Of a stretch of 64,000 bases of DNA, positions 1 to 64,000 are shown piece after piece. Positions within the stretch are counted from its first letter, which is position 1. The number at the start of each line of letters is the position of its first letter. Made by a program: the position numbers and the translations under genes. Location: contig JAOAPY010000029.1 of assembly GCA_025463135.1 (NCBI GenBank), positions 62,001 to 126,000 on the forward strand, read 5' to 3'. The notes beneath the pieces are model-generated. The model was not told where the DNA came from. It worked only from the letters and a program-made list of their open reading frames with translations, and made no database searches. Origin of the DNA: Acidobacteriota bacterium (GTDB taxonomy: Bacteria > Acidobacteriota > Blastocatellia > Pyrinomonadales > Pyrinomonadaceae).

Positions 1-1651
1 ACGAAGAGGCTTCAATGGCCAGGCGATAGTTGGTAAGAGCGCCCTGTAACCGGCGGTCCCGCACGTCTTCATCGGTAGCATCGGCGGCGGCCACACTGCT
101 GGTCTGGCCGATCGCAAAAAAGATGCGCGGCTCACCCGGAAACTCTTTCATCAAATCCCGCAGACGTGATTCGGCGCCATTGTAGTCTTTCTGCCGCAAG
201 GTCTGTTCAATATCGGATAGGGCTTTTACCAACGCGGCAGAGTTGGCCGCTTCGGCCGCCGTGTAGGCCGGCGTTTCCATGTCAGGCTTTCTTGCCAGTC
301 TTTCCTTTCGGGCCGCTACAGAGCGGGCGCGTGCCTCAGCGTATTCAGTTGGTTGCTTCACTTCCCTGATCGGATCAAACGAAGCAATCATATCGGGAAA
401 GAAATTCACGATGTCGAATCCGGACGCTTCAATTCCCTGCAATTGCTCGGCGAAGAAGAAATCGAGCACAGCACCGCGTTCGTATTCGTCGGCGAGCTGA
501 GCAATGGTGTCATCTTTAATACTGCTGATCGCCGCCTGAAACTCTTTATTGATTACCGTGCGCGCGGCGTCGTCCCTGGCTTTGGCGAATTTTTCTCGAT
601 TTGCCAGGGCCAATCTTTGCAGTTTCAGCAACTCGTTATAGCGGGCGTCGGCAGCGCCGACCAGCGATCGGGACACGGCGATGAAGACATCGGGAGTCAC
701 ACTCTCGCCCCCGCTTTCACGTTCTTTGAGCAACTGCCTCAATGGTTCGCGGCGGGCGGCGATGTCTCTGTTGAAACGCAGCATCAGGGGATCGATCACA
801 AACTGGAGATAAGCGCGCCGCAGTTCCGAGGCAGTTGGATCAGTGCCCTCGGGAACGATCGCATAATAATCGTCGGCGATAACGCGGAGATTGATGGTCC
901 CCGGGGCCGCCAGCAAATCGGGAACGATGTAAAAGTGCCTGTCGTGTTCGCGCGTTGAGTAAGTGCGCGGCGCATTTTTCTTCTTGCCCGCTGTTGGTGC
1001 CCGGACCAGCACTCGTTCACCGGTAACTAATATCGGCCGTGTGTGGAGGTAAGACAGGATTGAGCGCACGAGATCCGCCGCCGGCGGACGCAGACGATCT
1101 CCTTCGGCCTGGTAGGCGCGCAAGTACAGCGTCATGTGTTCGTCTATGCCTGAGCGCCTATAGAACTCACGCAACAGCGGCGCAAAGTCGAGCACCTCAA
1201 GTACGCCGGCCGGAAGATCTTCGGATCGTTCGGGAGCGTCAAGTGCGGGCGGTGGGCCCAGCACAAACGCGAGCGATACATAGCGGGCGGCTTGCTCAGC
1301 AGCCGTGGCCGGAGCCGGCAGTTTGTTACGTTCGTAGAAACCGTGCAAACGCTCGCGTACCTTTGGATCCAATTCAGCCTGGTCCTTTCGCACGCGCGCG
1401 CGAAAAACTGAAGGGTCCCTGCCGCCAGGTACCGGATCAAAGCCCGCTGCGTCGAGGGCCGCCATGACTACAATCAGTCGCGGGTCCGGCTGAAAAGCAA
1501 CTCCATAATCCGCTAAATTAAAAGTGCTGTCCCGTCTCGCTGCCGGGGCGGGCTGAGCCGGCTTGGGCGCCGGAGCGGTTTGGGCGGCTGCCAGGCCAAT
1601 GCTCAGCATGACGAAACCCGCGAGCAATAAATGCTTACTGACTTGTTTCAT
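1..1651 (-). CDS. Secreted TPR-like protein, 3' end cut by window edge
   Basis: An open frame of about 550 codons starts at an ATG at 1651 and runs off the left edge without a stop. The N-terminus reads MKQVSKHLLLAGFVMLSIGL and then AAAQ, a typical Sec signal peptide, followed by a Pro/Ala-rich linker. The body is rich in charged, alpha-helical sequence. The last visible part (NSAALVKALSDIEQTLRQ, then DYNGAESRLRDLMKEFPGEP) has the spacing of tetratricopeptide-like helices. I infer an exported, possibly periplasmic scaffold protein. No catalytic motif is visible. It lies downstream of the DUF2062 gene on the same strand, with a GC-rich palindromic doublet between them. The exact function is not recognised. 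Confidence 0.75.
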   Translation of the reverse strand, partial: MKQVSKHLLLAGFVMLSIGLAAAQTAPAPKPAQPAPAARRDSTFNLADYGVAFQPDPRLIVVMAALDAAGFDPVPGGRDPSVFRARVRKDQAELDPKVRERLHGFYERNKLPAPATAAEQAARYVSLAFVLGPPPALDAPERSEDLPAGVLEVLDFAPLLREFYRRSGIDEHMTLYLRAYQAEGDRLRPPAADLVRSILSYLHTRPILVTGERVLVRAPTAGKKKNAPRTYSTREHDRHFYIVPDLLAAPGTINLRVIADDYYAIVPEGTDPTASELRRAYLQFVIDPLMLRFNRDIAARREPLRQLLKERESGGESVTPDVFIAVSRSLVGAADARYNELLKLQRLALANREKFAKARDDAARTVINKEFQAAISSIKDDTIAQLADEYERGAVLDFFFAEQLQGIEASGFDIVNFFPDMIASFDPIREVKQPTEYAEARARSVAARKERLARKPDMETPAYTAAEAANSAALVKALSDIEQTLRQKDYNGAESRLRDLMKEFPGEPRIFFAIGQTSSVAAADATDEDVRDRRLQGALTNYRLAIEASS

Positions 1652-1669
1652 GAAATTTATGAATCCTTA

Positions 1670-1765
1670 GTACCGCAGGCTGCCAGCCTGCGTGTTACCG
1701 CTAATTGAATGTTAATCAACTAATTGAGTGTTAACCAAACTCGACCGGCTGGCAGCTTGTGGTAC
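1670..1765. repeat. Paired GC-rich palindromes (CAGGCTGCCAGCCTG type)
   Basis: Two short palindromic units face each other. The left one begins GTACCGCAGGCTGCC and the right one ends GGCAGCTTGTGGTAC, so the whole block is bounded by inverted GTACC/GGTAC ends. Related single units occur near 20190-20218 and 32921-32946, the latter just before the hisA terminator. It fills the gap between the DUF2062 gene and the TPR protein. It could form a hairpin in RNA, but it reads as a dispersed intergenic repeat. Confidence 0.6.
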
Positions 1766-1782
1766 GCCGGCGCGTTATTAAT

Positions 1783-2250
1783 TCACGATCTCTTTCTCTG
1801 CCGGTGTCGACGTAACGCCCACAATGTTAGCGGATACGTCCCTGCCGAACAAACGACCGAAAGCACCGTCGCCCCGATGGCAAAGGGCTGCACAATATGC
1901 CAACTGTGGGCGAAAAGGCGTGCGTAATAGGCACCCGTTAACAGATGCGGATTCTTCAGTAGTGCGATGCCCTCAGGAGGCATTCTTAGCGGTCGCCCGA
2001 GCAGAAGAGCGCCGATGGCGTAAGAAGCGAGGATAATCGGCACAAGTGTCAGGAAGGGATTATTGACGTAAGTGCCAAGATAAATCGCAATTTTGTTAAA
2101 TCGAAAAAGGAAAGCGATCAGGGTTGCCAGAATTGTATGCAGACCGAGCAGAGGCGAGAAGGCGATGAACACGCCCACCGAGAACGCAAGCGCCGTACGC
2201 TCGGGTGGATCGTCTATCGCGAGCAGACGGCGGAAAGCGGCACGAAACAT
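1783..2250 (-). CDS. DUF2062 family membrane protein
   Basis: This is a 155-residue protein with hydrophobic segments at about 20-50, 55-85 and 115-145 and the family signature of DUF2062: an N-terminal DDPPERTALAFSVGVFIAFS, then a loop with YVNNPFLTLVP. DUF2062 proteins are small integral membrane proteins, sometimes fused to glycosyltransferases; their biochemical role is not established. The length is usual for a stand-alone copy. It is co-directional with the STAS genes upstream and the secreted TPR protein downstream, separated by repeat-filled gaps, so co-transcription is possible but unproven. Confidence 0.8.
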   Translation of the reverse strand: MFRAAFRRLLAIDDPPERTALAFSVGVFIAFSPLLGLHTILATLIAFLFRFNKIAIYLGTYVNNPFLTLVPIILASYAIGALLLGRPLRMPPEGIALLKNPHLLTGAYYARLFAHSWHIVQPFAIGATVLSVVCSAGTYPLTLWALRRHRQRKRS

Positions 2251-2261
2251 CTGGTTGGTTT

Positions 2262-2336
2262 CAAGTTTAGAGTTCCAAGTTCCAGGTTAGGAAATGCCTC
2301 TAACTCGAAACTTGGAACCTGAAACTCGAAACTCAT
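2262..2336. repeat. Simple-motif inverted repeat between genes
   Basis: A run built on variations of GAGTTCCAAGTTCCAGGTT is followed after a short loop by its approximate reverse complement. This degenerate hairpin sits between STAS1 and the DUF2062 gene. It belongs to a class of low-complexity inverted repeats also seen at 56450-56550 and 57945-58140. No protein is encoded. Confidence 0.5.
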
Positions 2337-2680
2337 TGAAAACTATTGAGCGCTTCGGATTCGCTGTCGAAGGTGTCGAAAACAGTAAGCAGCTTGGTTA
2401 TGACCAGCAGATCCTGAATCTTGTCCGTCAGATTAAGGAGCTTCATTTGTCCGCCGCCGCGCGTGACGGTGGTGTAGTTCGCGATCAACTCACCAATGCC
2501 GCTTGAATCCATGTATTTGACGCTCGCAAGATTAAGTAGAATCTTATTCTTACCGCCATCAACCAGGGTGCGAATCGCTTCGCGCATGGCAACGCTTCCT
2601 TCGCCGATTCGTATCGTGCCGCTCAAGTCGAGAATGGTTACGTCTCCGGCCTGGCGTTCTTTGACATCGAGCTCAGCCAT
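2333..2680 (-). CDS. STAS-domain anti-sigma factor antagonist (copy 1)
   Basis: This 115-residue protein is a single STAS domain. The phosphorylatable serine region reads [15 protein letters not shown] at about residues 53-67, matching SpoIIAA/RsbV-type anti-anti-sigma factors. Those bind an RsbW/SpoIIAB kinase when unphosphorylated and so free a sigma factor. An RsbW-like ATPase is encoded just upstream (3262-3783), so both partner types are present. It is a close tandem paralogue of the next gene (2792-3139), same length, with shared MAEL start, KERQAGDVT and SESEALNSF end. No sigma factor or PP2C phosphatase gene lies in this window. Confidence 0.9.
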   Translation of the reverse strand: MAELDVKERQAGDVTILDLSGTIRIGEGSVAMREAIRTLVDGGKNKILLNLASVKYMDSSGIGELIANYTTVTRGGGQMKLLNLTDKIQDLLVITKLLTVFDTFDSESEALNSFQ

Positions 2681-2791
2681 TTATTTTTCTCCCCTTTGAA
2701 AGTCCGACAGCCTCAGTTCGTCGTTGCCGCACTAGCTCCTTAGTTGAAGCCAACTCAGATCAACGACAAATTGAAAGTCTGTCGTAGCGCA

Positions 2792-3139
2792 TTACTTAAA
2801 GCTATTGAGGGCTTCGGATTCGCTCTCGTATACGTCAAAAACAGTCAGCAACTTGGTGATAGCCAGCAGATCCTGAAGCTTCTGTGTCAGGTTGAGCAGC
2901 TTGAGTTGCCCGTTCTCTTTGCCGATTGCGGTGTAGCTGGAAACGAGCTCGCCAATTCCGCTCGAATCGATATAACCCACACCGGCAAGGTTCAAGAGGA
3001 TTTTCTTTTTGCCCTCTTCGAGTAAGCGTCGGATCGCCATACGTAACGCCACACTGCCTTCGCCAATCGTTATCTTTCCATCCATATCGAGGACGGTGAC
3101 GTCTCCAGCTTGACGCTCTTTGATATTGAGTTCTGCCAT
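2792..3139 (-). CDS. STAS-domain anti-sigma factor antagonist (copy 2)
   Basis: This is a 115-residue STAS protein with the serine motif [16 protein letters not shown] chose the ATG at 3139 because AGGAG lies six bases upstream and the start then aligns exactly with the paralogue at 2680; an upstream start at 3157 would add six residues. Probable role: phosphorylation-switched antagonist of the RsbW-like kinase encoded immediately upstream. The two STAS copies differ mainly at about residues 40-50 and 68-80, on either side of the DSSG core, which could give partner specificity. Confidence 0.9.
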
Positions 3140-3261
3140 GATCGCTCCTATTTTCAAACTACGGTCTTTGGTCTTGGGTCTTTGGTCTTGGAAGCACGGT
3201 GGAATTGGTTCTTGTCCGTCACTTGATATGTCTCAAAAGCCAAAGACCAAAAGCCTGGTAA

Positions 3262-3783
3262 TTAAAACTTCTTTCTCATCTTTACGGTAGTGCCGCCTTC
3301 CGGGCGAATGAGCCACTCTACGTCGTCCATAAAATTGCGCATGAAGAAGATACCACGGCCCGAGCTTTTCATAATGTTTTCTGTTTCGGTCGGATTAGGA
3401 ACTTCTTGTGGATTAAAACCGGCGCCCTCGTCATGGACGCTAATCTCGAGCGAACTGGGCGAACTCTCGACCGTGACGCGTACGAATTTTCCCTCGTCCT
3501 GTTTGTTGCCGTGGAGCACCGCATTCGTCACGGCCTCTCGTATAGCCATATCGACGCCAAATGCGACATCTTCGCCCACTCCCGAGCGGCTCAGAATTCC
3601 GGCGACGGCGACGGCGGCTTCCTCGACGTATTCGATACGGCTGGGCAGCGTGAGTTCGGTTGTTTCTACGGTCACGGTTAAAAGCGCGGGCCCCTGCAAC
3701 GGCCGTCGGTCGAGGCCAGACCTGGACAAGTTCAAGCTTCCCGGAAGTTCGAGGGTGTAACATGCTGGCTGGGGGCATGTCAA
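3262..3783 (-). CDS. RsbW-like anti-sigma kinase (HATPase_c_2)
   Basis: This is a histidine-kinase-type ATPase domain of the RsbW/SpoIIAB group. The N box reads REAVTNAVLHGN, the G1 box DEGAGFNP and the G2 box GRGIFFMRNFMDDVEW. Such proteins bind a sigma factor and phosphorylate STAS-domain antagonists; two of these follow downstream on the same strand. The listed start is a TTG at 3783 and is uncertain: the conserved domain begins about 35 residues in (TVETTELTLPSRIEY), and internal TTG or GTG starts are possible. The far N-terminal part looks unlike the family, so the true protein is probably 135-160 residues. Confidence 0.85.
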   Translation of the reverse strand: MTCPQPACYTLELPGSLNLSRSGLDRRPLQGPALLTVTVETTELTLPSRIEYVEEAAVAVAGILSRSGVGEDVAFGVDMAIREAVTNAVLHGNKQDEGKFVRVTVESSPSSLEISVHDEGAGFNPQEVPNPTETENIMKSSGRGIFFMRNFMDDVEWLIRPEGGTTVKMRKKF

Positions 3784-3810
3784 GAAAAACGACCGGCAGG
3801 TAGTGCTTCA

Positions 3811-4028
3811 TTAAGGTGTTGCTAAAAAAGGGGACGGTTCGAAGGCAATGAGGTAGTACCACCTGCGGTAGCGGGTGGGTCTGCTCCCGAACAAGATCGC
3901 TGGGCAAACCAGACCCTCTCGGCGTTATTGCTGCCGCAACGACAACCCACCCGCTACCGCAGGTGGTACTGACCTCATTGCCTCGCAGTAACTCGCCGGG
4001 CAGTCCTTTCTTTCTCAGCAACACCTAA
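3811..4028. repeat. MITE-like element with long terminal and internal inverted repeats
   Basis: This stretch of about 218 bases is bounded by AGGTGTTGCT (3814-3823) and its exact complement AGCAACACCT (4017-4026). Inside lies a second, longer pair of arms: 3844-3880 (GGCAATGAGGTAGTACC, continuing into CGGTAGCGGGTGGGT) pairs with 3945-3982 almost perfectly. The remaining central loop of about 65 bases encodes nothing convincing. The shape is that of a non-autonomous miniature inverted-repeat element. It occupies the gap between the divergent RsbW-like and M24 genes and may separate their promoters. Confidence 0.7.
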
Positions 4029-4191
4029 CGGAGCACTACCGCATCGCTCAAAGATCTTGTTTGGTATCACTCTAGTCGTGTAGCATTACGCGCGAAGTAA
4101 CATGGACCGTCCGGTCTGTTGTGGCTTCATCTTTATTCCATCTAAGCAATGTATTGACGTCACACAGACTGAAAGTCTGAGTTACCACACT

Positions 4192-5478
4192 ATGTGCACA
4201 GATCGAAGAGACTTCCTGCGCTTGTCCCTGGGCGTGGCGGGCCTGACCCTCTTTGGCAGCGAATTGATTCAAGCTGAAGAGGCCGAACCGCTCACCCAAC
4301 GCGACACCCCCGGGCCCATTCGCAAATTACAAAAGATGACGGACGACGTTGTTCCCATCTCGACCGAAGAACGCCAGGCGCGCATCGCCAAGGCACAGCG
4401 TCTGATGGTTGAACAAAAGATCGGCGCGATCTATCTCGAGCCCGGATCCAGCATGTTTTACTTCACGGAGATGCGTTGGGGAACCAGCGAGCGTATGTTC
4501 GGGGTGGTAATCCCTGCGCGCGGAGATATCGCCTGGGTCTGTCCGAAGTTCGAAGAAGAGCGCGCGCGTGAATTGATCAAGTTCGGCACCGACATTCGCA
4601 CCTGGGAAGAGGATGAGAGTCCCTATCGCCGCGTCGCCGAGATTTTCCGCGATCGCGGATTGCGCCGCGGCCGCATTGGCATTGAAGAGCGTGTTCGGTT
4701 CTTTCTCTATGACGGCATTCGTAAAGAGGCGCCCGCCTTTCAATTCGTCAGCGCGACTTCGGTCACGGGCGCCTGTCGCCAGATCAAATCACCCGCCGAA
4801 ATCGCCCTCCTGCAGAAGGCTAACGACCTCACGATCATTGCTTACAAGGCCACGCATGACAGCATGCGTGAAGGCATGACGCAGGATGAGTTTGCCGGAA
4901 ATTGCGCCGCGGCTTTTCGCGCGCTCGGTGTGCAGGGCGGAGTCTTTGTGAGCTTTGGTAAGTACACTGCATTTCCGCACGGCAGCAGCACGCCGCAGAA
5001 ACTGCAGCAGGGTGATGTGGTTCTGATGGATGGGGGCTGCAAAGTCGAAGGCTATGAATCCGACATCACCCGCACCTTCATCTTCGGCAAGCCAACTCAA
5101 AGGCAGCGCGACATTTGGAACCTCGAGCGGCGATCACAGGATGCAGCCTTTGCCGCGGCCAGGGTTGGCGTTCCCTGCGAAGTAGTCGATGCCGCCGCGC
5201 GCAAGGTGCTGACCGATGCGGGTTTTGGACCGGACTACAAAGTGCCGGGCCTGCCGCATCGTACCGGACACGGCATTGGCCTTGACGGTCATGAATGGAC
5301 CAACTTTGTGCGCGGCAACAAGCATCCGATTCAACCCGGCATGTGTTTCAGCGACGAACCAACGATTGTGATTTATGGCGAGTTTGGTATTCGCCTCGAA
5401 GATTGTCTCTACATAACCGACAGCGGCCCGAGATTTTTTACCGCTCAGAGTAAATCGATTGATCAGCCCTTTGGCTAA
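4192..5478 (+). CDS. M24 family metallopeptidase (Xaa-Pro aminopeptidase-like), Tat-like signal
   Basis: From the ATG at 4192 the protein is 428 residues. Its N-terminus has a twin-arginine-like signal, DRRDFLRLSLGVAGLTLFG. An earlier in-frame ATG at 4102 would put 30 poor residues before the signal, partly encoded by a repeat, so I reject it. The C-terminal half is the pita-bread fold: metal ligands are the Asp of MDGG, the Asp of SDITRT, the His of HRTGHGIGLDGHE, the Glu of SDEPTIV and the Glu of IRLEDCL. The N-terminal half matches the creatinase/prolidase N domain. Expected activity is removal of N-terminal residues next to proline, outside the cytoplasm. Close alternatives are prolidase or a creatinase-like enzyme. 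Confidence 0.88.
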   Translation: MCTDRRDFLRLSLGVAGLTLFGSELIQAEEAEPLTQRDTPGPIRKLQKMTDDVVPISTEERQARIAKAQRLMVEQKIGAIYLEPGSSMFYFTEMRWGTSERMFGVVIPARGDIAWVCPKFEEERARELIKFGTDIRTWEEDESPYRRVAEIFRDRGLRRGRIGIEERVRFFLYDGIRKEAPAFQFVSATSVTGACRQIKSPAEIALLQKANDLTIIAYKATHDSMREGMTQDEFAGNCAAAFRALGVQGGVFVSFGKYTAFPHGSSTPQKLQQGDVVLMDGGCKVEGYESDITRTFIFGKPTQRQRDIWNLERRSQDAAFAAARVGVPCEVVDAAARKVLTDAGFGPDYKVPGLPHRTGHGIGLDGHEWTNFVRGNKHPIQPGMCFSDEPTIVIYGEFGIRLEDCLYITDSGPRFFTAQSKSIDQPFG

Positions 5479-5496
5479 TTGGGCTGGGCTCCGCTT

Positions 5497-5575
5497 TGCG
5501 AGCTTTGCGCCTTTGCGGGAAAGAATATTGCGCGACCGAACAATATCCCGCAAAGGCGCAAAGCGCGCAAAGGCA
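5497..5575. repeat. Long imperfect palindrome (TTTGCGCCTTTGCGGGA type)
   Basis: The left arm GCGAGCTTTGCGCCTTTGCG and the right arm CGCAAAGGCGCAAAGCGCGC flank a short centre with AATATTG/CAATAT. The hairpin starts about 20 bases after the M24 stop codon. It lacks a clear T-run, so it reads as a dispersed palindromic repeat that may protect the mRNA 3' end. Confidence 0.6.
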
Positions 5576-5645
5576 ACTCAAAGACATTTCCCAGCGGCGA
5601 CGTGGGTACCAGGATGCGCGCTGGCAGGCTCCGCACTCGGGATCA

Positions 5646-5774
5646 TCATTGATAAGAACCCGCCACCGTACAGATCAACCAGACAAGCAGAAACGCGAGC
5701 AAAGCGGCCGCGGCGCCCAAAGCATACGCGAGGGACGTCTCAACTAAATCCGGGAATTTCTTTGTCTCTAACAT
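5646..5774 (-). CDS. Possible 42-residue single-pass membrane protein
   Basis: A short frame runs from an ATG at 5774 to a TGA at 5646. The product starts MLETKKFPDLVETSLAY and then has an uninterrupted hydrophobic helix (LGAAAALLAFLLVWLIC) and a short tail. A G-rich tract about nine bases upstream of the ATG could serve as a ribosome site. The clear charged-head/hydrophobic-helix layout argues for a real small protein, but the length is short and I know no family. It lies alone between convergently placed repeats and genes. Confidence 0.35.
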   Translation of the reverse strand: MLETKKFPDLVETSLAYALGAAAALLAFLLVWLICTVAGSYQ

Positions 5775-5895
5775 GATTCTGCACCCCGCGAAGTTTACTA
5801 GCCTCAGCTGAGAACTCACTACGATTACTTCATAGTGGGTGGGAAGAGACGCGTGTTACATAATCAGCAAACCAACGGCCTCTGAAGATATCTCG

Positions 5896-6279
5896 TCAAA
5901 ATGAAGTGGTGTCATCGATAAACTCGCAATCCCCCGGCTTTTTAGGTCTGCATGGATGTTTGATAAGGACCACGACTAAACCAGTCATGACCACGATAAA
6001 GAGCGCGAGAAAAATCTTGTCTTTTTTAGAAAATGATGACGGAGGCTTTGGGTTCTGACTTGCTTGTCGGATCCGTTCAGCATTGACTTTGTTCGTGTCG
6101 GCCCTGATTCGTTCGACCTCGGCGGCGAAGGTGAGTTTCAGATCAGACTTTCGTGTCAGCGTTTCGCGCACAGCGAGAGCGCCCGCGGGTTCCGCTCGAG
6201 TTTGCGCTGTTGATCTTGTGGGCAGTGCCAGGAGCATTACGGTCCAAACCAGCAAGCAGGCAATCGACGTCTTTAGCAT
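5896..6279 (-). CDS. Small exported/membrane protein of unknown function
   Basis: This 127-residue protein starts at the ATG at 6279, supported by GGAG about six bases upstream; a longer frame to 6333 adds 18 unlikely residues. It has a signal peptide (MLKTSIACLLVWTVMLLALP, cut near STAQT), a charged helical middle (about residues 30-90) and a second hydrophobic helix (FLALFIVVMTGLVVVLI), then a short tail with two cysteines. The layout suggests an envelope protein held by the C-terminal helix with its middle part outside. No family is recognised. Confidence 0.65.
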   Translation of the reverse strand: MLKTSIACLLVWTVMLLALPTRSTAQTRAEPAGALAVRETLTRKSDLKLTFAAEVERIRADTNKVNAERIRQASQNPKPPSSFSKKDKIFLALFIVVMTGLVVVLIKHPCRPKKPGDCEFIDDTTSF

Positions 6280-6426
6280 ACGTTCTCCACTGATCAGGTT
6301 TAGATTTGTCGCGACGACGATCCACGAACCCATTCGAAATGACGAGAGCCCCTTCGCACAATTTCGTGTGACTTCGTGGATCGTGCTACGCGTCGTGCAA
6401 CATGTCGCTCAAAAGTTTTCACGAAC

Positions 6427-6651
6427 TTACTTCCGCCGCTTAAAGAATGCTCGCGAGTAATCACCGCGGCTCGCATCGACCGCAACCAACTCCCAGCCGT
6501 CTCCGCCGAGAGTATTGAGGTCCTTTTCGTCCCAGGAAACCGCCAGTACTTTGTATTCCCAGGCTGTTCGGTTGCTCTGCACAAACGCCGTGGCAAAAAT
6601 AAGCAACGCAATTAGACCTGTGCCGATGAAAGAGAGAATTCTGATCTTCAC
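6427..6651 (-). CDS. DUF4177-like small protein
   Basis: I choose the GTG at 6651 because a strong AGGAGG lies four bases upstream. This gives 74 residues: one hydrophobic N-terminal helix (about residues 5-24) followed by WEYKVLAVSWDEKDLNTLGG and then DGWELVAV, the core of DUF4177 (WEYK...LN.LG..GWELV). DUF4177 proteins are small alpha/beta proteins of unknown function. A longer reading to 6702 is possible but has no ribosome site. Confidence 0.7.
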   Translation of the reverse strand: MKIRILSFIGTGLIALLIFATAFVQSNRTAWEYKVLAVSWDEKDLNTLGGDGWELVAVDASRGDYSRAFFKRRK

Positions 6652-6945
6652 TTGACCTCCTCTGGGTCCGATTCTTACGAACTCATTGGCCAACAGGCCC
6701 ATTGTGTAACGCGCTTCAGTTACCCGTCGCGGGCGTTTTCACTCGAAGTCGTTCGGTTGTGCGACGGTCATTCTGTTCTTTGCCGTGGGTTGCCGGTTAG
6801 ATTACAATTGCCCCGCTTCGGACTTATTTAGATCAAATCTGTTACTGAACTTTCCTGAAGATTGGGGTTGAGTTTAGGAGTCTAGCGACCGCAAGTCCTC
6901 AGGAAGTGCTCAAGGATTCCTCAAAGATTTATCTCAAAGCCGTTT

Positions 6946-8895
6946 ATGGGCGAGCCAGAGAGTAAATTCTACGAATTCGGCAGTTTTCGTCTCGACACGA
7001 GTGAGCGGGTACTTCTGCGCGACCTGAATCCGGTTCCGCTAACTCCTAAAGTCTTCGACATACTGCTTGCCCTGGTTGAGCGCGGCGGGCACATCGTCGA
7101 AAAAGACGACTTGATGAAACGGGTATGGCCGAACACCTTCGTCGAGGAAGGGAACCTCACCCAGAATGTTTCAGTCCTGAGAAAAGCCCTGGGCGAGAAT
7201 CCGGCCAGCCCTCAATTCATCGAAACGGTCGCCAGGCGGGGCTATAGATTTGTCGCAACCGTCAAAGCCGGCGCGGAAAACGGCCTGGACCAGGTGCCGG
7301 TTTTGACGGTGCCGGTAAAACCAGTCGAATCTCAAAGCGCGCAAACGATCACCATACCTCAACCGTTAGTGGCGAACTTGGCTCAAAACGGACATCACGC
7401 GCCGCCGGCGAAGTCCGCGCCGGCTACAGCAAGCAAATTCAGAAATCATAAGCTTGGACTAAGTCTGGCGGCGGTCCTGGTTGCGGGCATCGGCCTAATC
7501 TACTTCACCGGACTCAGCAAGGCCGGAAGCGGCGCCGGCAATCCCATCGATTCCATCGCCGTCCTGCCGTTTGTCGACGATGCGGCCGGCTCAGATGCCC
7601 AATATCTCAACGACAAAATTGCCGAGAGCCTAATCAACAGTCTTTCCAAACTTCCCAAATTGCGAGTCGTTCCTCGCAGCGTCGTGGCCAACTACAAAGG
7701 TAATATCGATCCGCGACAAGTGGGACGCGATCTCAACGTTCGCGCCGTGGTTACCGGGCGAGTGCATCGCTATGGCGATACGATCAGTATCCAGGCCGAC
7801 TTGATCGACCTGGACCAGGTGGCGCAGATTTGGGGGCAGCTTTACGACCGCAAACTGGCGGACATCCTGCTGGTTCAGGAAGATATTTCGCGGGACATAT
7901 TTGAGAACCTGCGCCTGAAACTGAACGTCGAAGAGAAGAAACACCTCGAGGCTTATCGACTGTACTTGAAAGGGCGCAACTCCTGGAACAAGCGGACCGC
8001 TGAAAGCCTGCAAGAGGGCATTTCATATTTCCAAAAAGCGATCGATACGGACCCCAGCTATGCGCCGGCCTATGCGGGAATTGCCGACTGCTACAACATG
8101 CTGGTGGTCTATGGCGCCAGCCAGCCGAAAGATGGTTTTCCAAAAGCTAAGGAAGCGGCCATCAAGGCGCTGGAGATCGATGAGAGTCTGGCCGAAGCGC
8201 ATACTTCGCTGGCCTTTATCAAGTTTCGCTGGGACCGTGACCGGGTGGAAGCGGAACGAGAGTTTTTGCAGGCCATCAAATTAAAGCCCGCATATGCGCC
8301 CGCTCATCAGTGGTACAGCTCGTTTCTGATAGCGTTGGAAAGGTATGACGAAGCGATCGCGGAAGCAAAGCGAACCCAGGAGCTGGAACCACTCTCGTTT
8401 ACCGCGAGTTCACACCTGGGCTGGATTTATTATCTGGCCGGCCAGAGCGATCGCGCGATCGAGCAGTGCAGCAAAATTCTCGAACTCGATCCTAATTCCT
8501 TTCCCGCACGACGCTATCGTGGTTTGGCTTACGAGCAAAAGGGCATGTACCGCGAGGCGATTGATGAATTTCAGAAAGGCGTGAAGGTTTCCGGCAGTCC
8601 CCTGATGTTGGCGTTGTTGGGCCACGCCTTTGCCGCTTCGGGGCAGAAGGCGGAAGCTGAACACGTGCTCACTGAGCTGAGTGATTTACAGGGCCGGCGC
8701 TATGTTTCGTCTTACACGGTGGCCGCCATTTATGCGGGACTGGGAAACAGGGACCAGGCATTCAAGTGGCTTGAGAAGGCTTATGAAGAGCGCGACGTCT
8801 GGCTGATGAACCTGAAGGTTGATCCGGTGTTCACAAAACTTCGTTCGGATAAACGATTCCCCGATCTGCTCGATCGTGCGGGACTCAGGCCCTGA
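6946..8895 (+). CDS. Winged-helix (OmpR/CadC-type) transmembrane TPR regulator
   Basis: This 649-residue protein has four parts. Residues 1-108 are an OmpR-type winged helix (YEFGSFRLD, LTPKVFDILLALVERGG, VSVLRKALGE, FIETVARRGYRFVA). A single membrane helix lies at about 165-190 (LGLSLAAVLVAGIGLIYF). Residues 200-325 hold a TolB-like domain (IAVLPFVDDAAGSDAQYLND). Tetratricopeptide repeats fill about 330-620. This architecture resembles CadC-like one-component regulators and is very common in Acidobacteriota; the DNA-binding part is cytoplasmic and the TPRs face the periplasm. Target genes are unknown. The S9 peptidase gene follows after a repeat and is a candidate target only by position. 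Confidence 0.88.
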   Translation: MGEPESKFYEFGSFRLDTSERVLLRDLNPVPLTPKVFDILLALVERGGHIVEKDDLMKRVWPNTFVEEGNLTQNVSVLRKALGENPASPQFIETVARRGYRFVATVKAGAENGLDQVPVLTVPVKPVESQSAQTITIPQPLVANLAQNGHHAPPAKSAPATASKFRNHKLGLSLAAVLVAGIGLIYFTGLSKAGSGAGNPIDSIAVLPFVDDAAGSDAQYLNDKIAESLINSLSKLPKLRVVPRSVVANYKGNIDPRQVGRDLNVRAVVTGRVHRYGDTISIQADLIDLDQVAQIWGQLYDRKLADILLVQEDISRDIFENLRLKLNVEEKKHLEAYRLYLKGRNSWNKRTAESLQEGISYFQKAIDTDPSYAPAYAGIADCYNMLVVYGASQPKDGFPKAKEAAIKALEIDESLAEAHTSLAFIKFRWDRDRVEAEREFLQAIKLKPAYAPAHQWYSSFLIALERYDEAIAEAKRTQELEPLSFTASSHLGWIYYLAGQSDRAIEQCSKILELDPNSFPARRYRGLAYEQKGMYREAIDEFQKGVKVSGSPLMLALLGHAFAASGQKAEAEHVLTELSDLQGRRYVSSYTVAAIYAGLGNRDQAFKWLEKAYEERDVWLMNLKVDPVFTKLRSDKRFPDLLDRAGLRP

Positions 8896-8919
8896 AGTTT
8901 ATGTCGAAGTCTACGACGC

Positions 8920-8974
8920 GTTTAGAAAGGGCACTTGTGCCCCGGCGCCGGGCAGACAAGTCCGCTTTTTAAAC
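8920..8974. repeat. GTTTAG-bounded palindromic repeat, copy 1
   Basis: Imperfect palindrome starting GTTTAGAAAGGGCACTTGTG and ending ACAAGTCCGCTTTTTAAAC. It is the first of four copies in the window (also 11676-11732, 14475-14528 and 21960-22013). All sit between a stop codon and the next start, and none inside a gene. Confidence 0.75.
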
Positions 8975-9069
8975 GGAAGATTTGCACACAATGTCTCCGG
9001 ACGCAGAGTGCCTGATGGTGCTTCCAATCCGAACCACACCCACTTATTGATCAATACCTGGGAAACCTG

Positions 9070-11172
9070 ATGAGAAAACTATTCAGACAAATATCGTTGT
9101 GTTCTTTCATTCTCTGCCTGACTGTGTCAGGTCTTTTCGCACAACAGACGCGCGGCATTACCCCTGAAGACTACTACGCTTTCGAGTTCGCAAGCGATCC
9201 CAACATCTCGCCTGATGGAAAGTTGGTTGCGTATGTGGTGACGAAAGTCGATCGCGCGCAAAATCGCCGCAACAGCGCAATTTGGATCGTTGCCGCAGAC
9301 GGCAATCGCGCGCCCTGGCAGTTCACCACCAGTCCGCAAAACTCAAACACGCCACGCTGGAGCCCGGATGGGAAGTGGCTGGCTTTTCTGTCCTCAAGAC
9401 CTGATGCGGCGCCCACACCTCCCGCCGGTACAACGCCCGGAACTCCGGCCACTGATCTTCCGCGCAATCAGATTTATCTGCTCTCAATGAACGGTGGCGA
9501 AGCCAGACGGTTAACGAATTTGAAGAATGGCGTCAGCACTTTTCGTTGGTCGCCAGACGGCACACGAATGATCGCAGTCAGTCGACTTGGACCATCGGAC
9601 AGCAGGGGCGACGCCAAGTCTGACAGCAAAGACCGCAGCGACGTGCGTCACTACAAAAACTTGTCCTACAAGTTTAACGATACCGGCTGGTTCGATGATC
9701 GGCGCACGCACCTTTGGGTTGTCGACGTTGCCTCTGGTAGCGCAAAGCAGGTCACCGAGGGCCACAACTGGAACGACAGCGATCCGCAGTGGTCCCCGGA
9801 CGGCAAGCGCATCGCTTTCGTTTCCAATCGCACCGGCAAGGAGTACAACGAGAATCGCAATACTGACGTTTGGGTGATTACGGCCGAAGGTGGCGAACCA
9901 ACAAAGATTTCGGATCACGACGAAGCCGACAACAATCCACGCTGGTCACCGGACGGAAAGCAGATTTCATTTACCGGTGAGCTGCATGATCGAGATCATC
10001 CGAAAATCTTTCTCGCGCCCGCCACGGGTGGAGCACCATCGGTAATGGTCGCGAAAGATCTCGATCTGATACCGTCCGGTCTTGAATGGGCCGCGGATGG
10101 CGGTTCGCTTTACTTCGAAACGGGCGTCAAGGGGGAATCCCAACTCTTCCGTGTTGATCTACAGAAGCAAACTCTTGAACCGGTGACCAGTGGTCCGCGT
10201 GCGGTGCATAACGTCGACTTTAACTGGTCCGCTCGGATGATCGCTTACACGGCTAACGACTTCAAACACCTCGACAATGTCTATGTCGCTGACGTTAAGG
10301 GAGGGAACGAGCGCCAGCTCACGAATCTCAATGAAGCACTCTGGAAGCAGTTACAGCTGGCGGACGTCGAACGATTCACATACAAGAGCGCTGATAATTG
10401 GGATGTCGATGGTTTTATCGTCAAGCCGATTGGCTGGCAAGAGGGCAAGAAGTATCCGTTAATCCTTAGCGTGCACGGTGGTCCTGCCGGACAATATGGC
10501 GTGGACTGGTATCAGGAATTTCAGGTTTATGCGGCCCAGGGGTATGCCGTTCTGTTTACCAACCCGCGCGGCTCGACCGGATACGGTCAGAAATTTGAAA
10601 GGGGGATAGCGGGTGAATGGGGCGGAAAGGATTATCAGGATGTGATGAACGGTGTGGATGCGGCGCTGAAAAAATATCCCTGGATCGATGCTGAGCGCAT
10701 GGGTGTTACGGGCGGCAGCTATGGCGGCTATCTAACTAACTGGATTGTGGGCCATACCGATCGCTTCAAAGCAGCGGTCACTTTGCGTAGCGTCGTCAAT
10801 TTTCTTTCGGACGAAGGCACGCGCGACGGCGCTTATGGCCATAGCGCGGATTTTGGTGGCGACCTGTTCGAGAGATTCGATCTCTTTTGGGATCGATCGC
10901 CTTTGAAATACGCAAAGAATGTTAAGACGCCAACGCTAATCCTGCACTCGGACAATGATTTTCGTGTGCCTCTCGAACAAGGTGAGCAGTGGTTTCGCGC
11001 GCTGAAACATTTTGGAGTGACGACGGAGATCGTGATGTTCCCGCGCGAGAACCATAACCTGACGCGCAGCGGCGAGCCGAAACACCTGGTCGAGAGTTTG
11101 AATTGGCAGCTCTACTGGTTCGATAGATTCATCAATGGGAATGCCAACTCCGTCCCGCCCGATCAAAAGTGA
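9070..11172 (+). CDS. S9 family prolyl oligopeptidase-like serine peptidase
   Basis: This 700-residue protein begins with a signal peptide (residues 1-25, ending SGLFAQQ). Residues about 35-400 form a beta-propeller built of WD40-like/PD40 repeats (ISPDGKLVAYV, RWSPDGKWLAFLS, QWSPDGKRIAFVS, RWSPDGKQISFTG). The C-terminal alpha/beta hydrolase domain (about 430-690) has the nucleophile in GGSYGGY (Ser near 550), the Asp in HSDNDFRVP (near 627) and the His in RENHNL (near 660). Family S9 enzymes of this type (S9C, acylaminoacyl-peptidase-like) cleave short peptides; the signal places it in the periplasm or outside. A paired palindrome starts three bases after the stop. Confidence 0.92.
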   Translation: MRKLFRQISLCSFILCLTVSGLFAQQTRGITPEDYYAFEFASDPNISPDGKLVAYVVTKVDRAQNRRNSAIWIVAADGNRAPWQFTTSPQNSNTPRWSPDGKWLAFLSSRPDAAPTPPAGTTPGTPATDLPRNQIYLLSMNGGEARRLTNLKNGVSTFRWSPDGTRMIAVSRLGPSDSRGDAKSDSKDRSDVRHYKNLSYKFNDTGWFDDRRTHLWVVDVASGSAKQVTEGHNWNDSDPQWSPDGKRIAFVSNRTGKEYNENRNTDVWVITAEGGEPTKISDHDEADNNPRWSPDGKQISFTGELHDRDHPKIFLAPATGGAPSVMVAKDLDLIPSGLEWAADGGSLYFETGVKGESQLFRVDLQKQTLEPVTSGPRAVHNVDFNWSARMIAYTANDFKHLDNVYVADVKGGNERQLTNLNEALWKQLQLADVERFTYKSADNWDVDGFIVKPIGWQEGKKYPLILSVHGGPAGQYGVDWYQEFQVYAAQGYAVLFTNPRGSTGYGQKFERGIAGEWGGKDYQDVMNGVDAALKKYPWIDAERMGVTGGSYGGYLTNWIVGHTDRFKAAVTLRSVVNFLSDEGTRDGAYGHSADFGGDLFERFDLFWDRSPLKYAKNVKTPTLILHSDNDFRVPLEQGEQWFRALKHFGVTTEIVMFPRENHNLTRSGEPKHLVESLNWQLYWFDRFINGNANSVPPDQK

Positions 11173-11175
11173 CGA

Positions 11176-11261
11176 GTCCGACAAACTTCAGTTTGTCGTT
11201 GAATGGCGCCTTCTGAGCTCGTTTTCTTACTACACAATCGACAAACTAAAGTTTGTCGGAC
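11176..11261. repeat. REPIN-like palindrome pair, copy 1
   Basis: Two CGACAAACT-type palindromes face each other. The left unit (11176-11198) begins GTCCGACAAACTTCAG and the right unit (11239-11261) ends CTAAAGTTTGTCGGAC. Each unit is itself a hairpin, and the pair forms a larger one over a 40-base spacer. The block lies between the S9 and cupin genes and ends 18 bases before the cupin start. Confidence 0.75.
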
Positions 11262-11279
11262 ATTTTACAGGAGACCTCG

Positions 11280-11654
11280 ATGGATGAACGCGGCGTAACC
11301 TTTTATCGCTGGGAAGACATGCCCAAAGAGCAGGTCTCCGACGTGCTTGATCGCCGGTTAATTACCGGTGACCGAGTGATGCTGACTCATGTGTATTTGA
11401 AGAAGGGCGCGGTCGTGCCCCAGCATTCACATGAGAATGAGCAGATCACCTACATTCTTGAAGGCGGGTTGCGCTTTTGGATAGGCAAGGACGAGTCCCA
11501 GGTGATCGACGTGCTTCCCGGTGAAGTGCTGCACATTCCCTCGCGAGTGTTGCATAAGGCAGAAGCCCTCGAGGATACCGTTGACGTGGATATCTTCAGT
11601 CCGCCGCGACAGGATTGGCTCGACAAGACCGATGACTATTTGCGTCAGAAGTAG
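11280..11654 (+). CDS. Small cupin-domain protein
   Basis: I place the start at ATG 11280, with AGGAG six bases upstream. The alternative TTG at 11253 lies inside the preceding repeat. The 124-residue protein is a single cupin barrel with both motifs: PQHSHENEQITYILEGGLRF supplies His, His and Glu, and PGEVLHIPSRVLHKAEA supplies the last His. Metal-binding cupins of this size include isomerases, dioxygenases and sugar-binding proteins; substrate cannot be told from sequence. It is followed by an SDR gene, but a repeat separates them. Confidence 0.85.
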   Translation: MDERGVTFYRWEDMPKEQVSDVLDRRLITGDRVMLTHVYLKKGAVVPQHSHENEQITYILEGGLRFWIGKDESQVIDVLPGEVLHIPSRVLHKAEALEDTVDVDIFSPPRQDWLDKTDDYLRQK

Positions 11655-11675
11655 CGCGAGATTTTTCAACCGTAC

Positions 11676-11732
11676 GTTTAGAAAGCGGCCTTGTCCGCCT
11701 GCCGCGCCGGGGCACAGGTGCCCTTTCTAAAC
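11676..11732. repeat. GTTTAG-bounded palindromic repeat, copy 2
   Basis: Same family as 8920-8974 but in the opposite sense: it begins GTTTAGAAAGCGGCCTTGTC and ends GGTGCCCTTTCTAAAC. It lies between the cupin and SDR genes. Confidence 0.75.
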
Positions 11733-11790
11733 GGTGCAGAGAATTTACTGAAATCAATGTTGAGAGTCGGAGCTTAGCAGGCAGGATTTC

Positions 11791-12582
11791 ATGGATCTTG
11801 GACTAAAAGGAAAAGTCGCCCTCGTCGCTGCCGCCAGTCGCGGCCTGGGCCGGGCCGTCGCCGAAGAACTGGCTGCCGAAGGGGCTTCACTCATCCTTTG
11901 CGCGCGCAACGCCGAAGCCCTCAATGCCACTCGCGATCAGATCGCCCTGCACACCGGCGCCGCTGTAGTTGCCGTGCCCGCGGATGTGACGGTGCCGCAG
12001 GATATCGCGCAAGTTGTGTCGGTTGGCCGCGAACAATTTGGGCACATCGACATTCTGGTAAACAATGCCGGCGGTCCACCCGCGGGCAAGTTCGAAAGCC
12101 TGAGTCGCGAACAATGGGAAACCGCTACGCGCCTAACGCTCTATAGCGCCATCGAACTAACGCGGCTGGTTCTGCCGGACATGAAAGAACAACGCTGGGG
12201 TCGCATTCTGAACATCACTTCAATCGCGGTAAAGCAACCGGTGGAAAATCTGATTTTGTCCAACACCCTGCGCGCCGGCGTTACCGGTTTTGCCCGGACG
12301 CTCGCCAACGAAGTCGCCGCCGACGGCATCACCGTAAATAATATTCTCCCCGGCTACACACGCACTGAGCGAGTCGAGGAACTGGCGGGAATGATGGCCG
12401 AAAAGGAAGGCATAAGCCCGGCGGACTTTACCGCCAGGTGGGAGAGCGAGATCCCAATGAAGCGACTGGGCGAGCCGCGAGAGTTTGCCGCACTCGCGGC
12501 CTTCCTGGTTTCAGAACGCGCCGGCTACATAACCGGAACCTCAATTCAGGTCGACGGTGGTTGGATCCGCTCGCTCCTTTGA
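11791..12582 (+). CDS. SDR family oxidoreductase with non-canonical active site
   Basis: This 263-residue Rossmann-fold protein aligns throughout with 3-oxoacyl-ACP-reductase-like SDRs: NNAGG near residue 90, ITSIA near 144, NNILPGYTRTER near 190 and the C-terminal ITGTSIQVDGGW. Two standard features are changed. The cofactor loop reads AAASRGLGRA instead of TGxxxGIG, and the catalytic YxxxK is replaced: aligning AGVTGF places Ser where Tyr is expected and Arg where Lys is expected. A known SDR subgroup (BKR-like, lacking the full tetrad) has this pattern, so it may be an enzyme with altered chemistry or a binding protein. No partner gene hints at the substrate. Confidence 0.88.
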   Translation: MDLGLKGKVALVAAASRGLGRAVAEELAAEGASLILCARNAEALNATRDQIALHTGAAVVAVPADVTVPQDIAQVVSVGREQFGHIDILVNNAGGPPAGKFESLSREQWETATRLTLYSAIELTRLVLPDMKEQRWGRILNITSIAVKQPVENLILSNTLRAGVTGFARTLANEVAADGITVNNILPGYTRTERVEELAGMMAEKEGISPADFTARWESEIPMKRLGEPREFAALAAFLVSERAGYITGTSIQVDGGWIRSLL

Positions 12583-12589
12583 AAGCCAA

Positions 12590-13204
12590 TCACTTTAGTT
12601 CATCAAGTCGTTCTTTAGCCTGCGCAATCATGTGGCGGAGTCTTATTAGCTCATCCAGCGAGAGAAAGAGTCGTACCCGATCACAGAGGCCGCCTGATAT
12701 TGCCGCCGCAATCGCACCTCCCGGCGTTTGGCGGAAGACGGCGATCTCCAAATCGCCCATCGTGCGATAGCGTGATTCGAAGTTATTCAGCTTCGTTATC
12801 GTGTCGTCGCTCTTGACTACGCGGTCCCACGCCTTGATTACCCGATCAATCTCCGCGTAGTCGATATACGAGCGGCTTTCGTCGGCGGGACGAGATGCCT
12901 CCTGCCGGCTGCTGTCTTTGAGTTCGACCACAACCCCGGTGGTTGAGTTGCCGCTGTCGTCTCGCAGTTCGATTGCGTCAACGCGCACGGCGCCGTTGCG
13001 AGCGGTCGTCAGCGTGCTGACGTGAGTCGAGCCTCTGACGATGATTGCTTGCATGCGGCTATCAAACTCTTCCAGCCGCGTAAGCGCTCCTTCCAATGGG
13101 CAGCGTTCGTTCAATTGGGGTTCATATCGTCTGCGTTGTGCCGGGCAGGGAATACTGAGAGCCAGAAGCAGGCCCGATAGGAGCAGGAAACGCGGGAAGT
13201 TCAT
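12590..13204 (-). CDS. Secreted protein of unknown function
   Basis: The ATG at 13204 has AAGGAGGAAG nine bases upstream and gives 204 residues; the longer frame to 13228 adds eight residues before it. A signal peptide (FPRFLLLSGLLLALSIPCPAQ) is followed by a mostly helical, charged domain with two cysteines (about residues 32 and 165). No catalytic motif is seen. It converges on the SDR gene, with only seven bases between the two stop codons. Confidence 0.7.
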   Translation of the reverse strand: MNFPRFLLLSGLLLALSIPCPAQRRRYEPQLNERCPLEGALTRLEEFDSRMQAIIVRGSTHVSTLTTARNGAVRVDAIELRDDSGNSTTGVVVELKDSSRQEASRPADESRSYIDYAEIDRVIKAWDRVVKSDDTITKLNNFESRYRTMGDLEIAVFRQTPGGAIAAAISGGLCDRVRLFLSLDELIRLRHMIAQAKERLDELK

Positions 13205-13321
13205 AATAAACTTCCTCCTTGTGACCAAATTGTTTTGACTTAGCGCGGGAGAGTTAGATCAACGGTATTGTAACTCGCCAATGGCCGCGGAGTTCCAATA
13301 AATAATTGCGCAGCTCCGAAT

Positions 13322-14224
13322 CTACTTGTCATTCAGATGTGCGCGCGCGTGCTCACGCAAAATCTCGAGGAAGGCGGCAGCGGCGTGCGAGAAAGTCATC
13401 TGGCGGCGATGCGTTACCCACAGGGTGCGAACATAGGTCAAATCTTCCACGGGAATGCTGGTGAGTGTGCCGCGTTCCAACTCTTCAGCGACGCACATAC
13501 TGGGAACAAAAGCGAGTCCTATCTTTAACTGTACGAAGCGTTTGATCGTTTCGATCGTCGCCAGCTCGAGCGTAATGTTCAACGGTGTGTGTTGCTGAGC
13601 GAACGTTTCCATGACTTTGAAACGCGAACCCGTTTTGACGTTATGAGCGAGAAAGACTTCGCTCCCGAGTTCTTTGACCTTGACTGATTGTCGACTAGCC
13701 AGCGGATGCTGTGGGTGCATGATCAGAACCAGTTCATCTCTGAGGACCGGAAAGGATTCCAGATCAGAGTCGACGGGCTCGAGGGCGAGCAGCGCGAAAT
13801 CAACGTTTCGGTCCAGCACTTCGCGCGGCAGGTGGTCTGAGGTGTGGCGAAAGATTTCCACCAGCACATTCGGATGAAGTGCGCGATAGTTGAGAATCAA
13901 ATGCGGCAAAAGGTAGAGCGAAGTACTTTCGTTAGCGCCGATTCGCACTCTGCCTCGCTGCAGCGATTTCAATTCCGCGACGACATCCAAAGCCTGGGCA
14001 CGCAGTGACAGCATCCGCTTGGCGTAATCGTAAACAAGCTCACCCACCTCTGTGAGTAGAGGCGTCTTTTGTGAACGGTCAAAGAGGGGCGCGCCAATTT
14101 CTTCTTCGAGGCGCCGGATGGCGATACTCACCGCCGGTTGGGTGCGATAGACCTGCACCGCAGCTTTCGAAAAGCTGCCTTGCTCAACCACCGTTACAAA
14201 AAATTCCAGTTGCGTCAGTTCCAT
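13322..14224 (-). CDS. LysR family transcriptional regulator, divergent from ilvB
   Basis: This 300-residue protein has the LysR winged helix at residues 1-60 (MELTQLEFFVTVVEQGSFSK, AVSIAIRRLEEEIGAPLFDR) and a periplasmic-binding-protein-like effector domain (about 88-295). It is transcribed away from ilvB across a 317-base gap, the classic arrangement for a LysR protein controlling its neighbour; by analogy with IlvY it could respond to an acetohydroxyacid intermediate. This is positional inference: IlvY itself controls ilvC in enterobacteria. The product could also be a CysB/CbbR-type regulator of distant genes. Confidence 0.88.
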   Translation of the reverse strand: MELTQLEFFVTVVEQGSFSKAAVQVYRTQPAVSIAIRRLEEEIGAPLFDRSQKTPLLTEVGELVYDYAKRMLSLRAQALDVVAELKSLQRGRVRIGANESTSLYLLPHLILNYRALHPNVLVEIFRHTSDHLPREVLDRNVDFALLALEPVDSDLESFPVLRDELVLIMHPQHPLASRQSVKVKELGSEVFLAHNVKTGSRFKVMETFAQQHTPLNITLELATIETIKRFVQLKIGLAFVPSMCVAEELERGTLTSIPVEDLTYVRTLWVTHRRQMTFSHAAAAFLEILREHARAHLNDK

Positions 14225-14409
14225 TTTTGCTCAGAGGCCTTCAAGCGGCGGATACTAACATAGCCGGCAATCATTTGCGGATTTGTATTTTCGGCCCGCC
14301 GGTCACCGCGAAATTTATGGGCAGCAAAAAATAATCAATTATACAACCCGACAGGAAAGGGGTAGATTGCTGGCGACTGGTAAGCGCGTGAGTCAATCGT
14401 TTGGCAAGG

Positions 14410-14439
14410 GCCATCAACAAATAGGTTGATGGCTTTTCT
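14410..14439 (+). terminator. Intrinsic terminator ahead of ilvB (candidate attenuator)
   Basis: A perfect nine-base-pair stem, GCCATCAAC and GTTGATGGC, with a six-base loop is followed directly by TTTTCT. It lies on the plus strand 100 bases before ilvB and downstream of no plus-strand gene, so its natural role would be premature termination of the ilv transcript. I found no leader peptide rich in Ile, Leu or Val codons, so the sensing mechanism is unknown. Confidence 0.6.
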
Positions 14440-14474
14440 GTCGCTGGGCCGCAGTCCGGTTTACCCCAGGGGCC

Positions 14475-14528
14475 GTTTAGAGAGGGCACTTGTGCCCGGC
14501 TTGGGGCGGAAAAGTCCGCTCTCTAAAC
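14475..14528. repeat. GTTTAG-bounded palindromic repeat, copy 3
   Basis: It begins GTTTAGAGAGGGCACTTGTG and ends AAAGTCCGCTCTCTAAAC. It ends 13 bases before the ilvB start codon, so any hairpin would sit on or next to the ribosome site of ilvB, which otherwise shows no clear purine-rich motif. Confidence 0.75.
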
Positions 14529-14541
14529 CAACAGTGAAACA

Positions 14542-16308
14542 ATGATCGCACAAGCCCAATTAGCAATCCCGCCGGCCACCATGCCACAGAGCGATGTGCT
14601 GACCCAGCCGCGCGGCGCTGAGATTCTGATTCAGGCCCTTGTGCACGAAGGGGTCGATGCGATCTTCGGGTATCCGGGTGGCGCGGTACTGCACATCTAT
14701 GACGAGCTTTGGCGCGCGCGCAATCGCATTACGCATTACCTGGTGCGTCACGAACAAGGTGCGGTGCATATGGCTGAAGGTTACGCGCGGGCCTCGGGAC
14801 GAGTGGGCGTCGCGCTGGTGACCTCGGGACCCGGCGCCACCAATGCTGTGACCGGCATCGCCAATGCGTACATGGATTCAACTCCGATTGTGGTCATTAC
14901 GGGGCAGGTACCCATACCGCTGATTGGTACGGATGCTTTTCAGGAAGTCGATACGATTGGGATTACCCGTTCATGTGTCAAGCACAATTACCTGGTGCGG
15001 GACGTCCGTGACCTGGCGCCCGTGGTTCACGAGGCCTTTCACCTGGCGCGCACCGGACGACCCGGTCCGATCGTGATCGACATTCCCAAGGATGTATCGG
15101 CCGCGAGAGCTTCATACTCACGTCTGAAAAACATCAGCTATCCCTGTATAGATCGCAGGTCATCGCCAGATCCACATGTTGTTGCTCGAGCTGCTGCCGC
15201 CATCGTGCAGGCTCGTCGCCCGGTACTCTACGTCGGAGGCGGCATACTCAACTCTGGGGCCGCGCCGGCGTTGCTGGCATTCGCTGAACGGCTTCAATTG
15301 CCGGTCACGCCAACGTTAATGGGCCTGGACGGTTTCCCTTCGGCGCATCCGTTGTGTCTGAACATGCTCGGTATGCACGGCACCTATGCGGCCAACATGG
15401 CGGTTGCGGAAAGCGATCTGCTGATTGCGATCGGCGTGCGCTTTGACGATCGCGTGACCGGTAAGCTGGCCACCTTCGCGCCTCAGGCGCGAGTCATACA
15501 TATCGATATCGATCCGGCCAATGTCGGCAAGAATCGCGCCCCGCAAATTTCACTGATTGCCGATGCGCGCGACGCTCTTTGCGCTTTGTTGGAAAAGATT
15601 GAGAGCTTTGGACAGGCGCGGATCGACGAGAGTGTCTCTGGTCGCGCAGCCTGGTGGGAACGGTTGCGTGCCTGGCAGCAAGAGCAACCGCTTCGCTTTT
15701 CAGGCGCCGCGGATCACATCAAGCCGCAGTCGGTGATTCGCGAACTGCATCGTTTGACCAAAGGTAACGCGTTGCTGGTTACTGACGTTGGCCAACATCA
15801 AATGTGGGCCGCGCAGTTCTATCCTTTCCAAAAGTCGCGACAGTGGATTACCAGCGGCGGCCTGGGCGCGATGGGCTTTGGACTCCCGGCCGCGATTGGC
15901 GCGCAGTTGGTGCGGCGCGATGAAGTGGTGGTGGCTGTGGTCGGTGATGGTGGGTTTCAGATGACCAATCAGGAATTGGCCACGGCGATGCAGTACGACC
16001 TGCCGATCAAGGTCCTGATTATGAACAACGGTTATCTCGGCATGGTGCGACAATGGCAGGAGATGTTTTACGAGCGGGCCTATTCTGAAGTTGATCTGAC
16101 GGTCTCGCCGGACTTCGTGAAACTGGCCGAAGCCTATGGAGCCTTTGGTGTGCGCGCCACGCGTCCCGAAGAACTTTCAGATGTGCTGGCCGCCGGACTG
16201 GCACATAAAGGTGTCGCGGTCATGGACATCGTGGTCTCCAAGGAAGAAAACGTTTTCCCGATCATCCCCGCCGGCGGCAACTCGCGCGACATGATAACGG
16301 AAGGATGA
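14542..16308 (+). CDS. ilvB: Acetolactate synthase large (catalytic) subunit
   Basis: This 588-residue ThDP enzyme condenses two pyruvates to acetolactate, or pyruvate with 2-oxobutyrate, the first common step of branched-chain amino acid synthesis. Three ThDP-family domains are visible: an N-terminal Pyr domain (residues 25-185) with catalytic Glu in HEQGAVHMAEGYARASG, a central FAD-binding domain (210-350), and a C-terminal PP domain with the ThDP/Mg motif GDGGFQMTNQELATAM and NNGYLGMVRQWQ. The length is normal. It heads ilvB-ilvN-ilvC-(IS)-ilvD. An upstream intrinsic terminator and a divergent LysR gene suggest regulation. The start ATG at 14542 follows a repeat. Confidence 0.95.
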   Translation: MIAQAQLAIPPATMPQSDVLTQPRGAEILIQALVHEGVDAIFGYPGGAVLHIYDELWRARNRITHYLVRHEQGAVHMAEGYARASGRVGVALVTSGPGATNAVTGIANAYMDSTPIVVITGQVPIPLIGTDAFQEVDTIGITRSCVKHNYLVRDVRDLAPVVHEAFHLARTGRPGPIVIDIPKDVSAARASYSRLKNISYPCIDRRSSPDPHVVARAAAAIVQARRPVLYVGGGILNSGAAPALLAFAERLQLPVTPTLMGLDGFPSAHPLCLNMLGMHGTYAANMAVAESDLLIAIGVRFDDRVTGKLATFAPQARVIHIDIDPANVGKNRAPQISLIADARDALCALLEKIESFGQARIDESVSGRAAWWERLRAWQQEQPLRFSGAADHIKPQSVIRELHRLTKGNALLVTDVGQHQMWAAQFYPFQKSRQWITSGGLGAMGFGLPAAIGAQLVRRDEVVVAVVGDGGFQMTNQELATAMQYDLPIKVLIMNNGYLGMVRQWQEMFYERAYSEVDLTVSPDFVKLAEAYGAFGVRATRPEELSDVLAAGLAHKGVAVMDIVVSKEENVFPIIPAGGNSRDMITEG

Positions 16309-16534
16309 AGGAGAGGAGGCGACACGGAGACACGAGGAAGGGAGACACGGAGATACGGGGACGCGGACGGTGATGTGCAGGGATATAAACGGAAAGTGGG
16401 ATACACCAACCTGTTAAAGTTTAAGAAAAGCTCTTTTTGGACACGGCTCCAGTCTGCAGCGTGCACACTCAACATGTCGATCTCATCCCCGTGTCTTCGT
16501 ATCCCCCTTTCCCCGCGTCCGCATTTCATCTTTT
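16309..16534. repeat. Degenerate inverted repeat of GACACGGAG units
   Basis: Tandem variants of GACACGGAGATACGGGGAC (16318-16372) are mirrored near 16488-16526 by GTGTCTTCGTATCCCCC and CCCGCGTCCGC. This fills the ilvB-ilvN gap, unusually long for genes whose products form one enzyme. A related block is at 31970-32080. Confidence 0.6.
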
Positions 16535-16540
16535 CCTAAC

Positions 16541-17134
16541 ATGCGTCACACACTCTCCATTGTCGTTGCCGATCAGCCGGGTGAGCTTTCGCGAATCGTC
16601 GGCTTATTCAGCGCGCGCGGTTTCAATATCGAAACCGTTTCAGCTGGAGAGACGCCCGACCCGAAATGGTCTCGCGTGACAATCGTGACCCGAGGCGATG
16701 ATCGTACCGTGGAGCAAATCGTGAAGCAGTGCCAGCGTCTGGCGCGCGTGCGCGAAGTGCAGGATGTCACAATGCAGCCGCATATTGAACGCGAGATGGC
16801 CCTCATCGATGTCGCCGCCAAACCCGGCGCAACCCGGCAGGAAGTGCTGAGTCTGGTGGCGGTCTTTCGGGCCAAGGTGGTCGATATATCCGAGTCGGGA
16901 ATGATCATCGAGGCCTCAGGCAATAAAGATAAAGTCGAGGCCTTCATTGAATTGCTGCGCCCGATTGGCATCCGCGATTACACCCGCACCGGTTGCATTG
17001 CCATTGGACGGCTGTCACGAGTTGACAGCTCGAGGGCGGCGACCGAAGAGGAAGAGTTGAGTTGGCCGGTTGATGAACGAGCAACAGGTGATGTTAACAA
17101 GCCATCTCCTTCTCACCCGTTTTCAACCGGGTGA
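16541..17134 (+). CDS. ilvN: Acetolactate synthase small (regulatory) subunit
   Basis: This 197-residue protein has an N-terminal ACT domain (HTLSIVVADQPGELSRIVGL, FSARGFNIETVSAGET) that binds valine for feedback inhibition, followed by the C-terminal ALS_ss_C domain (about 85-165: REMALIDVAAKP, VSLVAVFRAKVVDI, GIRDYTRTG). It activates IlvB and gives it valine sensitivity. The last 30 residues are a variable acidic tail beyond the usual family end. The gap to ilvB is 232 bases, filled by an inverted repeat; the symbol ilvH is used for the same family. Confidence 0.92.
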   Translation: MRHTLSIVVADQPGELSRIVGLFSARGFNIETVSAGETPDPKWSRVTIVTRGDDRTVEQIVKQCQRLARVREVQDVTMQPHIEREMALIDVAAKPGATRQEVLSLVAVFRAKVVDISESGMIIEASGNKDKVEAFIELLRPIGIRDYTRTGCIAIGRLSRVDSSRAATEEEELSWPVDERATGDVNKPSPSHPFSTG

Positions 17135-17299
17135 TTATGAGATGGTCATTGGGTTTTTCTTTGTAACGCAATCTGTAAAGCGACCCCTGCGGGGCTGCCC
17201 TGCTGAGGACCCGGGGCTTGCGGGCGCGTTGAATGCCATTCAATCAACGCTAACTAACAGTTTGCGTTACATCACGCTTCTCTGAGAGGTATGTTAACA

Positions 17300-18316
17300 A
17301 TGAAAGTCTTCTACGACAGCGATGCTGAAATCGGCGTGCTCAGTAACAAATCGATCGCGGTGATCGGCTATGGCAGCCAGGGCTTTGCCCAGGCCAATAA
17401 CCTGCGCGAATCAGGATGCAATGTCACCGTTGGTTTGCGCGCGGACAGCCCCTCTGTCGCAAAAGCCGAGCTGTCAGGTTTGCGCGTCCGGCCGGTCGCC
17501 GAAGCCGCGGCTGAGGCCGATATTGTAATGATGCTGGTGCCGGATGAACTGGCCGCGGATGTTTATGCGCGGGATGTGGCTGAGTCAATGACACCGGGCA
17601 AGTACCTGGCTTTCTCTCACGGATTCTCAGTTCATTACGGCTTCATCAAGCCGCCGGAAGACGTCAGCGTCTTTATGGTTGCACCCAAAGGACCGGGTCA
17701 CCTGGTGCGGCGGGAGTATCAGCGCGGCGCCGGTGTTCCCTGTCTGCTGGCGGTCCACCAGGATCCGACTGGTGACACCAAGAGAATTGGACTCGCGTAC
17801 GCCTCCGCCATCGGCGGCGGTAGAGCGGGAGTGATTGAAACTAATTTTCGCGAAGAGACCGAGACGGATTTGTTCGGCGAACAGGCGGTGCTCTGCGGCG
17901 GATTGACGTCGCTTATCAAAGCCGGCTTTGAAACTCTGGTCGAAGCAGGTTACGCGCCTGAGATGGCTTACTTTGAATGCCTGCACGAGATGAAGTTAAT
18001 TGTTGATCTCATCTACGAAGGCGGCATCTCCGAGATGCGCTATTCGATCTCGAACACCGCGCAATATGGCGATATGACGCGCGGCCCGGTGGTGGTCAAC
18101 GATGAGACCAAGCGACGTATGAAGGACCTTCTGGCTGAAGTGCAGTCGGGCGCTTTCGCGCGCGAGTGGATGAAAGAGAGCCGCAACGGTCGCCCGCGAT
18201 TTCAGGAGCTCGACACGAAAACAAAAGAACATCAGATTGAACGTGTCGGTACCAAGCTCCGAGCCATGATGCCCTGGTTGGCCGCCACCCGTCTGGTCGA
18301 CAAAGCGCATAACTAA
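17300..18316 (+). CDS. ilvC: Ketol-acid reductoisomerase (class I)
   Basis: This 338-residue enzyme converts acetolactate to 2,3-dihydroxyisovalerate using NADPH and Mg. The Rossmann motif is [17 protein letters not shown]. The knotted C-terminal domain carries the metal ligands in [13 protein letters not shown] and [19 protein letters not shown] use ATG 17300 ([10 protein letters not shown], the usual family start) because GAGAGG lies ten bases upstream; an ATG at 17291 is too close to it. The length fits class I. After its stop come a palindrome half, other repeats and an insertion sequence before ilvD. Confidence 0.95.
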
Positions 18317-18322
18317 ACAGTT

Positions 18323-18342
18323 CGACAAACTTCAGTTTGTCG
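18323..18342. repeat. Left half of a split REPIN-like pair
   Basis: CGACAAACTTCAGTTTGTCG, a perfect palindrome unit seven bases after the ilvC stop. Its orientation, and the facing unit at 20225-20247 just before ilvD, match the two halves of the pairs seen elsewhere. Confidence 0.65.
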
Positions 18343-18404
18343 TTTGTACTCACAGAAGCTTCCTCGGAGAAGCGACGAACAAACTTCGGGAGCCTCGGAT
18401 CAGA

Positions 18405-18600
18405 TTACGAATAGAAGTCTTCTTCAACCCGCGATAGCGGGTGTCAGCATAGAGCCTGAAGTGGAGCGCAGCGGAACCCCAGGATGAAAGTGGAATTGAA
18501 TCCGAGCCCGCAAAGTGGGCGACAGAGCTTTTGAAGAGCGAATGATCCTTTGAAGCTAGATCTTTTCATTTGTTCTGTCGCCCGCTCCGTGGGCTCCTGT
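18405..18600. repeat. About 200-bp dispersed repeat, copy left of the IS
   Basis: It begins with the stem CAACCCGCGATAGCGGGTG, continues through GGAGCGCAGCGGAACCCCAG, GCCCGCAAAGTGGGCGACAG and a T/A-rich part, and ends CCCGCTCCGTGGGCTCC. The same order of blocks occurs in reverse at 30885-31100 and partly, in reverse, at 20046-20150. It encodes no protein. Confidence 0.65.
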
Positions 18601-18602
18601 GG

Positions 18603-20045
18603 TAACTATATAAAAGCGCCCTCTGCGAAACCGAATAGAAAAGTCCTCTAGGATGTCTGACCAAAAAGGTTGGACAAATGGAAGGACATTTGGTGATGAG
18701 TGCGAAAGAACGAGAGCGACTGAAGATCTTTGCACGAGTGAAGCGGGGTAAGTTGCAGCAGAAGGAAGCGGCAGCGCTGTGCCAACTGGAGTATCGATAT
18801 CTGCGGCGGCTCTACCAACGGTATTGTGAGCAAGGTGATCGCGGGTTAGTGCATCAAGGCCGTGGCCGACCATCAAATCGCGCAAAAACGGGAGAGTTCA
18901 AGGCCGCGGTGCTGGCCCGTTATCAGGAACGGTACCCGGACTTTGGCCCGACGCTGGCGGCCGAGAAGTTGGCCCTTGATGGTCACGTCATTGACCACGA
19001 GACCTTACGCGGCTGGTTAATCAAAGCCGGCCTGTGGCAGAAGCGACGCAAGCGCGCCAAGCATCGCAGCTGGCGGGAGCGGCGGGCGCACTTTGGCGAG
19101 TTAGTGCAAATGGACGGGTCGCATCACAAGTGGTTTGAGGAGCGCGCCGCCAAATGTTGTTTGATGAACATGGTGGATGATGCCCAAGGCACGACGCAAT
19201 CATTGTTGGATGAAGAGGAAACAATCTTTGCGGCGATGGGGGTGTTGTGGCAATGGATTGATCTTTATGGCATCCCCCAAAGCCTGTATACCGATAAGAA
19301 GAATGTGTATGTAGTTGATGAAAAGACCAGGGAAAAGGCGGCCGATAGCGGCGAAGAAGTATTCACCCAGTTTGGGCGCGCCTGCCAACAGCTCGGGATC
19401 AAGATCATCACAGCGCATTCCCCGGAAGCAAAAGGCCGAGTCGAACGCAACCACGGCACTTATCAAGATCGGTTAGTAAAAGAGTTCCGGCTGGCGGAGA
19501 TCAGCACTATCGACGCCGGCAATCAGTTTTTGCAGCAAGGCTATTGTGCGGAACTCAATCAGAAGTTTGCGGTAGCGCCTCGGTCCGCGGTGGACTTTCA
19601 CCGTTCGGCCAAAGGATATGATCTGGCCAGCATCTTCTGTATCGAGGAAGAACGGTCGGTGAGTGCTGATTGGATTGTGAGATTTGAAAATCAGTTCTAT
19701 CAGCTGCAACCGGCACGCAAAACTTTGCCAGCTAAGGGCAAGGTACGAGTGCGCAGATATCTCAATGGGGAGTTGCACTTTTGCTATGCCGAGCGAGATC
19801 TCGCTTACACGCTGCTACCGGAACGACCAAAAGCAAAAACGGTAGTCAAGGTAAGAAACAAACACCGGCGCCGCCCAGTGACGATCAGGGAACAATCCGT
19901 GTCCCCAACCAATCATGCCTGGCGCAGTTTCAGCTTCGGCAAAGGACCGCCATGGGCTCGCTGAGCCCAAGGCTACTAACTTGCGAAACTTAAACTCAGA
20001 GGGCTTTTCTAAATAGTTAAGCCAGAGGGCGTTTCTAAATAGTTA
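18603..20045 (+). mobile_element. Insertion sequence (ISNCY/ISDol1-like) in the ilvC-ilvD gap
   Basis: The element is about 1.44 kb. The left end starts TAACTATATAAAAGCGCCC and the right end (20023-20045) is AGAGGGCGTTTCTAAATAG followed by TTA; these are 23-bp imperfect terminal inverted repeats. A second direct copy of the right terminal repeat lies just inside, at 19997-20019. It holds one transposase gene. I see no clear target duplication next to the ends. Instead, a 16-bp direct repeat (CCGCTCCGTGGGCTCC at 18582 and 20051) lies five bases outside each end and belongs to the surrounding repeats. Confidence 0.85.
18678..19964 (+). CDS. ISNCY-like DDE transposase
   Basis: This 428-residue protein has an N-terminal helix-turn-helix region (LQQKEAAALCQLEYRYLRRL then RPSNRAK, about residues 20-75), a second HTH and an RNase-H-like integrase core. 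The DDE residues are visible: Asp in LVQMDGSHHKWFE, Asp in SLYTDKKNVYV, and Glu in AKGRVERNHGTYQDRLVKE. Motifs and order match the ISDol1 group of ISNCY. The frame is intact. The C-terminal tail beyond residue 390 is basic. An ATG at 18696 is an alternative start. It is transcribed in the same direction as ilvC and ilvD, so reading through the element could still drive ilvD. Confidence 0.92.
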   Translation: MEGHLVMSAKERERLKIFARVKRGKLQQKEAAALCQLEYRYLRRLYQRYCEQGDRGLVHQGRGRPSNRAKTGEFKAAVLARYQERYPDFGPTLAAEKLALDGHVIDHETLRGWLIKAGLWQKRRKRAKHRSWRERRAHFGELVQMDGSHHKWFEERAAKCCLMNMVDDAQGTTQSLLDEEETIFAAMGVLWQWIDLYGIPQSLYTDKKNVYVVDEKTREKAADSGEEVFTQFGRACQQLGIKIITAHSPEAKGRVERNHGTYQDRLVKEFRLAEISTIDAGNQFLQQGYCAELNQKFAVAPRSAVDFHRSAKGYDLASIFCIEEERSVSADWIVRFENQFYQLQPARKTLPAKGKVRVRRYLNGELHFCYAERDLAYTLLPERPKAKTVVKVRNKHRRRPVTIREQSVSPTNHAWRSFSFGKGPPWAR

Positions 20046-20150
20046 TGACACCGCTCCGTGGGCTCCCAGATAACAAGTGAGGGAGCCTGGGGTTCCGCTT
20101 CGCTCCACCCCAGGCTTTACTCTGACACCCGCTATCGCGGGTTCAAGAGG
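20046..20150. repeat. About 200-bp dispersed repeat, inverted partial copy right of the IS
   Basis: From CCGCTCCGTGGGCTCC through CCTGGGGTTCCGCTTCGCTC and ACACCCGCTATCGCGGGTT this is the reverse complement of blocks in 18405-18600, but shorter in the middle. The IS therefore lies between two facing copies of the repeat. Confidence 0.6.
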
Positions 20151-20224
20151 CCCTTCGTAACTTGATCAGGGCCTCCTTCAGTGTGTTGTATGTAGCACAG
20201 GCTGCCAGCCCGTAGTACAGTCCA

Positions 20225-20247
20225 CGACAAACTGAAGTTTGTCGGAC
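20225..20247. repeat. Right half of a split REPIN-like pair
   Basis: The unit begins CGACAAACTGAAG and ends TTTGTCGGAC, the orientation of right-hand units in intact pairs. It ends nine bases before the ilvD ATG and would occupy its ribosome-binding region. Confidence 0.65.
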
Positions 20248-20256
20248 AATCGCCCC

Positions 20257-21957
20257 ATGAGCAACAACTCCCGCAGCCAGACAATAACGCGCGGCATTGA
20301 ACGGACGCCGAATCGCGCCATGCTCCGCGCGGTCGGCTTTGGCGATGCAGACTTTGACAAACCGATCGTCGGCATAGCCAATGGCTACAGCACGATCACT
20401 CCCTGCAACATGGCGCTGAACGACCTGGCGCAAAGCGCCGCTGTTGCCCTGCGCGCAGCCGGCGCCATGCCTCAGGTTTTCGGCACCATCACCGTCAGCG
20501 ACGGCATATCGATGGGCACGGAGGGAATGAAATACAGCCTGGTTTCGCGCGAGGTGATTGCGGATTCGATTGAAACGGTATGCCAGGCGCAGAGCGTGGA
20601 CGGCCTGTTGGCAATCGGCGGTTGTGACAAGAACATGCCCGGGGCCTTGATAGCCATCGCGCGGCTGAACATTCCCGCCATCTTCGTCTACGGCGGTACG
20701 ATCAAAGCCGGACATTACGAAGGTAAAGACCTGACCGTGGTCAGCGCGTTCGAGGCTGTAGGGCAATACAGCGCGCAACGCATCGGAGCAGCTGAATTGC
20801 TGGAGGTGGAGCGTCGCGCTTGTCCCGGCGCCGGCTCATGCGGCGGGATGTACACCGCAAACACGATGTCGTCGGTGATCGAAGCGATAGGACTAAGCTT
20901 GCCGTACTCCTCGACCATGGCCGCTGAAGACAAGGAAACCAGAGAGAACGCGGCTCGCTCAGGCAAAGCGTTGGCCCACGCTATCGAAGCACAAATCCTG
21001 CCGCGGCAAATTCTCACGCGCAAAGCCCTGGAGAATGCGATCGCGATCGTGATGGCCGTGGGCGGATCGACGAACGCCGTGCTGCACCTGCTGGCTATTG
21101 CTCACGCCGCCGAGGTGCCGCTTGCGCTTGATGACTTCGAAGAGATCCGCGAGCGCGTTCCGGTGCTGTGCGATCTAAAGCCTTCGGGCCGTTATGTCGC
21201 CACCGATCTGCATAAAGCAGGAGGTATCCCGCAGGTTATGAAAATGTTGTTGGTCCATGATCTGCTCCATGGCGACGCACTTACTATCACGGGTGAGTCA
21301 ATCGCTGACGTTTTGCGAGAAGTTTCGGCGGAACCTCGCAGCGATCAGGATGTGATTCGACCCTGGCGCGATCCGCTGTACGCACGAGGTCATCTGGCGA
21401 TTCTGAAAGGCAATCTCGCGACTGAAGGCGCAGTTGCCAAGATCACGGGTGTGAAAAATGCAAAAATTACGGGACCGGCCCGAGTCTTTGACTCGGAAGA
21501 AAAGAGCCTGGAGGCAATCCTGTCGGGGAGTATCGGGCCCGGTGATGTGATCGTGATTCGCTATGAAGGGCCGCAGGGTGGTCCGGGAATGCGCGAGATG
21601 CTGGCGCCGACCTCGGCCATCATCGGGGCGGGGCTGGGCGATGCGGTCGCTTTGATTACCGACGGCCGCTTTTCCGGCGGCACTCACGGCATGGTCGTGG
21701 GACACATCGCTCCTGAGGCGGCGGTCGGTGGGACGATTGCCCTCGTTATTGAGGGCGATTCGATTACCATCGATGCTGAGGCGCGACTGCTGGAATTGCA
21801 TGTGGCCCCGGAAGAACTCCAACGTCGCCGCACCGCATGGCGAGCACCCGCGCCGCGATATACGCGTGGCGTCCTGGCAAAATACGCGCATCAGGTTTCC
21901 AGTAGCAGCCTCGGTGCGGTCACCGATGGTTGGCCCCAAAGACCTGGAGGTTACTGA
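20257..21957 (+). CDS. ilvD: Dihydroxy-acid dehydratase
   Basis: This 566-residue IlvD/Edd family enzyme dehydrates 2,3-dihydroxyisovalerate to 2-oxoisovalerate, the third step of valine synthesis. Iron-sulfur ligands appear in GGCDKNMPG and [14 protein letters not shown]; the C-terminal part has [21 protein letters not shown] start at ATG 20257; the longer TTG frame begins within the palindrome. No good Shine-Dalgarno motif is visible because the palindrome fills that space. It is separated from ilvC by about 1.9 kb of repeats and an insertion sequence, so its expression may depend on read-through or on a promoter in the inserted DNA. Confidence 0.95.
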
Positions 21958-21959
21958 TC

Positions 21960-22013
21960 GCTTAGAAAGGACACTTGTGCCCCGACGCGAGGGGACAAGT
22001 CCGCTGACTAAAC
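21960..22013. repeat. GTTTAG-bounded palindromic repeat, copy 4
   Basis: It begins GCTTAGAAAGGACACTTGTG and ends GGACAAGTCCGCTGACTAAAC, starting three bases after the ilvD stop. It is slightly diverged at both ends. Confidence 0.75.
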
Positions 22014-22129
22014 GAAGGTATTTGGCTGGGCCAGCTGCTCCTAACCTTACTCATCAAAAAATCATTCCTTATTCGGAACGCGTGTTAATCTGTCCCGGTT
22101 AACGAACTGGTGAGCGAGACATCTATCGG

Positions 22130-23560
22130 ATGGACCAAAAGATTAGCGTAATGAAATTCGGCGGCACGTCAGTTGGTGACGCCGACTGCATTAAACGCGC
22201 CGCGTCGATTGTAATTGATGCCGCCAGGACCGGCCCTCTGGTCGTTGTTGTCTCGGCAATGAGCGGAATAACCAATCGACTCATTGACGCTGCGCATGCT
22301 TCCGCCAACGGCGAAACCAATGCAGCCGGCGCGTTGGCGGCGACGTTGCGCGACCAACATGTGGCGGCGATCAAGATACTTGTTAGCGGCCAAGAAGCGG
22401 CAAGTCAGCTGACGGTTGAAATCGAAAAGATCATCGGCGAAGTCGAGGACTTGTGTCGCGGTACAGCATTACTGCGCGAGCTGACGCCACGCGCGCTGGA
22501 TTCAATTTCCAGCGCCGGCGAGCGCTTATCGGCGCGCTTGCTGGCCCAGGCGATTTGCGAACTTGGTTGCCATGCCAAAGCGGTTGACGCGACTGAGCTG
22601 ATCGTCACTGATAACACCTCAGGTCGTGCTGAGCCGCTCACGGTTGAGACACGACAACGGACTATTACAAGATTGACCCCACTGCTTGAATCCCACTCCG
22701 TGCCCGTCGTCACCGGTTTTGTGGGCGCTACGACAGAAGGAACTTTGACTACCCTCGGACGCGGCGGCTCGGACTATTCGGCGACCATTCTGGGCGCGGC
22801 ACTCGATGCCGGTGAGGTGATCATCTGGACCGATGTGGATGGAGTTTTGACTGCCGATCCGCGATTGGTTCCGGACGCGCGCACGCTACAGGAAATCTCT
22901 TACAACGAAGCTGCGGAACTCGCCTACTTTGGCGCGAAAGTGCTGCATCCAAAGACACTGCGCCCGGTTTCCGAGGCAGGCATCCCGGTCTGGATTCGAA
23001 ATAGTTTTGCGCCGGAACGACCGGGAACCCAAATCACGACCACCGGCCATCCGACAGCGCGGGGCGTCAAAGCGATCACGGCGATCGGCGATGTAAGTCT
23101 GATTACGGTTGGCGGCCGCGGCATTGTCGGTGTGCTCGGGGTCGCAGCCAGGACTTTTACCGCGGCAGCCACAGCGCAGGCGAACGTATTGCTGATCTCG
23201 CAATCGTCTTCCGAGAATGACATTTGTTTCATCATCAACTCCGTTGACGAAGCGCGCACTGTTGCCGAGTTGCGGCGCGCCTTTGCGTTCGACCTGGCTC
23301 ACAAGGAAGTGGAACACATCAGCGTCGATTCGGATATAGCCATCGTCGCCGTAGTAGGCGATCGGATGCGCGGCATGCCCGGTATCGCCGGGCGCACTTT
23401 CAGCGTGCTGGGCCGGCGCGGCATCAATATCATCGCCATCGCGCAGGGATCATCGGAATATAACGTCTCGTTTGTGGTGCAAGCCGGATCGATGCGCGAC
23501 GCTGTGCAGTCATTGCATAGCGAGTTTGGGCTGCAGCGGCCGGCGGATCGGGTAGAGTGA
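22130..23560 (+). CDS. lysC: Aspartokinase (monofunctional)
   Basis: This 476-residue kinase phosphorylates aspartate, the first step to lysine, threonine, methionine and diaminopimelate. The amino-acid-kinase domain covers about 1-300 (MKFGGTSVGD, SSAGERLSARLLAQA, TTLGRGGSDYSATILGAAL, WTDVDGVLTADPR, SYNEAAELAYFGAKVLHP). Two ACT domains follow (about 320-390 and 400-465; GVLGVAARTF, RMRGMPGIAGRTFSVLGRRG), where lysine or threonine would bind. There is no homoserine dehydrogenase fusion. It lies between ilvD and the his promoter. Confidence 0.93.
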   Translation: MDQKISVMKFGGTSVGDADCIKRAASIVIDAARTGPLVVVVSAMSGITNRLIDAAHASANGETNAAGALAATLRDQHVAAIKILVSGQEAASQLTVEIEKIIGEVEDLCRGTALLRELTPRALDSISSAGERLSARLLAQAICELGCHAKAVDATELIVTDNTSGRAEPLTVETRQRTITRLTPLLESHSVPVVTGFVGATTEGTLTTLGRGGSDYSATILGAALDAGEVIIWTDVDGVLTADPRLVPDARTLQEISYNEAAELAYFGAKVLHPKTLRPVSEAGIPVWIRNSFAPERPGTQITTTGHPTARGVKAITAIGDVSLITVGGRGIVGVLGVAARTFTAAATAQANVLLISQSSSENDICFIINSVDEARTVAELRRAFAFDLAHKEVEHISVDSDIAIVAVVGDRMRGMPGIAGRTFSVLGRRGINIIAIAQGSSEYNVSFVVQAGSMRDAVQSLHSEFGLQRPADRVE

Positions 23561-23660
23561 GGTTTCATAATCAAGAGAATGTTGCCGCACCCACGCCTCA
23601 ATAAGGGACAAATTCTTTGCGGCTCAAATGTCGGAGTCACTCCAATAGCGAAACAAACAT

Positions 23661-23690
23661 TTGACATCACGGAACGCACTCGGTTATAAA
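23661..23690 (+). promoter_or_regulatory. Sigma-70-type promoter of the his operon
   Basis: TTGACA (23661-23666) and TATAAA (23685-23690) are separated by 18 bases. Transcription would start near 23697, about 14 bases before the leader-peptide ATG, which is the layout expected for an attenuated operon. Confidence 0.7.
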
Positions 23691-23710
23691 ACTATTCGTT
23701 AACTAAGCAA

Positions 23711-23797
23711 ATGATTTTCAGCAGCACACATCACCGTCATCGCGCACACCATCATGCCAACCATCATGGCATCGAGGCAGCGCGTGGTCGGTTGTGA
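23711..23797 (+). CDS. hisL: Histidine-rich his operon leader peptide
   Basis: A 28-codon frame starts at ATG 23711 and ends at TGA 23797. Eight of its residues 7-19 are histidine (HHRHRAHHHANHH), far beyond chance. It lies between a strong promoter and an intrinsic terminator just ahead of hisZ. In known his leaders, ribosome stalling at His codons when charged tRNA-His is short lets an antiterminator form; here the layout supports the same mechanism. The peptide itself needs no function. No strong ribosome site is visible in the short 5' region. It is too short for ordinary gene calling. Confidence 0.88.
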   Translation: MIFSSTHHRHRAHHHANHHGIEAARGRL

Positions 23798-23886
23798 AGC
23801 TGAATGAGAATTAGTTAGATAGGCTAACAACTGGGAATCCAAAACCCGCTGCCCGTGACTTAGGTGTCCGGCGGCGGGTTTTCTTT
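23776..23886 (+). promoter_or_regulatory. his attenuator: antiterminator and terminator hairpins
   Basis: The terminator is AAAACCCGCTGCC (23841-23853) pairing with GGCGGCGGGTTTT, followed by CTTTT. Its 5' arm CGCTGCC (23847-23853) is also the exact complement of GGCAGCG (23776-23782), which lies near the end of the leader-peptide frame. A ribosome stalled at the last His codons (to 23767) leaves GGCAGCG free, so the antiterminator forms; a ribosome at the stop codon covers it, so the terminator forms. A small extra stem, GTTAG/CTAAC, sits in between. Confidence 0.8.
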
Positions 23887-23920
23887 TCCCACTTGCGCAA
23901 CGAATCGGGGCGTCAACTCT

Positions 23921-25045
23921 ATGTCTGAGCCACTCTCCAGAATTCCCGGGGGCATGCGCTATTACTTTGGTCCGGAGGCGCAGCTGCGCCGCCAGGTTGA
24001 AGCAACCGCGATGACGATATTTGATGGTTGGTCTTACGAAGAGATCACTACGCCGACTGTCGACTATTACTCGCTGTTCGAGCTCGGCATGGGCCAGGCC
24101 GAAGCCCAGCGCGCTTTTCGCTTCACTGATCTTGATGGACGAATGCTCGCGCTCAGGCCTGACGTGACCTCGGCCGCGGCCCGCGCGGCGGCCACGCTGT
24201 TTGCCGAACGCGAACGACCCTTGCGCCTGTGCTACGCCCTGCCGGTATTTCGCCAACAACCACAATCGCACGCCGAGTGGAGAAGGGAATCAACCCAAAT
24301 GGGCTGCGAACTCATCGGCGCGAATACCAAAGTCGCTGATCTGGAAGTGCTGCTGATAGCCGCTGAGTTACTTCGTTCCCTGGAGTTCGACGGCGGATAC
24401 GCAATCACCCTTAACGATGTTGGCATTTTCAATGGCGTAGCCGAACGCCTCGCGCTGGATCCATTACGCAGAGAAGAGATGCGTCAGCTGATCGACGTGC
24501 GCAACGCCGCAGACCTCGAGCTTTTTCTTACGCCTGACACTTCTCCGGAAGAGCGACAGGCGTTTGCGCAACTCACGCAGCTTTCGGGAAAGCGCGAGAC
24601 CTTAGCGGCGGCCCGGCGCGTTATTTCCAACGATCAATCGCTGGCGGCGTTGGACCGTCTCGAAGGACTGTGGGATGTCGTTGAATTATTGGGCCTCAGC
24701 GATTCGTTTGAGATTGACCTGGGCGATGTGTCACGCCTCGACTACTACACGGGCCTGACGTTCAAGATTTATGTGAACGGGATCGGCGTTCGCGTAGGCA
24801 GCGGTGGTCGCTATGACGGTCTGACGGCCAACTTTGGCAAGGATGAGCCGGCCGTTGGTTTCGTGTTGGACTTGGATGAGTTGACGGATGTCCTCGGAGC
24901 GCGGGCTATGAAGGATACTGTCGCGCGTCAGACTCTCGCTACTCCGTCCGGAATAACGGACGGCGATCCGGCCACGTTATTTCGCGGCGTGCTGGACCGG
25001 CGCGCCAAAGGTGAACGAGTCCTGCTGGATCTGATCTCGATTTGA
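23921..25045 (+). CDS. hisZ: ATP phosphoribosyltransferase regulatory subunit
   Basis: From ATG 23921 this is a 374-residue HisRS-like protein that pairs with short-form HisG. It keeps the class II synthetase core: IPGGMRYYFGPEAQLRRQVE, the TPTVDYYSLFE region, ALRPDVTSAAARAA, and a C-terminal LDYYTGLTFKIYVNGIGVRV with SGGRYDGL. It lacks a HisRS anticodon-binding domain. The longer frame to 23864 would overlap the attenuator, so I reject it. The next gene is short-form HisG, as expected for a HisZ partner, and the two together catalyse and control the first step of histidine synthesis. Confidence 0.92.
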   Translation: MSEPLSRIPGGMRYYFGPEAQLRRQVEATAMTIFDGWSYEEITTPTVDYYSLFELGMGQAEAQRAFRFTDLDGRMLALRPDVTSAAARAAATLFAERERPLRLCYALPVFRQQPQSHAEWRRESTQMGCELIGANTKVADLEVLLIAAELLRSLEFDGGYAITLNDVGIFNGVAERLALDPLRREEMRQLIDVRNAADLELFLTPDTSPEERQAFAQLTQLSGKRETLAAARRVISNDQSLAALDRLEGLWDVVELLGLSDSFEIDLGDVSRLDYYTGLTFKIYVNGIGVRVGSGGRYDGLTANFGKDEPAVGFVLDLDELTDVLGARAMKDTVARQTLATPSGITDGDPATLFRGVLDRRAKGERVLLDLISI

Positions 25046-25057
25046 TGAGGTGAAACC

Positions 25058-25702
25058 TTGCCGGAATTAACCATTGCAGTCGCGAAAGGCAGATTGCAGG
25101 CGGATGCGCTTGCCTTACTGGCGCGGGCCGGAGCGGTCGTGTCGAGTGCTGCCCTGTCGTCGCGCCGTTTGGCTTTGGAGGACGAATCCGGCCGCTATCG
25201 ATTCATTTTTGTAAAGCCGTCGGACGTGCCCGTTTATGTTGAGCATGGGATCGCGGACTGCGGTGTTGTCGGGCGCGATGTGTTGCTGGAATCCGAAACG
25301 GACCTTTTGCAGCCGCTGACCCTCGATATTGCTCGCTGCCGCATCGTGGTCGCTGCACGCACGGGTACCTCATTGAGGGGACTGGGGATGCTCAGGGTAG
25401 CGACCAAATATCCGCGTCTTGCCGCCGCACATTTCGGGGCACAGGGAAGGCCGGCGGAGATCATCGAGCTTTCCGGCTCGGTGGAGTTGGCGCCCGTGCT
25501 GGGCCTGGCTGACTGCATCGTCGACCTCGTGGAAACAGGGGCAACGTTGCTTGAGAACGGGCTCGAGGAAATTGAAGTGATCGGCGAGTCTACCGCTCGT
25601 CTGGTCGTTAATCGCGCCAGTTACCAATTGAAAGCCGCGGCTGTTGCGACTTTGATTGCGGCGCTTGAAGTGGCTAAGGCGCAGGTGAGTAACCTTGATT
25701 GA
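25058..25702 (+). CDS. hisG: ATP phosphoribosyltransferase, short form
   Basis: This 214-residue protein starts at TTG 25058 with GAGGTG five bases upstream. Motifs include TIAVAKGRLQADALALL, the GIADCGVVGRDVLLE loop and, at the PRPP-binding site, ADCIVDLVETGATLLENGLE. It lacks the C-terminal ACT-like regulatory domain of long HisG, consistent with the HisZ partner encoded directly before it (12-base gap). It transfers phosphoribose from PRPP to ATP, the committed step. Its end overlaps hisD by eight bases. Confidence 0.95.
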   Translation: MPELTIAVAKGRLQADALALLARAGAVVSSAALSSRRLALEDESGRYRFIFVKPSDVPVYVEHGIADCGVVGRDVLLESETDLLQPLTLDIARCRIVVAARTGTSLRGLGMLRVATKYPRLAAAHFGAQGRPAEIIELSGSVELAPVLGLADCIVDLVETGATLLENGLEEIEVIGESTARLVVNRASYQLKAAAVATLIAALEVAKAQVSNLD

Positions 25703-26996
25703 TATTATTCACAGTAATGAAAAGGAACGACTGGCGTTCAAGCTGCAGACGATCCGCAATCGCAACGTCGCCCTGAACGACGAGTTGATGAGCGAAGTGG
25801 CCGCAATTATTCGCGAAGTGCGCGCCCGCGGCGATGCGGCGCTAATTGATTACGCGAAAAGGTTCGATGGCATTGTAATGCAGACGTCCGACCTGCGAGT
25901 CAGCGAGGTGACTTTGCGGGAAGCGGCAACCAGCGTTGAGCCGCAGGTCATCGCCGCCTTGCGAGAAGCAATTCGCCGCGTGCACATTTTTCATGAGCAC
26001 GAACTCCAATCGTCGTGGGAGCTGCAAGCCGAAAATGGAGTGCGGCTGGGACAACGCGTCGCACCCCTCGAGTGTGCCGGCATGTACGTGCCGGGGGGCA
26101 CTGCAGCCTATCCGTCATCAGTCGTGATGAACATTGTGCCGGCGCAGATTGCCGGGGTTGACCGAATCGTTGTAGCGACGCCGCCGCGAGCATTGCAGGA
26201 AAACCCGGCTGTGGCCGCGGCGTTGATCGAGCTCGGCGTCAGCGAAGTTTATGCGGTTGGCGGCGCGCAGGCGATCGCGGCGCTGGCCTTTGGCACCGAA
26301 ACCATTCCTCGGGTCGATAAGATCACGGGTCCGGGCAACAAGTACGTCGCCGCCGCCAAGAAACACGTTTTCGGCATGGTGGGAATCGATTCCATTGCCG
26401 GCCCCAGCGAAGTTGTCATCATCGCTGATGATTCGGCGCCAGCCTCGTTTGTAGCGAGCGATCTGCTGGCGCAAGCCGAGCATGGCGAAGATGCTTCGGC
26501 CGTGTTGATAACCACCAGCGAGCAACTGGCGCGACAGGTATCGGCGGCCATCGCGCAACAGATCCGCAAACTGCCCCGCGCAAACTTAATCGAGAAGTCC
26601 CTTGCGTCTTACGGCGCGATCATCATGGTTGCCGACACTTTTGAAGCTTGCAGATTGGCCAACGAACTTGCTCCTGAGCATCTGGAGATTATGGCGCGTG
26701 ATGAAGAGTGGATCGCGGCGCAGGTCCGTCATGCGGGCGCGATCTTTTTTGGAGATCAAACACCTGAAGCGGTGGGCGATTACCTGGCGGGCCCGAATCA
26801 TGTACTACCCACTGGCGGGACGGCGCGGTTTTCATCGGCGCTGGGTGTGTATGATTTCGTGAAGCGCACCAGCATGTTGAAATTCACGGCGAGTGAGCTG
26901 CGCCAGACAGCTCCATTGATTGCCACGCTGGCGCGGTCTGAAGGCCTCGAAGCACACGCCCGCTCAGTACTGATCCGAACGGAACCAGGCGTTTAA
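25695..26996 (+). CDS. hisD: Histidinol dehydrogenase
   Basis: This 433-residue enzyme catalyses the last two oxidations, histidinol to histidine, using two NAD. It starts at a TTG within the hisG end. Zinc ligands appear in LLAQAEHGEDA and the catalytic Glu-His pair in NELAPEHLEIM; other family blocks are TGPGNKYVAAAKKHVFG and IAGPSEVVIIAD. The length is normal. The TTG start and eight-base overlap suggest translational coupling to hisG. Confidence 0.95.
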   Translation: MIDIIHSNEKERLAFKLQTIRNRNVALNDELMSEVAAIIREVRARGDAALIDYAKRFDGIVMQTSDLRVSEVTLREAATSVEPQVIAALREAIRRVHIFHEHELQSSWELQAENGVRLGQRVAPLECAGMYVPGGTAAYPSSVVMNIVPAQIAGVDRIVVATPPRALQENPAVAAALIELGVSEVYAVGGAQAIAALAFGTETIPRVDKITGPGNKYVAAAKKHVFGMVGIDSIAGPSEVVIIADDSAPASFVASDLLAQAEHGEDASAVLITTSEQLARQVSAAIAQQIRKLPRANLIEKSLASYGAIIMVADTFEACRLANELAPEHLEIMARDEEWIAAQVRHAGAIFFGDQTPEAVGDYLAGPNHVLPTGGTARFSSALGVYDFVKRTSMLKFTASELRQTAPLIATLARSEGLEAHARSVLIRTEPGV

Positions 26997-27057
26997 AGTA
27001 CCGACTTCTGTCGGGTAGTTTAGTTTGAGAAAAGAGCCTAATTAAAGTTCGGAACCT

Positions 27058-28149
27058 ATGTGCCGCGCTGGGTTTATGTCCATGAACATCATCGACTCAA
27101 TCAAAGATTCAGTTCGGAGCTTGCGCGCGTACACCCTGGCGCCGGATCGAGCGTCGGTGAAGCTCAACCAGAATGAAAATCCCTGGGATGCCCCGCTCGC
27201 GATCAAGCAGGAGACACTGAAGCGTCTCGACGCTCGCGCCTGGTCGCGCTATCCGGACTTTGCGCCGATAGAACTCCATAAGCGCCTCGCTGAGTTCAGC
27301 GGTTGGTTCCCAGAGGGTGTTATCGCGGGAAACGGATCGAATGAATTGATCCAGGCGCTTTTAGTGATCACAATCGCAGCAGGGAAGCGCGTGCTCATCA
27401 ATGAACCGACCTTTGCGCTCTATCGACAAATTACGACCGTGTTGGGAGGCGAAGTATTGAGTGTGCCGCTCAACGGGGCATTGTCCTTTGATACACGGTC
27501 GCTCCTGGCTGCGATCAAATCTTCCGCGCCCAATGTAGTTATCATCTGTTCGCCGAATAATCCCACCGGCTGTGTGATGGAATTGTCCGACCTGGTTTCA
27601 GTGCTGGAGGAAACCCGTGGACTGGTGGTCGTTGATGAGGCCTATTTCGAATTTTCCGGACAGACGGTCGTTCCGCTTCTGCGGCAGCATACTAATCTTG
27701 TCGTATTGCGCACTTTTTCCAAGGCGATGGCCCTCGCAGGTCTGCGCGTCGGGTACCTTCTGGCGGCGCCTGAGTTGGTGCGCGAAGTAGCTAAAGCTGT
27801 CCTCCCGTATAACCTTAACTTCGTTTCGCAGACCGCGGCGGAGGTTTCACTCGAGATGTATGAGGCGGCATTGCGACCGCTGGTGCAGACGATGATCAGG
27901 GAACGAGAGCGACTGCACGGTGAATTGAGCAATATCAAAGGACTTTCCCCGGTACCGTCGCGAGCAAACTTCATGGTCGTGCGTTCAGCACTCGAACCCA
28001 AAAAGGTTTTCGCGGGCTTGTTGCAGCAGGACATACTGATTCGCGATGTCAGCGGCTATCCCATGCTCAGTGAATATTTCCGCGTCAGTGTTGGGACGCC
28101 GCGAGAGAATGATCTCCTGGTCAAGGCCCTGAAAGAGATCTTGAGGTGA
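27058..28149 (+). CDS. hisC: Histidinol-phosphate aminotransferase
   Basis: This fold-type I PLP enzyme has up to 363 residues. It shows the substrate-binding start ([12 protein letters not shown]), [33 protein letters not shown] and the PLP lysine in [16 protein letters not shown]. It converts imidazole acetol phosphate to histidinol phosphate with glutamate. The start is uncertain: ATGs at 27058, 27076 and 27082 are all in frame, and the family similarity begins near 27082 ([14 protein letters not shown]). The gap to hisD is 61 bases. Its stop overlaps or abuts hisB. Confidence 0.93.
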
Positions 28150-28154
28150 AAGCG

Positions 28155-28757
28155 ATGTCCAAAAAGAACCGCACGCGCTCTGCCGTGATCGAACGACAAA
28201 CAAAAGAAACGCAGGTGCACCTTGCTCTCGACCTCGATGGCCGGGGCAAGTCGCAGGTGAACACCGGGCTGCCTTTTCTCGATCACATGCTCGATTTGTT
28301 TGCGCGTCACGGATTGTTTGATCTCGAGGTTACTTGTCGGGGCGATCTGGAAATCGACGATCATCATTCAGTCGAAGACATTGCGCTGTCATTGGGCCAG
28401 GCCTTTCGTCAGGCGTTGGGTGATAAGACGGGCATTGCGCGTTACGGCGCGGCCCTGGTCCCGATGGACGAAGCCCTGTGCCGGGTGGTGATCGATCTGT
28501 CCGGACGTTTCTATCTGGTTTATGAAGTGAAAACCAAACGACAAATGATTGGTAACTTCTCCGTAGAATTGGCCGAACATTTCTGGCGCTCGTTTGCGGA
28601 GAGCTTGCAGTGCAACCTGCATATCGACCAGCTTCGCGGCCGGAATACGCACCACATTCTGGAAGCGACTTTCAAAGCAACAGCACGCGCGTTACGACAG
28701 GCAGTCGAGCGCGACCCCAGGATCGAAGGAGTGTTGAGCACCAAGGGGACGTTATAG
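28155..28757 (+). CDS. hisB: Imidazoleglycerol-phosphate dehydratase (stand-alone)
   Basis: This 200-residue enzyme carries the two manganese-binding repeats of the family: [36 protein letters not shown] and, near the end, [21 protein letters not shown] 28155 is preferred because GAGGTG lies six bases upstream, within the hisC stop; a GTG at 28146 would overlap hisC. There is no fused histidinol-phosphatase domain, which is supplied by the hisN gene downstream. Confidence 0.95.
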
Positions 28758-28762
28758 CAGCC

Positions 28763-29389
28763 ATGGCTCGCATCGCGATCATTGATTACGGAGTGGGAAA
28801 TCTTCGTTCCGTCGAAAAGGCTTTTGCCGCCACCGGCCACGACGCGGTGGTCAGCAGTGACGAACAGATCCTGCGACATGCGGACAAGTTAGTGTTGCCA
28901 GGCGTCGGGGCTTTCGCGGCGTGTATGCAGGCGCTGGGCGCGCGTGGGTTCGATGAACTGGTGCGTGAGCGGATCGCTGAAGGTACGCCATTGTTAGGTG
29001 TGTGCGTGGGCATGCAGATGCTCTTTGACGAATCAGAAGAGTTTGGGAGGACTGCAGGGTTGGGGCTGTTACACGGCCGCGTGCGCCGCTTTGGCAGCAG
29101 CCTGGTGGTGCCGCAGGTTGGCTGGAACCAGGTGCGACAATGCGCGGCTGATCCATTGCTTGCCGGAATTCCGGATAACAGCTTTTTCTATTTCGTACAT
29201 TCGTATTTTTGTGAGGCGACTGATGCCTCGGTCATCATTGGCGAGACTGACTATGAATCTAAATACGCATCTGTTGTCGCGCAGGGAAATATCTGGGGCG
29301 TGCAGTTTCATCCCGAGAAGAGTCAGGCAGCGGGACTGCAGTTGTTGGCGAATTTTGCCGCCGTCCGACAAACTTCAGTTTGTCGTTGA
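28763..29389 (+). CDS. hisH: Imidazole glycerol phosphate synthase, glutaminase subunit
   Basis: This 208-residue class I amidotransferase has an N-terminal IAIIDYGVGNLRSVEKAF, the nucleophile in LLGVCVGMQMLFDESEEFG and the His-Glu pair in WGVQFHPEKSQ. It makes ammonia for HisF. It starts six bases after the hisB stop. The natural family end (LQLLANFA) is followed by VRQTSVCR and a stop, and those last codons are read from a REPIN-like palindrome (29363-29385), so the repeat supplies both the C-terminal tail and the stop codon. Confidence 0.95.
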   Translation: MARIAIIDYGVGNLRSVEKAFAATGHDAVVSSDEQILRHADKLVLPGVGAFAACMQALGARGFDELVRERIAEGTPLLGVCVGMQMLFDESEEFGRTAGLGLLHGRVRRFGSSLVVPQVGWNQVRQCAADPLLAGIPDNSFFYFVHSYFCEATDASVIIGETDYESKYASVVAQGNIWGVQFHPEKSQAAGLQLLANFAAVRQTSVCR

Positions 29390-29442
29390 CCCACGTAAAC
29401 AGCTTGCTTTGGGAAACTTCGACAAGCTGAAGCTTGTCGGAC
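29363..29442. repeat. REPIN-like palindrome pair, copy overlapping the hisH end
   Basis: The left unit 29363-29385 begins GTCCGACAAACTTCAG and the right unit 29420-29442 ends CTGAAGCTTGTCGGAC; the spacer is 34 bases. The left unit encodes the last residues and almost reaches the stop of hisH, and the right unit ends four bases before the hisF ATG. Confidence 0.75.
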
Positions 29443-29446
29443 AAGT

Positions 29447-30214
29447 ATGTTAGCCAAACGCATCATTCCCTGTCTCGACATCGATCGCGGTCGCGTGGTC
29501 AAGGGCATTCGCTTTGTCGCGCTGGTCGATGCCGGCGATGCGGTTGAGCAGGCGCGCAATTATGACCGCGAAGGAGCGGACGAGTTGACCTTCCTCGACA
29601 TCACCGCATCGTCCGACAAGCGCGCCATAATTATGGACCTCGTGCGTCGCGTTGCCGATGAAGTCTTCATTCCGTTAACGGTAGGAGGAGGCCTTAATTC
29701 CCCGGACGACATTACCGCGGTTCTGCGCGCCGGCGCCGACAAAGTATCCCTGAACACGGCCGCGGTTGAGCGGCCCAACCTAATCGCTGAAGGAGCGGAG
29801 ACCTTTGGCAGCCAATGTATCGTTGTAGCGATTGACGCCCGTCGCCGCAGCGCGAGCGATCCGGACCTCGGGTGGGAAGTCTTCACGCATGGCGGCCGGC
29901 AAAGTGTTGGTTGGGACGCGGTGGAATGGGCGGTCAGGGCAGAGCGGCTGGGCGCCGGAGAAATACTGTTGACCAGTATGGACCAGGACGGGACTCGTGC
30001 GGGTTACGACCTGGAGCTGATGCGGGCGATAACTTCCGCGGTCCGCATTCCGGTCATTGCTTCAGGTGGGGCTGGACGTCTAGAACATTTTTACGATGCG
30101 TTGGTAGAAGGCGGGGCGAGTGCGGTCCTGGCAGCCTCACTCTTTCACTTTGGCGAATACAAGATTGCGGCAGTGAAGGATTACCTGCGCGGGCGAGGAG
30201 TAATGGTGAGATGA
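29447..30214 (+). CDS. hisF: Imidazole glycerol phosphate synthase, cyclase subunit
   Basis: This 255-residue TIM barrel begins [20 protein letters not shown]. The two catalytic aspartates fall in CLDID and VVAIDARR; phosphate loops are VGGGL and ASGGAG. With HisH it converts PRFAR and ammonia to IGP and AICAR. Its ATG follows a palindrome unit directly. It overlaps the next gene by four bases (ATGA), typical of coupled translation. Confidence 0.95.
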
Positions 30215-30858
30215 AGATTGCAATCGATGAATTGAAGTTTGACGAGCGAGGTCTTATTCCCACTGTGGTCCAGGACGCGCGCACGCGCAGGATCCTCACG
30301 CTCGCTTACATGAACCGCGAGAGTCTGGCCCGAACCATCGACACGGGGGAAACCTGGTTCTGGTCGCGCGCGCGCGCGAGCTTGTGGCATAAGGGCGAGA
30401 CCTCGGGCAATACTCAGCGCGTGGTCGACATCCAGGTTGATTGTGACGGCGATGCACTGAATGTCCTGGTGGAAGCGGCAGGTCCTGCCTGTCACACCGG
30501 CGCCTCTTCCTGCTTTCACAACGAAGTTCGCGAAGCTGAGAAGTTGGCGGGTAGTGAGGAAGAAGATTCAACTGATTTGGGAACAGTTCTGAGTGGCCTG
30601 TATTCACTCGTCCGGTCGCGTAAGCAGGAACTGCCGCAGGGATCGTATACGACGTACCTGTTCCAGGAAGGTCTTGACAAGATTCTCAAGAAGGTCGGTG
30701 AAGAAGCAGCCGAGACTATCATCGCTGCCAAGAACGAAGATCGCATGGAGCTCGCCAACGAATCCGCCGACCTTTTGTATCATCTGCTTGTTCTATTTGT
30801 TGAGCGGGGGCTGACGCTCGCAGAAGTCAGCACTGTGCTTCGCGATCGCCGAAAGTAG
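30211..30858 (+). CDS. hisIE: Bifunctional PR-AMP cyclohydrolase / PR-ATP pyrophosphatase
   Basis: This 215-residue fusion begins with HisI (residues 1-110): [37 protein letters not shown] and the metal-binding VDCDGDALN and CHTGASSCF. HisE follows (about 120-213): [33 protein letters not shown]. It catalyses steps two and three of the pathway. The ATG at 30211 overlaps the hisF stop; a much longer frame extending back to 29872 is only hisF in another frame. Confidence 0.95.
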
Positions 30859-31169
30859 CACAGACTTCAGGGAACTTTGATTTAAGTCGCCAGGGCATCG
30901 AGTTTGCCGCAGCCCGCGAAGCGACAGAAAGATCATGAAACAATGAAGTTCGAAGATCATTTGCCTGTAATAAAAGTTCTGTCGCCCACTCTGTGGGCTT
31001 GGATTTTTCTCCGTGTTCATCCTGGGGTTGCGCTGCGCTTCATCCCGGGGCTTTATGCTTACACCCGCTTCGCGGGTTGAAGAAACTTGATCGAAGATTC
31101 CTTCAGTCAGTGTGGCCATCGATTGGAAAGGATGTTGACGAGAGAGAAACAGACTGAAGTCTGTGCTAC
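30855..31169. repeat. Full copy of the about 200-bp dispersed repeat inside a second palindrome pair
   Basis: The outer units GTAGCACAGACTTCAGG (30855-30871) and CTGAAGTCTGTGCTAC (31153-31168) face each other. Between them lies the repeat also seen beside the IS, here with AGCCCGCGAAGCGACAG, TCTGTCGCCCACTCTGTGGG, CCTGGGGTTGCGCTGCGCTT and ACACCCGCTTCGCGGGTT. The pattern is of one repeat inserted between the halves of another. It fills the hisIE-hisN gap. Confidence 0.6.
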
Positions 31170-31176
31170 CTGGGAC

Positions 31177-31956
31177 ATGACTACAGACAAAAAAGAGCTC
31201 AAACAAATTTTGGATTTCGCCGTCGATATCTCGCGCGGGGCGGCGGCCATCACCAGCGATTACTTTAAGGGCACCTTTGTCGCCGAACGCAAGTCCGATA
31301 ATTCACTGGTGACGACTGCGGATCGTGAGGCCGAATTCTACCTGCGCGCGCGCATTGCAGAGACCTTTCCTGATGACTCGATTCTGGGCGAAGAAGCTGG
31401 TGAAACCATGGGAACTTCGCATCGACGTTGGATTCTTGATCCCATCGACGGAACTTTTTCGTTTGTGCATGGAGTCCCGCTCTATGGTGTGTTGATTGGT
31501 TTGGAGATTGATGGCGAGCCCTCGCTGGGGGTCGTAAATCTTCCGGCATTAGGTGAGATCGTGTCTGCCGCACGAGGATTGGGATGCTACTGGAACGGAG
31601 AGCGGGCCAGGGTTTCGGCGACTTCGTCATTGGACCAGGCCCTGCTCCTTTCTACTGACTTTGGCGTGTGCGAGCAATATGGATTTGGTCCCGCGGCCGC
31701 ATCGCTGCAACATCAAGTTCAAGCACGACGCACCTGGGGTGACGCGTACGGACATATGCTGGTCGCCACGGGGAGGGCGGACATTATGCTCGATGCCGTG
31801 ATGAACGTTTGGGACTGCGCAGCGTTGCTGCCTATTTTGGAAGAGGCAGGCGGCACCTTCACTGATTGGAAGGGAAACCGCACGATTCACGGTGGCAATG
31901 CGATTGCGACCAACGGGCTTCTGTTTGAGAGCGTGATGAAAATCGTGAGGGAGTGA
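31177..31956 (+). CDS. hisN: Histidinol-phosphatase, inositol-monophosphatase type
   Basis: From ATG 31177 the protein is 259 residues, an IMPase-fold metal phosphatase. Metal sites: ILGEEAGE, WILDPIDGTFSFVHGVPLYG, and VWDCAALLPILEEAGG near the C-terminus. IMPase-type HisN replaces HisB-N or PHP-type HisJ in many bacteria, and its place between hisIE and hisA supports histidinol phosphate as the substrate. A longer frame to 31087 starts within repeat DNA. Alternative: a general inositol or sugar phosphatase, less likely in this operon. Confidence 0.88.
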   Translation: MTTDKKELKQILDFAVDISRGAAAITSDYFKGTFVAERKSDNSLVTTADREAEFYLRARIAETFPDDSILGEEAGETMGTSHRRWILDPIDGTFSFVHGVPLYGVLIGLEIDGEPSLGVVNLPALGEIVSAARGLGCYWNGERARVSATSSLDQALLLSTDFGVCEQYGFGPAAASLQHQVQARRTWGDAYGHMLVATGRADIMLDAVMNVWDCAALLPILEEAGGTFTDWKGNRTIHGGNAIATNGLLFESVMKIVRE

Positions 31957-31967
31957 AAGCAGACACG

Positions 31968-32082
31968 GAGAAGGAGAGACACGAGGATGTTTCATTGAAG
32001 GTTATCCTACTTTGACGACGAACAAACTAATTGCCGGAAACATCCTCGTGTCGTCCCTTCTCCGTGTCTCCGTGTCCTCTCT
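31968..32082. repeat. Inverted repeat of GACACGGAG units between hisN and hisA
   Basis: GACACGGAGAAGGAGAGACA, then CGAGGATGTTTC, is mirrored by GAAACATCCTCGTGTCG and CCTTCTCCGTGTC across a loop of about 50 bases. Same class as the ilvB-ilvN spacer at 16309-16534. Confidence 0.65.
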
Positions 32083-32096
32083 TTGCCAATAAACCA

Positions 32097-32885
32097 ATGC
32101 TGATCATACCCGCTATTGATCTTCGCGAAGGCCGTTGCGTGCGGCTGACGCAGGGCCGGAAAGAAGATGTAAAGATTTATGATAGCGATCCGTTAGTGAT
32201 CGCTGAGCAGTATCGAGACAGCGGTGCTGAGTGGCTGCACGTAGTCGATCTTGATGGCGCCTTTTCCGACCCAAACTCGCGTAATCGCCAGGTGGTGCGC
32301 GAAATTGTCTCGCGGATAAAATTACCGGTGCAGTTTGGGGGCGGCTTGCGCAGTCTTCAGGATATCGAACAGGTGATTGAGTTGGGTGCGGCGAGAGTAG
32401 TGCTGGGCACGCTTGCAGTCGAGTCTCCGGAAATTCTGGAGAAATCGCTGCAGCTCTTCGGAAGCAATCGTGTAGTAGTGGGCATTGACGCCCGTGATGG
32501 ACGCGCGCTGACGCGCGGGTGGGTGAACGATACCGATCTCGCTGCCATCGAACTGGCCCAACGAGTTGCTCGGCTTGGGGTCGAGCGCGTCGTGTTCACG
32601 GACATAGCGCGTGACGGCATGTTGACGGGCGTCAATGTTGAGCAGACTTGCGCCGTTGCGCGCGAGTCCGGTTTGAAGGTCACCGCTTCCGGCGGCGTCG
32701 CTTCGCTTGCTGATTTGGCTCGATTAAGGGCGGCGAGCGAGTGCGGAATCGACAGCATCATTATCGGCAAGGCGCTTTATGAAGGTCGCTTCACGCTCGA
32801 GGAAGCATTGCGGGAAGAAAGCGCTGCGCGGTTCCTGAATGTTGAAAACGATGGTGCCGGGCCAGCTGAGGATGGTAAGAAATAG
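32097..32885 (+). CDS. hisA: ProFAR isomerase
   Basis: This 262-residue TIM-barrel isomerase converts ProFAR to PRFAR. ATG 32097 begins MLIIPAIDLREGRCVRLTQG, the exact family start; the longer frame reads through repeat DNA. Catalytic aspartates lie in PAIDL and VFTDIARDGMLTGVN; phosphate loops are FGGGL and ASGGVA. It is the last his gene and is followed by an intrinsic terminator. The last 15 residues are an acidic tail past the family norm. Confidence 0.95.
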   Translation: MLIIPAIDLREGRCVRLTQGRKEDVKIYDSDPLVIAEQYRDSGAEWLHVVDLDGAFSDPNSRNRQVVREIVSRIKLPVQFGGGLRSLQDIEQVIELGAARVVLGTLAVESPEILEKSLQLFGSNRVVVGIDARDGRALTRGWVNDTDLAAIELAQRVARLGVERVVFTDIARDGMLTGVNVEQTCAVARESGLKVTASGGVASLADLARLRAASECGIDSIIIGKALYEGRFTLEEALREESAARFLNVENDGAGPAEDGKK

Positions 32886-32949
32886 AATAGTGATCTCTAT
32901 AGAAAGATTACTCGGCAAGGGCCTGCAGGCTGGCAGCCTGCAGTACAAA

Positions 32950-32986
32950 GAAAGGGCAAACCTTCGAGGGTTGCCCTTTCTTCTTC
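32950..32986. terminator. Bidirectional intrinsic terminator after hisA
   Basis: GAAAGGGCAA (32950-32959) pairs with TTGCCCTTTC (32971-32980), followed by TTCTTC on the plus strand and by a T-rich run on the minus strand. It ends the his operon and probably was the terminator of the original tRNA-Lys before the element inserted. Confidence 0.7.
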
Positions 32987-32994
32987 GCCTGATT

Positions 32995-33039
32995 TGGTGA
33001 GCCGAGCAGGACTCGAACCTGCGACCCACTGGTTAAAAG
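32995..33039 (-). repeat. Attachment-site copy: tRNA-Lys 3' fragment
   Basis: Identical to the 3' half of the tRNA-Lys gene at 34439-34514, including the encoded CCA, and breaking off in the anticodon loop after TTTTAAC. It is the displaced end left by integration, not a functional tRNA. Confidence 0.85.
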
Positions 33040-33197
33040 TTTGAAACCGCCGGTTTCGTTCAGTTTCCTTCTGTGCCGATCAGTGCGTCTTTATTAGGTG
33101 TTCCGCTTAATCTATAATGCCTGAGTGCTGCTGAGTATACCTTGGTTTGGCGGAGTTGGCACACAACTGGCACACAAGAATCCCGAGGCTTACTACC

Positions 33198-33515
33198 ATG
33201 GAAAAACTGATTGTCGACGCAGACGGAAAAATTACAATCCCGCCCGAGGTTATTCAGAAACGAGGCTTGCACCCCGGTGACGAACTTTCGCTCGTCGAGT
33301 CCGCCGAAGGCTTGCTCGTTTACCAGGGTGGTGTCGATGACAAGACTTCGCAATGGTGGATGAGCCGTGACGAAGGACAGCGTCTGCTCGCCGAAGCGGA
33401 GGCTCGTCGCTATGAGAGTCTAACCGACAAAGAACGAGACACGATCTGGAACGAAAAAGCAGACTCCATCGAAGCCGAAGCCGAGAGTGACGAGATCGAC
33501 CTTCCAACCAAATAG
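33198..33515 (+). CDS. AbrB/MazE-type antitoxin
   Basis: This 105-residue protein starts at ATG 33198 (MEKLIVDADGKITIPPEVIQ). Residues 1-50 form a swapped-hairpin AbrB DNA-binding domain (KRGLHPGDELSLVESAEGLLVY), and the rest is an acidic helical tail that would bind a toxin. It overlaps the following PIN-like frame by 29 bases, the usual coupling in toxin-antitoxin operons. Such antitoxins bind their own promoter, so autoregulation is expected. It lies inside the tRNA-Lys element, and addiction could explain why this part survived. Confidence 0.82.
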   Translation: MEKLIVDADGKITIPPEVIQKRGLHPGDELSLVESAEGLLVYQGGVDDKTSQWWMSRDEGQRLLAEAEARRYESLTDKERDTIWNEKADSIEAEAESDEIDLPTK

Positions 33516-34025
33516 CGTCCTATTCGACAAAGGCGTGATCAGGCGTTTGTACGAACGCCGCGTGCGCTGGGCGTTGAGTAAACCGCCGACAGTTCTCCAG
33601 GTCGAAGCCGCAAACTCCTCTGCGTATGTCGCGTCCATAGCGAATCATCTCTACATCACGAACAAACGTCGAATATCTTGAAGCGACGCACACCGATCTT
33701 CGCCGCACCAATCCTGGCTGACACGCGTCCGTTAAGGAAAGCTCGATACCTACGTCGGTGGGCGCGACGCCTGACAGAGTTTGCGTTCTCATCCGAGGAT
33801 GCGATCGTTCTGGCTTATGGAAGCTTCGGCCTTAATGTGGAATCCCAAACAGTTGGCGTTGATGCGATCATTACGACCGATATTCGACTGGCCGACCGCT
33901 ACACGCAAAGACATCCCGAGATCAACAATAGATTCCACGACATGATCAAGAATTTGCCTGAAGCGTACAGGCAGCTAAGACTCCCGCAAGTGCTGACGAC
34001 GACTACCGTTCTAACCTTAATTTAG
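33487..34025 (+). pseudogene. PIN-like toxin split by a one-base deletion
   Basis: Two overlapping frames together form one PIN-like protein of about 178 residues. The first (33487-33681) gives VLFDKGVIRRLYERRVRWAL, then VEAANSSAYVASIANHLYIT. The second continues EQTSNILKRRTPIF, SSEDAIVLAYGSFGLN and VDAIITTDIRLADRY to 34025. Joining them needs one extra base near 33659. The first Asp and the later ED and TD acidic sites fit a VapC-like RNase. As written the reading frame is broken, so the toxin is probably inactive; an assembly error would restore a working pair. Confidence 0.7.
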
Positions 34026-34219
34026 TGACTTAATAAGACAATTTGGAGCATCGCGCTTATCGTAGCCCAACGTCAAGCGATATCTCAGCGGCCAGTCCTG
34101 AGCATCGGTCTAATGACGCTCAAGACTACAATAGACCTTCATCATCCGCGGATCTTTAGGATTGTAGCCTTTGCGCGGCCCCGAAAAAGTCTCGTCCACC
34201 AACGCGCAGATGATTTCCA
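34025..34219 (-). pseudogene. Gene remnant with one internal stop
   Basis: On the minus strand one frame reads DETFSGPRKGYNPKDPRMMK, then VYCSLERH, a stop, and TDAQDWPLRYRLTLGYDKRD. Both parts look like real protein (charged, aromatic, balanced) and not random sequence. Neither end has a start or stop in the expected place. I do not recognise the family; it is probably leftover cargo of the integrative element. Confidence 0.4.
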
Positions 34220-34362
34220 TAGCTAAATTGCAAAAGTTTGTTTCTGAGAGACTAGGTCATGCGAGTGTGGTTCTGACGCTCGACACCTATTCGCACGTGC
34301 TTCCTAACATGCAGCAAACGGCCACGGACGAGATTGAAAGAATGCTCCATGCTGCAAGCTAA
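34204..34362 (+). pseudogene. C-terminal stump of a tyrosine recombinase (integrase)
   Basis: The frame holds VSERLGHASVVLTLDTYSHV, then LPNMQQTATDEIERML, the last box of phage-type integrases with the second conserved His (LGH) and the catalytic Tyr (DTYSHV). The N-terminal domain and the Arg box are missing. It ends 77 bases from the complete tRNA-Lys copy, the expected place of an integrase gene. Confidence 0.82.
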
Positions 34363-34388
34363 GAAAAGTTTGGCACACGCTAGGCACA

Positions 34389-34422
34389 CAAAACAGAAAC
34401 GGGCAGCTTTGCGGCTGCCCGT
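34389..34422 (-). terminator. Intrinsic terminator of tRNA-Lys
   Basis: On the minus strand ACGGGCAGCC and GGGCAGC-complement GCTGCCCGT form a stem with a short loop, followed by TTTCTGTTTT. It lies 17 bases past the encoded CCA. Confidence 0.65.
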
Positions 34423-34438
34423 AACTGATTGCAAATAG

Positions 34439-34514
<76 letters not shown>

Positions 34515-34849
34515 ACGTGAACTCGAAAGCAATCACAAACTTTGAAGAGCACGGCTGGCGTGCTCTTTGTCTTTGCGAGATGCCGGAGCATTCTACCTAA
34601 CTCGATGTCCGCCGTCCAATGTCGGAAAAAAGTGGTACTCGTTCAATTTGAATTTAGTTGAGGACATCGTGCAGAGCGGGGCGAGTAATTACAGAACCGG
34701 ATGCAGCAGCGACCGGATCCCACGGTCAACTTAGTATTTGACAGCCTGATTATCGGTGATGTCCAGTGCAGGAGTCGGTCGCAGCCACCACCTTAAGCGG
34801 GCTCCCGCTCGGGGACCGCGGCCCGCTTCCGGCGCTGTGCAGAAAAAGG
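34515..34849. other. Non-coding gap with one hairpin
   Basis: I see no credible gene. A stem AAGAGCACG/CGTGCTCTT (34545-34567) with five-base loop and TGTCTTT after it is a possible plus-strand terminator, though no plus-strand gene precedes it within the element. The rest has no repeat I can match elsewhere. Confidence 0.5.
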
Positions 34850-34892
34850 AAAAGGGCGCGGTCACTTGCGCAAGTGACCGCGCCCTTTTTTA
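34850..34892. terminator. Perfect 40-base palindromic terminator
   Basis: Positions 34850-34889 form a perfect palindrome with 20-base arms centred on TTGCGCAA, flanked by T/A runs on both sides. It lies 17 bases past the stop of the large minus-strand gene and would end its transcript. Confidence 0.85.
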
Positions 34893-34906
34893 GTAGTCAG
34901 AGCCAA

Positions 34907-37900
34907 CTACGGACAGGGTGTGCCGGCGCTTTCGTAGATTTGGATATCACCCAAATCCGCGAACTGCGCAGCCTGATCGCGGAAAATGGTTCCCTCGATC
35001 CAGTAGACGTAGTTGCTGAAGTCAAAGTCAATGCTCGGAGCGGCACTGAGCGACGTAAAGGAACTACCGGCGCCCACTCCATTGCTGTTGAAGGCGTAAA
35101 TGATGTCATTGCCGCCAGTAAGTATGTTGGTGCGGTGAATTTCGAACTTCACCTGTGCGTGCGTGCCCGTGTTATCGCTATTGCGGAAACGCACATTGAC
35201 CACCGATTGCGTAGCCGGACAGTAACCAGAGATACCGCGAGTGGCCGTGATGTTATAGCGTACCGTGGCCGTCCCGGTTACTCCATCCTTAAGTTGAGCG
35301 GCGAAGTCATCATGGCTCACGATGGCGGTACTGTCTTCGTCTGAAGTGCCGGTTGAACCCGTCGTGCTCCAATAGCGTGGAGGTTTAACCGTCACTGTGA
35401 AAGTGCAATTGGCACCCAGGCCGCCGCCGTTGTCCTCGCACCCGTGGACATTCATGACGATGTGCATGTCGGGAAAGCCGAGGGCTGCAGTAGTCGTCGG
35501 AGTGCTAATACCACAGTCCGCCGCACTCAGGTAAGACGGCCCGGTTTCTGGCGCCGAGTTCGAACCGATAAAGATCAAACTGCCGGTCGCTGTGCCATCG
35601 GGTGTGAACACTTCAACAACGAGTTCCGATCCCGCCGGGACGTCTGCCGTAATCGGCACGTTGATGATTGTGGCTGCTTGATCCGTTACGTTGAAGTTCG
35701 AGGTTCCCAACAGGCTTAGTGATCCCGGGAAGCCGCTGGGGAAGCTGCCGGCCGTCTGTCTGTACACACGCACAGTAGCTGGCTGGGTTCCGACTCCCTT
35801 GGGGGCATTGCCCGCACGCCCTGCCTGCCTGGCAGAATGCCTGGAGATTCCGGATGGACCCTTGGGTCGTAAGGGGATTGGCGCCGCCGTCGCCGATGCC
35901 GTTTCGATTCCTACATCAACCGATGTCACGTGGAAGATGTTAGTAATCGAGAAAGCGGGCAGACTGAACGCGCGCCAATAGCTGTTGTCAGTGTGCCCAA
36001 CACCGTCGTTGCAGCTAACGGAGTTGAGCGGGGTGATAGCCTGACTGGTCGAGTGGGTGATGGTCTTGTTGGTACAACCACCGCCCCCGCCCACCGTGCA
36101 GGTTACCGTTGTTACGCCAACAGGGAAAAAGCTGCCCGAAGCCGGAGAACAAACCGGTGCCGGCGGTGCCGGACAATTGTCAGATACAGTCGGCGCGGGA
36201 TAGTTAACTACCGCTCCATTTTGCCCCGGCGCGTTTTGCGTTGTGACATTGGCCGGGCAAGTTATGTTGGGTGGCTGCGTATCCTGCACTGTCACCGTAA
36301 AGGTACAGGAAGAACCTGTAGTCGGCGTACAGGTGACAGTGGTAGTACCAACCGGGAAGAATGAACCAGATGCCGGCGAGCAATTGACGGTGCCACACGA
36401 CCCAGAGGTGGTTGGCGCCGGATAAGTCACCACAGCACCGCACTGATTCACATCATTGGGCTGGGTCACGTTGGCCGGACAAGTTAAGGTACATCCCGCT
36501 GGACCGCCGCCGCCAGAACAGGCGGAAACCAGCAAATGATAAGTTCCAGTTCCCGTTGCCGAGAAATGGCGCACCTTAATAAAGTAGGTGCCAGACGTGG
36601 CGATGGTGAAGTTAGCACCTTCAGCCGCCGGATTTGCCAGGCTGCCTGTAATTGACGAGTCGACCGACAACAATAGAACGTCACTCGGATCGCGGAACTC
36701 AACGACCAGGTCCGTACCTGTACCATCGCGTTCCGGATCAGCGTCTACATTGAAATAGACCACGTTACCAGCCACCGCCGCAACTGAGTAGTCATCTACA
36801 TCCCCTGCAGCGCCGATTGCACCGGAGTTCAAACCCCCGACGTTGGCAGTTGCCGCGGTGTTATTGCTTTCAACTTCCGGGGTCGCGGCAACATTCGTCA
36901 ATCTGACAAACAGCCGGTAGGGATTAACGATACCGGTCGCGCTGAACGCGCGCACCCTGATGAAATAAGTGCCGCCAGCGGTCAGCGTGCGGCCGCCAAT
37001 CATCGACGCCAGACCGGTTTCGATGGTGCCGTCGCCGCCATTTCCCGTACCGTCATCGTCATCGTTCTCAATGACGGTGGTACCGTCAGCCGCGAGCAGA
37101 TCAATCACCGTGTCGCGCGAAGTGGCGCCGGCATTCTGGGTGCCACCAGTATCGGTTTCAATCCAGATCCGCGAACCAGCAGGGGCACCGGTGAACTTGA
37201 AGAAATCAATATCGCCGCCCGGATTGATGCTTGCGGAAACGATCCCGCACGCGGAAAGATCCAGTAGATTAGCCGTGGCCGAGGTGTCGTTGGGCTCGGT
37301 TTCCGGGCTGACCGTTGGTATGGGACTCGAGCCGGAGCACGCCGAAACCATCAAGTGATAAGTGCCCGTGCCGGTGGCCGAAAAGTGTCGCACTTTGATG
37401 AAGTAGGTGCCGGACGTGGTGACAGTGAAGTTTGCGCCTTCAGCCGCCGGGTTTGCCAGGCTCCCGGTGATGGATGAATCAACGGATAATAGAAGCACGT
37501 CGGCAGGATCGCGGAGTTCCACGACCAGATCGGTGCCGGTGCCGTCGCGCTCTGGATCGGCATCGGTGTTGAAATAAATGATGTTACCTGCGGCCGCCGT
37601 GATCGAATAGTAGTCAACATCGCCGGCCACGCCGATAGATCCCGAAGTTAAACCAGCAGGGTTAGCAGTCGCCGCGCTGTTGTTGGCCTCGACCTCCGGT
37701 GTTGCGGCAGAGTTTGTTAGTACCACAAACATCCGATAGGGGTTGATGATTGCGGTGGCGCTGAAGGCGCGCACCCTGATGAAGTAGGTACCGCCCGTCG
37801 TTAGAGTGCGGCCGCCAATCATCGACGCCAGACCGGTTTCGATGGTGCCGTCACCGCCATTCCCAGTGCCGTCATCATCGTCGTTCTCAATAACCGTGGT

Positions 37901-38584
37901 GCCGTCAGCCGCGAGCAGATCAATTACTGTGTCTCGCGAAGTGGCGCCGGCATTCTGTGTGCCGCCAGTGTCGGTTTCAATCCAGACTCTGGACCCGGCA
38001 GCGGCCGTGAAAGTAAAGAAATCCAGGTCGCCCCCGGGATTGATCGAGCCTGTTACGATCGCGCACGGTTGGGACGCAAGATTCAAGGCGTTAGCCGTAG
38101 CCGCCGAGTTGTTCGGTTCTGTTTCTGGAGTCAAATCCGGCGTGGGGCCTAACGGCGAACTTGCGATTTGCCGCATCTCTGCCTCAAGGCTCTCCATTTG
38201 CGCCGCGGTCGCTGCGGTCTTACTGGAAGACTCGAGCGCCCTCAAATTCATCTGAATTTCTACGACGCGCGCGGCAGTCGCATTATTGTATTCGAGCCAG
38301 GCCGCATCAACGTCAAGCGCGGCCTGCTTCGTAGGATTCGCTTTTTCGTTGGCAATCGCTTGATCCACGTGCGCTCGGGCAGTTTCCATTGCACTTTGCG
38401 CCGTGGATTGACCTACGCGCTGCCGGGATGTTCTGGCTGCGATTTCCGGAACCTTCGGAGCCACGGACGTTGAGCGACGAGACTGCGCCCCAACGCCGAA
38501 TTGCCATGTCAAACAGCCACAGATAAGCGCGATGGCGATCAGGCACCAGAAAGCCTTTCTGGGAAATTTTTGCGTCGTCTTCAT
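34907..38584 (-). CDS. Giant secreted protein with PPC and HYR domains
   Basis: This 1225-residue protein has an N-terminal hydrophobic signal (residues 11-33), a helical stretch (60-145), then two tandem modules of about 279 residues (150-428 and 428-695). Each holds two PPC-type beta domains, marked by PETEPN, GDLDFFTFT or GDIDFFKFT, IENDDDDGTGNGGDGTIE and GTYFIKVRHFSATGTGTYHL. Two HYR domains follow (about 696-840; TCPANVTQPNDVNQCGAVVT, SFFPVGTTTVTC). The C-terminal 380 residues are unassigned. There is no peptidase domain, so a surface or adhesive role is likelier than catalysis. A proline/arginine/glycine-rich insert near 895-931 looks foreign. Confidence 0.85.
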   Translation of the reverse strand: MKTTQKFPRKAFWCLIAIALICGCLTWQFGVGAQSRRSTSVAPKVPEIAARTSRQRVGQSTAQSAMETARAHVDQAIANEKANPTKQAALDVDAAWLEYNNATAARVVEIQMNLRALESSSKTAATAAQMESLEAEMRQIASSPLGPTPDLTPETEPNNSAATANALNLASQPCAIVTGSINPGGDLDFFTFTAAAGSRVWIETDTGGTQNAGATSRDTVIDLLAADGTTVIENDDDDGTGNGGDGTIETGLASMIGGRTLTTGGTYFIRVRAFSATAIINPYRMFVVLTNSAATPEVEANNSAATANPAGLTSGSIGVAGDVDYYSITAAAGNIIYFNTDADPERDGTGTDLVVELRDPADVLLLSVDSSITGSLANPAAEGANFTVTTSGTYFIKVRHFSATGTGTYHLMVSACSGSSPIPTVSPETEPNDTSATANLLDLSACGIVSASINPGGDIDFFKFTGAPAGSRIWIETDTGGTQNAGATSRDTVIDLLAADGTTVIENDDDDGTGNGGDGTIETGLASMIGGRTLTAGGTYFIRVRAFSATGIVNPYRLFVRLTNVAATPEVESNNTAATANVGGLNSGAIGAAGDVDDYSVAAVAGNVVYFNVDADPERDGTGTDLVVEFRDPSDVLLLSVDSSITGSLANPAAEGANFTIATSGTYFIKVRHFSATGTGTYHLLVSACSGGGGPAGCTLTCPANVTQPNDVNQCGAVVTYPAPTTSGSCGTVNCSPASGSFFPVGTTTVTCTPTTGSSCTFTVTVQDTQPPNITCPANVTTQNAPGQNGAVVNYPAPTVSDNCPAPPAPVCSPASGSFFPVGVTTVTCTVGGGGGCTNKTITHSTSQAITPLNSVSCNDGVGHTDNSYWRAFSLPAFSITNIFHVTSVDVGIETASATAAPIPLRPKGPSGISRHSARQAGRAGNAPKGVGTQPATVRVYRQTAGSFPSGFPGSLSLLGTSNFNVTDQAATIINVPITADVPAGSELVVEVFTPDGTATGSLIFIGSNSAPETGPSYLSAADCGISTPTTTAALGFPDMHIVMNVHGCEDNGGGLGANCTFTVTVKPPRYWSTTGSTGTSDEDSTAIVSHDDFAAQLKDGVTGTATVRYNITATRGISGYCPATQSVVNVRFRNSDNTGTHAQVKFEIHRTNILTGGNDIIYAFNSNGVGAGSSFTSLSAAPSIDFDFSNYVYWIEGTIFRDQAAQFADLGDIQIYESAGTPCP

Positions 38585-39030
38585 TTATGGTTCCTCCGGA
38601 ATTCCTTCCTGGCGCTCCCGGTTTCCGGTGGGATCGATCAAGAGGAAAGACTTTGAATTAAGGTCAGCGATTCAAATCGCAAACTTTAGCGATGTATCTC
38701 AAAGATGGCAGTAAAAGAATCTAAAATCGCGAGACCATTCCAGAGCGCGCACTCTGAAACTGGGGTATGAATTACCCTGAATGTCTGCCTGATTTTAGCG
38801 ACAGTATTACAGACGCGGCCACAGGTCAACAATAATCATTACCAACTCGGACAAACCTAAAGAAAGTTGTTCCTGGTCGTGAAATAGAAGTTCTTGCCCA
38901 CGACTACGGTTGGGTGTGAATGCAGTAGGGTTTGGCGCGCGGGTGTGCTGCTTAAACCGTTCGATCTCGGATCTGAAGGTCAGTATTTCCCGGATGAGGA
39001 TGTTAGTGGAAGCGGTCCGATAATTACAAC
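38585..39030. other. Non-coding gap between purA and the PPC/HYR gene
   Basis: About 450 bases without a credible gene. On the minus strand TTGACC (38824-38829) and TACTGT (38801-38806) are 17 bases apart, a plausible sigma-70 promoter for the PPC/HYR gene with a leader of about 210 bases. No repeat or riboswitch is recognised. Confidence 0.5.
38801..38829 (-). promoter_or_regulatory. Candidate promoter of the PPC/HYR gene
   Basis: Minus-strand TTGACC, 17-base spacer, TACTGT. Only the hexamers and their spacing support it. Confidence 0.4.
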
Positions 39031-40350
39031 TTATTCAGCCATCCAGCGACCCAGCGCAGAATCTTGGACGACGATTGTTTGCGAACGCTCCGGCCCGGTA
39101 GATACCAGTCCAATTTCGACGCCGATTTGTGCTGACAGGAACTCAACATATCGACGTGCTTCCGGCGGCAGTGCATTCATTTCAGTGGTGCCGAGGGTCG
39201 AGCTTTTCCAACCAGGCAACCTCGCATAAATGGGTTCGGCACGACGCATCTCCTGCGACACTGAGGGCAGCGAGTCGAGTTCCTGCTCGTCCACCTTATA
39301 TCCAACGCAGACTTTGATTTCATCCAGAGCGTCAAGTACATCAAGCTTGGTCAGCGCTACGGAAGAGAAGCCGTTGATCTCGGCGGCATAGCGCGTGGCA
39401 AACGCATCGAACCAGCCGCAACGACGTGGTCTGCCGGTGGAGGCGCCATACTCACGTCCGCGTTCGCGTATGAGTTGGCCCATCTCAGCCTCTCCCTCGA
39501 GCATCTCGGTGGGGAACGGTCCCTCGCCCACGCGCGTCGTGTAGGTACGAACGATGCCCAGCACGCCAGTCAGGCGATTCGGCGCCAGGCCTGTACCAAT
39601 GATCGCGCCGCCGGCGATGGTGCTGGAGGAAGTAACAAAAGGGTAGGTTCCGTGATCGACGTCAAGCAGAGTCGCTTGCGCACCCTCGAGCAGAATTGAT
39701 TTCCCCTGGGTAGCGGCCACATTCAGATAATGGGTCGTGTCGGCGATGAAGGGAGACAGGCGTTCCGTGAGCTGTGACATTTCCGAGAATATCTCGTCGG
39801 CACTTAGCTTTTGGCCGCCATAGGCCATGATGATGCGGTTGGCGTCTTCCAGATTGCGCTCGATGCGTGAGCGCAGCACGTCAGGTACAAGGGCATCAGC
39901 GGTGCGTATGCCGCGGCGGCCCACTTTATCTTCATAAGCCGGTCCAATACCGCGCAAGGTGGTGCCGACTTTTTCGTTTCCGAGGCGCTCTTCACTAGTG
40001 TGGTCCAGGGCCCGGTGATAGGGCAATATCAGGTGCGCGCGCGAACTGATCTTTACGCGCGACGGCGAAACCTCAACGCCCTGCTCCATCAACCGCTCGG
40101 CCTCCTGGAAAAAAGCCTTCGGGTCGATCACCATTCCGTTCCCCAGCACACAGGTCTTGCCGGGATGGACGATGCCGGACGGTAATAGATGCAGAACAAA
40201 GGAACGATCGCCCACTTGTACCGAATGTCCCGCATTGTGTCCGCCCTGATAGCGCACCACGATATCGAAGCGTTCGGCCAGCAGATCGACGATCTTGCCT
40301 TTACCTTCATCGCCCCACTGGGCCCCGATCACTACGATAGTTTTCGCCAT
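39031..40350 (-). CDS. purA: Adenylosuccinate synthetase
   Basis: This 439-residue GTP-dependent ligase joins IMP and aspartate, the first dedicated step to AMP. The family start VVIGAQWGDEGKGKIVDLLA carries the P-loop and catalytic Asp; YQGGHNAGHSV carries the catalytic His. Other blocks: RGIGPAYEDKVGRRGIR, EGAQATLLDVDHGTYPFVTS and STGRPRRCGWFDAFATRYA. The length is normal. It stands alone on the minus strand downstream of trxA, 91 bases away. Confidence 0.96.
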   Translation of the reverse strand: MAKTIVVIGAQWGDEGKGKIVDLLAERFDIVVRYQGGHNAGHSVQVGDRSFVLHLLPSGIVHPGKTCVLGNGMVIDPKAFFQEAERLMEQGVEVSPSRVKISSRAHLILPYHRALDHTSEERLGNEKVGTTLRGIGPAYEDKVGRRGIRTADALVPDVLRSRIERNLEDANRIIMAYGGQKLSADEIFSEMSQLTERLSPFIADTTHYLNVAATQGKSILLEGAQATLLDVDHGTYPFVTSSSTIAGGAIIGTGLAPNRLTGVLGIVRTYTTRVGEGPFPTEMLEGEAEMGQLIRERGREYGASTGRPRRCGWFDAFATRYAAEINGFSSVALTKLDVLDALDEIKVCVGYKVDEQELDSLPSVSQEMRRAEPIYARLPGWKSSTLGTTEMNALPPEARRYVEFLSAQIGVEIGLVSTGPERSQTIVVQDSALGRWMAE

Positions 40351-40441
40351 GGTGAATACTTTGATTTTGACAAGCCGGGCCAGACTACTATTGATGCCGT
40401 GAACTCGAACAGGAAAAGCTTGTCCGACGCCTGGCTACTAC

Positions 40442-40783
40442 TTACGCCGCAGGCGCGCTAATGTGCTTATCGATCATGCGCGAGATCGCTTCCTTCGAAG
40501 TCGCACCCACGACGCGTTCTTCTTCTTTGCCGCCTCGAAAGAGAATTAAAGTTGGAATGCCTTTGATTCCATACTGCTGTGAAGTCCGGGGATTGTCATC
40601 AACGTTCAGCTTCACAACCGAGGCCGTGGCTGAATACTTTTCGGCCACCGCTTCGACGGTAGGTGAGAGGGCGCGACACGGACCGCACCATTCAGCCCAA
40701 AAATCTACCAGCACAGGGCGCTCTGATTGCAACACATCCCTTTCCCATGACGCGTCGCTAACTTCGTTTACAATATCACTCAT
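40442..40783 (-). CDS. trxA: Thioredoxin
   Basis: This 113-residue single thioredoxin domain has the active site WAEWCGPCRALSPTVE, the cis-proline loop KGIPTLILFRGG and the conserved buried Asp (LVDFWAEW). AAGGAG lies seven bases before the ATG. It is a general cytoplasmic disulfide reductant, for example for ribonucleotide reductase or peroxiredoxins. It lies between glgA and purA on the same strand. Confidence 0.95.
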   Translation of the reverse strand: MSDIVNEVSDASWERDVLQSERPVLVDFWAEWCGPCRALSPTVEAVAEKYSATASVVKLNVDDNPRTSQQYGIKGIPTLILFRGGKEEERVVGATSKEAISRMIDKHISAPAA

Positions 40784-40867
40784 TTTAAGTCTCCTTGTTT
40801 TCCAGACGAGAATCGCGGGGCCTGACCGCCCGCAACAATCGCCGCAGTGTTTCTGAAGGTGTAAATG

Positions 40868-42292
40868 CTAGAGCCCGAGCACGCGTAAGTAAAGGTCGAT
40901 GTACTTTTGCGCGACAGTCGGCCACGAATTATCCATCATCATGCCGTTCAGTTGAATCGCGCGCCACGCTTCGGGCCTGGCATAAAAGTAAAGTGCTTCA
41001 CGTATTTTTTCAAGCAGAGCACCGGGAACATACTCGCGAAACTTGAAACCGTTCCCGGTGCCGCGCCGTTCATCGAAATTCTCGACTGTGTCGTCCAGTC
41101 CACCGGTGGCGCGCACGATCGGCACCGTGCCATAGCGCATGCTGTACATCTGGTTCAATCCGCAGGGCTCGTACTGCGACGGCATCAGGAACATGTCGGC
41201 GCCAGCTTCGATTTGGTGCGCCAGCGGCTCGCCGGCATAACCCTTATAAACGCCCACGCGATGCGGCGCCGCATCATGCCATGATTGCAGGAAGTCTTCG
41301 TACTCTTTGGCACCGGCGCCTAGCGCAATAAAGAAACAACCGGTGTCGAGAATGCCGCGGGCCAGCGGCTTAATCAGATCGTATCCTTTTTGCGCAACCA
41401 GTCTCGAGATGATGGCGATGATCGGCCGGTTCAACTCTTCCGGAAGTCCAAAGCGGCGCAGCAAATCGAGTTTGCATTCCTGCTTTCCCGTCAGGTCGGC
41501 GGCAGAGAAGGGCGCGGCGATATAAGGATCAGTCTCCGGATTCCAGAGGTCATAGTCGACGCCGTTGGTGATGCCCAGCAGACGGTCCCGGCGCTGGCGC
41601 AGCAGCCAATCAAGACCATTACCCTGCTCGGGTGTCTGAATCTCATAAGCGTAACGGCGACTGACAGTCGAAAGTGCATCAGCCGACAAGAGGCCGGCCT
41701 TCAAAGCCGAAGCCGTGCCCTCCAGCAGGAAATCATTCTTATCGCGATAATCGTCAAAACCCATCCACCAGAGATCCGCCGGATCGAATCTTCCCTGGTA
41801 CGCCAGGTTGTGAATTGAAAAGATTGATCTGGTCTTTTCAAAGAAAGGATCAAAGCGTCGACGGGCCCGCAATTCGATGGTGGGGAAGCCGCCCGGCCAA
41901 TCGTTTGTATGAACGATGTCCGGCTGCCAGTCCAGATGTCTAACTAATGAGAGTGCCGCGCGTCCAAGAAAAGCGAAGCGTTCATGATCATCACTGAAGC
42001 CATAAATCGCCGATCGCGAAAAATACTGAGGCGCGTCAATCAAGTAAGCCGGCGCCCCGGCCGCGTCGCTCTGAAACACTCTGGTCAATCGCGTGTGGCC
42101 GCGCCAGTCAATCGGCACTTCGATAACCGTATCGCTGAGCAGGTTGCGATCTACCTGTTGATAGAGAGGGAGAATTACCAGCGCGTCGGCATTGTGCTTC
42201 CGCAGCGCCTTGGGCAAGGCACCAGCCACGTCCGCCAGGCCGCCGGTCTTGGCAAAGGGCACAACTTCAGATGAAAGGAAAGCAATACGCAC
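40868..42292 (-). CDS. glgA: Glycogen (starch) synthase, GT5
   Basis: This 474-residue enzyme extends alpha-1,4-glucan from ADP-glucose. The ADP-glucose-binding start is EVVPFAKTGGLADVAGALPK. Two GT-B Rossmann domains follow, with HTNDWPGGFPTIEL, ITNGVDYDLWNPETD, SRLVAQKGYDLI and the C-terminal PSQYEPCGLNQMYSMRYGTV with ATGGLDDTV. Other glg genes are not in this window. It is the first gene of a possible glgA-trxA-purA run on the minus strand. Confidence 0.95.
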   Translation of the reverse strand: MRIAFLSSEVVPFAKTGGLADVAGALPKALRKHNADALVILPLYQQVDRNLLSDTVIEVPIDWRGHTRLTRVFQSDAAGAPAYLIDAPQYFSRSAIYGFSDDHERFAFLGRAALSLVRHLDWQPDIVHTNDWPGGFPTIELRARRRFDPFFEKTRSIFSIHNLAYQGRFDPADLWWMGFDDYRDKNDFLLEGTASALKAGLLSADALSTVSRRYAYEIQTPEQGNGLDWLLRQRRDRLLGITNGVDYDLWNPETDPYIAAPFSAADLTGKQECKLDLLRRFGLPEELNRPIIAIISRLVAQKGYDLIKPLARGILDTGCFFIALGAGAKEYEDFLQSWHDAAPHRVGVYKGYAGEPLAHQIEAGADMFLMPSQYEPCGLNQMYSMRYGTVPIVRATGGLDDTVENFDERRGTGNGFKFREYVPGALLEKIREALYFYARPEAWRAIQLNGMMMDNSWPTVAQKYIDLYLRVLGL

Positions 42293-42338
42293 AGTCGATC
42301 ATCCTGTTGAGTCGCTGAAATGCAAGTGAAATGAATTT

Positions 42339-42539
42339 TTACCAGGGAAGGTCGTCTTCTGGCGGGACAGTCTCGGCCCCAGGCTTATGCCGCTTCTTCC
42401 ATTCGTTAAACTCTTCGAAGGTCTTAAAGCGGAACACCCCTGTGGGGCCGGCGGGCAAATTGCTAGTCCGTTGCAGGAGATTGAAGCGTTGCCAATGAGA
42501 AGCAAACTTCTGCCCTCGAAGCTCTTCATTCTTCCGCCT
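42339..42539 (-). pseudogene. Truncated small reading frame between rho and glgA
   Basis: The frame ending at 42339 reads LQRTSNLPAGPTGVFRFKTF, then EEFNEWKKRHKPG and a PPEDDLPW end, which looks like genuine protein. It opens just after a TGA at 42540 and has no ATG, GTG or TTG before its conserved part. The ATG at 42529 belongs to another frame whose product looks random. I think this is the 3' part of a small gene; the GVFRFKTFEE block resembles short proteins found beside nucleotidyltransferase-type toxins. The 5' end is lost or frameshifted. Confidence 0.4.
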
Positions 42540-42550
42540 TCATCCTTGCC

Positions 42551-43942
42551 TTAGCTCTGCATGGAAGCGAGGAACTCGGCATTGGACTTCGTCTTTTCCA
42601 GACGCTCAAGCACGACTTCCATCTGCTCGACGGGAGAGAGGGGATTCAACACGCGGCGCATCACCCAGATGCGCGCCAGATCTTCCTTGCTGATCAGTAA
42701 TTCTTCCTTGCGCGTTCCCGAGCGCTGAAGGTCAATGGCCGGGAACAGTCGCTTGTCGCTCAAGCGGCGGTCCAGATGAATTTCACTGTTGCCGGTGCCT
42801 TTGAACTCTTCAAAGATCACGTCGTCCATGCGCGATCCGGTATCGATTAGCGCCGTAGCGATAATAGTCAGCGAGCCGCCTTCTTCAATGTTGCGCGCCG
42901 CTCCAAAGAATCGCTTGGGACGTTGCAGAGCGTTGGAGTCAATACCGCCTGAGAGGATCTTGCCGCTGGGGGGTACGACCGCGTTGTGTGCTCTGGCCAG
43001 ACGCGTGATCGAGTCGAGCAGGATCACCACGTCGCGTTTGTGCTCGACCAGGCGCTTGGCCTTTTCGATCACCATGTCGGCAACTTGCACGTGGCGAGTT
43101 GGCGGTTCATCAAAGGTCGACGAGATTACTTCGCCCTGCACGGAACGCTGCATGTCGGTAACTTCTTCCGGCCGCTCATCAATCAACAATACGATGAGGG
43201 TCGTTTCCGGATGGTTCTGCGTAATGGAATTCGCGATAGCCTGCAAGAGCATTGTCTTGCCGGTGCGCGGCGGGGAAACGATCAAGCCGCGCTGGCCTTT
43301 GCCCAGCGGTGTTACCAGGTCGATAACGCGCGCCGATAAGTTATCGGGCGTCGTTTCCATACGGAGTTGTTCATCAGGATACAGAGGCGTCAGATTGTCG
43401 AAGAAGACCTTTTCGCGCGCCTGATCCGGCGACTCAAAGTTAATTGCTTCGACCTTGATGAGCGCGAAATAGCGTTCGCCTTCTTTGGGCGGGCGAATCT
43501 GGCCGCTAACCGTGTCACCGGTCCGCAGATCGAACTTCCGAATCTGGGAAGGCGAAACGTAGATATCGTCAGGACCCGGCAGATAGTTGTATTCCGGGGC
43601 CCGCAGAAAGCCAAAGCCGTCGGGCAATGTTTCCAACACGCCTTCCGAGAAGATCAGTCCGCTCTTTTCAGTTTGGGCCGCCAGGACCTTGAAAATCAAC
43701 TCCTGCTTGCGCATTCCGGTAGCGCCGGGAACATCCATGCTCTTGGCAATGGAAGTGAGCTTCGAGATGGACATCTCTTTCAGGTCGGCCAGGTTGAGGA
43801 ACCCATCCGCCCATTGCTCGGTGATTTCCTGGTTTTCTCCATTTGGAGCTTCGGCCGTGGCAACGGTTGCTCCGCCGTTCTCTCCGCTGGCGTCATTGTT
43901 ATTCGCGTTTGACGCTCGTGAACGCGATGATTTTTGTGGCAT
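42551..43942 (-). CDS. rho: Transcription termination factor Rho
   Basis: From ATG 43942 the protein has 463 residues; a TTG frame to 43996 adds 18. A Ser/Asn-rich low-complexity start (residues 1-45) precedes the Rho N domain ([20 protein letters not shown]), the cold-shock RNA-binding domain ([20 protein letters not shown]) and the RecA-like motor with Walker [12 protein letters not shown] (near 226), Walker [17 protein letters not shown], and Q/R loops. It is an RNA-dependent helicase that ends transcripts. The polar N-terminal extension is of the kind found in several phyla and may alter RNA binding. Confidence 0.95.
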
Positions 43943-44282
43943 AAGTTCTCTCTGGGAATTAGACGTTATTTGCGCCGTATCGTTCCGGCGGGTCAATCAG
44001 TCTGCAAATAGTGTGGATAGTCTGGAATGATTCATGTCTGCATTTACCGAGCAGACAATGTCGGCCCTGTAGTTCGCTCACTCGCGAGGCAATGTAGCTT
44101 TATTCACCAACAAAGTAGCATCCAAAGTTTAGCAGTGTGCTGCAGCGCAACCTGTGCGCGGGTACACCGCGTGGGGCATGTCAATTACAATCTTTGTCTA
44201 TCAAAAGGGGGTTTGGAAGATAAGTGGTTGCCGATTATCGATTGGACTGTTGGATCCCGTACTGGGATTCTAATGCCAAAAG
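43943..44282. other. Non-coding gap upstream of rho
   Basis: About 340 bases between engB and rho, both on the minus strand. I see no credible gene, no matching repeat and no clear terminator after engB. It probably holds the rho promoter and leader, which in many bacteria mediates Rho autoregulation; no specific element is recognisable. Confidence 0.4.
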
Positions 44283-44870
44283 CTAAATTCGGAAAGTGCC
44301 CAACGCCGCCTCGATACTTCGCCAAACTTCATCGCGCCCGTGACCGGTCTTTGCGGAGTAAGCCACCACTCGATCTTCATTGAGCGTGCGCCGCGCACGA
44401 TCCAGGTTCTTTTTTAGCTCGTTTTTAGAAAGCTTGTCGGCTTTAGTGGCAACAATCAACCGTGGCTTCGCCTGAAGCTCAAACCAATCGTGAAGCTGCA
44501 AATCTAATGTTGTGGGTTCGTGGCGCGAATCTACGATGTGAATTGATAGCACAAGGGATGCCCGCTTGGCAAGGTAAGTAGTCGCCATTTCCCCCCAGCT
44601 GGATTTTATGATCCTGGGGACGCGCGCATAGCCATAGCCGGGCAAGTCAACAAAGCGAAAACGGTTATCAATCAAAAAAAAGTTCAAGGACTGGGTCCTG
44701 CCGGGCGTTGAGGAGGTTCGCGCCAACCCGTGAACATTCAACAGGGAATTGATAAGGCTCGACTTACCCACATTCGACCGCCCCAAAAACGCAACCTCCG
44801 GCAAGTTATCGGGCGGCCAATCAGCCTCCTGAAACGCGCTCTTGAGGAATTCGGTGCTGGTTGTTTTCAT
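44283..44870 (-). CDS. engB: Ribosome biogenesis GTPase (EngB/YsxC)
   Basis: This 195-residue TRAFAC GTPase has G1 GRSNVGKSSLIN, G2/G3 TPGRTQSLNFF and VDLPGYGYAR, G4 VATKADK and G5 YSAKTGHG. It acts in assembly of the large ribosomal subunit. The N-terminal SAFQEADWPPDNLPEVAFLG is the usual family lead. It is upstream of rho on the same strand. Confidence 0.95.
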   Translation of the reverse strand: MKTTSTEFLKSAFQEADWPPDNLPEVAFLGRSNVGKSSLINSLLNVHGLARTSSTPGRTQSLNFFLIDNRFRFVDLPGYGYARVPRIIKSSWGEMATTYLAKRASLVLSIHIVDSRHEPTTLDLQLHDWFELQAKPRLIVATKADKLSKNELKKNLDRARRTLNEDRVVAYSAKTGHGRDEVWRSIEAALGTFRI

Positions 44871-45310
44871 CTAGCACACAAATGATGACGGAAAAACACC
44901 AGGGCGGCTTGGATTTTTATGGGCTGGAGCGGAAGACAGGGTAACACGAAACGGCCAACCGATTAGCGAAAATCCTCCAAAAGATTCTTGATTTTATCCG
45001 TGGCTTTAGACTAGCATCCTCCGGAACTTGGAGATCGACAGTCAGTTTAAACCTTATGGATTGGCTGTTTCTGAAGAGGCCCAAGTGTCCTCTTCTCCAC
45101 CTCGCAGCTATTGTTCGTTGCTAGTCAATCGTCAACGAGGTCATGGTCCTCTTCATAACACTTCGCTCTATCTAAGTTCCGTCAGGAATGTTTCCAGCTT
45201 GATTAGCCAATGAAGTCGGCAAGACTCGGTTCTGTGTTATGTTTCATCACGCCCCACTCGACGCCAGGAACAGCCAAAAAGAATCCAGCTCGATCATGAG
45301 GATGTAGGGA
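44871..45310. other. Non-coding gap between divergent genes
   Basis: About 440 bases between engB (minus) and the membrane-protein gene at 45311 (plus). It must hold both promoters. No credible coding frame, palindromic repeat or RNA is visible. Confidence 0.45.
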
Positions 45311-46567
45311 ATGGCCGATGTACAACCAGAGAGCGCGCCGGAGCATGAACCAAACGCAGTCCTGCGAAAGCCTACTTCCGCCGCGAGGGCTCTTCGCGAG
45401 ATCAAGCTTCCCGACGAATTAGTTGGCAGCGAGCCCGGCCAGCTATACCTCACGTTCGAAACGAGTCTCAGCTACGTCAAAGTTCAATTCACTTTCAATA
45501 TCAAGGATATAGGGATCACTTGCAATGGTGAGGTGGGTGAACAGGAAGGGCTGTTTGAATTCAGCTTTAACGAGAATGAAGAGCGAGCAAGGACCTTTGA
45601 AATTGGTGCAGTGGCCATTGAGAAAGAAAGCAGAGTATCGATCGACATCTCCTGCAAGGATGCGGACGGTAAGTTACTTGGGGCAATCAGGCGCTATAAG
45701 ATCAAACTGAGACCTGCCAACGAGATCCCTGATACTCCTACCAAGTTATTGATGTTGATACTCTCGTGGAAGAAGGGATGGTATATCAAGTATCCGGTGC
45801 TGGTTCTCGTCGGAATTGGTTTACTGTTGTACTTCAAGCCCCCCACAGAATTCCTTAACAGACGATTTGGCAGGCAATGGAAATACATTCAGATTGAGTT
45901 TCTGGGGAAGCCTCCGGAACGATGGGTCGCTTCGGGAATTGATCCGCTCAAAGCTTCAATCTCCGGCAAACCTGATCCAGAGCAGTGGGATGCTCCGGTA
46001 GAATGGACTATTGATTCAGCAACTCCCTTTGCTCTCAATACCGTTGGCGACGGCGTGGGAGTGATTAAGGTCTCCGAGCTTACCGCGCTATACGACTATA
46101 AGATACTTCTTAATTTCGTCGTCACCAGCGACGACCAACGCAGCGCCATATGGTTGCTGCGCGTCCAGGAGAGTAAGAAGGACTACTATCTTTTTAGACT
46201 GACCTTCCCCACCGCGAATGCCAATTACGCGCAATTCCAAGGATTCATTTACGAAGATGGCAAGGAGACCAGACCGTTGCTTGTAGATGAGTCAGCGCCA
46301 CTCGAATTCTTCCCTTTTCATCGTGGTAACGTGCTTTGGATTAATATTGAAGCGAAGGGCAATACTTTTGCATACCGACTATACCTCGCGAATGTTCGCG
46401 ACCCAAGAGATCTCAACATGAGATATGTAGGGGAACCAACTGAGAGGATAAGAACTTTTACCGATACTACCGAACCGCGTTTTCCCTATGGCGTAGTAGG
46501 CTTCAAGGGAGAGAATCAACAAACTCACATGAAGATCATAAGCCTGAAAATTTATGACATTCATTAG
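45311..46567 (+). CDS. Single-pass membrane protein with LamG-like outer domain, unknown
   Basis: This 418-residue protein has no N-terminal signal. Residues 1-165 form a predicted beta-rich domain (LYLTFETSLSYVKVQFTFNI), a membrane helix follows at about 160-180 (YPVLVLVGIGLLLYF), and residues 185-418 look like a jelly-roll, concanavalin/LamG-type domain (WTIDSATPFALNTVGDGVGV, YDYKILLNFVV, YYLFRLTFP, FPYGVVGFKG). It lies 24 bases upstream of the TonB-dependent receptor gene and is probably co-transcribed, which suggests a role at the envelope, perhaps in glycan binding. I know no named family. Confidence 0.7.
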   Translation: MADVQPESAPEHEPNAVLRKPTSAARALREIKLPDELVGSEPGQLYLTFETSLSYVKVQFTFNIKDIGITCNGEVGEQEGLFEFSFNENEERARTFEIGAVAIEKESRVSIDISCKDADGKLLGAIRRYKIKLRPANEIPDTPTKLLMLILSWKKGWYIKYPVLVLVGIGLLLYFKPPTEFLNRRFGRQWKYIQIEFLGKPPERWVASGIDPLKASISGKPDPEQWDAPVEWTIDSATPFALNTVGDGVGVIKVSELTALYDYKILLNFVVTSDDQRSAIWLLRVQESKKDYYLFRLTFPTANANYAQFQGFIYEDGKETRPLLVDESAPLEFFPFHRGNVLWINIEAKGNTFAYRLYLANVRDPRDLNMRYVGEPTERIRTFTDTTEPRFPYGVVGFKGENQQTHMKIISLKIYDIH

Positions 46568-46590
46568 GTGCCATTGAAAAGGTCAAGACT

Positions 46591-49500
46591 TTGACGGGAA
46601 TTTCCTGCTTGCAGTTGTTAAAGCGAAAGCCACAGTCCATTACCTACTGGAGGACAAGTCTGGTTTTTCTTGTCTTGCTTTTCTCACCGAACCTTGTATG
46701 CGCACAGGGCACAAACAACGGTGTGGTGAAAGGTACGGTCATATATAAAGACGCTAAAGACAAAAAGGGAAGGCCCGTTGGGGTTGTGGGCGCAACTATC
46801 CAAGCAACCAACTTTAAAACAGGAAACCCTGGTCCTGCCTCCAAGAGTAAGAAGGACGGAGTTTACACGATCACGCAAGCACCTACGGAGGCGGAAGAAT
46901 TGGAGATTTGGGCCTTCAAGGAGGGCAAAGAAGGGAATAAGGATGTAATTTATCAGGGAAAGACCATGGCGCACCGCCCCGCTTCGTCAGGGGATAGTAG
47001 ACCGGATGCCGACCCACTAGAAATGGGTAAAGACACTACCACCACCCGGCTGAATTCCCGTCAGCCGCCCGTTACGATCATCCTGACCTCTATTAGAATT
47101 CCATCGCCACAAGTCTGGGGCTCGGAGAGTCAACAGGATCCAGCTGGCAGCATTTCAGTGACCATTAAAGGCGCTTCGGATAAGAGTCCGGGGAACGTTC
47201 GAGTTACGTTGACCGGGTTTTCGGCAAACAAGGTCATCTATAATCAAATACATAGAGCCTCTCAGTCTCAAGAGATCAAACTTACTCTGTCCGTGGATGA
47301 ACCAGGAAATTATCGCCTGGCGATTTTTGCCGAGGATCACGAACCATCTAGTTTATTGCTTTTGAAAAGGGGCAATCGTCTCTTCGCGTTTACAATGGAT
47401 GGGCATACAGTGAATCCGACGAATGCTGTAATTTCTTTAACCCCCAAAGCCCCGGGAAGAGCATCTTATGAATCACTCCTCAACCAGGACGAGGCTACCC
47501 GAAGAACGGTGCTCGCGCCCCCTACGATGCAATCGCTTCCAGTCCCCGGCCTGCGGTCTTTTGATTCATTCGCGCTGCTTGCCCCCGGAGTTTTTCTGCC
47601 ACCGCAAACTGCCAATACACCCGGACCCGGGGTCAGTGCTGGTGTTGGCACTGCGGGACAGTTCTCCGTCAATGGAATGCGCAGTCGCGAAAATAATTTC
47701 ACAGTGGACGGATCGGACAATAACGATGAGGACCTGGGCGTGCGACGGCAGGGGTTTGTCGCACTCGTCCCGCAGTCAATTGAGTCCTTGCAGGAATTCC
47801 AAATTATCACCGCGCTGGCAGATGCTCGGTTCGGCCGCAATGCGGGCGGCCAGGTAAACGCGCTGAGTAAGACCGGCGGCGTGAACCTGCATGGCACGCT
47901 TTATGGATTTCTTAATGATCGCCGCTTGAATGCGCGGGACGTTTTTGATCAGCGGGGTGGCCCTTCCAGCTTTGAGCTCAGGCGAACAACCGACAACTCG
48001 CCTGTGCTACTCGATGGCCAGCCGCTGTTGGTGACTAAACAGGCCAGGGACGAGAACGCATTTACGCGGATCCAGATGGGCTTAGCGATTGGCGGACCTG
48101 TTAAGCCAAGATCTAATACTTTTTTCTTCAGCTCTCTCGAAAAACAAATCATTCACGCCAATAAAGAAACGCATTTTGCCGTACCGACAGTAGCGCAACG
48201 CGGAATTTTCGATACGGGTGAGACTGGAGTTACCCTGAATCATCCCGCGCTGGGTCTCCAGCCTATCTATCCCGCTTCTGTTCCGGGCGACGCCATCCTC
48301 AGCCTTTATTCGTTTCCTAACAATCCGGCTGGTCCATATGGTCAGAACACCTACACGACTTTGCTGCCTGCCAGCGGTCACGGGACACGCTTCTCTACAA
48401 AGCTCGATCACCAGTTTCAGGGAAATAAGAAACCGCGCCCGGGTCCCTGGTGGAAATCTTTGCTGAGCTATAGATCTTATGGTGACCACATTACAGGTCG
48501 CTACAACCTCACTGATGAAAGGAGCTTCCTGCCCACAACTGGTGGAGCGCTATTTTCTACGTTGCGTCCAAGAGTGCGCATCCAGAACATTGCTTTCTTT
48601 CTCAATCGCACGCTCTCGCCTTCAACCGCGGACACTGTGAGGTTCTCATTTGGTCGGACCAGGTTATTTTTTGGTGAGGTGCGTGACTCGTCGAACCTGC
48701 CTTCTCAGGTCTTCCCTGGCACTCACTTTCTTCTGAACGCCCCGTTGCTGCTAAATTTGACTCTACCCGGCACAAGTGCGCGGTATGTGTCAGCATCCAG
48801 CCCGGTCGGAACCGCAACCCTCAACTCGTTGGGCTACTCTGGGATCACCCAGACCGAACAGATTACCGGTCCACTTGGCCAGGTAGTGATTCCTGGTTTT
48901 AGCTCCATCGGAGTTGATGCCGAGAATTTTCCGCAGGAGAGGGCGAACAATACCTATCAGGTCGCCGATACCATTACGTCAGTCAAAGGGAAAGAGCTTC
49001 TCACCTATGGTATCGACATACGCAAAACGCAAATCAATAGCGTCCTCGACAAAAACTTCAGACCACAAGCTGTCTTCAATGGGTTGATCTCGGCACCGCC
49101 CTTCGTTCCCTTACAGGGGAACAGTGGTGTGCCTTTATCGACAGACTTCTTTTCGGGGACAACACTGGCGGCGACTGGTGTACCGTCCGGGATGTTTCAG
49201 ACTATTGCCTCTCTACCCGATTCAGCGATCGGTATCCGCTTCACGCAGTTCAATGTGTTTTTGCAAGACGAGCACCGTATGACTTCTAATTTCCGGCTCA
49301 TTGGCGGGTTGCGTTATGAACTCAATACCGTGCCGGACACGGTTGGTGACAGATTGGAACATGCGTTCGATAGCGCAAGATTGAAGCAGCAAGCGCAGGA
49401 AGCTCTCAATTTTTGCGGCGATCTGGTGCGCTGTGGCGACTTGGTCAGTGCGCTGGCGGCTGCTTTTCCCCCTGATTTCAAGGTCGCTTTCGGAGCGGAT

Positions 49501-50907
49501 CACAGCGATATCGATGGCCGGCTGGGATTCGCCTGGGCTCCGAACTGGGCCCCCACAAGGGATGGAAAACTCGCAATTCGCGGTGGGTTTGGCGCCTACT
49601 CGGGCCAGTTTCCGGGAATTGTAATTGACCAGTCTCGCAACGCTTTCTCGGCGTTCCTGCCGCTTAACTATGCGAACTTTTCGGCACGAGTGCCGGCGGG
49701 CAATCAGACGTTTCTATTTAACCTCGCCAGTCCGGCGGTGCAACAGTTGCTCTTAACCATCAATCCGACTCTGGAGATCATTCGACCTGGTACCTTAAAC
49801 ACTTTTTCCAGTATCAATCCCATCGCCCTGCTTGCAAATTCGTTGTTTAATCCCGGTAGCCTGTCGGTCGCCTCGGTACCGCTGGGCCTTGACCTGACGC
49901 TGCCCCAAAGACGACTCAAGACCCCTTACGCTCTTCAATTCGGGTTGACAGCTGAATATCAATTCAAGAAAGACTATCTGATTTCCGTTGCTTATGTAGG
50001 TACGCGAGGAGTGAAACTTTTGCGCGTTAACACACCGGACAAAGGCCTGAACCGGAGCGGACTGGATCGCGTCAAGGTCCTGCCCCTGACTCCGCTCGCG
50101 CCTTTTCCGTTCTTCCAGGGAAGGGAGTTGACGCCCCAGGCTACTATCATTTCGAAAGCTTTCACAATTGCGCGGACTCTGTATGAAAGCAGCTCAACTT
50201 CCATTTACCATTCACTGCAACTCGAACTGCGCAAGCGCTACAGTCGGAACTTTCAGTTTGCTTCGTCTCTCACTTATGCGCACGCAATCGATGATGCTTC
50301 CGATTTCTTTGATACTGCCGGAAGCTTTGCATTGCCTCAGGACAGTCTACGGCGGTCCGAGCGAGCGTCCTCAAATTTTGACGTTCGATGGCGTTCAGTT
50401 ACTCATTTTATAGCTGATCTGCCCAAGAGTATTCCCTTACTCGCCGGCGCAGAGATGGCGGGAATCGTAACCGCCCAAACGGGACAGCCTTATACTGTCA
50501 ACACTTGGTTTGATGTCAACCACGACGGGAATCTCACCGATAGGCTGAACACCACAAATGGTTTGATCGTGCATCCCACTGGTGCAGGCAATCGTGTTCA
50601 GTTGTCGCTTGCGCCCGGCACCGACCCTTTAAGCCTTTTGGCGCCCGAGGGATTCGATGGAACCGTTGGGAGAAATACCTTTCGGGCTCCAGGAATGTTT
50701 ACTGTGGATCTTTCATTTAGCAGGATGTTCTCGCCAGGTTTTAGTGAGAAAAGCAAATTCATTGTTCGCGCGGAAATCTTCAATCTTCTTAATCGAGCGA
50801 ACTACGGAATACCGGTACGCTTGCTTGAGGCACCGGGATTTGGCCACTCTTTCAATACCACTACTCCCGCGAGAACCATTCAATTCTCACTGAAAGTCCA
50901 GTTCTAA
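46591..50907 (+). CDS. Oar-like TonB-dependent outer-membrane receptor
   Basis: This 1438-residue protein starts at TTG 46591, with AAGG eight bases upstream, and has a signal peptide (about 20-38, ending VCAQ). A carboxypeptidase-regulatory-like beta domain follows (about 44-120; GVVKGTVIYKDA, GATIQATN). The plug domain spans about 315-420 (GQFSVNGMRSRENNFTVDGS, GRNAGGQVNALSKTGG). The beta-barrel extends to the terminal aromatic residue (TIQFSLKVQF), as outer-membrane porin folds require. Such proteins are abundant in Acidobacteriota and are thought to import glycans or peptides. No substrate enzyme is adjacent. Confidence 0.88.
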   Translation: MTGISCLQLLKRKPQSITYWRTSLVFLVLLFSPNLVCAQGTNNGVVKGTVIYKDAKDKKGRPVGVVGATIQATNFKTGNPGPASKSKKDGVYTITQAPTEAEELEIWAFKEGKEGNKDVIYQGKTMAHRPASSGDSRPDADPLEMGKDTTTTRLNSRQPPVTIILTSIRIPSPQVWGSESQQDPAGSISVTIKGASDKSPGNVRVTLTGFSANKVIYNQIHRASQSQEIKLTLSVDEPGNYRLAIFAEDHEPSSLLLLKRGNRLFAFTMDGHTVNPTNAVISLTPKAPGRASYESLLNQDEATRRTVLAPPTMQSLPVPGLRSFDSFALLAPGVFLPPQTANTPGPGVSAGVGTAGQFSVNGMRSRENNFTVDGSDNNDEDLGVRRQGFVALVPQSIESLQEFQIITALADARFGRNAGGQVNALSKTGGVNLHGTLYGFLNDRRLNARDVFDQRGGPSSFELRRTTDNSPVLLDGQPLLVTKQARDENAFTRIQMGLAIGGPVKPRSNTFFFSSLEKQIIHANKETHFAVPTVAQRGIFDTGETGVTLNHPALGLQPIYPASVPGDAILSLYSFPNNPAGPYGQNTYTTLLPASGHGTRFSTKLDHQFQGNKKPRPGPWWKSLLSYRSYGDHITGRYNLTDERSFLPTTGGALFSTLRPRVRIQNIAFFLNRTLSPSTADTVRFSFGRTRLFFGEVRDSSNLPSQVFPGTHFLLNAPLLLNLTLPGTSARYVSASSPVGTATLNSLGYSGITQTEQITGPLGQVVIPGFSSIGVDAENFPQERANNTYQVADTITSVKGKELLTYGIDIRKTQINSVLDKNFRPQAVFNGLISAPPFVPLQGNSGVPLSTDFFSGTTLAATGVPSGMFQTIASLPDSAIGIRFTQFNVFLQDEHRMTSNFRLIGGLRYELNTVPDTVGDRLEHAFDSARLKQQAQEALNFCGDLVRCGDLVSALAAAFPPDFKVAFGADHSDIDGRLGFAWAPNWAPTRDGKLAIRGGFGAYSGQFPGIVIDQSRNAFSAFLPLNYANFSARVPAGNQTFLFNLASPAVQQLLLTINPTLEIIRPGTLNTFSSINPIALLANSLFNPGSLSVASVPLGLDLTLPQRRLKTPYALQFGLTAEYQFKKDYLISVAYVGTRGVKLLRVNTPDKGLNRSGLDRVKVLPLTPLAPFPFFQGRELTPQATIISKAFTIARTLYESSSTSIYHSLQLELRKRYSRNFQFASSLTYAHAIDDASDFFDTAGSFALPQDSLRRSERASSNFDVRWRSVTHFIADLPKSIPLLAGAEMAGIVTAQTGQPYTVNTWFDVNHDGNLTDRLNTTNGLIVHPTGAGNRVQLSLAPGTDPLSLLAPEGFDGTVGRNTFRAPGMFTVDLSFSRMFSPGFSEKSKFIVRAEIFNLLNRANYGIPVRLLEAPGFGHSFNTTTPARTIQFSLKVQF

Positions 50908-50940
50908 GAAAAAAGCGGCGATGGGAAAACCATCGCCGCT
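50908..50940 (-). terminator. Intrinsic terminator of the 51004-51456 gene
   Basis: The arms AGCGGCGATGG (50914-50924) and CCATCGCCGCT (50930-50940) pair perfectly across five bases and are followed on the minus strand by TTTTTTC. It also lies just after the receptor gene's stop and could end both convergent transcripts. Confidence 0.75.
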
Positions 50941-51003
50941 GCGCCGGAAGTTTGGATTCGAGTTTATTCGGATGTCGTTCAGCTTGCCGGACGACGCTGA
51001 CCC

Positions 51004-51456
51004 CTACGACGTGGCGGCTTGGGTCTTCGCGGCGCGTTCTTCGCGCATGGCGGCAAACTGCTTCATGCGTGCGGTCATCTTTTCGATCTTTTCGTCGATA
51101 TTCGGAATGCGCTTCACGAGCGTTTCCATGTTCAGAAGCAGTTCAGGAGCGCCGAATGCTTCGCGCAATTCTGGTAGAAACTTCGCAATCTTCGCATAGA
51201 CGAATACCATTTCACCGCCCGAGGCGTTGAACAACTCTTCATCAATCGCGCCCTGGTTCACCATCGAAGCCGCCATATCCCAGTAGGAGACGACCATGCG
51301 GTAATGGCCGCTATGCTCATTCATTAGGGCTTCAAAGAAATCGTTGATACTGGCCGGATTGAAAGTAAAGAACCAGTTACGCGCATCGCGCATCACCGGC
51401 TCGCGTCTCAAATCATAAAGTTTCAGAATCAGATTTGCGTCTTCTTGTTTGCTCAT
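51004..51456 (-). CDS. Conserved hypothetical helical protein
   Basis: This 150-residue soluble protein is mostly alpha-helical, with no signal or membrane segment. Notable stretches are ANLILKLYDLRREPVMRDAR, WFFTFNPASINDFFEALM and YWDMAASMVNQGAIDEELF; the C-terminus is a charged amphipathic helix and an Ala/Thr tail. The ATG at 51456 is preceded by GAGGAGATTACCCC. The pattern resembles DUF4760-like proteins, but I cannot confirm this. It lies downstream of lon on the same strand. Confidence 0.7.
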   Translation of the reverse strand: MSKQEDANLILKLYDLRREPVMRDARNWFFTFNPASINDFFEALMNEHSGHYRMVVSYWDMAASMVNQGAIDEELFNASGGEMVFVYAKIAKFLPELREAFGAPELLLNMETLVKRIPNIDEKIEKMTARMKQFAAMREERAAKTQAATS

Positions 51457-51625
51457 CAGGGGTAATCTCCTCAGATAAAGTTGGGTTACAGTTCAGATCG
51501 AGACCAGATCGCTGGCCTCTTCAAAAAGAAATGAAGCTTCGGGCAGACCTCGAATTGAACGGTTAGGACGCCTGAATTGTTCGCATTTCAAATCCGAGAT
51601 CTGAGATCTCAAATCTGAAATTCCT

Positions 51626-54055
51626 CTAACTCGTGGGAATGCCCTGCGAAGGCTGCTCGGTAGACCAGAGAGGAGGTGTCTTGGCCTCGTCGGTGGACGA
51701 GTCGGCCGTGGGTACGACATCCTCTAGCGCCAGCGCCAACACTTCGTCGATAGTCTCAACGAGGTTGATGCACATCGCATTGCGCACTTCCTCGGGGACT
51801 TCCGGCAGATCCTTTTCGTTGTCCTTTGGCAGAATGATGGTATCAATACCGAAGCGGTGCGCTGCCAGCAGTTTTTCCTTTACACCGCCAATCGGCAGTA
51901 CCCGGCCGCGCAAGGTGATTTCACCAGTCATGGCGACATTACGTCGCACCGCCGCGCGTGTCAGCGCAGAGGCCATGGCTGTGGCCATCGTGATACCAGC
52001 GGAAGGGCCATCTTTGGGAATCGCACCTTCGGGTACGTGAATATGCAAATCGCGTTTGCGAATAAAATCGAGACTCATGCCCAGTCGCTCCGAGCGCGCC
52101 TTGATACAAGTCAGGGCGGCCTGGGCGGATTCCTGCATTACGTCACCGAGTTTGCCGGTGAGTCTGACGCCGCCGCGGCCCTTGGTCAGGGTCGCCTCGA
52201 TCTGAAGTACTTCGCCGCCGATCTCGGTCCAGGCCAGGCCGGTGGCCAGTCCAATCTCGCTGGAAGCACCCATCCCGAGCACACGGAATTTGATCGGCCC
52301 CAGCATTTCGTTCACGCGGGCTGGATCCACTATTTCCTTGAAATCTTCGGGCACGCTTTCCGCCACAAACCTGCGCGCAATCTTGCGACAGCACGATCCA
52401 ATCTCGCGCTCGAGATTTCGCACGCCCGCTTCACGCGTGTAATGACGAATGATCTCCAGCAGCCCTTCGTCCGTGAACGAAACCTGTTCGGCCTTCAAGC
52501 CGTTGCCATCCGCCTGCTTCGGCACCAGATGTCGCTTGGCGATTTCCAGCTTCTCACGCTCGGTATAGCCTGAGAGGCGAAGGATTTCCAGGCGATCCTG
52601 CAACGCCGGCGGAATTGTATGCAGCACGTTGGAGGTGGCTACGAAGAAAACTTTCGAGAGATCGTATTCGACATCGAGGTAGTGGTCCTGGAACGTGTGG
52701 TTCTGTTCCGGATCGAGTACTTCAAGCAGGGCCGAACTTGGATCGCCGCGAAAATCAGCGCCGAGCTTATCCACTTCATCGAGCAGGATGATGGGATTAA
52801 CGGTGCCGGCCTTTTTCATCATTTGAATGATCTGGCCCGGCAAGGCGCCGATGTAAGTACGGCGGTGACCGCGAATTTCAGCCTCGTCACGTACGCCACC
52901 CAGACTCAAACGCACAAACTTACGACCAGTGGCGCGTGCGATTGATTTGCCCAGACTGGTTTTTCCCACGCCCGGAGGTCCCACAAAGCAGAGAATAGAG
53001 CCCTTGGGATTCTTGACCAGTTGGCGCACGGCGAGATATTCCAGGATGCGCTCTTTGATCTTCTCCAGGCCGAAGTGATCGTCGTTGAGCACGTCTTCAG
53101 CCTTACTCAGGTCCTTGATCTCTTTTGATTTCTGTTTCCAGGGGACGCTGACGAGCCAGTCAATATAAGTGCGCGAGACGGTACCTTCGGCAGACATCGG
53201 CGGCATGGCTTCGAGCCGGTGCAGTTCCTGCATCGCCTTTTCTTTGGCTTCTTCGGTCATGCCGGCTTCTTCGATCTTTTTCTTGAGCTCTTCAAGCTCG
53301 GCCTTTTCGTCCTTGCGGCCAAGTTCTTTGTGGATGGCCTTGATCTGCTCGTTGAGGTAGTACTCCTTTTGGGCGCGTTCCATCTGACGCTTCACGCGCG
53401 TTTGGATGGTGCGATCCAATTGTCGCTTTTCGAGCTCGAGCTCCAGCAGTTCGATCAATCGTTGCAGGCGAGCCTGCGCGGAGAAGAGCTCAAGCAAACC
53501 CTGCTTGTCTTCAACCGAAAGGCGCAGTTGCGAGGCCAAAGCATCAGCCAGGTGCGAAGGATCGTGATTGCGCATGGCGGTCTGCAGAGCGTCAGTTTGC
53601 ATGTCCGGCGCCAAACGCAAGTGCTGCTCTACGAGCTGCCCGATTTTTTGCACCAGGGCATCCAAACGCGCGCCTTCTTCATTTACGATGGGTGCGCGGC
53701 GCACGAGGGCCATGAAAGCGCCTTCGGCATTCTCGATGCGCACCATGGTGGCGCGCTCCCGGCCTTCGACGACGACCTTGATTTGGCCGTTGTCCTGCTT
53801 CTGTGACTGCAAAATGCGACCCAGCGTGCCGACGGTGTAGATCTGTTCCGGTGTGGGCTCGTCGACGGTAGCGTCATGCTGAGTTGCGAGAAATATCGTG
53901 CGATCAGCGGCCAGCGCCTGCTCCAGAGCACGCACTGAACCGGCCCGACCGATTTTGAAAGCAACTTTTGTAAAAGGGAAAATCACGACGTCGCGGATTG
54001 GCACCATCGGGTACCAGGCGACATCTGAAGGAGTGCGGTCTGAATATTCTTCCAT
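51626..54055 (-). CDS. lon: ATP-dependent protease Lon
   Basis: This 809-residue protein has a LonN substrate-binding domain (about 15-210; [19 protein letters not shown]), a coiled-coil linker (about 215-290), an AAA+ module with Walker [14 protein letters not shown] (near 362) and Walker [11 protein letters not shown], and the protease domain with catalytic Ser in [14 protein letters not shown] (near 685) and Lys in [12 protein letters not shown] (near 723). It degrades misfolded and regulatory proteins in the cytoplasm. It completes the tig-clpP-clpX-lon block. The C-terminal 30 residues are a variable acidic tail. Confidence 0.96.
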
Positions 54056-54180
54056 GTTTTGAATGCGCTAAAGATCTGAAACTTCTGCAACAAAGGCGAG
54101 CCGCTGGATGGCGCCTCGCCCTGGATTGATAACCGGGTCAATTGTAAAGCATTTCCAGGCCGCGCGCTACCATGGTGATA

Positions 54181-54282
54181 GTCCGACAAACTTCAGTTTG
54201 TCGTTTTGTCTGCAGCGAAGTTGCGGTTTTTCGAAATTGGGTCCGGTCGACCACGATAACGACAAACTGAAGTTTGTCGGAC
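54181..54282. repeat. REPIN-like palindrome pair after clpX
   Basis: The left unit 54181-54203 begins GTCCGACAAACTTCAG and the right unit 54260-54282 ends CTGAAGTTTGTCGGAC, with a 56-base spacer. The right unit touches the clpX stop codon. It could fold the 3' end of the clpX transcript before lon. Confidence 0.75.
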
Positions 54283-55527
54283 TTAAGCGGCAGCGCCGTC
54301 GATGCCGGCCAGGCCCTCGCCGGGAACAGCGCGACGGCGCTCGACCATTTCGCTGGTAATGACGAACTCTTTCACTCGTTTTTGTGAGGGCAGGGTGTAC
54401 ATCGCATCCAGCAACAGCTCTTCCAGTATCATCATTAATCCACGAGCACCGACTTTTCGATCGACTGCCTGACGGGCGATTGCCTTCAGCGCGTCTTCCG
54501 TGAATTTCAGCTTCACGTTGTCAAAGTCGAATTTCTTCTGGTACTGCTTGACGAGTGCATTCTTTGGTTCGGTAAGGATTTTGATCAGCGCGCCCTCGTC
54601 CAGTTCATGCAGCACACAGCCGACCGGCAAGCGACCGACAAACTCCGGGATCAAACCGTAACGAATCAAATCTTCGGGTTGCACCTGGCCAAGTATCTCA
54701 GAGTGGCGCGCCGGCCCCGATTTAATCTCGGCATGAAAGCCCAGCGACTTGTTGCGCAACCGGCGTTCAATTACTTTTTCGAGTCCGACAAAGGCCCCGC
54801 CGCAGATGAACAAAATGTTTTGCGTGTCGACCGGGAAAAATTCCTGGTGGGGATGTTTGCGCCCGCCCTGCGGCGGCACATTGGCGACCGTGCCTTCCAG
54901 AATTTTCAACAATGCCTGCTGCACACCCTCACCCGACACGTCGCGCGTGATCGAAGGGTTCTCGTCTTTACGACAGATCTTATCGACCTCGTCGATGTAG
55001 ATGATGCCCTGCTGTGCTCGCTCGACATCGCCATTGGCTGCCTGCAGGAGTTTGAGAATGATGTTTTCCACATCTTCGCCGACGTATCCGGCTTCGGTGA
55101 GAGTGGTGGCATCAACGATAGTGAAAGGCACGCTGAGCAGGCGAGCGAGTGTTTGGGCCAACAGCGTCTTGCCGGTTCCGGTTGGTCCAATCAGCAGGAT
55201 GTTCGCCTTTTGAATCTCGACTTCCGAACGGCGGCGAGCGATCTCGATTCTCTTGTAGTGCTGATAGACGGCCACTGCCAGGCGCTTCTTGGTGTCTTCC
55301 TGGCCGATTACATATTCGTCCAAAAAGTTTTTGATCTCGCCGGGCTTTGGCAAAGGTGGGCGGCTGGCTACAGATTCAGCCTGCTGATCATCGGAGATTA
55401 TCTCGTTGCAGATATCGATGCATTCATTGCAGATATAAACCGTGGGACCGGCAATCAGCTTCTTTACCTCGTTCTGCGATTTACCACAGAACGAACAGCG
55501 CAACGTATCGTCAGCTCTTCGTACCAT
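54283..55527 (-). CDS. clpX: ClpX ATPase subunit of ClpXP
   Basis: This 414-residue AAA+ unfoldase begins with a C4 zinc finger (residues 9-40: [28 protein letters not shown]) for substrate and adaptor binding. Walker A is [15 protein letters not shown] (near 114), Walker [12 protein letters not shown], and the pore loop region GYVGEDVEN. The ClpP-docking loop is seen as an IGF-like tripeptide position within KSLGFHAE. It unfolds tagged proteins and feeds them to ClpP. Upstream lie a lone zinc-finger gene and clpP. Confidence 0.96.
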
Positions 55528-55563
55528 ATCTGTAGGAGGGCTCCTTCAGAAAGATTACCTTAT

Positions 55564-55785
55564 TTATTTGAGGCCTAACGCCGGGGAGGTCGGGAGCTCC
55601 GGCGCCGTCAGTTTTTGATAGTAGTGTTGGACGCATTCATTGCAAATAAATGCGCTCTTGCCAACCATGCGGCGTGGAACTCCCGCTGTCGCCTGCGGCG
55701 CCCCAGCCATCATAGCCGAAACCTCACCTCTGGACTTACCACAGAACGAGCAGCAAAATCCGCGGGCTTTCATTTTTGCAATCAT
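55564..55785 (-). CDS. Stand-alone ClpX-type zinc-finger protein
   Basis: This 73-residue protein is essentially one ClpX C4 zinc-binding domain: CCSFCGKSRGEVSAMMAGAP, a 10-residue insert (about 29-39, QATAGVPRRM), then FICNECVQHYYQKL. Both CxxC pairs are intact. It has no AAA+ part. It lies 36 bases before clpX and about 50 after clpP, so it should be made with them. The ClpX zinc domain dimerises and binds adaptors and substrates, so a free copy could act as an adaptor, a decoy or an inhibitor of ClpX; this is inference. An ATG at 55773 is an alternative start. It may derive from duplication of the clpX 5' end. Confidence 0.8.
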   Translation of the reverse strand: MIAKMKARGFCCSFCGKSRGEVSAMMAGAPQATAGVPRRMVGKSAFICNECVQHYYQKLTAPELPTSPALGLK

Positions 55786-55833
55786 CTTAGTTGTAACGCA
55801 ACTGGCTGACCTGCGATTGGCTCACCTCAGGTG

Positions 55834-56418
55834 TTACTCGCGATGCGCGATCACCTCGTCAATTAAACCATACTCTTTGGCTTGCATGGCAGACATAATC
55901 TTGTCGCGCTCAACATCACGTTCCACGGTATCGTAGGATTGGCCGGTGTGTTTGGCGATGATCTGCGAGGTTAACTCGCGCATGCGCAGAATCTCTTCGG
56001 CCTGAATGCGAATGTCCGTGGCCTGCCCTTCGGACCCACCGCGGGGCTGGTGGATAAGAATACGAGAGTTCGGTAAAGCGAACCGTTTGCCCTTGGCGCC
56101 GGCAGCCAGCAGCAAGGCCCCCATCGACGCACATTGACCAACGCAGATGGTTGTGACATCCGGACGAATGAATTGCATCGTGTCGTAGATGGCCATACCG
56201 GCGGTGATCGAACCGCCCGGCGAATTGATATAAATATTAATGTCCTTCTCTGGATCCTCAGCTTCGAGAAACAAAAGCTGCGCAACGATCAGGTTCGCGA
56301 TCTGATCGTCGATCGGCGTCCCCAGAAAAATGATGTTGTCTTTCAGGAGGCGCGAATAAATGTCGAACGCACGCTCGCCGCGCGAAGTTTGTTCGACCAC
56401 CATCGGAACTAATGCCAT
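55834..56418 (-). CDS. clpP: ClpP protease subunit
   Basis: This 194-residue serine peptidase starts at ATG 56418 with GAGAGG eight bases upstream. The catalytic Ser lies in [14 protein letters not shown] (near 98), His in [10 protein letters not shown] and Asp in [20 protein letters not shown]. It forms the degradation chamber that ClpX feeds. The N-terminal [20 protein letters not shown] is the usual mature start, so little or no propeptide is removed. It is followed by the zinc-finger gene and clpX. Confidence 0.96.
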
Positions 56419-56449
56419 GTTGAACCTCTCGAACCTCATTCAGAAATCA

Positions 56450-56552
56450 GATTTCCATTTATCATTTGAGATTTCTCAATTGTCATTGAAGCCACAACCT
56501 TGTTCCATACAAGAATGACAAATGAAAAATGTCAAATGATAAATGGAAAATA
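56450..56552. repeat. AT-rich inverted repeat between tig and clpP
   Basis: TTTCCATTTATCATTTGA (56451-56468) is mirrored by TCAAATGATAAATGGAAAA near 56533-56551, with partial pairing inside. It is a simple-motif hairpin in the only gap of the tig-clpP pair. Similar degenerate hairpins occur at 2262 and 57945. Confidence 0.6.
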
Positions 56553-56558
56553 AAAACT

Positions 56559-57929
56559 CTATTCTGCTTCTTCACTTTCACTTGTGGCTTCCGGTTCATC
56601 GGCAAACACCAGCTCCGGTTCTTGCCATTCTGACTCCGTTACACTCGCATTTTCAACCAGGAAATCCAGAGCCTTGCGATTGCGCAATCTGCTCGCGATG
56701 CTACGGTCGCCCCCTTCCTTTGTCAAGGCAGCCTGTATCTGTTCTTTGGTCTGTCGGGAAGCCATCGCGATGGCCTCGATCTCGGCTTCAATCTCTTCCT
56801 CACTGACCTCCAAATTCTCTTCTTCGGCGATGCGTTCCAGCAGCATTGAGCCCCGCACATCGTCCTCGGCCTGACCTCTCAATTCTTCGCGCGCGCCTTC
56901 CCAGTTGAGCTCCGAATTGCGCGGATCGATGCCCCTGCCAATCATGTCCCGCACGACTGCTTCCAGGCGGTTAGTGGTCTGATGATCGATCAGTGTGGCG
57001 GGCACCTCGAACGGATGTTGAGCGGCGAGCTTTCTCATAACTTCGGTGCGCAGTCGATGATCCGCCTCGGTTCCGGCACGTGCTTCCAGGTCTTCGCGAA
57101 TCCTGGTGCGCAGGGTCGCGAGCGAGTCAAACTCTTCGTTAAGACTGGCAGCCCATTCATCATCCAGTTCCGGCAATTCCTTACGGCGCACAGCAGAAAC
57201 TTTGGCGGTATAATCCACTCGTTTTCCTGCCAGACCTTTGGAGGTAAAGTCAGGTGAATAATCGACGCGAAACGTTTTTTCGTCATCAGGCTTGGTGTCA
57301 AGCAGGTTGTCGGTGAATTCCTGCTGCACGCCGTCGCCACCAAGGACCACTTCGACATCGTCAACATTGATGTCTTCCGCTTCCGGAGTGTCAACAAACT
57401 TGCCGTTGAAATTGACGGTGACTGTATCTCCCAACTGGGCGCCGCGGTCCTCGACGGGAATCAGTGAAGCGGAATTCTCGCGCAGACCTTCCACGATGCG
57501 GTCAATATCGGCGTCGGCCACGGGCCGAACGGCGCGGGTCAGGGGAATGCCTTTATATTCACCCAACTCAACTCGCGGGAGCACCTCGACTTTTACGTGG
57601 ACAGAGATTGGTTCGGCGCCAAACTTTTGCAGCGACTCATCATTGTCCAGATGGACGTCGGGCTCGCCGATTGTTTCCAGCGAATGCTCCTGGATGGCTT
57701 CGTTGATTGCTTCGGGCACCAGCTCCTGTAGGACCTCGCCGCGAATTTCGCCTTTATAGCGCGTACGGACGACGGATCTTGGCGCGTGCCCTTTGCGAAA
57801 GCCCGGCACGTTCGCCAGCTTTGAATACTTATCGCTGACGCGATCATAAGCATCCCGCACTATTGCCGAGTCAATCTCGATCTTGATCTCTTTGCGGGTG
57901 GGAGAAACATCAATTAATTCAGTCTTCAT
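56559..57929 (-). CDS. tig: Trigger factor
   Basis: This 456-residue ribosome-bound chaperone has the N-terminal ribosome-binding domain (1-115) with the signature FRKGHAPRSVV in place of the common GFRxGKxP, a PPIase FKBP domain (about 160-245; AQLGDTVTVNFNGKFVDTPE) and a helical C-terminal chaperone domain ending in an acidic tail (ATSESEEAE). It shields nascent chains. The tig-clpP-clpX-lon order is widely conserved and couples folding to degradation. Confidence 0.95.
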   Translation of the reverse strand: MKTELIDVSPTRKEIKIEIDSAIVRDAYDRVSDKYSKLANVPGFRKGHAPRSVVRTRYKGEIRGEVLQELVPEAINEAIQEHSLETIGEPDVHLDNDESLQKFGAEPISVHVKVEVLPRVELGEYKGIPLTRAVRPVADADIDRIVEGLRENSASLIPVEDRGAQLGDTVTVNFNGKFVDTPEAEDINVDDVEVVLGGDGVQQEFTDNLLDTKPDDEKTFRVDYSPDFTSKGLAGKRVDYTAKVSAVRRKELPELDDEWAASLNEEFDSLATLRTRIREDLEARAGTEADHRLRTEVMRKLAAQHPFEVPATLIDHQTTNRLEAVVRDMIGRGIDPRNSELNWEGAREELRGQAEDDVRGSMLLERIAEEENLEVSEEEIEAEIEAIAMASRQTKEQIQAALTKEGGDRSIASRLRNRKALDFLVENASVTESEWQEPELVFADEPEATSESEEAE

Positions 57930-57944
57930 AAGTAGTAGTCAGTA

Positions 57945-58140
57945 ATTAGTAATCAGTTGTCAGGATTCAGTCGTCAGTTGTCAATAGTCAGTGATCGGTA
58001 CTTAGTACTTAGTCCTTTGTTTTTTGCTTACGTTGTGTACGCGGCGGTAGGTTCTGATGACAAATTAAAATCGCGTCATTAAGAACGGAAAGCAAGTACA
58101 AAGAACCAAAAGCAAAATACTAAGACAAACTGATCGCTGA
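57945..58140. repeat. Long degenerate inverted repeat upstream of tig
   Basis: Tandem variants of AGTCAGTAATTAGTAATCAG and ACTTAGTACTTAGTCC (57952-58028) are loosely mirrored by AAGCAAGTACAAAGAACC and ACTAAGACAAACTGATCGCT (58090-58140). The same motif recurs near 60727-60765 and 60855-60875. It is low-complexity and unlikely to be coding. Confidence 0.5.
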
Positions 58141-58149
58141 CTACTTCTT

Positions 58150-58234
<85 letters not shown>

Positions 58235-58423
58235 AAAACGATAAATCTTACTACGGCTCAACCTCTCTCGCTTACTGGGCCTGAATTCTAGCACATCGAG
58301 TGATCGGCCTCCGCACATGCACAATAGATTCTTAGTCACAAATAACAGAGCCTCGCATTTGGGGCCAGACTGCGAGGGAGACGTGCGGGTTTAGCCGCTC
58401 GTTGCGTCCGCTCAGCGCAAAAC

Positions 58424-58458
58424 AAAAAGGGCAGCCTTCTGGCTTGCCCTTTTTGATC
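58424..58458. terminator. Bidirectional intrinsic terminator
   Basis: AAAAAGGGCAGCC pairs with GGCTTGCCCTTTTT across a four-base loop. It lies 37 bases after the stop of the 58491-59603 gene and 190 bases upstream of tRNA-Leu. Confidence 0.75.
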
Positions 58459-58490
58459 AAGTCGTGACTGACCAGGACGCGCGCTGCTTC

Positions 58491-59603
58491 CTAGCGTGCG
58501 GTCGAAAAAATCACATCCCAGGCCCACCGTCCCAGTTGAGCATCGTTTGCACCTTTGACCTTGGCTCTGTAACGAAAGCGGTTGCCAAACTGGTCGGTTC
58601 GTTTGGATACTTTATAATCCAGTTCGATAACCTTGATACCGACGTCTGTCAGGGTCTGTAGCTCATTCGGTTCGGACAATCCATTGTGGTTGGTGTCTTG
58701 CCATAGCTTTAGTCCTCGAAAAACACTGTCGAGTTTCGAGATTTTCCCATCCCCGTTACCTCCGCTCCCGGGATTATCAAAGAGACCAAGAGCGATAAAG
58801 CCGTTATGCGATTCCCCCTCGGGTGGCGCTGGTTGCGTCGTGAAGTTGCCAAATAGCTCTTTGCCATTGTCGATGACGCCGTTTCCATTTCGGTCTAACA
58901 CAAGGAATGCATCATCAGATCCCGGAGAGGTCCATGCCAGTTGCTCAGCAATTCCGTTGGAGTCTAAGTCAAAGGCTACGCCGCCAGTTGCATCAGTGAG
59001 CGAAAATCCATCACCGTTGACATCTATGATGATTGGCGAAGTTGCGTCGCAACGGCAAAACTCGCCGCTATATGTTTCTCCGCCATCCCAACACTTATCC
59101 TGGAACCATTGCGGTTTGCCACAACTGCCATCACCACTGTCAACGAAACCTCCGATACAGCCTGAGGTGTAGTGGGCAAAGTCGGTTTCGCCCCCGCAGT
59201 GGGCTTTGCAGTGGTAGGTAAACCGGTGGTTCGTTATCTGCGCGAAAGGCGCATTATAAACACATTCGCCTAGTACCTCGGTGGGGGCATGCGTTTGTTG
59301 ATTCCAAACGCCCACGGTCGTTTCTTCCCAAAAGGGCTGATCGTATCCTGGGTAGCATGCCAGGGCGCCATCATTGAAATAAGCGCCGGCCCCTGTAACG
59401 TTGACCGGCGGACTACTCTGCACGTGCCCATCCGCAAAAAAGAGATCCCAGTGAGCGGTCTTACTGAAGGCTGCGGGATAAGGACCACCGGCGAAGGTAT
59501 CAGGTTCGTGTACTTGGAAGTAGGATCCGCAGGCGGCCAATACTCTCAGGGTGATAAACATGCTGACAATGATGAGGATGAGGGGAGTGAGGATTCGCTT
59601 CAT
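58491..59603 (-). CDS. Secreted cysteine-rich protein with calcium-binding loops
   Basis: This 370-residue protein has a signal peptide (residues 1-23). Residues 24-185 are cysteine- and aromatic-rich (about 11 Cys), suggesting a disulfide-bonded domain. Residues 190-330 hold EF-hand/dockerin-type calcium loops: DVNGDGFSLTD, DLDSNGIAEQ, LDRNGNGVIDNGKELFG, NGDGKISKLD and DTNHNGLSEPNEL. Such loops are typical of calcium-stabilised extracellular proteins. The start codon overlaps the stop of the upstream gene (TAATG), so the two are translationally coupled. The function is unknown. Confidence 0.78.
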   Translation of the reverse strand: MKRILTPLILIIVSMFITLRVLAACGSYFQVHEPDTFAGGPYPAAFSKTAHWDLFFADGHVQSSPPVNVTGAGAYFNDGALACYPGYDQPFWEETTVGVWNQQTHAPTEVLGECVYNAPFAQITNHRFTYHCKAHCGGETDFAHYTSGCIGGFVDSGDGSCGKPQWFQDKCWDGGETYSGEFCRCDATSPIIIDVNGDGFSLTDATGGVAFDLDSNGIAEQLAWTSPGSDDAFLVLDRNGNGVIDNGKELFGNFTTQPAPPEGESHNGFIALGLFDNPGSGGNGDGKISKLDSVFRGLKLWQDTNHNGLSEPNELQTLTDVGIKVIELDYKVSKRTDQFGNRFRYRAKVKGANDAQLGRWAWDVIFSTAR

Positions 59604-60106
59604 TAATCGGGTTTCTCCTTATTATTTTTGGACTCGCGATCTCTTATTTGATGCAGCGTTACTAAGTCACAGCCCTCTTCAGTCCCGTCGGCATACATCG
59701 CGCCGTCAATTTGTAACGGGACTCCAGGGAAGATGTTGCTGACATCCATATTGAGGACATTACGCTCATGAGGCTTGATTACTATGAGATGATCTCCAGT
59801 GCCCTTGAAGGATCCGCTAAGAGTTACAGTATAAGCAGCCCTGTCCTTGGCGGTAGTCATTGCGACTCCAATGACCCCCACCTCACCGGTATTCTCTACC
59901 TCAACCAATAACAGCGGACCTTTGATTTGACTCTTAACGACTTTTAGATTCTTTGCGCAGGAAATTATTTGCGGAACCGTCGTAATGATGGCGCGCTGCT
60001 CCTCAGGCTCTTGTTTGGCTGGATGACGGGGAGTTATCGCGTAAGCGATGGAACCAATGGACACACCGACAGTGATGAACAGAACAGCTCGTTTTTTGGA
60101 AAGCAT
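59603..60106 (-). CDS. Exported or membrane-anchored protein of unknown function
   Basis: From ATG 60106, with GAGG five bases upstream, the protein has 167 residues. A hydrophobic N-terminal helix (RAVLFITVGVSIGSIAYAI) acts as signal or anchor. The rest is a predicted beta-sandwich domain (LLLVEVENTGEVGVIGVAMT, YTVTLSGSF, HLIVIKPHERNVLNMDVSNI). It is coupled to the calcium-loop protein that follows, so the two may work as a pair outside the membrane. I recognise no family. Confidence 0.65.
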   Translation of the reverse strand: MLSKKRAVLFITVGVSIGSIAYAITPRHPAKQEPEEQRAIITTVPQIISCAKNLKVVKSQIKGPLLLVEVENTGEVGVIGVAMTTAKDRAAYTVTLSGSFKGTGDHLIVIKPHERNVLNMDVSNIFPGVPLQIDGAMYADGTEEGCDLVTLHQIRDRESKNNKEKPD

Positions 60107-60281
60107 TTTGCCTCGTTGACTTGAGAACATCTTCACCACTGGATCCTAAGGAGCGATGAGAAAGGATCCAAAGAACGGGTTCGGTGGAATAACAGGAATG
60201 CGTGATAATCCCTGTCCGAGAGCCTGAGACTGTGAAACCCTACACCCGGGCCTGAGAACAAGTCAAGCAATCCCTAACTTC

Positions 60282-60380
60282 GGTAGTGGGTCAGTTTCGC
60301 AGCAAATGTCCGACAAACTTTAGTTTGTCGCGGCGTTACGACAAGCTAAAGCTCATCGGACATCAAACTGACCCACTACC
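60282..60380. repeat. REPIN-like pair with GGTAGTGGGTCAG ends
   Basis: The outer arms GGTAGTGGGTCAGTTT and AAACTGACCCACTACC enclose two facing palindromes: CCGACAAACTTTAGTTTGTC and GACAAGCTAAAGCTCATCGG. An inverted, nearly identical copy lies at 61971-62054, so the two flank the GntR and SIS genes. Confidence 0.8.
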
Positions 60381-60466
60381 CTAACTTCTGGGAATGCGTC
60401 CGATGGCTCGATCCGGTTAGCTCTCAGACCAAAGTCAGGCGAGCCACTAATTCACAGACACAGGGT

Positions 60467-60724
60467 TCACTTTATTCGATAAGTTGTTTTGGTTTTGCCG
60501 AGGAAGTCTTTCCCGCTCTCTTTCAGAACCACTCCGGCGTGTTCCAGCTCGAAGTAAGCGCGTTGAATCTCGCCGCGATCGACAGCAAGCTTTTGCGCCA
60601 GGGAGGCAGGTGAGGGCAGCGTTTCGCCGGAAGCCAGTTGGCCCCCGCGAATCTGGCCCTCGATTTGTTCGCGAACCTGGGCGTAGATAGGGCCGTGGGA
60701 AGGATCTTTTAATTCGATGTTCAT
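60467..60724 (-). CDS. GntR-type winged-helix protein lacking an effector domain
   Basis: This 85-residue protein is only a GntR DNA-binding domain: PIYAQVREQIEGQIRGGQLA, GETLPSPASLAQKLAVDRGE and IQRAYFELEHAGVVLKES. The usual C-terminal ligand domain is missing, as in YtrA-like short GntR proteins. It is downstream of the SIS gene on the same strand and may control the amino-sugar locus. Without a ligand domain its signal is unclear; it could act with another protein. Confidence 0.85.
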   Translation of the reverse strand: MNIELKDPSHGPIYAQVREQIEGQIRGGQLASGETLPSPASLAQKLAVDRGEIQRAYFELEHAGVVLKESGKDFLGKTKTTYRIK

Positions 60725-60880
60725 GTTTTTGGTAGTTGTCAGTAATCAGTAGTCAGTAATCAGAGGGCGCCCCTTATTTGGTACGCAGTCACCGATCGAA
60801 AAGGGTAATGTACCCGATGAAAATACCGCTCCTATCAATCGCACTGAAGCCCTGATTGCTGACTACTGATTACTCTTCCT

Positions 60881-61915
60881 TCAAAGTGTCCTGGTAACTT
60901 TGGATAACGAACGCGGCGAATCGGGATTCAATCCTTTTGCCTCGGCCAACAGCGCCGCGAAGAGTTGGCCGGGAATAATGTAAGGAATCGGCGCGAGAAA
61001 CTCATCAATCTCGCGCGGCAAGATTACAGCCCGAGTGCAACTGCCGGCTACCTCGAGATCGCCGGTAATTGCCAGGGTGTCGGCGTGCAACTCGCTCAGT
61101 CTCCTCATTAAGTCTCGAACGCCGGACAGCATAGCGCCTGGGGGCGCAAAAACGATAACCGGAAAGTGACGTTCGACCATCGCCAGCGGCCCATGAAAAA
61201 AGTCAGCCGAGGAAAACCTTTCAGCCACAACATAACAGGTTTCCATCAGCTTCAAAGCCAGCTCGTAAGCATTCGCGTAGGCGAGGCCGCGGCCCACCAC
61301 GACGCAGTTCTCCATGAAAACATAACGCTGCACCAGCTCGAGAATCGCCGGCTGCTGCTCCAGGGAACGCGCCGCGAGATCGGGAATCGCTTCATAATCG
61401 AAGGCCGGCTTTTGATCGGCAAGGCTGGCCGCCAGCATATAGAAAAGCATCATCTGGCCGGTATAGGTTTTCGTGGCCGCCACCGAGCGCTCGCGGCCGC
61501 CATGCATCAACAGGGTCTCGTCAACCAGGCCGCTCATTGACGATGCCGCTTCGTTCGTAACTCCCACCGTGTACGCGCCCGCCGCGCGCGAGTGTTCCAG
61601 GACTCGATTGATATCCTCGCCTTCACCGGATTGTGACACGCCGATGACCAGGGCATTTTGGAGTTTTAGTTTCGCGCCATAAATTGTGTGCACCGAAGGC
61701 GCGGAAAGGGAAACAGGAATTCCCGTGGTGATCTCAATGAGATAGCGGCCAAACAAGGCCGCATTGTCCGAACTGCCGCGAGCTACCAACACGATTAGAT
61801 CGATGCCACGCCCTTGTAGAAACTTTCCCAGCTGCGCGATCTTTCCGCGTTCTTCGGTAATGGTTTGCGCGAGCGCCGCCGGCTGCTCCGCGATCTCCTG
61901 AAGCATTAAGGACAA
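60881..61915 (-). CDS. SIS-domain sugar isomerase/deaminase (GlmS C-terminal-like)
   Basis: This 344-residue protein has two SIS domains like the isomerase half of GlmS: LIVLVARGSSDNAALFGRYL, VIGVSQSGEGEDINRVLEHS and, later, VVGRGLAYANAYELALKLME with FHGPLAMV. It lacks the glutaminase half. This fits NagB-II type glucosamine-6-phosphate deaminases, which make fructose 6-phosphate and ammonia, or AgaS-like enzymes. The adjacent GntR gene and the divergent GH20 hexosaminidase support glucosamine 6-phosphate as substrate. Confidence 0.87.
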   Translation of the reverse strand: MSLMLQEIAEQPAALAQTITEERGKIAQLGKFLQGRGIDLIVLVARGSSDNAALFGRYLIEITTGIPVSLSAPSVHTIYGAKLKLQNALVIGVSQSGEGEDINRVLEHSRAAGAYTVGVTNEAASSMSGLVDETLLMHGGRERSVAATKTYTGQMMLFYMLAASLADQKPAFDYEAIPDLAARSLEQQPAILELVQRYVFMENCVVVGRGLAYANAYELALKLMETCYVVAERFSSADFFHGPLAMVERHFPVIVFAPPGAMLSGVRDLMRRLSELHADTLAITGDLEVAGSCTRAVILPREIDEFLAPIPYIIPGQLFAALLAEAKGLNPDSPRSLSKVTRTL

Positions 61916-61970
61916 AGTGTTAGTCTCCGCTATGGAGTGCGCCGACCTGTCGGCGCTTTGCTCGTTTGAT

Positions 61971-62054
61971 GTCCGATAAGCTTTATTAGCTTGTCGTAAC
62001 GCCGCGACAAACTAAAGTTTGTTGGACATTTGCCGCGAAACTGACCCACTACCG
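61971..62054. repeat. Inverted second copy of the GGTAGTGGGTCAG repeat
   Basis: Reverse complement of most of 60282-60380, with one outer arm lost. It lies between the divergent SIS and GH20 genes, probably within their promoter region. Confidence 0.8.
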
Positions 62055-62175
62055 ACATGACTCCAAAAGCGGCGTCACGGTTGTAATCACAACCAATTTC
62101 GGGTAAATACTCGTCCGTTCTTTCCGGACAAACACACTATTATTTCGAACTCCGCCGTCGCTCGTTTCTTTTCCA

Positions 62176-64000
62176 ATGCGAAACATTCTAACCCGAACCC
62201 TCGTGCTGCGTCTGGCTATTATTTGCGTGAGTGGGTTGATGGCTGTACCCACGGCGGCCCAGGAGTCGGCGCCCCCATCCAAAATACATGTCATCCCCCA
62301 GCCGAGAGAACTGCTCACTTCGCAGGTTGAATTCCATATCAGTTCTGCTACGACCGTATCACTGGCCGACCCTGGATCTGAAGACGATCGATTTGCGGCG
62401 CAGGACTTTATCGATGATGTCAAGGAGACCGCCGGCATCTTGTTAAGGATCGGCAGAGCGCGCAAGCAGTCAATCCTGATTGGAAGGATTGATCAGGCGG
62501 CGGTGCAGGCGGCCTTGAAGCGGGTCGCCATGTCTGCCGCTGCCGATCTGGACTCTGAAGGTTACTTACTCAGCGTCTCCGCCAGCGAAGTCGTGGTCGC
62601 GGGCAAAACGGCAATCGGCGTCTTTTATGGACTACAAACGCTTAAACAGTTGGTACGCGGCGAAGCCGGAATGACCTTCATTCAAGGTGTAAAGATCACC
62701 GACTGGCCCGCGATGCGTTGGCGCGGGGTCTCAGACGACATTAGTCGTGGCCCGGTGCCGACCGTCGCTTACATCAAACGCCAACTGCGCACCGAAAGCA
62801 TGTTCAAATTGAACATGCATTCCTTCTACATGGAGCACACGTTCGGCAGTGAAAGCCAGCCGCTGATTGGACCAGCGGGTGGTTCGTTGACCGCGGACGA
62901 AATTCGCGAGCTGGTGGCTTACGCGCATCGCTATCACATCGAGCTGGTGCCTGAAGAGCAGACCTTTGGCCACCTGCATAAAGCCCTGCGATTGGAAAAG
63001 TACGCGGAGCTTGCTGAAACTCCTTATGGGGATGTGCTGTCACCTCAACAGGAGGGCAGTTACAAGCTGATTGCCGATTGGTATCGCGAACTTAACGAAC
63101 TGTTCCCGGGAAAGTTCTTTCACATCGGCGCAGACGAAACGTTTGAATTGGGCCAGGGCCGAAGCCGTGAAGCCGCGGAGGCTCGCGGTGTCGGTAGCAT
63201 ATATTTCGAACACCTCAACCGCGTTCGCGATGTTCTCAAGCCTTACAACCGACGTCTGATGTTTTGGGGCGACATCGCGCTGAATCATCCCGATCTGATC
63301 GGGAATATTCCGAAGGACATGATCGTGATGAACTGGCAATATGGACCGCGCGATGACTACACTGCGGTGATTAAGCCTTTCAAAGAAGCCGGTCTCGATC
63401 AGTTTGTTTGTCCGGGCACGCAGACGTGGAACCAAATCTTCCCCAACCTGGAGGCCGCCACGCGAAACATCCCTAATTTTGTCCGCGATGGGCAACGGGC
63501 GGGCGCATTGGGCATGATGAATACCACCTGGGATGACGATGGTGAGTCACTCTTTGAAATGGCCTGGTACCCAATCGTATTGGGCGCGGCAGCTTCCTGG
63601 CAAGACAGGGCCGTCGATGTCCCGCGGTTTGATGGCGATTTTGATTGGGCTTTCTTTCGCAGCGAGGGAAACGAGTTGACCAAAATCATCCGAGCGCTGG
63701 GAGGCGTGAGCACACAACTCGGCGGCGGTCCAACTGACGATCCTTTTTGGCGCGATCCCTTTACGACAACTTTTCTGACCCAGGCCCGTAACAATGCGGA
63801 TCGGATCCGGCAGATGAGGCTCAGCGTCGAAAACGCGCAGGAATCGCTCCTGAAGAATCAAAAGAGCGCGCGCCGCAATCGGTCAATGCTTCCTGCGATT
63901 CTTTTCGCGGCGCAGCGTTTCGATCACTTGGGGCGACGAATGCAGGTAGTGATTAAGTTCAGCGATCAATATTGGGACGCGTATCTAAATTTGGGCGCCC
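62176..64000 (+). CDS. GH20 beta-N-acetylhexosaminidase, 3' end cut by window edge
   Basis: The frame opens at ATG 62176 and stays open to the window end (608 codons). A signal peptide (residues 1-30, ending PTAAQ) is followed by the GH20 N-terminal alpha/beta domain (PQPRELLTSQVEFHISSAT to about 165) and the catalytic TIM barrel (MRWRGVSDDISRGPVPTVAY; LNMHSFYMEHTF). The catalytic Asp-Glu pair is in FFHIGADETFELG (near 318). It removes terminal GlcNAc or GalNAc from chitin oligomers, peptidoglycan fragments or glycans, outside the cytoplasm. It diverges from the SIS/GntR genes that would process the product. Confidence 0.9.
   Translation, partial: MRNILTRTLVLRLAIICVSGLMAVPTAAQESAPPSKIHVIPQPRELLTSQVEFHISSATTVSLADPGSEDDRFAAQDFIDDVKETAGILLRIGRARKQSILIGRIDQAAVQAALKRVAMSAAADLDSEGYLLSVSASEVVVAGKTAIGVFYGLQTLKQLVRGEAGMTFIQGVKITDWPAMRWRGVSDDISRGPVPTVAYIKRQLRTESMFKLNMHSFYMEHTFGSESQPLIGPAGGSLTADEIRELVAYAHRYHIELVPEEQTFGHLHKALRLEKYAELAETPYGDVLSPQQEGSYKLIADWYRELNELFPGKFFHIGADETFELGQGRSREAAEARGVGSIYFEHLNRVRDVLKPYNRRLMFWGDIALNHPDLIGNIPKDMIVMNWQYGPRDDYTAVIKPFKEAGLDQFVCPGTQTWNQIFPNLEAATRNIPNFVRDGQRAGALGMMNTTWDDDGESLFEMAWYPIVLGAAASWQDRAVDVPRFDGDFDWAFFRSEGNELTKIIRALGGVSTQLGGGPTDDPFWRDPFTTTFLTQARNNADRIRQMRLSVENAQESLLKNQKSARRNRSMLPAILFAAQRFDHLGRRMQVVIKFSDQYWDAYLNLGA

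Follow-up and report, generated by a model that had tools for sequence, protein, structure and literature searches.

The window analysed in the present study is a stretch of 64,000 nucleotides from the genome of an Acidobacteriota bacterium, in which a presumed histidine operon begins with hisZ (23921-25045, plus strand; TIGR00443 at 273.9 bits, cut-off 271.65; ATG start codon at 23921). The rest of the presumed operon, namely hisG, hisD, hisC, hisB, hisH, hisF and hisIE, lies downstream on the same strand (25058-30858) and was identified from NCBIfam matches over the cut-off, and the leader described below thus adjoins the genes of its cognate pathway. An ORF at 32031-32885 with a His_biosynth match (PF00977) is probably hisA. 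Between this ORF and hisIE, an ORF of the inositol monophosphatase family (PF00459) was observed at 31087-31956, and this gene could be a histidinol phosphatase. An aspartate kinase gene (22130-23560) lies upstream of the leader. A first-pass annotation had assigned the DNA to a likely acidobacterium, and this assignment holds, as the closest HisZ relatives, at 72-76% identity, comprise two from Pyrinomonadaceae bacterium and one from Chloracidobacterium sp. On the basis of such relatives, the genome probably belongs to the family Pyrinomonadaceae, in the class Blastocatellia.

The features of an attenuator were observed in order on the plus strand before hisZ. The promoter consists of TTGACA (23661-23666), an 18-nt spacer and TATAAA (23685-23690), and transcription would be expected to start near 23697. 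The leader peptide ORF, MIFSSTHHRHRAHHHANHHGIEAARGRL, occupies 23711-23797 with 28 codons and a stop codon at 23795, and encodes eight His in 13 residues (codons 7, 8, 10, 13, 14, 15, 18 and 19); a His-rich ORF is kept before hisZ in the family. A hairpin termed P1, with the core ATGCCA/TGGCAT (23752-23775), lies inside the His-codon stretch directly 5' of the motif GGCAGCG and is part of a larger leader hairpin. GGCAGCG itself (23776-23782), which is 8 nt from the last His codon, forms the 5' strand of the predicted antiterminator, as judged from sequence, folding and comparison. An inner antiterminator helix, indicated by folding and a cognate-strand test, would pair GGTTGT (23790-23795) with ACAACT (23827-23832), with a weak hairpin between them. 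The terminator, identified from sequence, folding and covariation, consists of a 5' arm AAAACCCGCTGCC (23841-23853), in which CGCTGCC (23847-23853) doubles as the 3' strand of the antiterminator, and a 3' arm GGCGGCGGGTTTT (23870-23882) followed by a U-rich tail up to 23887; its stem comprises 13 pairs, including one G.U. The first-pass annotation had placed the promoter, the 28-residue His leader, GGCAGCG and the terminator in this order, and each was found where it had been placed, as was the exact complementarity of CGCTGCC to GGCAGCG. The 7-bp antiterminator pairing it described is likewise present, but the helix is longer, since the inner GGTTGT and ACAACT stretches pair too.

The automatic scans were less informative. 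The promoter scan of the window, whose -10 pattern must have T as its sixth base, reported no promoter, and the terminator scan, with a loop limit of 8, reported only a 5-bp hairpin at 23866-23879, compared with 0.6 terminators expected in shuffles. Given these limits and this expectation, the automatic scan alone gives the finding no support. In addition, a recognised Shine-Dalgarno core was not found for the leader ORF in the window, and its translation is therefore an assumption.

The His leader is conserved in Pyrinomonadaceae. In a search at E<=1e-30, hisZ was detected in 31 of 119 family genomes. One genome contributes two of the 32 loci examined, and two gene fragments were omitted. The rule applied asked for a 10-60-codon ORF that has four or more His in 13 residues and lies at most 700 nt upstream, and such a His-rich short ORF was observed before hisZ in 28 of the 32 loci. 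A 29th leader, with nine His, was recognised at L056, where the leader start lies beyond the contig edge, and L014 and L046 provide merely 141 and 230 nt of upstream sequence before the contig ends. Thus, L015, with hisZ and 700 nt upstream but no His leader, is the sole family locus with enough sequence and none; its terminator-like hairpin probably ends the preceding gene. This hairpin follows an upstream LysM-like ORF, named by eye. Across the 29 leaders, the number of His ranges from 4 to 10 in 13 residues, and the peptides are 24 to 44 residues long. The expectation that related genomes would keep the His codons before hisZ was therefore borne out.

The same rule was rarely satisfied elsewhere: 0/22 hisZ loci of other families (leaving out L029, with 8 nt upstream, L038, whose contig is as long as that of L016, and the Firmicutes loci L039-L042), 2/30 trpE loci, 0/30 DAHP synthase loci, 0/30 cysM loci and 1/30 pheA loci, the 30 loci per control gene being the best-matching of larger searches. 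In shuffled upstream regions of the family hisZ genes, it gave 11/320, and the weak, HisS-like matches L030-L032 were outside all counts. A looser stop-to-stop scan without a start codon detected frames with four His in 13 residues at four of the hisZ loci from other families (L018, L022, L163 and L170), and none of these frames is an ORF within the 10-60-codon rule. Twenty-eight family his leaders have their start codon within the contig, and in all of them, taking the best site within 140 nt, a perfect TTGACA lies 17-18 nt from a TATA-like hexamer. No Shine-Dalgarno core was recognised in 21 of these 28 leaders, including that of the window, and the mRNA from which several of the leaders are translated may be almost leaderless. 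The start codon was seen just 9-13 nt past the -10 box at eight of the 28 (L010, L023, L049-L053 and L055).

This conservation bears on whether the hairpin might simply terminate the aspartate kinase gene, with the His-rich ORF present by coincidence. The hairpin does lie downstream of that gene, and similar GC-rich terminators occur elsewhere in the family: of 20 matches away from hisZ of R1, a covariance model built on the his leaders, 12 resemble ordinary terminators or coding sequence (by eye). However, the promoter, the His ORF and the terminator are kept together in the family, whereas the sequence further upstream differs between loci (by eye), and a perfect TTGACA stands between the aspartate kinase gene and the terminator, so that we regard this explanation as highly improbable.

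The predicted folding of the RNA is consistent with a switch. At -81 kcal/mol, the RNA from 23697 to 23890 folds more stably than its shuffles (-53 +/- 4.2 kcal/mol; z -6.6), and its predicted fold consists of a long leader hairpin and the terminator. In this state, with no ribosome, five of the seven bases of GGCAGCG are paired inside the leader hairpin, for which covariation was checked in the core P1 only, and the terminator forms. In the fold of 23746-23853, which models a ribosome on the first His codons, with its footprint removed, and the polymerase just beyond the 5' arm, all seven bases of GGCAGCG pair with CGCTGCC and the inner stem forms. When the RNA is free only from 23811, corresponding to a ribosome at the stop codon, the terminator is predicted to form. 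The ribosome footprint sizes behind these designs are general knowledge. On 23746-23890, the terminator state reaches -54.1 kcal/mol and the antiterminator -44.0 kcal/mol. As the terminator is the more stable once its 3' arm has been made, the switch must work kinetically.

The geometry refines the logic initially proposed for the ribosome. Stalling at His codons would free the antiterminator at the earlier codons but not at the later ones, because the last His codon is only 8 nt away from GGCAGCG. Measured from the first base of the antiterminator 5' strand, the stop codon lies at 19 nt in the window, which fits the notion that a ribosome reading to the stop covers the antiterminator, but at 31-51 nt in 18 of the 29 leaders. 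In these 18 leaders, a terminating ribosome would cover the inner stem rather than GGCAGCG.

Comparison of the relatives supports both stems. When 15 of the 29 leaders were aligned with MAFFT, 94.5% of the cells of P1 and the terminator were paired, compared with 89.1 +/- 0.9 in shuffles, and the covariation score was 0.266, compared with 0.166 +/- 0.016; neither value was reached in any of 500 shuffles. Two-sided changes, seen in four pairs of P1 and the terminator, were unexceptional in number (72/500 shuffles), as were the pair types (203/500). P1 taken separately is 90.7% paired, with two-sided changes in two of five pairs. The outer antiterminator helix is 99.0% paired, compared with 97.4 in shuffles, a value matched by 8/500, and five of its seven pairs are invariant. 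For the inner antiterminator, an alignment-free test on all 29 leaders with segments that did not overlap within a locus gave -15.3 kcal/mol for cognate strands versus -12.1 kcal/mol for swapped strands (0/20000 permutations, which, as in the other permutation tests, ignore shared ancestry). A first coevolution test (0/20000) is not relied on, as its segments could overlap within a locus. At L010 and L011, the cognate pairing ranks below the majority of the swapped ones, and the automatic choice of the antiterminator strand is doubtful at L007, L008, L012, L023, L057 and L060. Without these six doubtful loci and the near-duplicates L050 and L052, the remaining 21 leaders gave -16.0 versus -12.1 kcal/mol (0/20000). 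An exact Watson-Crick complement over 7/7 positions was observed in 13 of the 29 leaders, compared with 207/5800 shuffles of the 29 leaders, and with G.U allowed in 20 of 29, compared with 572/5800. A 7-nt complement alone would be weak evidence, and it becomes weightier since 13 of 29 leaders have it. Thus, the two stems in the relatives show compensatory change or cognate fit, and an antiterminator exclusive with the terminator is supported across the relatives by sequence comparison and modelling.

These results also help to judge whether the ORF instead encodes a functional His-rich peptide, with the operon regulated in some other way. His-rich peptides are able to bind metals, and the residues past the His run, such as HRGSAL, are partly conserved. 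However, the conservation falls on residues encoded by GGCAGCG and the adjacent sequence and is thus accounted for by RNA pairing; the peptide length varies from 24 to 44 residues; and Cys and Phe/Tyr leaders of the same genome, described below, carry the codons of their own pathways. A functional peptide is therefore very hard to credit. Another explanation is that the leader senses a general slowing of translation, caused by antibiotics or stress, or works through Rho or through translation of hisZ. Leaders of the ermC type, which respond to slowing unspecific for an amino acid, are known (mentioned in PMC2965389), but in the family the His codons match the pathway, the terminator is intrinsic with a U tail, and the antiterminator strands coevolve; this explanation is marginally more credible than the two above and remains very improbable.

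Herein, we propose with high confidence, from sequence and modelling, that a ribosome-mediated transcription attenuator controls hisZGDCBHF-IE according to the supply of histidyl-tRNA. By anatomy, the window leader is a classical ribosome-mediated his attenuator, and by mechanism it is very likely one; its sequence elements, the mutually exclusive predicted folds, the family conservation and the covariation are shown here. We infer a transcription start, translation, stalling, termination and a histidine response that would proceed as follows. RNA polymerase would start near 23697, and a ribosome would follow on the leader ORF. When charged tRNA-His is scarce, the ribosome would stall at the early His codons, leaving GGCAGCG outside the leader hairpin. 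Together with the GGTTGT stretch, GGCAGCG would then base-pair with the RNA as far as CGCTGCC, the 5' arm of the terminator would be consumed, and transcription would continue into hisZ. When histidine is ample, the ribosome at the stop codon (23795) would sit on the antiterminator, and the terminator (23841-23882) would form. With no ribosome, the leader hairpin would hide part of GGCAGCG, and the terminator would form as well.

A second form of His leader was observed before hisG. In the family, hisG is present in 66 genomes, of which 35 have no hisZ. Among the latter, 20 loci were examined (L243, L251, L256, L258 and L261-L276, each with an open frame of at least 285 codons), and a His-rich leader precedes hisG in all 20, for example with the peptide IHHHHHAxHHHR..; the weakest, L261, has four His. 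The His codons are followed by a different hairpin, such as CGCGUGAACUAAU with AUUAGUUU..ACGCG, and in the cases read this hairpin shares sequence with the 5' arm of the terminator. Its antiterminator strands gave -14.4 kcal/mol when cognate and -12.3 kcal/mol when swapped (2/20000 permutations). A His leader was found before 0/24 hisG loci of other families of the class, many of which may follow hisZ. Thus, two RNA forms of the his attenuator appear to track the gene arrangement, with either hisZ or a long hisG.

Leaders rich in other amino acids were also revealed. Twenty R1 matches away from hisZ were fetched, of which eight are amino acid leaders and 12 resemble ordinary terminators or coding sequence (by eye), with some of these 12 scoring up to 34 bits (L084). 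As R1 is unspecific, the case for the Cys and Phe leaders draws on codon content and associated genes instead of the model score. Among the eight leaders are Trp leaders before trpE (NWYWR, L081), DAHP synthase (WYWW, L082 and L083) and trpD (WQSEWSW, L085), all in relatives, Cys- or Tyr/Cys-rich leaders before cysM (L086, L090 and L095), and a Phe/Tyr leader before chorismate mutase and prephenate dehydratase (L096). The gene names are best NCBIfam matches, over the cut-off for DAHP synthase and trpD and under it for trpE, cysM and prephenate dehydratase; by Pfam, the two L096 proteins match CM_2 and PDT over the cut-off.

In family loci, at least five Cys in 13 residues were observed before cysM in 10/30 and in none of five other locus sets, and at least six Phe/Tyr before pheA in 16/30, compared with 3/30 for cysM and none in four other sets. 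The window genome itself carries a Cys leader, MNYAYHCCCCTYCACCPGRDRESFRGSEEQVSS, before cysM (L160; genome G000, contig C6, minus strand, cysM match at 23379-24287), where the cysM ORF has 308 codons and the TAG reported there is its own stop codon. It also carries a Phe/Tyr leader, MTITTHTLFYFAFTYRFFFNGESGPAKCGREVRKT (L217, contig C31), approximately 517 nt before the match at 128202, which precedes chorismate mutase-like and prephenate dehydratase-like ORFs. Each of the two has a terminator-like hairpin, and inspection by eye of L160 indicates that UCGCGAUCGGG, immediately 3' of the Cys codons, can base-pair with GCCGGUCGCGA, an arm of the terminator. Leaders of the Cys and Phe/Tyr types may extend to other families, whereas no His leader was observed at the loci examined there. 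In other families of the class, a Cys-rich ORF was noted before cysM in 5/30 loci (L290, L291, L294, L301 and L302) and a Phe/Tyr-rich ORF before pheA in 8/30 (L311, L314, L315, L317-L319, L321 and L324). With the rules exchanged in these families, the Phe/Tyr rule gave 1/30 cysM loci and the Cys rule 0/30 pheA loci. A rule of at least three Trp does not separate the six locus sets (4/32, 2/22, 3/30, 3/30, 0/30 and 0/30), and the Trp leaders are therefore given as single cases. A candidate Trp leader before trpE of the window genome (L114) was rejected, as its W residues belong to the end of an upstream short-chain dehydrogenase-like gene (by eye).

Some of these leaders resemble each other across operons. 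With the terminator left out, a his-leader profile gives 23 bits (E 5e-7) for L081, a Trp leader, compared with 6.9 bits for the best leader-free control, and the other three Trp leaders were not among the matches listed for this profile. The Cys and Phe leader profiles find each other ahead of any control, with Phe windows that take in the start of the terminator arm. The shared promoter explains part of the cross-matches: after its removal, the order largely stays and the scores drop, with the best Trp match to the his profile at 13.4 bits (E 1e-3) and the best leader-free control at 5.1 bits. L171 and L172 then score approximately 7.5 bits, and L085 is not among the matches listed; the loci in the rows ctrl_L101, ctrl_L171 and ctrl_L172 also occur as Trp rows. 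These sequence tests are suggestive only. They may reflect shared descent with an exchange of codons, and convergence is the alternative. As a tentative and rather doubtful extension, peptide attenuation might be general for amino acid synthesis in Blastocatellia, and Pyrinomonadaceae attenuators might have been copied between operons, his with trp and cys with phe, the codon run being exchanged and the RNA switch kept.

In the present study, a complete his attenuator backed by comparison has been revealed in nearly every his operon examined in one acidobacterial family. The breadth of leader-peptide control in Pyrinomonadaceae is a more interesting outcome than the his attenuator alone: the his, Cys, Phe/Tyr and Trp leaders support peptide attenuation as a widespread strategy and offer many natural variants for studying how attenuators arise, move and change specificity.

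No Rfam family matched at its gathering score on the his leader or on eight loci with other leaders, and at E<=10 the region 23650-23930 gave three sub-threshold Rfam matches (best E 0.9), among which His_leader (RF00514), which we take to be the enterobacterial his leader family, was not found. Similarly, a T-box for His gave no covariance-model match at the gathering score or at E<=10. The enterobacterial his attenuator, hisL, is described in the available part of PMC9413887 as having tandem His codons, alternative helices and an intrinsic terminator. The present leader likewise combines a short ORF carrying consecutive His codons with alternative helices and an intrinsic terminator before a his operon; unlike hisL, the Pyrinomonadaceae leaders precede hisZ or a long hisG, and in most of them no Shine-Dalgarno core was recognised.

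Counterparts that include hisZ-linked leaders have been predicted in Firmicutes. According to the accessible parts of the reports concerned, his attenuators occur in Firmicutes groups (PMC9413887), with His leader peptides predicted before hisZ in bacilli and C. difficile (PMC2965389, PMC9413887, PMC4833913), in bacilli before hisZ together with a hisS paralogue (PMC2965389, PMC9413887), and with his-operon leaders in Peptostreptococcaceae and Erysipelotrichales (PMC2965389, PMC9413887). The available portion of PMC4833913 mentions regulation upstream of hisG for gammaproteobacteria and upstream of hisZ for Firmicutes; for Acidobacteria, it gives only leader-gene distance statistics. In the Firmicutes hisZ loci retrieved here (L039-L042), which may differ from the published ones, a His-rich upstream frame was not found. 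Compared by description only, from those parts, the hisZ leaders of Firmicutes and Pyrinomonadaceae share a His-codon leader, a terminator and an antiterminator, and they differ in phylum. The first-pass annotation called peptide his attenuation before hisZ in a likely acidobacterium notable; according to these sources, hisZ-linked peptide attenuation itself had already been predicted in Firmicutes. Among the matches listed in the open-licence literature, no description of peptide attenuation in Acidobacteriota was found, and such work may exist.

For the other amino acids, the available part of PMC8632094 describes uORFC-8-2 before cysS in Rhodobacterales, with Cys codons, and uORFC-13-1 before aroF in Acholeplasma, with Phe codons, and that of PMC1262725 describes Cys leaders in Mycobacterium without a conserved terminator. 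On these descriptions, the Cys and Phe/Tyr leaders of the window genome follow the same principle, but in other genes and phyla, and the Cys leaders observed here precede cysM with a terminator-like hairpin, unlike those described. The similar leaders for histidine and other amino acids in the related bacteria suggest that classic leader-peptide control is used well beyond the bacteria famous for it.
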